DNA from: a virus
Direction: 5' to 3' (one strand)
Length of the DNA: 21,989 nucleotides
Virus record (IMG/VR): IMGVR_UViG_3300023116_003953
Location: 1-21,989 of that record
Shown: piece after piece, positions 1 through 21,989 of the stretch
Numbering within the stretch: position 1 is the stretch's first letter
Layout of the letters: every line of letters starts with the position of its first letter
Notes under the pieces: model-generated
The model's input: only the letters and a program-made list of their open reading frames with translations
Databases searched by the model: none
Told to the model about the DNA's origin: nothing
Made by a program: the position numbers and the translations under genes

Positions 1-329
1 TTGCTACTCTTCCTGCACAAACAGTTATCCTAGCTGCTGGTGTTGAAGTTACTGAAGCACTTACTGGTGCTACAGCTTTGACTTTCGACATTGGTACAGG
101 TGCTGATGATGACGAGTTCGTTGTAGCTTATGCAATGGCTGGTAAATCAGTTGGCGATGTTGCTCCGTCAGTTCCTGGCGTAGCTTACATTGGTGCAGAA
201 GATACTCTAGATCTTACAATCGACACATTAACAGGTACAGCTACAGCAGGTAAACTGCGTGTCTGGGCTTTGGTAATGGACGTTGATGGTAAAGGTGCTG
301 ACGAAGTATCTCGTGACTATCTTGCGTAA
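1..329 (+). CDS. C-terminal fragment of a virion structural protein (5' end outside window)
   Basis: The reading frame is open from the first full codon at position 3 to the TAA at 327-329, so the gene starts upstream of the window. An internal TTG at 78 could be mistaken for a start, but the frame continues upstream without a break and no ribosome-binding site precedes it. The visible ~108 residues are rich in Gly, Ala, Thr and Asp, with alternating hydrophobic residues that suggest beta-strands, and contain no Cys. It lies immediately before the connector genes, the place where capsid, decoration or head-fibre genes usually sit, so a head-associated protein is a fair inference. I do not recognise the family. 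A short GC hairpin follows the stop. Confidence 0.6.
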   Translation, partial: ATLPAQTVILAAGVEVTEALTGATALTFDIGTGADDDEFVVAYAMAGKSVGDVAPSVPGVAYIGAEDTLDLTIDTLTGTATAGKLRVWALVMDVDGKGADEVSRDYLA

Positions 330-342
330 CTAAACTAACCTT

Positions 343-366
343 GGGGGCTGGGCAACTGGCCCCTTT
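343..366 (+). terminator. Possible weak hairpin terminator
   Basis: Bases 344-350 (GGGGCTG) can pair with 357-363 (TGGCCCC), giving five GC pairs plus two wobble pairs around a 6-base loop. Only three T residues follow, so this is a poor intrinsic terminator. It may be an attenuator or mRNA-end structure after the abundant head gene upstream. It lies in the 60-base gap before the connector gene, one of the two largest gaps in the window. Confidence 0.3.
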
Positions 367-389
367 AGGCTACCTGAAGGATTTTTGTA

Positions 390-1121
390 ATGGCTACTTA
401 CGTTACTCTAATAAATCAATTACTACGTAGATTGAACGAAGTTACACTAGATACTGCTGGTGATGGCTTTGATACTGTACGTAACGTTCAAGCTCTAGCT
501 AAAGATGCTATTAACAATGCCATTAGAAATATCCTACAGACAGGTCAAGAGTGGCCTTTCTTAAAAACTACATATACACAAACATTAACTGCAGGTACAA
601 GACTTTATGATTTTCCTGCTGACTTTGCTAGTGTTGATTGGGACACTTTTTATATTAAAGAGCTAGGTGCTGCAAGTAACACCCCTAGTTTTTTACCAGC
701 TATTTCTTTTGAAGAATACACACAAAGATATCGTGGACTGGATGATCAAGGTGATTCAGGATCTGGTATATCTGCACCACAAAGAATTTACCAAACGTAT
801 GAAAGTAAGTTTGGTGTAACTCCTGTACCTAACAATGCATATGAAATAGAATATGTGTATTGGTCATTTCCTGCAGATTTAAATCTCTATGACGATAATT
901 GTGTTATTCCAGACAGATTTAACCATGTGCTTATAGATGGTGCTATGATGTACATGATGAGATTTAGATCTAACGATCAAAGTGCAGCTATCCACCAACA
1001 AAACTTTGACAATGGTATTCGTTCTATGAGACGTATACTTATGGACGATCCACTAGATATTAGATCTACTGTAGTCCAAAGAAATAAATCTTTCAGTAAT
1101 ACAATTAGTAGTATTGTCTAA
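390..1121 (+). CDS. Head-tail connector / tail adaptor (T7 gp11- or P22 gp4-like)
   Basis: A 243-residue protein with an alpha-helical start containing the motif QLLRRLNEV, then AKDAINNAIRNIL and a conserved-looking EWPFL, followed by a mixed Tyr/Phe-rich region. This N-terminal pattern is typical of small adaptor proteins that form a ring under the portal in short-tailed phages (T7 gp11, P22 gp4, known as tail tubular protein A or tail accessory factor). Its size is near that of T7 gp11 and its place just before a gp10-like hub gene fits. AAGGA lies about 9 bases before the ATG. The stop overlaps the next start by one base (TAATG), implying translational coupling. Family assignment is from pattern and context only. 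Confidence 0.65.
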   Translation: MATYVTLINQLLRRLNEVTLDTAGDGFDTVRNVQALAKDAINNAIRNILQTGQEWPFLKTTYTQTLTAGTRLYDFPADFASVDWDTFYIKELGAASNTPSFLPAISFEEYTQRYRGLDDQGDSGSGISAPQRIYQTYESKFGVTPVPNNAYEIEYVYWSFPADLNLYDDNCVIPDRFNHVLIDGAMMYMMRFRSNDQSAAIHQQNFDNGIRSMRRILMDDPLDIRSTVVQRNKSFSNTISSIV

Positions 1122-2659
1122 TGCCAGAGAATCTTGCCTCCTTTAAAGTCTTTGCACAGGGCGGCTTAAACACAAGCCGTGATGTGCTTTCTCAAGGTGA
1201 GACTGCACCTGGTTCTGCTATTTCACTTATCAACTACGAACCTGCTGTTACTGGTGGTTACAGAAAGATCAGTGGATTTAGTAATGACTACGGAACAGTA
1301 ACAGGTACAGGCAGTATCCTTGGTGTAGCAGTAGTCAACGGAATTAACGATGGTATCCTAGCTGCTCGTAAGCCTAGTTCTGGTAATAACTACTTACATT
1401 ACTGGGATGCAACAGCAGAGGCTTGGGTTGCAGTAACTACCTCTGGCTCACCTACAATGACAGGTGTATCGAAGGTAAGATTTTCTAAGTACAACTGGGG
1501 TAGTCCAAAGGTTATCATGACTGATGGTGTAAACCCTGCAGCTATATACGATGGCACAACCTACACACAGATAACACATGCAGATGCCCCAGATAATCCA
1601 AAGTTTGCTCACGTATTTAAAAACCACATGTTCTTGGCAGGTGATCCTAACGAAGACACAAATCTTTACTTTAGTGCGCCTTACAATGAGACTGACTTTG
1701 CTTCTGCTAATGGTGCAGGGGTTATTAACGTGGGCTTCCCTGTCGTAGCTATTAAATCATTTCGTGATGTACTCTACATCTTTGGTACTAACAACATTCG
1801 TAAACTTGTTGGCAACAACGTATCAGACTTTGTGTTGCAGGAGGTTACAGACGATCTAGGTTGTATGGCATCAGACAGTGTTATTGAGATAGGTGGTGAT
1901 CTACTCTTCTTATCACAAGATGGTCTACGTCCTATCTCTGGTACAGACAAGATTGGTGACGTTAATCTTGAAACAGTATCTAAAGACATTCAGTCTATCT
2001 TTACTGATATTATTTTTGACATTGATCTTGATGGATTAAATGCTGTTGTAATAAGACAAAAGACACAGTTCCGTTATTTTTTTGCAGGTAACGATACTCA
2101 AGGTATACTTGGTGGCTTTAGACAGACACCTAACGGATTGCAGTTTGAATATAGCCAGATGTTAGGGATTACTGCTACAGCATCAGACAGTGGGTACATA
2201 GGTCAAAACGAATATGTTATTCATGGTACTTCAGATGGTAAAGTTCATAGACAAGAACAGGGCTATGACTTTAATGGAGAAAATATATTCAGTGTTTTTC
2301 AGACACCGTTCCTGCATATGCAAGATCCAGAACAAAGAAAGATCTTCTACACTGTAGCAACTTATCTACGTTCTGAGGGTGACAACGAGATTATTATGTC
2401 TGTTGTCTATGATTACGAAGACCCAGACTCTTTAAATCCTACAAACTTTACTTTGAGTACTGAAGGGGCAGCAGCCTACTATAACGAAGCATTGTACAAT
2501 AGCACAGCTATTTTTGATGGTAACCCTTCACCAGTACAGAGAACAAACATTTCAGGCTCAGGCAAATCAGTTTCTTTAAAATATGTTACAAATGATTCCA
2601 ATGCTTCACACAGTATCCAAGGCATAGTTGTGACGTTTGGCGTGGGGGATAGACTTTAA
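1121..2659 (+). CDS. Tail hub / DNA stabilization protein (P22 gp10-like, possible beta-propeller nozzle)
   Basis: A 512-residue protein with an opening seen in phage stabilization/hub proteins: an early SQGETAPGSA stretch, NYEP, then GGYRKISGF. The rest is beta-rich, with repeated short blocks such as VLYIFGTNNIRKLVG and GDLLFLSQDGLRPISG that resemble propeller blades. In P22, gp10 (472 residues) closes the DNA channel below the adaptor; in T7, gp12 is the nozzle. The length is closer to gp10. It contains only one Cys, which matters when compared with later genes. It starts through a TAATG overlap with the adaptor gene and ends directly at the fibre gene's ATG. Confidence 0.6.
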   Translation: MPENLASFKVFAQGGLNTSRDVLSQGETAPGSAISLINYEPAVTGGYRKISGFSNDYGTVTGTGSILGVAVVNGINDGILAARKPSSGNNYLHYWDATAEAWVAVTTSGSPTMTGVSKVRFSKYNWGSPKVIMTDGVNPAAIYDGTTYTQITHADAPDNPKFAHVFKNHMFLAGDPNEDTNLYFSAPYNETDFASANGAGVINVGFPVVAIKSFRDVLYIFGTNNIRKLVGNNVSDFVLQEVTDDLGCMASDSVIEIGGDLLFLSQDGLRPISGTDKIGDVNLETVSKDIQSIFTDIIFDIDLDGLNAVVIRQKTQFRYFFAGNDTQGILGGFRQTPNGLQFEYSQMLGITATASDSGYIGQNEYVIHGTSDGKVHRQEQGYDFNGENIFSVFQTPFLHMQDPEQRKIFYTVATYLRSEGDNEIIMSVVYDYEDPDSLNPTNFTLSTEGAAAYYNEALYNSTAIFDGNPSPVQRTNISGSGKSVSLKYVTNDSNASHSIQGIVVTFGVGDRL

Positions 2660-5600
2660 ATGGCAGGTTATACAAGACAGAGTGTTGCTGATATTATCGC
2701 AAATGCGGTTATTAAAGCTGCACCAGTAAACGCAGAATACAATGCTATTCGTGATGCATTCAATGCAAGCACAGGACACAAGCATGATGGTACATCTGCA
2801 GAGGGTGCTTACGTACCCACTATCTCTGATACAGACAACTACAACAAAGTAGTTATTGATGCTACCAACAACAGAATTAGTTTTTATAACGAAGTTTCTT
2901 CTGCTGCTGTAGAACAGATCAGACTAGAAGACGGTGTACTAAAACCTGTTACTGATGACGATGTTGACCTTGGTGCTACAGGTGCAGAGTTCAAAGATCT
3001 GTACATTGACGGTATTGGTTATATTGACTCTGTAGTTATTACAGGTGGTACTATTGACGATACTGTAATTGGTTCCACTACTGCTGCTGCGGGTACATTT
3101 ACTGACCTAACTTCTACTGGAACTTCTACCCATGCTACCGTAGATATTAATGGTGGCGCAATAGATGCAACTACAATTGGTGCAACAACTCCTGCTGCTG
3201 GTGATTTTACTGACGTAGGTTTAACGGGTAATTTAACTGTAACAGGTACATCTGCCCTTACAGGTACTACAACTATTACATCTGCTGATATTAACTCAGG
3301 TGCAATGGACAATACGACTATCGGTAATACAACTCCTGCTGCAGGTACGTTTACTACAGTAAACTCTTCAGGTGCTATGATTGCTACTGGTGGCTTTCAG
3401 GGTACTCTTACAGGTGCTGTAATTGGAGATGTAACTGGAGATCTAACAGGTAACGTAACAGGGAATGTAACAGGTAACCTAGATGGTATTATTGGTTCTT
3501 CTACCCCTGCTGCTGGTAGCTTTACAACTGTATCGACATCTGGACAAGCAACCTTGGCGACTGTTGATATTAACGGCGGTAGCATTGATGGTACTATTAT
3601 TGGAGCATCAACTGCTGCAGCTATAACAGGTACAACCATCACAGGTACAAGCCTTGTTGGACCAGTAACAGGTAATATTACAGGTAATGTTACTGGTAAT
3701 GTTACTGGTAATTTGACAGGGAATGTAACTGGTAACGTTACTGCAGCAAGTGGTACTTCCTCATTCACAGATGTGACCATCAACGGTACACTCAATATGA
3801 ATGCTGGCACTACAGCTACCATCACTAACCTGACTGCACCTTCTAATGACCTTGATGCTGCTACGAAAAAATACGTGGACGATGAAGTAGCTGCCCTTGT
3901 AGACTCTGCCCCAGGTACACTTGATACACTAAACGAGCTTGCTGCAGCATTAGGTGATGATGCAGACTTTGCAAACACAGTTACAACCAGCATAGCAACT
4001 AAGCTACCACTAGCAGGTGGTACAATGACTGGTGCTATTGCTATGGGTACATCTAAGATCACAGGTCTAGGTGATCCCACTGCAGCACAGGATGCAGTAA
4101 GTAAAAACTATGCTGACACTAGATTCTTAGCTCTGACTGGTGGAACCATGACAGGTTCCATTAATATGGGCAGTTCACCAATTACAACTACTCACACCCC
4201 AACTAATGCTGCTGACCTTACAACTAAAACATATGTAGATGGTATACTTGGTTCAGCTACTGCTGCAGCTACGAGTGCAACTAATGCAGCTACTTCAGAG
4301 ACTAATGCTGCTACAAGTGAAACTAACGCAGCTAACTCAGCTACTGCAGCAGCTACATCTGCAACCAATGCTGCAGCATCATACGATGATTTTGATGACA
4401 GGTACCTAGGTGCTAAAACTTCTGCTCCTACACTTGATAACGATGGTGATGCTCTTGTTTTAGGTGCATTATACTTTAATACTACAACAGACACTATGCA
4501 GGTCTATGGTTCATCTGGTTGGACTGCTGCAGGTTCATCTGTTAACGGTACAACTGATCGTAACACTTACACTGCTACATCAGGTCAAACTACATTTGCT
4601 GCTACGTATGATGCAGGATATGTAGACGTGTACTTGAATGGCGTAAAACTATTATTAGGAACAGACTTTACAGCAACGTCAGGAACTAGTATAGTTCTTA
4701 CAACAGGTGCTACTGCAGGTGATATTGTTGACATTGTAGCTTATGGTACATTTGTATTAGCAGATCACCTTACAGAAACGCAGTCTGATGCTCGTTACCT
4801 TCTAGAGTCAAACAACTTATCTGACCTAGATGATGCAGCTACAGCAAGAACAAACCTTGGTGTAGCTATTGGGACAGATGTTCAAGCCTATGATGCAACT
4901 ATCGTAGTTGATGCAGACATTGGAGTTACCGTCCAAGGCTATGATGTAAACACAGCTAAGTATGATGATACTACAGCTAACTTTACTGGAACACTACAAA
5001 ATGGTGGTAGCAACGTAGTTGTTGACTCTGATATTGGAAGTACTGTTCAGGCATACAATGCTAACCTAGCAGGAATCAACCAAGGTCTAGCAACAACAGA
5101 TAGTCCAAACTTCACTGCACTCAATGTAAATGGAACTGTCACGGCTGATGGGCTGACTGTGAGTTCTTCAGGTACATCTAATTCACTTACACTTACAAAA
5201 ACAGATGGCAATGCTGTAAAGCTAGTAGCTGGCAATACTGAGGGAACTCATACGTTTGAGTTTAACAACGGAGGTGTGTATCTCTCTGATACAACAGGGC
5301 TACGTTTAGGGCTATCATCAGACGGCGACATCAGCTTCTACGAGGACACAGGCACCACGGCAAAGTTCTTCTGGGATGCGAGTGCTGAGAGTTTGGGCAT
5401 TGGCACTACAAGTCCTTCAACAGCCCTTGATGTAAACGGTACAGTTAACGCCACAGCATTTACAGGTGATGGTTCAGGTCTTACTGGTGTTGGCTTTACA
5501 ACAAACGTAACTACTACAAATACTACAGCATCAAAAGATAACCATTACTACTTAAATGCTGCAGGTATTACACTAACACTTCCTGCATCTCCTAGTGTAG

Positions 5601-5764
5601 GTGACGAAGTAAGAATCTCTGAAGTAGGCGGTAACACTGATAACGTTATTGGTCGTAACGGATCTAACATCATGGGTACGGCAGACGACATTACTTTAGA
5701 TACCGCATACACAGTAATTTATTTAAGATATGTAGACGCAACTATTGGTTGGGCATTCTCGTAA
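2660..5764 (+). CDS. Long modular tail-fibre protein
   Basis: A 1034-residue, Cys-free, Thr/Gly/Ala-rich fibre. Residues 1-55 (MAGYTRQSVADII, later AIRDAFNASTGHKHDG) look like the short anchor domain of many marine phage fibres. Residues ~125-320 hold about five imperfect repeats around an IG-x-x-TPAAG-x-FT core, and ~256-361 hold tetrapeptide GNVT arrays. AGGTMTG fibre repeats are near 451 and 497, and an Ala-rich heptad coiled-coil lies at ~537-571. A beta domain containing YVDVYLNGVKLL is near 655, NLSDLDDAATARTNLG near 717, and a C-terminal domain (~950-1033) is duplicated in the small fibre at 7336. Probably a trimeric shaft with exchangeable modules that carries host recognition. A purine-rich GGGGGA 10 bases before the ATG serves as ribosome-binding site. 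Confidence 0.85.
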   Translation: MAGYTRQSVADIIANAVIKAAPVNAEYNAIRDAFNASTGHKHDGTSAEGAYVPTISDTDNYNKVVIDATNNRISFYNEVSSAAVEQIRLEDGVLKPVTDDDVDLGATGAEFKDLYIDGIGYIDSVVITGGTIDDTVIGSTTAAAGTFTDLTSTGTSTHATVDINGGAIDATTIGATTPAAGDFTDVGLTGNLTVTGTSALTGTTTITSADINSGAMDNTTIGNTTPAAGTFTTVNSSGAMIATGGFQGTLTGAVIGDVTGDLTGNVTGNVTGNLDGIIGSSTPAAGSFTTVSTSGQATLATVDINGGSIDGTIIGASTAAAITGTTITGTSLVGPVTGNITGNVTGNVTGNLTGNVTGNVTAASGTSSFTDVTINGTLNMNAGTTATITNLTAPSNDLDAATKKYVDDEVAALVDSAPGTLDTLNELAAALGDDADFANTVTTSIATKLPLAGGTMTGAIAMGTSKITGLGDPTAAQDAVSKNYADTRFLALTGGTMTGSINMGSSPITTTHTPTNAADLTTKTYVDGILGSATAAATSATNAATSETNAATSETNAANSATAAATSATNAAASYDDFDDRYLGAKTSAPTLDNDGDALVLGALYFNTTTDTMQVYGSSGWTAAGSSVNGTTDRNTYTATSGQTTFAATYDAGYVDVYLNGVKLLLGTDFTATSGTSIVLTTGATAGDIVDIVAYGTFVLADHLTETQSDARYLLESNNLSDLDDAATARTNLGVAIGTDVQAYDATIVVDADIGVTVQGYDVNTAKYDDTTANFTGTLQNGGSNVVVDSDIGSTVQAYNANLAGINQGLATTDSPNFTALNVNGTVTADGLTVSSSGTSNSLTLTKTDGNAVKLVAGNTEGTHTFEFNNGGVYLSDTTGLRLGLSSDGDISFYEDTGTTAKFFWDASAESLGIGTTSPSTALDVNGTVNATAFTGDGSGLTGVGFTTNVTTTNTTASKDNHYYLNAAGITLTLPASPSVGDEVRISEVGGNTDNVIGRNGSNIMGTADDITLDTAYTVIYLRYVDATIGWAFS
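3044..3630 (+). repeat. Degenerate ~30-50-residue shaft repeats (IG..TPAAG.FT)
   Basis: Within the long fibre, units starting near 3044, 3152, 3296, 3485 and 3575 share a Gly/Ile/Asp lead-in (GGxID), an IG-x-x-T-P/A-AAG core and an F-T-x-V/L end, often closing with VDING. The spacing varies because other beta modules are inserted between units. They look like stacked beta-structure shaft elements. Confidence 0.7.
3425..3484 (+). repeat. 12-bp tandem array 1 (GNVT-type, 5 units)
   Basis: Five consecutive in-frame 12-base units starting at 3425, 3437, 3449, 3461 and 3473 encode GDVT, GDLT, GNVT, GNVT and GNLD. The third codon positions differ between units, so the array is maintained at protein level rather than being a fresh slippage product. 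Confidence 0.85.
3671..3742 (+). repeat. 12-bp tandem array 2 (GNVT-type, 6 units)
   Basis: Six 12-base units starting at 3671 encode GNIT, GNVT, GNVT, GNLT, GNVT and GNVT. Units 2 and 3 are identical at DNA level (GGTAATGTTACT), which points to recent unit duplication or conversion. It probably extends a slender beta shaft; copy number may vary between relatives. Confidence 0.85.
4268..4372 (+). repeat. 21-bp heptad array encoding an Ala/Ser/Thr coiled-coil (5 units)
   Basis: Five contiguous heptads at 4268, 4289, 4310, 4331 and 4352 encode ATSATNA, ATSETNA, ATSETNA, ANSATAA and ATSATNA. Ala-rich heptads of this kind are common in phage side-tail fibres and are thought to form a thin trimeric coiled-coil between beta modules. 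Confidence 0.8.
5507..5761 (+). repeat. Duplicated fibre C-terminal domain, copy 1
   Basis: The last 85 residues of the long fibre contain ITLTLPASP, VGDEV, IGRNGSNIM and YVDATIGWA. The same blocks in the same order end the small fibre at 7828-8082, roughly 60% identical by eye. This type of domain, with a hydrophobic strand, a VGD turn and a terminal GW motif, is frequent near fibre tips. Confidence 0.85.
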
Positions 5765-5776
5765 GGAAAGATAAAC

Positions 5777-7321
5777 ATGGCAAATATTAGTTCATTCTTT
5801 GGTGGCTCAGGTGGTGGAGGAACTGCTGCAGACCCTACCCTAAATACTTACGGTGTTCCTCTTCCTCAGTACATAAAGTGCTACGCATACAAAGATACTT
5901 GTGTAGAAACTCAGGGGGTAAGTAGTGTTTGTTGTGGAGGCTTTATACAAGGTGGTATTGTTCCTTTACATGGAAATGCTTTTATGGCTTTAGCTGTTGA
6001 AATGGGTAGGTCATCAGATTCAGATTGTGGTAGACTTTATGCAAAAGCCTACTGTATTGATGACTCTACAGGAGATATTTACAGTGGACAAACTGCCTAT
6101 ACACTTGTTTTTACGAGTAACAGTAGTAATGCCAGAGTTGGTTATGAACAAAAACCAAGAGCTATAAGTGATGGTTGTAAAAATGTTTATGTTCCAATAG
6201 GTGACAATAGCCATGACAGACTTCTTAAAATTTGTGCTAACACAGTTGAAGGCCCATCTTCTATTGGAACTTCTACCATTTGTGCATCAGTAGCAACTAA
6301 TAGCACACTTACTTACAGTGGAGATGTAGGTACAGTTGTTTGGCAATCTAGATCTGACCACCCAAGTTGTGCTTGTATTATTCGTATTACAAATGGAAGT
6401 GTTGCTTTCTGTAATAGTCTAGGTTTTGACAACTGTAATATTAGATGTGGTAGTTCAGGTGGAACTCCAAGCTGTGCATATATGTGTGCTTTAAATACTG
6501 ACTATATTTTGCAAGTTGGTTACTGTAACTCTAGTAATTGTTATTGTACAAGATCTAGACAATATCTTTGGAACCCTGCTAACTCATCCTACAACGTAGA
6601 TGCTTGCAGTCATGGCTCTACTGATTATGTAAGTTCTCAGGCTTGGAGTAAAACACTATCATGTAACTTTAATGTTCCTGGTATTTTACAAAGAGCAATA
6701 AGAATGGGTCCAGGATTTTATTCACCTGGTCAAAATGCAGCTTGGTTTAATTTAAATCAACCAACTTTATGTGATTACTTTACAGAAGAAAGAGTGTGTT
6801 TTTGTACAGGTTGTGGGTACACCCATAATCAAAAACTATATTTTAACCCTACAGGCACTTGGAATATAGAAGCAGATTTTCATAATGGGTGTTTGTCAGG
6901 AAGTAAGACTGACTGTAACAGTATGAAGGGAGTTCAAAAAATTAACGTAACTCCTACCCCAGGGGCTTGTTGGGAGCCATCTTCGTTTTTAATTCAAGCA
7001 AATGGCGTTAGATCCTCTGGATTATTTAGCTATGCAAGAGGAAAATGCACTGACTGTGAATTTAGACAAAATATGTTTACTTCATTTGAAGTTGAACAAG
7101 ACATTTCTAAATTATCATCTTACACACAAATACCAATTTTTTCTTATGGAAACCCAAATAGTTGTAGGCTATTTACCAATGAACCTGCCATAAATAATTT
7201 AGGCTCTGCTGTTGTTGGTAAAAAGTGGGTTGTATCAATGGAAACTTCAAGAACTGGAACATGTGAGTGTATTGCTGTGCACTCTTATAAGATTATGACC
7301 AACTCATGTACAGCAGATTAA
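5777..7321 (+). CDS. Cysteine-rich putative tail-tip/adhesin protein 1
   Basis: A 514-residue protein with about 34 Cys (near 6.6%), encoded mostly by TGT, spread over the whole chain as single Cys, CxC (CAC, CYC, CFC, CEC) and one CC. It begins with a short hydrophobic stretch and a Gly-rich linker (SSFFGGSGGGG), then Ser/Asn/Thr/Gly-rich beta-like sequence. No signal peptide, membrane helix or enzyme motif is visible, and I do not recognise the family. It sits between two fibre genes that share a tip domain and has a good ribosome-binding site (AAGGAAAG), so it is very likely a virion or host-recognition protein. The cysteines could form disulfides after release from the cell or bind metal; the sequence alone does not decide. 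Confidence 0.7.
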   Translation: MANISSFFGGSGGGGTAADPTLNTYGVPLPQYIKCYAYKDTCVETQGVSSVCCGGFIQGGIVPLHGNAFMALAVEMGRSSDSDCGRLYAKAYCIDDSTGDIYSGQTAYTLVFTSNSSNARVGYEQKPRAISDGCKNVYVPIGDNSHDRLLKICANTVEGPSSIGTSTICASVATNSTLTYSGDVGTVVWQSRSDHPSCACIIRITNGSVAFCNSLGFDNCNIRCGSSGGTPSCAYMCALNTDYILQVGYCNSSNCYCTRSRQYLWNPANSSYNVDACSHGSTDYVSSQAWSKTLSCNFNVPGILQRAIRMGPGFYSPGQNAAWFNLNQPTLCDYFTEERVCFCTGCGYTHNQKLYFNPTGTWNIEADFHNGCLSGSKTDCNSMKGVQKINVTPTPGACWEPSSFLIQANGVRSSGLFSYARGKCTDCEFRQNMFTSFEVEQDISKLSSYTQIPIFSYGNPNSCRLFTNEPAINNLGSAVVGKKWVVSMETSRTGTCECIAVHSYKIMTNSCTAD

Positions 7322-7335
7322 TAGGGGAATAACAA

Positions 7336-8085
7336 ATGAGTAAAGCAAGAGATTTAGCAGACTTAATTGCTGCAGGTAATCCCCTAGCAGATGGGACTGT
7401 TGAGGTTGCTGACATCAGTGACCTTACAGCTACTGCAACAGAATTGAACTACGTAGATGGTGTTACAAGTGCAGTACAAACACAGATAGATACAAAAGCT
7501 CCTACAGCAAACCCTACTTTTACTGGAACCGTTACTTCTCCTACAGTTAATGCTTCAACAGAACTTCAGATAGGTGGGACTGCCATTACAGCTACTGCTG
7601 CTGAATTGAACTACGTAGATGGTGTTACATCTAATGTTCAAACACAACTTGATGCAAAGCAAGCTGCTTCTACTGCTGTTACTACATCAACTACTTTTGG
7701 CGGAGATGTCAGTGGTACTTACGATGCTCTTGTTATTGCAGACGACAGTCATAATCACACCATCTCAAACGTTGATAACCTGCAGACAACACTAGATGCT
7801 AAACAAGAGGAGTTTACTCCTAACGAAGTAACTACTTCTACTACAGCATCTGCAGACAATAGATATTTTCTTAACGGAGCTACTATTACTCTGACATTAC
7901 CTGCTTCTCCTACGGTAGGGGATACAGTTGCTATTACAGAGATTGGTGGTAACGCAGACAACATTATAGGACGTAATGGATCTAACATTATGAGCCTAGC
8001 AGAGGACATGACTGTTGATGCAGCTTATGCTTCGTTCCAGTTACAATACGTAGATGCTACCATTGGTTGGGCTATAGCACATTAA
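7336..8085 (+). CDS. Small tail-fibre protein sharing the long fibre's C-terminal domain
   Basis: A 249-residue, Cys-free fibre. The N-terminus (MSKARDLADLIAAGNPLADG) resembles the short attachment region of other marine phage fibres. Two copies of the block ATELNYVDGVTS followed by VQTQ appear at residues ~34-56 and ~91-113, a fibre repeat widespread in such phages. A central region containing GGDVSGTYDALVI leads to the C-terminal domain also present at 5507-5761. AGGGGA lies 9 bases before the ATG. Placed between the two cysteine-rich genes, it may be the stalk or adaptor for the second one. Confidence 0.8.
   Translation: MSKARDLADLIAAGNPLADGTVEVADISDLTATATELNYVDGVTSAVQTQIDTKAPTANPTFTGTVTSPTVNASTELQIGGTAITATAAELNYVDGVTSNVQTQLDAKQAASTAVTTSTTFGGDVSGTYDALVIADDSHNHTISNVDNLQTTLDAKQEEFTPNEVTTSTTASADNRYFLNGATITLTLPASPTVGDTVAITEIGGNADNIIGRNGSNIMSLAEDMTVDAAYASFQLQYVDATIGWAIAH
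7828..8082 (+). repeat. Duplicated fibre C-terminal domain, copy 2
   Basis: Eighty-five residues with the same ordered blocks as 5507-5761 (ITLTLPASP, VGD, IGRNGSNIM, YVDATIGWA). DNA similarity is clear but third positions have diverged, so the duplication or exchange is not recent. Confidence 0.85.
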
Positions 8086-8097
8086 AGAGGGATTAAT

Positions 8098-10737
8098 ATG
8101 AGTACATATTCAACATATGCAGCTTCTGGTGGCGGTGGTCTAACAGGTGGATCTTACTGTTGTATCTGTGCTGCAAACTACCAGATTACTGCTGATAATT
8201 GGGACGACAAAGTAACTCTTGTTTGTTTTTGTGGTAATCCTTCAAGTGCTTCCCTTTGTATGCCTAACGCAACTACACTGGACCCAGGAGCTAATTTATA
8301 CACTATTAAAAATGGTGGTTCTGCAACTACTATTGTAGCTAGAGATGCTGCCTCAAATATTCTTGGTATTATTAAACCTTGTAATACTAGTACATTTTCT
8401 CTGGTAACTAATGGAGATTGTACAGGTCAATGGTCTTTACAGAACTACACAGACAGTCTTGGTGCAGTACAAACATCTAGTGCTTCTTCAACATTTAAAC
8501 CTAAAGATTTCTGTTGTTCCTACTCAAATGAGTGTGGAGATAAACTTTACGTTATTACTGCTTGTAAAGAACAGTGCTACTACGAAGCACACACTTTTTG
8601 CACAACAGAAACTGGTGTTAGCTTAATCAACACTTTAGAGGTTGTTACATGTGCAGGGTGTAATGACAACTCTTGTGCATACCCTTTAAAAGATGGTTGG
8701 TTAATCGTAGATGGATTTTATTGTAACTGTCAAGGTACTTCAGGAACAAATGTAGGTGCTTTTGACTGTGGTACTAAATTTAGATTTGTTACTATAAACT
8801 GTGAAGGAACTTGTGCCACTTGTTGTATTGTATGTAGTTTTACAGGAACTGGGCCTACTACTGGATGTAATATACATTATTGTAATACTGGTGTAAAATT
8901 TATGTCACCAGGTGGCATGAACTATTTTGGGTTTTTAGGAACTTTTGGGGTACCTACAGCTAACAGCTTGCCTTTTGATCTTATAGCAGAAGTTTGGTGT
9001 TCTAATACTTGTACTACTGGTGCCCCTAATCTTTGTAGAAAGTACCAAGCTTATTGTTGTATCCCTATTAATTACCCAGGTACTGAGATTCCTTGCTTTA
9101 TACACCCTAACGGATTTATTATTAAACCTGGATCTAACAAAACTTCAGGACATAACCACGTCTTTTTTGCAAATGGAAGTAGTGTCTCAAGTCCAGGATT
9201 TTGGGCAGTTAAGGTATGTAATGATGTGGTAACAGCAGGTTTTAGTAAATGTGGTGATGCAACAAATAGTGTTCTTAACTGTTACAAAGCTCTGGGCCTA
9301 AATGCTACAGGACTATCTGCTATGGGTGGTTGTGTAGATAGTCAACTTATAGATGGTAAAAATTCTATTAGTGGTAGTAGCACAGGTTACTATGTTTGTG
9401 ATCACCCTGTTTTTGGAGCCACAGGATACTCATCTTCTCAGACTAGGTACTACGGTTTGCAAAGTATGTGTTGGAGTGGAAGCACACCTTGCCATTATTT
9501 TGCTTATCATTGTAATGGAACTAGAACCTTTCTACCACCTTCTGGTGCATCTGAAAATAGGTTTGCCTTTTTTAAATTTGTTACTCCTCGTATAGGATTA
9601 ATATCTCCTAACTGGTGCTATTGCCAAAGTTTAGCAGGTGTTTATGGTCAGTGTATGACTGGACCAATGCTTTGTTTATGTTGTATCGAAGAATATTTTG
9701 ATTTGTGTTGCGTATGTAAAAACATTTTTGATACATGCTGCAGTGACTTTACACCAGTATTTGGTGTTCAAAATAGATATCATACTCCTTTAGAAAAGTA
9801 CTATGACTACCATGATCCTCATAATGCTTATTCACAATTTTCAGGAAATAGTTTTTGGTCTAAAAAATGTGGTAGAACAGGGATATATTATACAGAAGGT
9901 AAAGGATATCTTCAATTCCCTAGACTGGAATGGTCTGGAAATAACCCAATAGAGTGTATTGGAGAATCTTGCTTTATTTTTTGGAAACCTCAAAATTGTA
10001 CTACAACATGTGCAGAGTTAGCTCAGGTTATTGTAAGTCCAACAAGTATAACTTATGGATGTAGATTCTGCTTTAGCACTTCGTGTTCTTTACCAAATAG
10101 TACAGGGTGTTGTGCCTGTTGGGGAATTACTTACTGTAGTCATGGTCAGTCACCTATGTATAGTAAAGTAGATACAAGTTACATTTGTATATTCTGGCCT
10201 AATGGACAATCCTACAGAATTTGTAGAAATTGTTCAAGTGGTACTTTTATTGCAATGGATTCTTGCGAACAACCTACTGGGTTTACTAGTTCTGCTTACC
10301 CATTTGATCAGGCAAAAATATATAGCACTTGTCATGGAAGATTTGTTTCTAGCCTTTGTTTATCTTGTTGTAACCACGATACTCTACATAAACCTATTTA
10401 TTGGAATTTTACATCTTACCCAGGATCTATTTGTAGAGATACTACCGCAGAGACACCAGGTGGTTCTTGTAGACAAAGTCATGCATCTTATGATCCTGAT
10501 AGTTGTAGGTACATTTCTATACACAATCCATGTAGTTGCTTTGGATCTTTAAATGGATCTGTTGTTGTAGGAATACTTGATCCTGCTACTCAAACAAGTC
10601 AAATTACAACTTCTCAGTTTGCAGAGGCAAGGGGAATAGGATCATGCTATTTACTAGATTCTGCTAGATTGCAAAGCTTTACAGAATACCCACCTAATAT
10701 AGAGGCAAAAGCCTTTACTACCACAAAGAGATTATAA
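8098..10737 (+). CDS. Extremely cysteine-rich large putative tail-tip/adhesin protein 2
   Basis: An 879-residue protein with about 78 Cys (near 9%), with about nine CC pairs, eight CxC and several CxxC. A dense cluster at residues ~526-547 holds eight Cys in 22 residues. The N-terminus is Gly-rich (YAASGGGGLTGG) like the other Cys-rich protein. Residues ~28-118 look like the same class of beta domain found at fibre ends (TLDPGANLYTIKNGG, then TNGDCTGQWSLQN), here with Cys at positions where I would expect Leu, Gly or Ala. This supports the frame and a fibre-related role. The remainder is Ser/Thr/Asn/Gly/Tyr-rich with no recognised domain or signal peptide. AGAGGG precedes the ATG, and TAATG couples it to the chaperone gene. 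Likely the main receptor-binding protein, by inference from position. Confidence 0.7.
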   Translation: MSTYSTYAASGGGGLTGGSYCCICAANYQITADNWDDKVTLVCFCGNPSSASLCMPNATTLDPGANLYTIKNGGSATTIVARDAASNILGIIKPCNTSTFSLVTNGDCTGQWSLQNYTDSLGAVQTSSASSTFKPKDFCCSYSNECGDKLYVITACKEQCYYEAHTFCTTETGVSLINTLEVVTCAGCNDNSCAYPLKDGWLIVDGFYCNCQGTSGTNVGAFDCGTKFRFVTINCEGTCATCCIVCSFTGTGPTTGCNIHYCNTGVKFMSPGGMNYFGFLGTFGVPTANSLPFDLIAEVWCSNTCTTGAPNLCRKYQAYCCIPINYPGTEIPCFIHPNGFIIKPGSNKTSGHNHVFFANGSSVSSPGFWAVKVCNDVVTAGFSKCGDATNSVLNCYKALGLNATGLSAMGGCVDSQLIDGKNSISGSSTGYYVCDHPVFGATGYSSSQTRYYGLQSMCWSGSTPCHYFAYHCNGTRTFLPPSGASENRFAFFKFVTPRIGLISPNWCYCQSLAGVYGQCMTGPMLCLCCIEEYFDLCCVCKNIFDTCCSDFTPVFGVQNRYHTPLEKYYDYHDPHNAYSQFSGNSFWSKKCGRTGIYYTEGKGYLQFPRLEWSGNNPIECIGESCFIFWKPQNCTTTCAELAQVIVSPTSITYGCRFCFSTSCSLPNSTGCCACWGITYCSHGQSPMYSKVDTSYICIFWPNGQSYRICRNCSSGTFIAMDSCEQPTGFTSSAYPFDQAKIYSTCHGRFVSSLCLSCCNHDTLHKPIYWNFTSYPGSICRDTTAETPGGSCRQSHASYDPDSCRYISIHNPCSCFGSLNGSVVVGILDPATQTSQITTSQFAEARGIGSCYLLDSARLQSFTEYPPNIEAKAFTTTKRL

Positions 10738-11165
10738 TGAAAATTTATTTAAAACTTGAAGATAAAGTAGTAAAAAGTGTTCATTTAAGTCCTGTAGGTC
10801 TTGATGAAAACGATGGGCCAGTTACTATTCAAATGTATGACTGGGATGATGAAAGTGACCATGACTACAATTCTGAAAACTTTTCTAATCTTGTACCAGA
10901 GTTTTGTACTTTAGAAGGTCGTCTATTTATGACTATGGATTTCATAGATGAAGCAGAACGTACTAAAGCTCTAGAAGATCAGTGGACTATCTTAAGATCT
11001 TTAAGAAATATTCTTCTACAAGAATCTGACTGGACACAGTTAGCAGATGTTACACTAACGGAAGAAAAACAAACTTCTTGGAATACATATAGACAAGAAT
11101 TAAGGGATTTACCAAATACTCTATTTACTCCTTTTGTTTATGAATTTCCAACTAAACCTTCTTGA
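10737..11165 (+). CDS. Tail-fibre assembly chaperone (Phage_tail_APC-like)
   Basis: A 142-residue acidic protein. The C-terminal half carries the arrangement typical of phage tail assembly chaperones: RSLRNILLQESDWTQLADV, then a Lys/Gln helix and YRQELRDLP (residues ~86-127). Such proteins help fold or attach the adhesin encoded just upstream, and the one-base overlap (TAATG) with the 879-residue gene indicates which partner it serves. The N-terminal ~70 residues are probably a small partner-specific domain. Its last codons overlap the -35 element of the promoter for the sugar cassette. Confidence 0.8.
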   Translation: MKIYLKLEDKVVKSVHLSPVGLDENDGPVTIQMYDWDDESDHDYNSENFSNLVPEFCTLEGRLFMTMDFIDEAERTKALEDQWTILRSLRNILLQESDWTQLADVTLTEEKQTSWNTYRQELRDLPNTLFTPFVYEFPTKPS

Positions 11166-11190
11166 TTTTAACTAAAAATTAAGCTATACT
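11162..11190 (+). promoter_or_regulatory. Sigma70-like promoter for the sugar cassette
   Basis: TTGATT at 11162-11167 (four of six consensus bases) and TATACT at 11185-11190 (five of six) are separated by exactly 17 bases of AT-rich DNA. The site lies in the 69-base gap between the structural block and the heptosyltransferase gene, giving a ~35-40-base leader. It would let host RNA polymerase express the sugar genes independently of late structural transcription. Confidence 0.6.
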
Positions 11191-11234
11191 AACGAGCACC
11201 CTTAGTTGGGTATAATAATAAGAAAGAAAGACTC

Positions 11235-12161
11235 GTGAAAAAACTGTTTATGATTGACGGAGGTGCAGGTCGTGCTATTGCAGCTATCCCTGCCCTCATT
11301 AAATACGCAAAGAAGAATGATGACTTTGCAATACTAGTACATGGTTGGGATACACTATACTGGGGTATTTCTGAACTACAAGACAAAACCTTTAACCCTG
11401 AACAAAAGGGTATCTTTGAGCAGGTTGTGTCTAAGGCTGAAGAAATTATATCTCCTGAGCCATATCGAGTACCAGGTTACTTTAAACAAGAGAAGTCTTT
11501 GGCAGAAGCTTTTGACTACTTGATTAACAACACACATGATCATTCTGATCTAGGTGTTCCTGTTCTTAAGACTTCCAAGATGGAAGAGATTAACGCAGCA
11601 GGAATGTACTTAGATGTAAAGAACCAGCAGCAGAAACAAAAGAATATTGTTCTACAACCCTTTGGTCGTTCTGCTCAGAAACATCCTACTGGTGTTGTTG
11701 TTGATGAGTCATCTCGTTCTCTTGACCCCCAATCGTACCTAAAGCTAGTTAAAAAACTTAGCACTAAGTACAACCTAGTTCTTATGGCAGAGCCAGACTT
11801 CCATCTGCCAGACGACACCTACACCGTGAAGCCACAGGCAGACCTAAGAATGTGGACTGCTTTTATTGGTTCAGCAGATTATTTTGTTGGTGTAGACTCA
11901 GTTGGTCAGCACATGGCTAGGGCATTAGGCACACCTGGAACAGTTATTGTTGGTTCTACGTTTGCTATCAACACAACTTACCCAGACTATTTTAACATCG
12001 TAGAAAAGAAGGATGCTAAGAAGTACTCACCTATTCGTATTTCAGGTCTTGAGAGTCACCTAGCTGATAGAGCTAACGACACACTCATGGACTTTAGTGA
12101 TGAAGAGATCAATGCAATGTATAACAACATTGTCAAAGACATTGAGAAAAAGGTGAAGTAA
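11235..12161 (+). CDS. Family 9 glycosyltransferase (heptosyltransferase-like)
   Basis: A 308-residue GT-B fold protein that probably transfers heptose from ADP-heptose in the cytoplasm. The start is a GTG at 11235 preceded by AAGAAAG; the next ATG (11250) would cut the first beta-strand, KKLFMIDGGAGRAI. The C-terminal domain has the GT9 signature: a GSADYFVGVDS segment with D221, H226 in QHMARALGTPG and GS near 240, matching the nucleotide-sugar site of LPS heptosyltransferases. The N-terminal acceptor half is divergent, as expected if the acceptor is unusual. It contains no Cys, so it lacks the iron finger of TibC-type autotransporter heptosyltransferases. It opens the operon and couples through TAATG to the carbamoyltransferase. 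Family is confident; donor sugar is inferred from the neighbouring ADP-heptose genes. Confidence 0.75.
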   Translation: MKKLFMIDGGAGRAIAAIPALIKYAKKNDDFAILVHGWDTLYWGISELQDKTFNPEQKGIFEQVVSKAEEIISPEPYRVPGYFKQEKSLAEAFDYLINNTHDHSDLGVPVLKTSKMEEINAAGMYLDVKNQQQKQKNIVLQPFGRSAQKHPTGVVVDESSRSLDPQSYLKLVKKLSTKYNLVLMAEPDFHLPDDTYTVKPQADLRMWTAFIGSADYFVGVDSVGQHMARALGTPGTVIVGSTFAINTTYPDYFNIVEKKDAKKYSPIRISGLESHLADRANDTLMDFSDEEINAMYNNIVKDIEKKVK

Positions 12162-13864
12162 TGAATATCTTAGCAATCAACCCAGGACACAATGGGTCTG
12201 CTGCTCTACTGGTAGATGGTGACCTAAAGTTCTACATTGAAGAAGAACGTCTGTCTCGTAGTAAGTATGATGGAAATCCCTTCAAAGGTATGATGGAAGC
12301 ACTACGTTACGGCGTAGATATCTTAGTTCTTGGTGGTACCCACGAAGAATTTCCTAGACTACCTTGGACTGGTGAAGATCCTTATTCTGGTTTCCTTCGT
12401 AAGTTTAATCCTAACCTACAAGTTATTAACGTAGGTAGTGCACACCATATAGGACATGCAGCAGGTGCTTTCTACAACTCAGGGTTTGATGAAGCTGCAG
12501 CAGTTATCGTAGATGGATCTGGTACTCGTAGAGAGATTGACATAAACGGTGAGTTTAAAAACCCAGGTTTTGAAACAGAGTCTATCTTTAATTGTGATTA
12601 CGAAGAAGGCATTAAACCTGTCTTTGCTTCTTACGGTGGTAACTATGACACACAACGTGTTATCAGTGAAGATACAGAAATGGATAGTGCAATCACACTA
12701 GTGAAAGCATACGAAGCTGTGTCAGAATACCTTGGTTTTGGTTTTATTGAAGCAGGTAAGACTATGGGTCTTGCACCCTACGGAAAAGAAAACGAATTTA
12801 TACCTAGTCTTTTCTTTAATGGCAGAGGAAACAAAAACGTATTTGTTCCAAATTACCCTGCAGGTGCTCACGTAGACCACAGCAGACATCCTTTTTTAGA
12901 ATTAAAAGAAGATCCTCGTGCTTGGCACAAAGACCCTAGTAAGGTGACAGATGCTGCTAAAGATTTAGCTTGGGCTGTACAAGATGAAACCCAAACTCTT
13001 GTTGGTGATTTGATTGAGAAAGCTGTAGACAAGACAGGACAAAAGAATATTGTAATTGCAGGAGGCTACGGACTAAACTGTGTAGCCAATTACTATTACA
13101 AGAAACGTTTCCCTGACCTTAATATCTACGTTGATCCTATTTCACATGATGGTGGTACAGCCATTGGTTTAGCACAGCTAATATATTATGATCAAACAAA
13201 AGACACTGAGAAACGTCCACTAAGTACATTGTACCTTGGCCCTGAACGTACTGAAAACTATGATCTAGAAGGGTACGACACAAAGGATGTTACCCCTGCT
13301 GATGTAGCCAAGCTGATTGCTGAGAAGAACATTGTTACTTTGTTCCAAGGTAGATCAGAGGCAGGGCCAAGAGCACTAGGTAATCGTTCTATTCTGTACG
13401 ATCCCACAGATCCTAACGGTAAGGACACAGTGAACAAGGTCAAAGGACGTGAGTGGTTTAGACCATTTGCAGGGTCAATGCTCAAGGAATACTTTGAGGA
13501 ATGGTTTGACACATACGGAATGGAAGAGACACCATTCATGATGTATGCAATGGACTTCAAGACTGAGAAGCATGGTGAAGTTCCTGCTATCACACACGTA
13601 GATGGTACATGTCGTATTCAGACTGTAACCAGAGAGCAGAACGAAGCCTATTACGATCTGATTGAAGAGTTCCGTAAGATCACTGGTGTACCAATCCTGT
13701 TCAATACAAGCTTTAACCTAGCAGGTGAACCACTTGTAGAAACACTAGAGGATGCACTACACACCATGAAGAACTGTGACATTGACTACATGTACCTACC
13801 AGAAGTAGGGAAGCTTGTTACGGTAGCTTCTGAGCAAACTGAAGAAGATTCTCAAACACCTTAG
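12161..13864 (+). CDS. O-carbamoyltransferase (NodU/CmcH family)
   Basis: A 567-residue protein of the usual family length with both domains. The Kae1-like N-terminal part starts MNILAINPGHNGSAALL, has the metal-binding HHIGHAAGAF at residues 95-104 (H95, H96, H99), then KTMGLAPYG and AGGYGLNCVAN. The C-terminal domain (from ~352) has GRSEAGPRALGNRSIL at ~397, a REWFRPFAGSML block and PILFNTSFNLAGEP. These enzymes use carbamoyl phosphate and ATP to form carbamoyl-AMP and place a carbamoyl group on a sugar hydroxyl. Beside heptose genes, the likely acceptor is a heptose or heptose-containing glycan (7-O-carbamoyl-heptose is known in Pseudomonas LPS core). AAGGTGA precedes the ATG. The last 47 bases overlap the reverse-strand gmhB end. 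Confidence 0.9.
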   Translation: MNILAINPGHNGSAALLVDGDLKFYIEEERLSRSKYDGNPFKGMMEALRYGVDILVLGGTHEEFPRLPWTGEDPYSGFLRKFNPNLQVINVGSAHHIGHAAGAFYNSGFDEAAAVIVDGSGTRREIDINGEFKNPGFETESIFNCDYEEGIKPVFASYGGNYDTQRVISEDTEMDSAITLVKAYEAVSEYLGFGFIEAGKTMGLAPYGKENEFIPSLFFNGRGNKNVFVPNYPAGAHVDHSRHPFLELKEDPRAWHKDPSKVTDAAKDLAWAVQDETQTLVGDLIEKAVDKTGQKNIVIAGGYGLNCVANYYYKKRFPDLNIYVDPISHDGGTAIGLAQLIYYDQTKDTEKRPLSTLYLGPERTENYDLEGYDTKDVTPADVAKLIAEKNIVTLFQGRSEAGPRALGNRSILYDPTDPNGKDTVNKVKGREWFRPFAGSMLKEYFEEWFDTYGMEETPFMMYAMDFKTEKHGEVPAITHVDGTCRIQTVTREQNEAYYDLIEEFRKITGVPILFNTSFNLAGEPLVETLEDALHTMKNCDIDYMYLPEVGKLVTVASEQTEEDSQTP

Positions 13865-14465
13865 TCTTCTTTCTTAATTTCTCCTTAGAGAACTTTTGAA
13901 GATCTTTTTCAGTAGCTACCCCATGACCAGTACGTACTAAGATTGGGGTAGCACCAATACGTTCTGCAGCTTTAAGGTCTGTGATCTTATCACCTACGTA
14001 GAACCCTTTATCTTTAAATCTAATTTTGTTGTTGAATATTTCTTTCTCAGTACGATGAAACATCCCAATATTAGGTTTAGCATAGTAGTCTTCTTTCAGG
14101 GATGACTCAGAATAAAACAAACCATCAATGGAGTAGATACCTGCATTGCCAAACACCTCAAACATACGTTGATGAATGGCTTCTACCTGTGCATGTGTCT
14201 GCTCTTTCTTTATAATACCGCCTTGGTTAGTTAGAATAACTACTTTGTAGCCTTTTAGCCTAAGCATACGAATAGCTTCCAGTGAACCAGGGATAGGCTC
14301 CCAGTCGTCAGGATCAGTAAGATAGTGTCCTCTGTCTATGTTGATGACACCATCACGATCTAAACCAACAATAGATTTAGGGAACACAGTAGGCCAATCA
14401 GAGGGTAGGTTTTGTTGTTGAACTTGTTGTGGGTCTTGTTCTATGATATGCTTAAATCTGGACAT
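13818..14465 (-). CDS. gmhB: D-glycero-D-manno-heptose-1,7-bisphosphate phosphatase-like HAD protein
   Basis: A 215-residue HAD-IIIA phosphatase that removes the 1- or 7-phosphate in nucleotide-heptose synthesis. HAD motif I is GLDRDGVIN (D36 nucleophile, D38 acid), motif II ILTNQGG, a Lys lies in the AKPNIGMF segment, and motif IV is VGDKITDLKAA. A ~25-residue Gln-rich N-terminal extension precedes motif I. The zinc-binding Cys/His loop of typical GmhB, just before the KP-x-x-GM segment, is replaced by YSESSLKEDYYAKP with no Cys. The start is firm: AAGGAG (14471-14476) lies 5 bases upstream. It is the only reverse-strand gene seen, converging with and overlapping the carbamoyltransferase and diverging 29 bases from the adenylyltransferase. 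Histidinol-phosphatase-type activity is a possible alternative. Confidence 0.8.
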   Translation of the reverse strand: MSRFKHIIEQDPQQVQQQNLPSDWPTVFPKSIVGLDRDGVINIDRGHYLTDPDDWEPIPGSLEAIRMLRLKGYKVVILTNQGGIIKKEQTHAQVEAIHQRMFEVFGNAGIYSIDGLFYSESSLKEDYYAKPNIGMFHRTEKEIFNNKIRFKDKGFYVGDKITDLKAAERIGATPILVRTGHGVATEKDLQKFSKEKLRKKTKVFENLLQFAQKLP

Positions 14466-14470
14466 AACAA

Positions 14471-14476
14471 CTCCTT
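14471..14476 (-). promoter_or_regulatory. Ribosome-binding site of gmhB
   Basis: On the reverse strand the bases read AAGGAG, five bases before the ATG at 14465-14463. This is one of the best Shine-Dalgarno matches in the window and shows the reverse-strand gene is meant to be translated. Confidence 0.75.
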
Positions 14477-14494
14477 TTTAACAGGATAATACAC

Positions 14495-14905
14495 ATGAAG
14501 AAAGTATTTGTCAATGGAGCCTTTGATGTAATACATTCTGGACACCTTGATCTTATTGAATTTGCAGGGATGTTAGGTGGTCATTTACTCGTAGCTATTG
14601 ACACAGACAGTAAAATAAGGTATAACAAGGGAGCAGATAGACCTTTTAACAATCTGAAAAATCGGAAGCATCTGATGTCAATGTTGAAGCCTGTTAATGC
14701 TGTTGTGTCGTTTGATTCAGATGAAGACTTGGCAGCTATTATTAAGAGGTATGAACCTGATGTTATGGTGAAAGGTTCCGATTGGAGGGGGAAGAAGATT
14801 GTTGGTGAGGAATACTGTAAAGAGGTAGTATTCTTTGAGAGGACCAATAATGAATCAACAACAAAAACCCTCCAAGATTTTGTTGATAGGAGACGGATGC
14901 TATGA
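14495..14905 (+). CDS. hldE: Stand-alone D-glycero-beta-D-manno-heptose-1-phosphate adenylyltransferase (HldE C-domain-like)
   Basis: A 136-residue cytidylyltransferase-fold protein matching the C-terminal domain of HldE/RfaE, which uses ATP to make ADP-glycero-manno-heptose. The nucleotide-binding motif is GAFDVIHSGH with H14-S-G-H17, followed by ADRPFN, VVSFDSDEDLA, VKGSDW (bacterial HldE has KGGDY) and a terminal ESTTKT in place of the usual STT-N-I. The symbol refers to this domain only; the kinase domain is a separate gene downstream. AGGA lies 8 bases upstream of the ATG. The last 56 bases overlap the kinase gene in another frame, so the two are probably translationally coupled. Other small adenylyl- or cytidylyltransferases share the HxGH fold, but the neighbours favour heptose. 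Confidence 0.85.
   Translation: MKKVFVNGAFDVIHSGHLDLIEFAGMLGGHLLVAIDTDSKIRYNKGADRPFNNLKNRKHLMSMLKPVNAVVSFDSDEDLAAIIKRYEPDVMVKGSDWRGKKIVGEEYCKEVVFFERTNNESTTKTLQDFVDRRRML
14837..14843 (+). promoter_or_regulatory. Ribosome-binding site fixing the kinase start
   Basis: GAGAGGA lies six bases before the ATG at 14850, inside the coding sequence of the adenylyltransferase. It decides against the in-frame TTG at 14835, which would place the Shine-Dalgarno inside the gene. Confidence 0.65.
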
Positions 14906-15605
14906 CGAGTACTGTTATGGTGTCGTAAACAGGCTAAACCCAGAGGCACCAGTACCAGTACTAGATTGGGATACCACTGTTCGTAAGTTAGGAATGGCTG
15001 GTAATGTGCTACAAAACTTTCAAGCACTTGGTGTAGATTGTCACTATGACATTCTATATAAAGAAACAAAGAAACGTTACATAGACTCAAAGACTGGTCA
15101 ACAGATTGTAAGAGTTGATGTACCTCTAATAGAAGAAGAACATGATGAGCATCGGTTACACAACTTTAGTGATTATGATGCTGTCGTTATCTCTGATTAC
15201 AATAAAGGTTATGTCTCCACTTTTGCCATCCAAAGTATCTTAGAGAGTTACAACGGTCCAGTATTTATTGATACAAAGAAGCAAGACTTAAAACTATTTA
15301 ATAAAGCTTTTGTAAAGATAAATCAGTACGAGTATGAAAATAGAACATCTGATGCAAACAACATGATTGTTACGTTTGGGTCAGAAAAAGTCGTCTACAA
15401 GGATAAACTATACTTACCACCAAAAGTAGATGCACATGATGTTTGTGGGGCAGGAGACACCTTTTTAGCAGCTTTGGTGTACAACTACCTACAAACAGAC
15501 AGTATAGAAAAAGCTATTAAGTTTGCTATGAAAGCTGCTGCGGTAACTGTTCAACATGTCGGTGTGTATGCACCTCGTTTAGAGGAGATACAACATGCGG
15601 CTTAA
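14850..15605 (+). CDS. hldE: Stand-alone D-beta-D-heptose-7-phosphate kinase (HldE N-domain-like, PfkB family)
   Basis: A 251-residue ribokinase-fold enzyme matching the N-terminal half of HldE, which phosphorylates heptose-7-phosphate at O1. Key blocks are GDGCYDEYCYG, RLNPEAPVPVLDW (HldE has RISPEAPVPV), a GMAGNV substrate/lid motif in place of GGAANV, VISDYNKG, and the PfkB signature DVCGAGDTF with catalytic D203. It is shorter than the ~318-residue bacterial domain, mainly because the region after GMAGNV (part of the lid) is reduced. The ATG at 14850 is chosen over an upstream TTG at 14835 because GAGAGGA precedes it with suitable spacing and the protein then starts like its relatives. 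It overlaps the adenylyltransferase by 56 bases and the cupin gene by 11. Confidence 0.85.
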   Translation: MNQQQKPSKILLIGDGCYDEYCYGVVNRLNPEAPVPVLDWDTTVRKLGMAGNVLQNFQALGVDCHYDILYKETKKRYIDSKTGQQIVRVDVPLIEEEHDEHRLHNFSDYDAVVISDYNKGYVSTFAIQSILESYNGPVFIDTKKQDLKLFNKAFVKINQYEYENRTSDANNMIVTFGSEKVVYKDKLYLPPKVDAHDVCGAGDTFLAALVYNYLQTDSIEKAIKFAMKAAAVTVQHVGVYAPRLEEIQHAA

Positions 15606-15951
15606 TGGACATGTTAAAAAGGGTTGGGGGTCAGAACTGATATGGGCAACCAACGACAAGTATTGTGGTAAGTTTTTACATTTTAACGAGGGTGCTAAAT
15701 TTTCTATGCACTTTCACAGAGAGAAAGATGAGACTTGGTATGTCCTTAAGGGAAAATTTAAAGTTATCTATATTGATACAAAAGACGCAAGCACTCATGA
15801 AAAGACTCTTACAGCTGGTGATACGTGGCGTAACGAACCTCTGGTCCCGCATCAAATCATTTGTGAAACGGAAGGGACAGTAATCGAGGTATCTACTCCT
15901 GACTCGGTAGAAGATAACTATCGTGTAGGTCGAGGAGATAGCCAAAGATGA
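15595..15951 (+). CDS. Single-domain cupin, possible sugar-phosphate isomerase or epimerase
   Basis: A 118-residue cupin. Motif 1 fits the classic G-x5-H-x-H-x4-E-x6-G spacing exactly (GAKFSMHFHREKDE through LKG), giving His, His and Glu metal ligands. Motif 2 is GDTWRNEPLVPHQ with the fourth His. The overall look (GWGSELIWATNDKYCGK start; VIEVSTPDSVEDNYRVGR end) resembles small mannose-6-phosphate isomerase-like cupins in polysaccharide clusters. It overlaps the kinase by 11 bases and HldD by 4, with its own AGGAGA, so it belongs to the heptose operon. Its substrate is unknown. Because no GmhA gene is present, an aldose-ketose isomerase role is worth testing, but this is inference. Confidence 0.7.
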   Translation: MRLNGHVKKGWGSELIWATNDKYCGKFLHFNEGAKFSMHFHREKDETWYVLKGKFKVIYIDTKDASTHEKTLTAGDTWRNEPLVPHQIICETEGTVIEVSTPDSVEDNYRVGRGDSQR

Positions 15952-16718
15952 AAATACTAGTTACTGGAAGTAATGGGTTCATTGGTCAAAACATGGTCAA
16001 TGCACTTGAGCCACACCACGAGGTAGTTAAAAACGAATGGGGTATGTCGTTTCCCAAAGTAAAAGGGTTAGATTGGGTAATACACTTAGGGGCTATTAGC
16101 TCTACTACTGAGACAAATATCTCTCGTATATACAGACAGAATGTAGAGTTTTCTATTAAGTTGTATGAAGAGTGTATTAAACATAACGTTAAGTTTCAGT
16201 TTGCCTCCAGTGCTTCAGTTTACGGATTAAAGTCAGACTTCAAGGAGACATCTCCTATTGCTCCTCAGAACCATTATGCTCGTAGTAAGGCACTGTTTGA
16301 AAAGTATATAGAGCTTAGAAATGCTGATATCACTACTCAGATATTTAGATACTTCAACGTACATGGCCCCCACGAGGAACACAAAGGAAACCAAGCAAGT
16401 CCATTTACCAAGTTTATGTTCCAAGCTAAAACAACTGGTAAAATAAAACTGTTCGAAGGTTCTTCTAAGTATTTTAGAGACTTTATTCACGTAGGGAAAG
16501 TTGTCATGGACCACCAAAGATTTTTTGATGTAGGCGAGTCTGGTATATGGAACTTTGGAACAGGTAAAGCTCGTAGCTTCTACGATGTAGCCCTAGAGGT
16601 CTCAGGTAAGACTGGTGCAACTATAGAGTTTATTGATTTTCCAGATAATCTAAAAGGTAATTATCAAGAGTTTACTAAAGCAGACACATCAAAGCTTATA
16701 AAAACTCTGACATTGTAA
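15948..16718 (+). CDS. hldD: ADP-L-glycero-D-manno-heptose 6-epimerase (HldD)
   Basis: A 256-residue short-chain epimerase that converts ADP-D,D-heptose to ADP-L,D-heptose using bound NADP. The N-terminal GSNGFIG is the dinucleotide-binding motif. HldD-specific blocks follow: LGAISSTTE (E. coli GACSSTTE), FASSASVYG, NHYARSK with Y110 and K114, RYFNVHGPHEEHKG, LFEGSSKYFRDFIHVG, WNFGTGKARSF and the end block IEFIDFPDNLKGNYQEFTKAD. It is ~54 residues shorter than the E. coli enzyme (310), missing an N-terminal loop and the last ~35 residues after QEFTKAD. GAGGAGA precedes the start, which overlaps the cupin stop (ATGA). It is the last gene of the sugar cassette. Confidence 0.9.
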   Translation: MKILVTGSNGFIGQNMVNALEPHHEVVKNEWGMSFPKVKGLDWVIHLGAISSTTETNISRIYRQNVEFSIKLYEECIKHNVKFQFASSASVYGLKSDFKETSPIAPQNHYARSKALFEKYIELRNADITTQIFRYFNVHGPHEEHKGNQASPFTKFMFQAKTTGKIKLFEGSSKYFRDFIHVGKVVMDHQRFFDVGESGIWNFGTGKARSFYDVALEVSGKTGATIEFIDFPDNLKGNYQEFTKADTSKLIKTLTL

Positions 16719-16729
16719 GGTATTAAGGT

Positions 16730-19700
16730 ATGGATAACTATTTCAACAAAGAGACTGGGCAATATCATTACCAAGGAGAGGTATATGATGATGCTGCTTC
16801 ATACTCCAATGCTGTACAGGCTAACAGAGCTGAACAAGGTTTAGGAGGTTCTGGAACAAGTGCCTCAGAAACAGCATCTTCGGGTACGTCTAATAAGTTA
16901 TCAAACGTAGAAAAAATATTAGTAGATAAATATGGATGGACAGATCGTGGAGACGGAAGCCTTATAGCAAAAAGCACTGGTGAAGTATATGACCATGAAG
17001 CTGGCACATCTTTTGAAGAAAGACATGGACTAGCTAAAGACTATACACCAAGTTCTTCTAGCACAACAGATTTAGAATCTACCAGTACTACTAACAATCA
17101 ACTTAATAATCAACTAGAAGTTCCTAAGATGCACGTTGAGTTTCAACGTGATGCAAATGGCAATATAGAAAAAGATGCTAACGGCAAAAACATTGTAACT
17201 TCTTTTGGTGTAAAATATGCTGACGGTACTATTAGCTACACTGGTGCTGGACGTGAAGGTGTTTTAGAAGCAGAACGTCAACGTAGCCAAGTAAAAGAGT
17301 ATAATAAATACGTAAACGATGACAGAACTCGTGAAGACTTTGAGTCTGATGAGGCATACAACCACCATATGATTGTTAAAAACATTCGTATTGGTCAAGG
17401 TTCTTATAAAACTATAACTGATTTAAACGGTAATAGTACTCTTTATGCTCCAGGAAATATTGTCGTAGCTTCAGGCACTGCAGAACAAGTTAAAAACGAG
17501 TATCGTACTAGATCTAATAAACTTAATTTAGCTTTAACAAAAGCACAAAGTAAACCTTCCATAACTCCTTTTGGGGTAAGATATATGATGGAAGAGCAGG
17601 GGTATGCTTCTGAAAAAGATGTCTACAAAAAGCTTTATCAAGATTATAAAAACAGGGGTCAAGATCTTCAAAATATTTTAAATAACTGGGGAAATTTAGC
17701 AGTAGACCAAAATCTTGTAGGGGGTGCAGGATCAAAGTTTAGTAATGAAATGAGTTATCTATATGGGATAGCATTTCCCACACAAACAACTCAATATCAA
17801 GATTTTGATACTGAATTTGAAGCAGAGTTTGAGAATTTTAAAACTAAGTTTACTCTTCAAGACGATCCTACTTTTGCAAACTATGAAGAGTGGTATAAAG
17901 TTACTTTAGGTGGTGGGCAACCAAAAGAAGAAGAAGTAGAAGAAGATACTAGAACTATTACTACAGATACTTCTACAGGAACCACAACTCCAGGTACTGG
18001 AACCGATACTGGCGCAGGTACTGGAACTGGTACTACAACTCCTGAAGTTGTTATCCCTGACAGAACAAACACAGGTAGTGAAACTACAACATCAGGGGGC
18101 TTTGAGACATTTGTACAAAGTCCTGTAGCTACTCCTACCTCTGTACCAGGATTTCAAGATGAGTCTGGTAAGTACCCAGGTGCAGGTACAACTAATGTTG
18201 CAGTTAGTGCACCTGCTTCTGCAGTTCCAGGAAGTGTTACGACCTATAGTAACTATACGGGTACTACCATGCCAAACCTGACATCACAATCTCAAGGAGG
18301 TTACGGTGGTCAGGTTTTATATATTAATAAAGCCACAGGTCAACAGATGATGATTTCTGTAGATGCTGATGGTAACCCTACAGTGTACGTACCACCTGGA
18401 TTTGTAAAATCTGAAACTAACGTTGCAGCTGCCAGAGGTGGTGTAATTGGTATGGCTGAAGGTGGTGATGTACAACTTGCTAGAAAGTTCTTAGGCTTTG
18501 ATGGACCAGCAAGTCAGCTAGAAAACTTTCTTCAATCTAGCCCTGCTGCAGCAGCACGTATGGGTAAATATAAGCAAGCTATGTCGCAGATGGCACCTAA
18601 ACGTATGGGTGCACAGGGTGGTACAGATACAGGAACTGTAACTGCTAACGATGTAAACCCTGCGGTAGGCTCTACTATATACGACGAAAATGCTGGAACA
18701 GGAGAAACTTCTCTAGAACAATTTGGCATGATGCAGCAGAATCTGGTCAATCAGACCATGCAGCCAATGCAAGCTAACGTAGCTCAGATTAAACCAGAAT
18801 CAGCAGACTTTATTGGGGATACTGCAGGTCAAGCTTATACCTTAGCACCGATGCAAGATGCAACTTCAGTTGGAACTGTTTCTACAGTAAATCAACCTGA
18901 TGTAGCTGATGTGTCTACTTATGATCCAGCAACTGCTGCTGAAGGAGTTAAGACGGCTACACAAAACCTTACTCCAGTAACAGGTACACTTGGAGATAAA
19001 TCTCAAGTAACTGCAAAAGAACAAAAAACAAGTGCTGTATCAGATCTTGATGCAGAAACAGGTTCATCAGTAAGGGTAGCTGATGCTCAAGGCCCAGGTG
19101 GCACCGTACCTACTCGTACTTTAGACACTACTGAAGGTGCTAGTGAACTTATTTCTGGATCTGCTGTAGATCAAGGAGAAGTAGGTAAAGCATTTGGTAC
19201 TGGTGAAGTGCAAGCTGCATCTGTTCAGGATGAGTTATCAGGGTTAATGCAACAGTTTGAAGGTGGAGAGACTCCAGCTTGGGCTGCAGGTGCTATGAGA
19301 GGTGCTATGGCACAACTTGCAGCTAGAGGTCTTGGTGCTTCGTCTATGGCAGGTCAGGCAGTTATACAAGCTGCTATGGAGTCTGCACTACCTATTGCTC
19401 AAATTGATGCTGCTAATAAGCAACAGACAGCTCTGTTTAAAGCTCAGAAACGAGCAGAGTTCTTACAGCAAGACTTTGATCAAGAGTTCCAGACTAAAGT
19501 TATGAATGCTGCTAAAGTTTCTGAAATTGCAAACATGAACTTTACTGCAGAACAGCAGATTGCACTTGAAAACTCTCGTGCAGCTAACACAATGGAACTA
19601 CAAAACCTGTCTAACAAGCAAGCTCTTGTTATGGCAGAAGCTGCTGCATTGTCACAACTTGACATGGCTAACCTTAACAACCGTCAACAAGCTGCTGTAC

Positions 19701-20353
19701 AGAATGCACAGAACTTCTTGCAGATGGATATGGCTAACTTAAACAATGAACAGCAGACTTCTATGTTCAAGGCACAGCAGGTTATCCAGTCCTTGTTTAC
19801 TGATCAAGCTGCAGAAAATGCTGCTGCTCAGTTTAACGCATCTAGTGAGAACCAGTCTAACCAGTTCTTTGCAAACTTGTCTACTCAAGTTGGGCAGTAC
19901 AATGCCTCACAGACAAATGCAATGAACCAGTTTAATGCAAATGCTTCAAATGCTATGAAGCAGTTTAACTCTGAGATTCAGCAACAACGTGATCTGTTTA
20001 ATGCACAGAACGGTCTTGTAGTTGCACAGGCTAATGCCCAGTGGAGACAGAATATTGCTACACTGAACACTGCTGCACAGAACGAAAGTAATATGGATTT
20101 TGCCAAAACCATAAATGCTTTAACATCAACAAACCTAGACCAAATCTGGCAACGTGAACGTGATATCATGTCGTATGCATTTACTGCCGACGAGTCTGCT
20201 TTAGATAGAGCTTTAAAAATTGTTATGTCTGACAAAGATCTGCAAAAAGCTAGAGAGGCTATTGATGGGGAAAAAGATGCTGCTAAAACTCAATTTGGTA
20301 TGAGGTTCTTGTTTGGTACGTCTCCAGATGGTATACTTGGTGGTCTATTCTAG
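16730..20353 (+). CDS. Very large internal virion (probable DNA-ejection) protein
   Basis: A 1207-residue, Cys-free protein. The N-terminal ~400 residues are polar and mixed, followed by a Thr/Gly/Pro low-complexity linker (~404-445). A glycine-rich hinge RGGVIGMAEGGD near 569 leads to helical segments, then a long Thr/Ala-rich spacer. From ~850 it becomes strongly helical (AWAAGAMRGAMAQLAARGLG) and residues 888-1129 are eleven 22-residue Gln/Asn/Ala-rich repeats. The C-terminal ~78 residues are charged helix ending GILGGLF. Size, composition and place before a virion-type lysozyme resemble internal/ejection proteins of short-tailed marine phages, but I recognise no named family. GTAAGG 9 bases before the ATG acts as ribosome-binding site, overlapping the hldD stop. 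Confidence 0.65.
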   Translation: MDNYFNKETGQYHYQGEVYDDAASYSNAVQANRAEQGLGGSGTSASETASSGTSNKLSNVEKILVDKYGWTDRGDGSLIAKSTGEVYDHEAGTSFEERHGLAKDYTPSSSSTTDLESTSTTNNQLNNQLEVPKMHVEFQRDANGNIEKDANGKNIVTSFGVKYADGTISYTGAGREGVLEAERQRSQVKEYNKYVNDDRTREDFESDEAYNHHMIVKNIRIGQGSYKTITDLNGNSTLYAPGNIVVASGTAEQVKNEYRTRSNKLNLALTKAQSKPSITPFGVRYMMEEQGYASEKDVYKKLYQDYKNRGQDLQNILNNWGNLAVDQNLVGGAGSKFSNEMSYLYGIAFPTQTTQYQDFDTEFEAEFENFKTKFTLQDDPTFANYEEWYKVTLGGGQPKEEEVEEDTRTITTDTSTGTTTPGTGTDTGAGTGTGTTTPEVVIPDRTNTGSETTTSGGFETFVQSPVATPTSVPGFQDESGKYPGAGTTNVAVSAPASAVPGSVTTYSNYTGTTMPNLTSQSQGGYGGQVLYINKATGQQMMISVDADGNPTVYVPPGFVKSETNVAAARGGVIGMAEGGDVQLARKFLGFDGPASQLENFLQSSPAAAARMGKYKQAMSQMAPKRMGAQGGTDTGTVTANDVNPAVGSTIYDENAGTGETSLEQFGMMQQNLVNQTMQPMQANVAQIKPESADFIGDTAGQAYTLAPMQDATSVGTVSTVNQPDVADVSTYDPATAAEGVKTATQNLTPVTGTLGDKSQVTAKEQKTSAVSDLDAETGSSVRVADAQGPGGTVPTRTLDTTEGASELISGSAVDQGEVGKAFGTGEVQAASVQDELSGLMQQFEGGETPAWAAGAMRGAMAQLAARGLGASSMAGQAVIQAAMESALPIAQIDAANKQQTALFKAQKRAEFLQQDFDQEFQTKVMNAAKVSEIANMNFTAEQQIALENSRAANTMELQNLSNKQALVMAEAAALSQLDMANLNNRQQAAVQNAQNFLQMDMANLNNEQQTSMFKAQQVIQSLFTDQAAENAAAQFNASSENQSNQFFANLSTQVGQYNASQTNAMNQFNANASNAMKQFNSEIQQQRDLFNAQNGLVVAQANAQWRQNIATLNTAAQNESNMDFAKTINALTSTNLDQIWQRERDIMSYAFTADESALDRALKIVMSDKDLQKAREAIDGEKDAAKTQFGMRFLFGTSPDGILGGLF
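19391..20116 (+). repeat. Eleven 66-bp units encoding 22-residue helical repeats
   Basis: Without gaps, residues 888-1129 of the 1207-residue protein divide into eleven 22-residue units, the clearest being QLDMANLNNRQQAAVQNAQN.. and QMDMANLNNEQQTSMFKAQQ... Hydrophobic residues recur at the same places in each unit. Twenty-two residues equal two hendecads, a period used by long amphipathic helices and some coiled-coils. Confidence 0.75.
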
Positions 20354-20365
20354 TATAGTTAATGT

Positions 20366-20370
20366 AGGAA
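20366..20370 (+). promoter_or_regulatory. Ribosome-binding site fixing the lysozyme start
   Basis: AGGAA eight bases before the ATG at 20379, in the 25-base gap after the 1207-residue gene. It rules out a longer in-frame version that would begin inside that gene at 20313. Confidence 0.6.
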
Positions 20371-20378
20371 TAATAACA

Positions 20379-21098
20379 ATGTCAAATTTCAGTTACGGAC
20401 CCAGCTACTCAAAACTGATTGAAGCTCTTCAGTCTGGTGGACCAAATGCTTCTAGGGCACTCAAGTCAGCCAATGAGACTAGAGGACTTGCTATGCAGCC
20501 TAAAGCTGATTCTGAGTTAGAAGGGGACAGTATCTCTGCCAGAATCTTAGAAAGAATGAGAAGAGTCCAAAAAGATAATGAGGCACGTAAAGCATCCTAT
20601 ACAAGTCAAGATTCTGACGTATCTCCTACAACATCTGATGGGCCACCCTTAGAAGATCCAAGTGTAACTACTATAGGCAATATTGTAGATTTTATCATAG
20701 GTCAAGAAGGTTTCAAAGCACAAGCTTATGACGATCAGGGCAGGTACTCTATTGGTTACGGAACTAAAGGTAAAAAAGGCCAAACAATAACTGAAGAAGA
20801 AGCTAGAAAAGAACTTTTAAAAGAAGTTACAAAAGCTCGTACAATAGTCCTAAAAGCTAAACAAGAATTTGGTTATGACTGGTCAGAAAATCAGGTTGAT
20901 GCTTTGACAAGTTTCACTTATAATGCTGGTCAAGGAAACTTTAGAAAACTTATCACAGGTGACTCTGGAGATGACATCAGGGGGGATGAAGAAATCTCTG
21001 AAATGATGTTAGAGTATAACAGAGCAGGTGGTAAAGTTTTAGAAGGTTTGACAAAACGTAGACAAGCAGAAGCAGATCTATTTACGCAGGGGTATTAA
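20379..21098 (+). CDS. GH24 phage lysozyme with a long N-terminal extension
   Basis: A 239-residue protein. Residues ~1-100 are a polar, mostly helical extension without a signal peptide or membrane helix; residues ~105-239 form a T4-lysozyme-type (GH24) muramidase domain. The catalytic segment is EGFKAQAYDDQGRYSIGYGT: the Glu and, nine residues on, the Asp match T4 E11 and D20. The Thr of the triad is replaced by Ser and the D-to-S spacing is one residue shorter. ALTSFTYNAGQGNF and the terminal LTKRRQAEADLF helix also fit the family. The ATG at 20379 is chosen because AGGAA lies 8 bases upstream; an upstream in-frame TTG-type extension has none. Placed among internal virion genes, it may be either the endolysin or a virion lysozyme used during DNA entry. 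Confidence 0.85.
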   Translation: MSNFSYGPSYSKLIEALQSGGPNASRALKSANETRGLAMQPKADSELEGDSISARILERMRRVQKDNEARKASYTSQDSDVSPTTSDGPPLEDPSVTTIGNIVDFIIGQEGFKAQAYDDQGRYSIGYGTKGKKGQTITEEEARKELLKEVTKARTIVLKAKQEFGYDWSENQVDALTSFTYNAGQGNFRKLITGDSGDDIRGDEEISEMMLEYNRAGGKVLEGLTKRRQAEADLFTQGY

Positions 21099-21100
21099 TA

Positions 21101-21622
21101 ATGTCTTTAAAATTTGACAGGCCAGTGCCTGGGCAATCCTTAACAACAGAACCAAAAAATGCCCCTTATGAACGTCCACCAGAGATTGTAGATCCTATAG
21201 AGGCTATAGACTCCCACATTGAAAATCTTCTTCGTGATGGGGCTATGGAAGACATTCTCTACTTCCTAGAGTTTGGTGTAGACTTAGTTACTATTGTACA
21301 AGGCATACTTCGTAGTGCTGTAATGTCAGGTATCCATAGTATTGATGTAAGCCTAGTAATAGCCCCAGTACTGCATGAGTATATCAAAGGCTTTGCTGAT
21401 GCAGCAAACATCAAGTATGAAGAAGGCTTTGAAGATAAAGAAGGTAAGGCTGCTATCTCTTATCAAAGAGATGTTGCTCGTGCTAAAAAGTTTATGAATG
21501 AACTTCGTGAACAAGAAGGTGAAGACATTCCTACTACAATGGAAGAGCTAAAAGAAGAGCCTGAAGAGTTACCTGCAGTAGAAGAAGAACCAGCTAAAAC
21601 TGGTCTAATGGCGAGGGCATAA
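21101..21622 (+). CDS. Conserved-looking phage protein of unknown function
   Basis: A 173-residue protein. The opening (MSLKFDRPVPGQSLTTEP, then NAPYERPPEIVDP) has the look of a conserved phage motif that I associate with virion genes of marine phages, but no function is known to me. The middle (~45-110) is predicted helical with hydrophobic stretches such as FGVDLVTIVQGILRSAV and VSLVIAPVLHEYI, which are amphipathic rather than clear membrane spans. The last ~35 residues are strongly acidic (EELKEEPEELPAVEEEP). It starts two bases after the lysozyme stop with AGGGG upstream and is followed two bases later by another gene, so it belongs to the same late transcript. Confidence 0.6.
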   Translation: MSLKFDRPVPGQSLTTEPKNAPYERPPEIVDPIEAIDSHIENLLRDGAMEDILYFLEFGVDLVTIVQGILRSAVMSGIHSIDVSLVIAPVLHEYIKGFADAANIKYEEGFEDKEGKAAISYQRDVARAKKFMNELREQEGEDIPTTMEELKEEPEELPAVEEEPAKTGLMARA

Positions 21623-21624
21623 AG

Positions 21625-21989
21625 ATGGGATTAAGTTGGATCGGTGCTAATAGATGGGCAGACGAAGTAATACAAAATAAAAAAGACCAAGAGGAGTTTA
21701 ACAATAGAGTTAGACTTCAACGTGAAGAAGGCATTTTAGCCAGCTATATCAAGAACAGTGGACCTTCTGGCACTGGTACTAATAAAAGTACAAGTGCTAT
21801 TGAAAAAGCAACAAAACTCCAAGATAGAATTGACGATTTAAACATCAGTGACGAAGGTCTGAGAGGGTATTTTGACAACATTCTATCAGACCCTTATGCA
21901 GCTGCTGATGTTATGGATTTTCTAGAAGATCAAGCTAAGAACTACGATAGGGTTATCAAGCTTCAGGATTTACCTAATATAATTAATAT
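21625..21989 (+). CDS. N-terminal part of an unrecognised phage protein (3' end outside window)
   Basis: An ATG at 21625, seven bases after GAGGG and two bases after the previous stop, opens a frame that stays open to the window end (121 complete codons). The product starts MGLSWIGANRWADEV, continues with a charged helical region rich in Lys, Gln and Glu, a Gly/Ser/Thr linker (SGPSGTGTNKSTS) and a second helical part (GYFDNILSDPYAAADVMDFL). No Cys, no signal peptide and no familiar motif are visible. It could be another internal virion protein, judged only from its neighbours. Confidence 0.65.
   Translation, partial: MGLSWIGANRWADEVIQNKKDQEEFNNRVRLQREEGILASYIKNSGPSGTGTNKSTSAIEKATKLQDRIDDLNISDEGLRGYFDNILSDPYAAADVMDFLEDQAKNYDRVIKLQDLPNIIN

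Follow-up and report, generated by a model that had tools for sequence, protein, structure and literature searches.

The phage whose DNA was analysed here (IMG/VR record IMGVR_UViG_3300023116_003953, positions 1 to 21,989; the whole stretch of 21,989 nt is called the window) probably glycosylates its tail adhesins on cysteine by means of its own GT9-family transferase. The modification would most likely be S-heptosylation, and the modified proteins would form part of the virion and serve in adsorption. We assign a probability of about two in three to this reading. It is based on two extremely cysteine-rich proteins, the glycosyltransferase gene just downstream of them, and the association of such genes in other phages.

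Two cysteine-rich proteins in the tail gene region

The tail region of the window comprises the following genes:

2660–5764, + strand, main tail fibre, Cys-free (PHROG tail fiber; 0 Cys)
5777–7321, + strand, Cys-rich tail protein A (CysA; 514 aa, 34 Cys, Gly-rich N-terminal anchor)
7336–8085, + strand, small fibre-like protein, Cys-free, between the CysA and CysB genes (PHROG virion/tail matches; kept in the related loci L065 and L076)
8098–10737, + strand, Cys-rich tail protein B (CysB; 879 aa, 78 Cys)
10737–11165, + strand, tail assembly chaperone (PF16778, Phage_tail_APC; E=6.7e-16)

CysA and CysB are real and extraordinary proteins. The cysteine numbers given in a preliminary description of this DNA were exact when the translations of both open reading frames were recounted, and correspond to 6.6% (CysA) and 8.9% (CysB) Cys. 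Four neighbouring proteins, for which one cysteine in about 3,000 residues had been claimed, contain 1 Cys per 3,002 residues in total (fibre, 1034 aa, 0; hub-like protein, 512 aa, 1; small protein, 249 aa, 0; internal protein, 1207 aa, 0). The Gly-rich N-terminus common to both proteins and the chaperone directly after them were also seen. Two further IMG/VR contigs, which stem from different metagenomes, carry near-identical copies of the two proteins, and comparable Cys-rich proteins also occur in isolated phages; an assembly artefact is therefore ruled out. Reassignment of the TGT/TGC codons was considered and rejected; both codons are nearly absent from the genes of the neighbouring proteins.

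Neither CysA nor CysB had a credible sequence relative in PHROGs, Pfam, PDB or the GenBank phages, in agreement with the earlier remark that the describer knew of no named phage family like them, and no recognisable fibre domain was matched in PHROGs or Pfam. A match to the PX29 tail fibre had an E value of 0.3. The AlphaFold model of CysA, built from four sequences, had a pLDDT of 28, too low for distances between cysteines to be read from it. CysA homologues are present in three further loci (L103, L107, L114), and CysB belongs to an 11-member cluster. The CysB orthologue in L065 shows 76% identity and retains 69 of the 78 cysteines. The assignment to a receptor-recognition block was supported by the fibre genes and the chaperone (PHROG, Pfam), and GT9-linked analogues carry the tail-fibre domains Peptidase_S74 and Phage_Tail_Tip.

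A GT9-like glycosyltransferase with an ADP-heptose-type cassette

Downstream of the chaperone gene the window harbors:

11235–12161, + strand, GT9-like (heptosyltransferase-fold) glycosyltransferase with Arg13 replacing the catalytic Asp, proposed Cys-modifying enzyme (PF01075, AlphaFold, R13)
12161–13864, + strand, NodU/TobZ-type carbamoyltransferase (PF16861, PF02543; PDB TobZ E=2e-51)
13818–14465, - strand, GmhB-like heptose bisphosphate phosphatase (NF006506 E=4e-38, below cut-off)
14495–14905, + strand, HldE-C-like heptose-1-phosphate adenylyltransferase (TIGR02199 E=2e-29, below cut-off)
14835–15605, + strand, HldE-N-like heptose-7-phosphate kinase (TIGR02198 E=2e-35, below cut-off)
15595–15951, + strand, sugar-type cupin (PF07883)
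15948–16718, + strand, HldD-like ADP-heptose epimerase (TIGR02197 E=5.5e-64, below cut-off)

The preliminary description overlooked this linked glycosyltransferase and cassette at 11235–16718, which point to S-glycosylation, and its overall interpretation was only partly supported. PF01075 was matched in 13 of 15 GT9 homologues, while the window GT9 itself remained below the Pfam cut-off; its best curated family score was for TIGR02201 (23.7 bits versus a cut-off of 170.2). The AlphaFold model of the window GT9 (pLDDT 93) matched over its full length to GT-B enzymes of family GT9, not to GT-A enzymes, with structural Z values of 23.8 for 3tov, 21.4 for WaaF, 20.8 for TibC (4rap; 263 residues, rmsd 2.9) and 19.5 for WaaC. 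This supersedes an hhalign comparison with WaaC/WaaF that covered the C-terminal part only (70% probability). Arginine was found at position 13 in all 40 phage GT9s examined, whereas WaaC and WaaF carry Asp there, as judged from the ungapped sequence register (GxPAL motif) and the full-length structural alignment ranges. The replacement of the Asp base is plausibly compatible with a thiol acceptor. The window GT9 contains no cysteine at all.

Fold and cassette enzymes resemble the pathway of WaaC/WaaF with GmhB, HldE and HldD, but the phage GT9 is far below the family cut-offs, has Arg13 for Asp13, and is encoded outside an LPS locus. Looking for the HldE family in control genomes gave no useful contrast, as paralogues matched almost everywhere.

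The bacterial autotransporter heptosyltransferases (BAHT; TibC, Aah; adhesins TibA, AIDA-I) share with the phage enzyme the GT9-like GT-B fold, the ADP-heptose donor (which would apply to the phage by inference), and many sites on a repeat-rich adhesin. They act on Ser (PMC4358343), in their case of an autotransporter, while Cys is the proposed acceptor in the phage. The phage GT9 lacks Asp110, the catalytic residue of TibC (PMC4358343), as well as the four-Cys iron finger and the N-terminal beta-barrel, since residue 1 of the model aligns at TibC residue 97. The TibC-like fold and the Ser specificity of the BAHT enzymes would fit heptosylation of Ser/Thr, with a separate role for Cys in the same adhesins. 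We consider this improbable: Ser and Thr are scarcer in the Cys-rich proteins than in their GT9-negative equivalents, and the Asp base is absent.

A sugar on Cys sulfur, as proposed for the phage, is known from the glycocin S-glycosyltransferase SunS (sublancin). SunS is a GT2 enzyme of GT-A fold that modifies 1–2 sites of a small peptide, whereas the phage GT9 has a GT-B fold and would have dozens of candidate sites. Phage enzymes decorate virion proteins, for example in mycobacteriophages; we know of no Cys-rich acceptor or heptose cassette in phage-encoded virion glycosylation.

Linkage of cysteine-rich proteins to GT9 genes

Cys-rich tail proteins of several unrelated aquatic phages almost always adjoin a GT9 gene. 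HMO-2011-type contigs were compared where 8 kb or more of sequence lay downstream: Cys-rich ORFs were present in 10/10 unique GT9-positive contigs (one duplicate was dropped) and in 0/16 GT9-negative contigs. The rule that GT9 accompanies Cys-rich ORFs, set beforehand as a prediction, held in T4-like cyanophages and was weaker in Vibrio and Aeromonas phages. Immediately upstream of GT9, P-SSM2, S-SSM7, S-CAM1, three single-cell marine viruses, Sf-FS3 and S-CAM3 carry 1–3 ORFs with 7.6–11.6% Cys. The same fibre neighbour is present in S-BM3 and Mosig, which contain neither the GT9 cassette nor a Cys-rich ORF. The tail proteins adjoining GT9 in the Vibrio/Aeromonas phages HJ05, K479 and SBP1 contain 4.1%, 2.4% and 4.4% Cys, and no cassette gene besides GT9 was found there. 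A scan of IMG/VR for the Vibrio-type GT9 recovered only the known SBP1.

In a GT9 scan of IMG/VR, an ORF with a Cys content of 5% or more was located upstream in 59 of the 75 loci with enough upstream sequence, compared to 2/91 GT9-negative loci, both with short ORFs; the GT9 genes share ancestry, so that the phage lineages do not count as entirely independent samples. The other 16 GT9 loci had no Cys-rich ORF in view, and some, e.g., L255, were clearly Cys-poor near GT9. The usual partners of GT9 were the carbamoyltransferase and the ADP-heptose genes.

Conservation and placement of the cysteines

We collected 35 non-redundant Cys-rich proteins (6–12% Cys), many of them mutually unrelated in sequence. 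Conservation of the cysteines, which the preliminary description had named as a check and whose lack would have spoken against its reading, was high: across 21 related pairs Cys was retained more often than any other residue (87.7%, with Gly at 80.5%), and where it had changed, N, T, S or A mostly took its place. The reported pattern of CC, CxC and CxxC motifs held in part, with CC (1.44-fold) and CxC (1.32-fold) above expectation in the 35 proteins and CxxC at only 1.14-fold; within CysA and CysB none of the three was enriched over shuffles. Neither a periodicity of Cys nor a sequon was found in the set. In 133 beta-roll repeats of relatives, Cys occupied variable positions, irregularly filled and never in the core, and a strand-face test placed it outward-facing.

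These data bear on two functions suggested previously. The main alternative to S-glycosylation is a disulfide armour, in which the cysteines stay unpaired as long as they are in the reducing cytoplasm and form cross-links once the cell has lysed, hardening the adhesin, while the cassette decorates another target or other residues. The strong Cys conservation and the mild enrichment of CC and CxC agree with it, and Cys on adjacent beta-roll turns could in principle pair. We nevertheless regard it as unlikely, since it does not predict the GT9 linkage, 17 of the 35 proteins have an odd number of cysteines, the beta-roll positions are irregularly filled, and between the CysB orthologues 9 cysteines were lost and 5 gained (both odd numbers), often in exchange with Q, K, D, E or N. 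The outward-facing pattern and the turnover with N/T/S/A also left this proposal less supported. Metal-binding tips (iron, zinc or copper; compare the Ferrojan Horse idea) would suit the many thiols and the marine setting, but CxxC framework enrichment and periodicity are absent and the GT9 linkage is left without reason, which makes this function very improbable.

The S74 chaperone ends of Cys-rich proteins are nearly devoid of Cys (0/113, 0/107 and 2/105), while the preceding regions contain 5.5–6.2%. This sparing speaks for S-glycosylation of the Cys-rich parts and argues against a cassette that remodels a host glycan for superinfection exclusion or receptor masking, with the Cys-rich fibre neighbourhood reflecting co-transfer only. 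Phages do carry host-modifying glycosyltransferases; GT9 is, however, paired with many sequence-unrelated Cys-rich proteins in several phage groups, and we consider host-glycan remodelling quite improbable.

Proposed function and implications

According to the S-glycosylation model, CysA and CysB would be tail-tip adhesins whose outward-facing thiols serve as acceptor sites. The GT9-family transferase encoded just downstream would attach sugars to Cys, most likely using ADP-heptose as donor, to whose synthesis the GmhB-, HldE- and HldD-like enzymes encoded next to it would contribute. The neighbouring carbamoyltransferase may carbamoylate the sugar. The modified fibres would then be mounted on the virion and function in host adsorption.

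Beyond this phage, we lean towards a portable viral system built on a GT9 that has Arg13 instead of the Asp base and puts sugars, probably heptose, on tens of cysteines in unrelated tail-fibre folds, the Cys content having evolved as a scaffold for glycan display. It would extend over HMO-2011-type, T4-like, N4-like and freshwater phages. A literature search in a limited collection turned up no report of phage tails that are Cys-rich or S-glycosylated.

If correct, this would be, to our knowledge, the first case of virion proteins that carry S-linked sugars, and it would account for the existence of very Cys-rich large phage proteins. It would also provide a candidate enzyme family for multiple sugar attachment to Cys, and Cys-rich fibres could escape ordinary peptide searches of virion proteomes. 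GT9 together with a Cys-rich fibre is a simple sequence signature, and cultured phages such as P-SSM2 are directly testable.

Cysteine-Rich Proteins in the Tail Region

1121-2659, conserved tail protein
5777-7321 (+), CysA, Cys-rich protein of 514 aa
7336-8085, small protein, fibre-like and free of Cys
8098-10737 (+), CysB, Cys-rich protein of 879 aa
11235-12161 (+), GT9, glycosyltransferase of heptosyltransferase fold
11235-16718, sugar gene cassette
15595-15951, cupin

Judged by sequence, the window phage is of the HMO-2011 type, since its tail protein at 1121-2659 is 85% identical to the counterpart in Roseobacter phage CRP-1. PHROGs labels this protein 'amidase' and some records 'dimodular nonribosomal peptide synthetase'; neither name suits its place amid tail genes. 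The equivalent region of CRP-1, CRP-2, CRP-9, CRP-13 and HMO-2011 has no Cys-rich ORF of the CysA/CysB kind. Direct counting from the ORFs gave 34 Cys in CysA and 78 in CysB; the window's fibre, hub-like, small and internal proteins have a single Cys in a combined 3,002 residues. These numbers agree with the preliminary description. The CC, CxC and CxxC motifs that it had noted throughout both proteins did not exceed shuffled expectation within CysA and CysB. In line with its remark that no such named phage family was known, searches of PHROG, Pfam and PDB returned no sequence relatives of either protein; GenBank phages gave no match to CysB. Both proteins are also present on two further IMG/VR contigs (99-100% identity).

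Linkage to the GT9 Gene

Cys-rich ORFs were present in 10/10 unique GT9-positive and 0/16 GT9-negative HMO-2011-type contigs (about 2e-7). These contigs had at least 8 kb past the conserved tail gene; they were retrieved through one of three genes (tail, GT9 or small protein), and Cys content played no part in the choice. One contig (L100) repeated another (L065) and was counted once. In a wide scan of IMG/VR, an ORF with at least 5% Cys lay upstream at 59/75 GT9 loci with enough upstream sequence; the figure for GT9-negative loci was 2/91, both ORFs being short. Neither count was de-duplicated. Of the other 16 GT9 loci, several run out of sequence early or belong to large freshwater phages that have multiple fibre genes; some, such as L255, are clearly Cys-poor across 7 kb. 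The GT9/Cys-rich module also occurs on contigs (L281-L287) from GTDB genomes labelled Woesearchaeota, Euryarchaeota, Actinomycetota and others, and these seem to be phage contigs that binning placed in MAGs.

Cys-rich proteins beside the GT9 homologues of isolated phages were predicted first and then checked. Proteins with 7.6-11.6% Cys lie beside GT9 in P-SSM2, S-SSM7, S-CAM1 and three single-cell marine viruses, and Sf-FS3 and S-CAM3 likewise have Cys-rich proteins there. The fibre neighbour is also present in S-BM3 and Pelagibacter phage Mosig, which have neither the GT9 cassette nor Cys-rich ORFs. Aeromonas phage HJ05 (4.1% Cys in the tail protein adjoining GT9) and Vibrio phages K479 (2.4%) and SBP1 (4.4%), which have GT9 without the remaining cassette genes, agree in direction, at a weaker Cys level.

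We think that the Cys are acceptors of an S-linked sugar set by GT9 on predicted tail-tip adhesins. The strongest rival, that the Cys form a disulfide armour, does not foresee the GT9 linkage.

Conservation and Position of the Cysteines

Surveys with neighbouring genes as queries yielded 43 distinct Cys-rich ORFs (200 aa or longer), which fell into 14 BLAST clusters; with cyanophage members added, 35 proteins were left at 45% identity, with >1,700 Cys in all. CysA homologues share about 31-34% identity. One CysB orthologue (76% identity) retains 69/78 Cys, and other CysB homologues are more distant. Across 21 related pairs (55-92% identity), Cys was the most conserved residue type (87.7%), so that the poor Cys conservation that would have told against the preliminary reading was not seen; lost Cys were most commonly replaced by N, T, S or A. 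Cys turnover between CysB orthologues and an odd Cys number in 17/35 proteins speak mildly against disulfide armour. A 411-aa ORF with 1.9% Cys on a GT9-negative contig (L119, 10379) has a Gly-rich N-terminal anchor, MSNLSTFFGGSSSSGGG, resembling that of the Cys-rich proteins; this similarity at such low Cys content suggests that distal domains are swapped on one anchor.

Among the 133 NTTGxNNIAIG beta-roll-like repeats of freshwater relatives, Cys occurred at variable core-flanking positions (11-26% at each main one) and never at the conserved core ones; 21 control repeats had none. Residues at ±2 from Cys were more hydrophilic than those at ±1 (difference -0.27 ± 0.07, non-redundant set), the opposite of the pattern for I, L and V, as would be expected of outward-facing strand positions. 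Three Cys-rich fibres end C-terminally in an S74 endosialidase-type chaperone, a part normally cleaved off, with 0/113, 0/107 and 2/105 Cys versus 5.5-6.2% preceding it. Thr, Ala, Asp and Ser were scarcer in the Cys-rich set than in corresponding GT9-negative CRP phage proteins.

The GT9 Enzyme and the Proposed Sugar

The structure model of GT9 (pLDDT 93) matched best the GT9 enzymes 3tov, WaaF, TibC and WaaC, of which TibC is a protein heptosyltransferase. Asp110 of TibC is the presumed catalytic base, found by superposition on WaaC and MurG (PMC4358343). All 40 phage GT9s covering the region have Arg at the site matching WaaC Asp13. This would fit a Cys acceptor, since a thiol depends less on help from a base than a hydroxyl does. 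GT9 lacks the iron finger and barrel of TibC and is therefore not a member of the bacterial autotransporter heptosyltransferases (TibC, Aah). It may work like one of these enzymes.

CysB is followed by a tail assembly chaperone gene and then by genes for the GT9-like transferase, a NodU/TobZ-type carbamoyltransferase, enzymes resembling GmhB, HldE and HldD, and a cupin. The heptose enzyme names are matches below curated cut-offs, so that the cassette strongly suggests, and does not prove, a heptose pathway. The cupins of the window and of P-SSM2 (24355-24711) match Cupin_2 and, weakly, sugar isomerases; the cyanophage annotation 'cysteine dioxygenase' is probably wrong and could mislead beside Cys-rich genes. 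In S-SSM7 the cassette (21175-31435) includes another carbamoyltransferase together with a tryptophan halogenase and 2OG-Fe(II) oxygenases. At freshwater GT9 loci there are further genes for sulfotransferases (PF13469/PF00685), for a glycosyltransferase of the GT1 type and for an FkbM methyltransferase, which suggests a larger glycan, possibly sulfated and methylated.

Extra genes at freshwater GT9 loci
L255, 9639-10457
L242, 2964-3758
L247, 2074-2982 and 5115-5762

The S-linked sugar that GT9 would place on the Cys is most likely heptose, possibly carbamoylated. The putative heptose pathway is carried by HMO-2011-type and T4-like marine phages and is absent from the Vibrio and Aeromonas phages. 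This distribution would fit the proposed S-linked glycosylation, because hosts such as Vibrio and Aeromonas make ADP-heptose for LPS.
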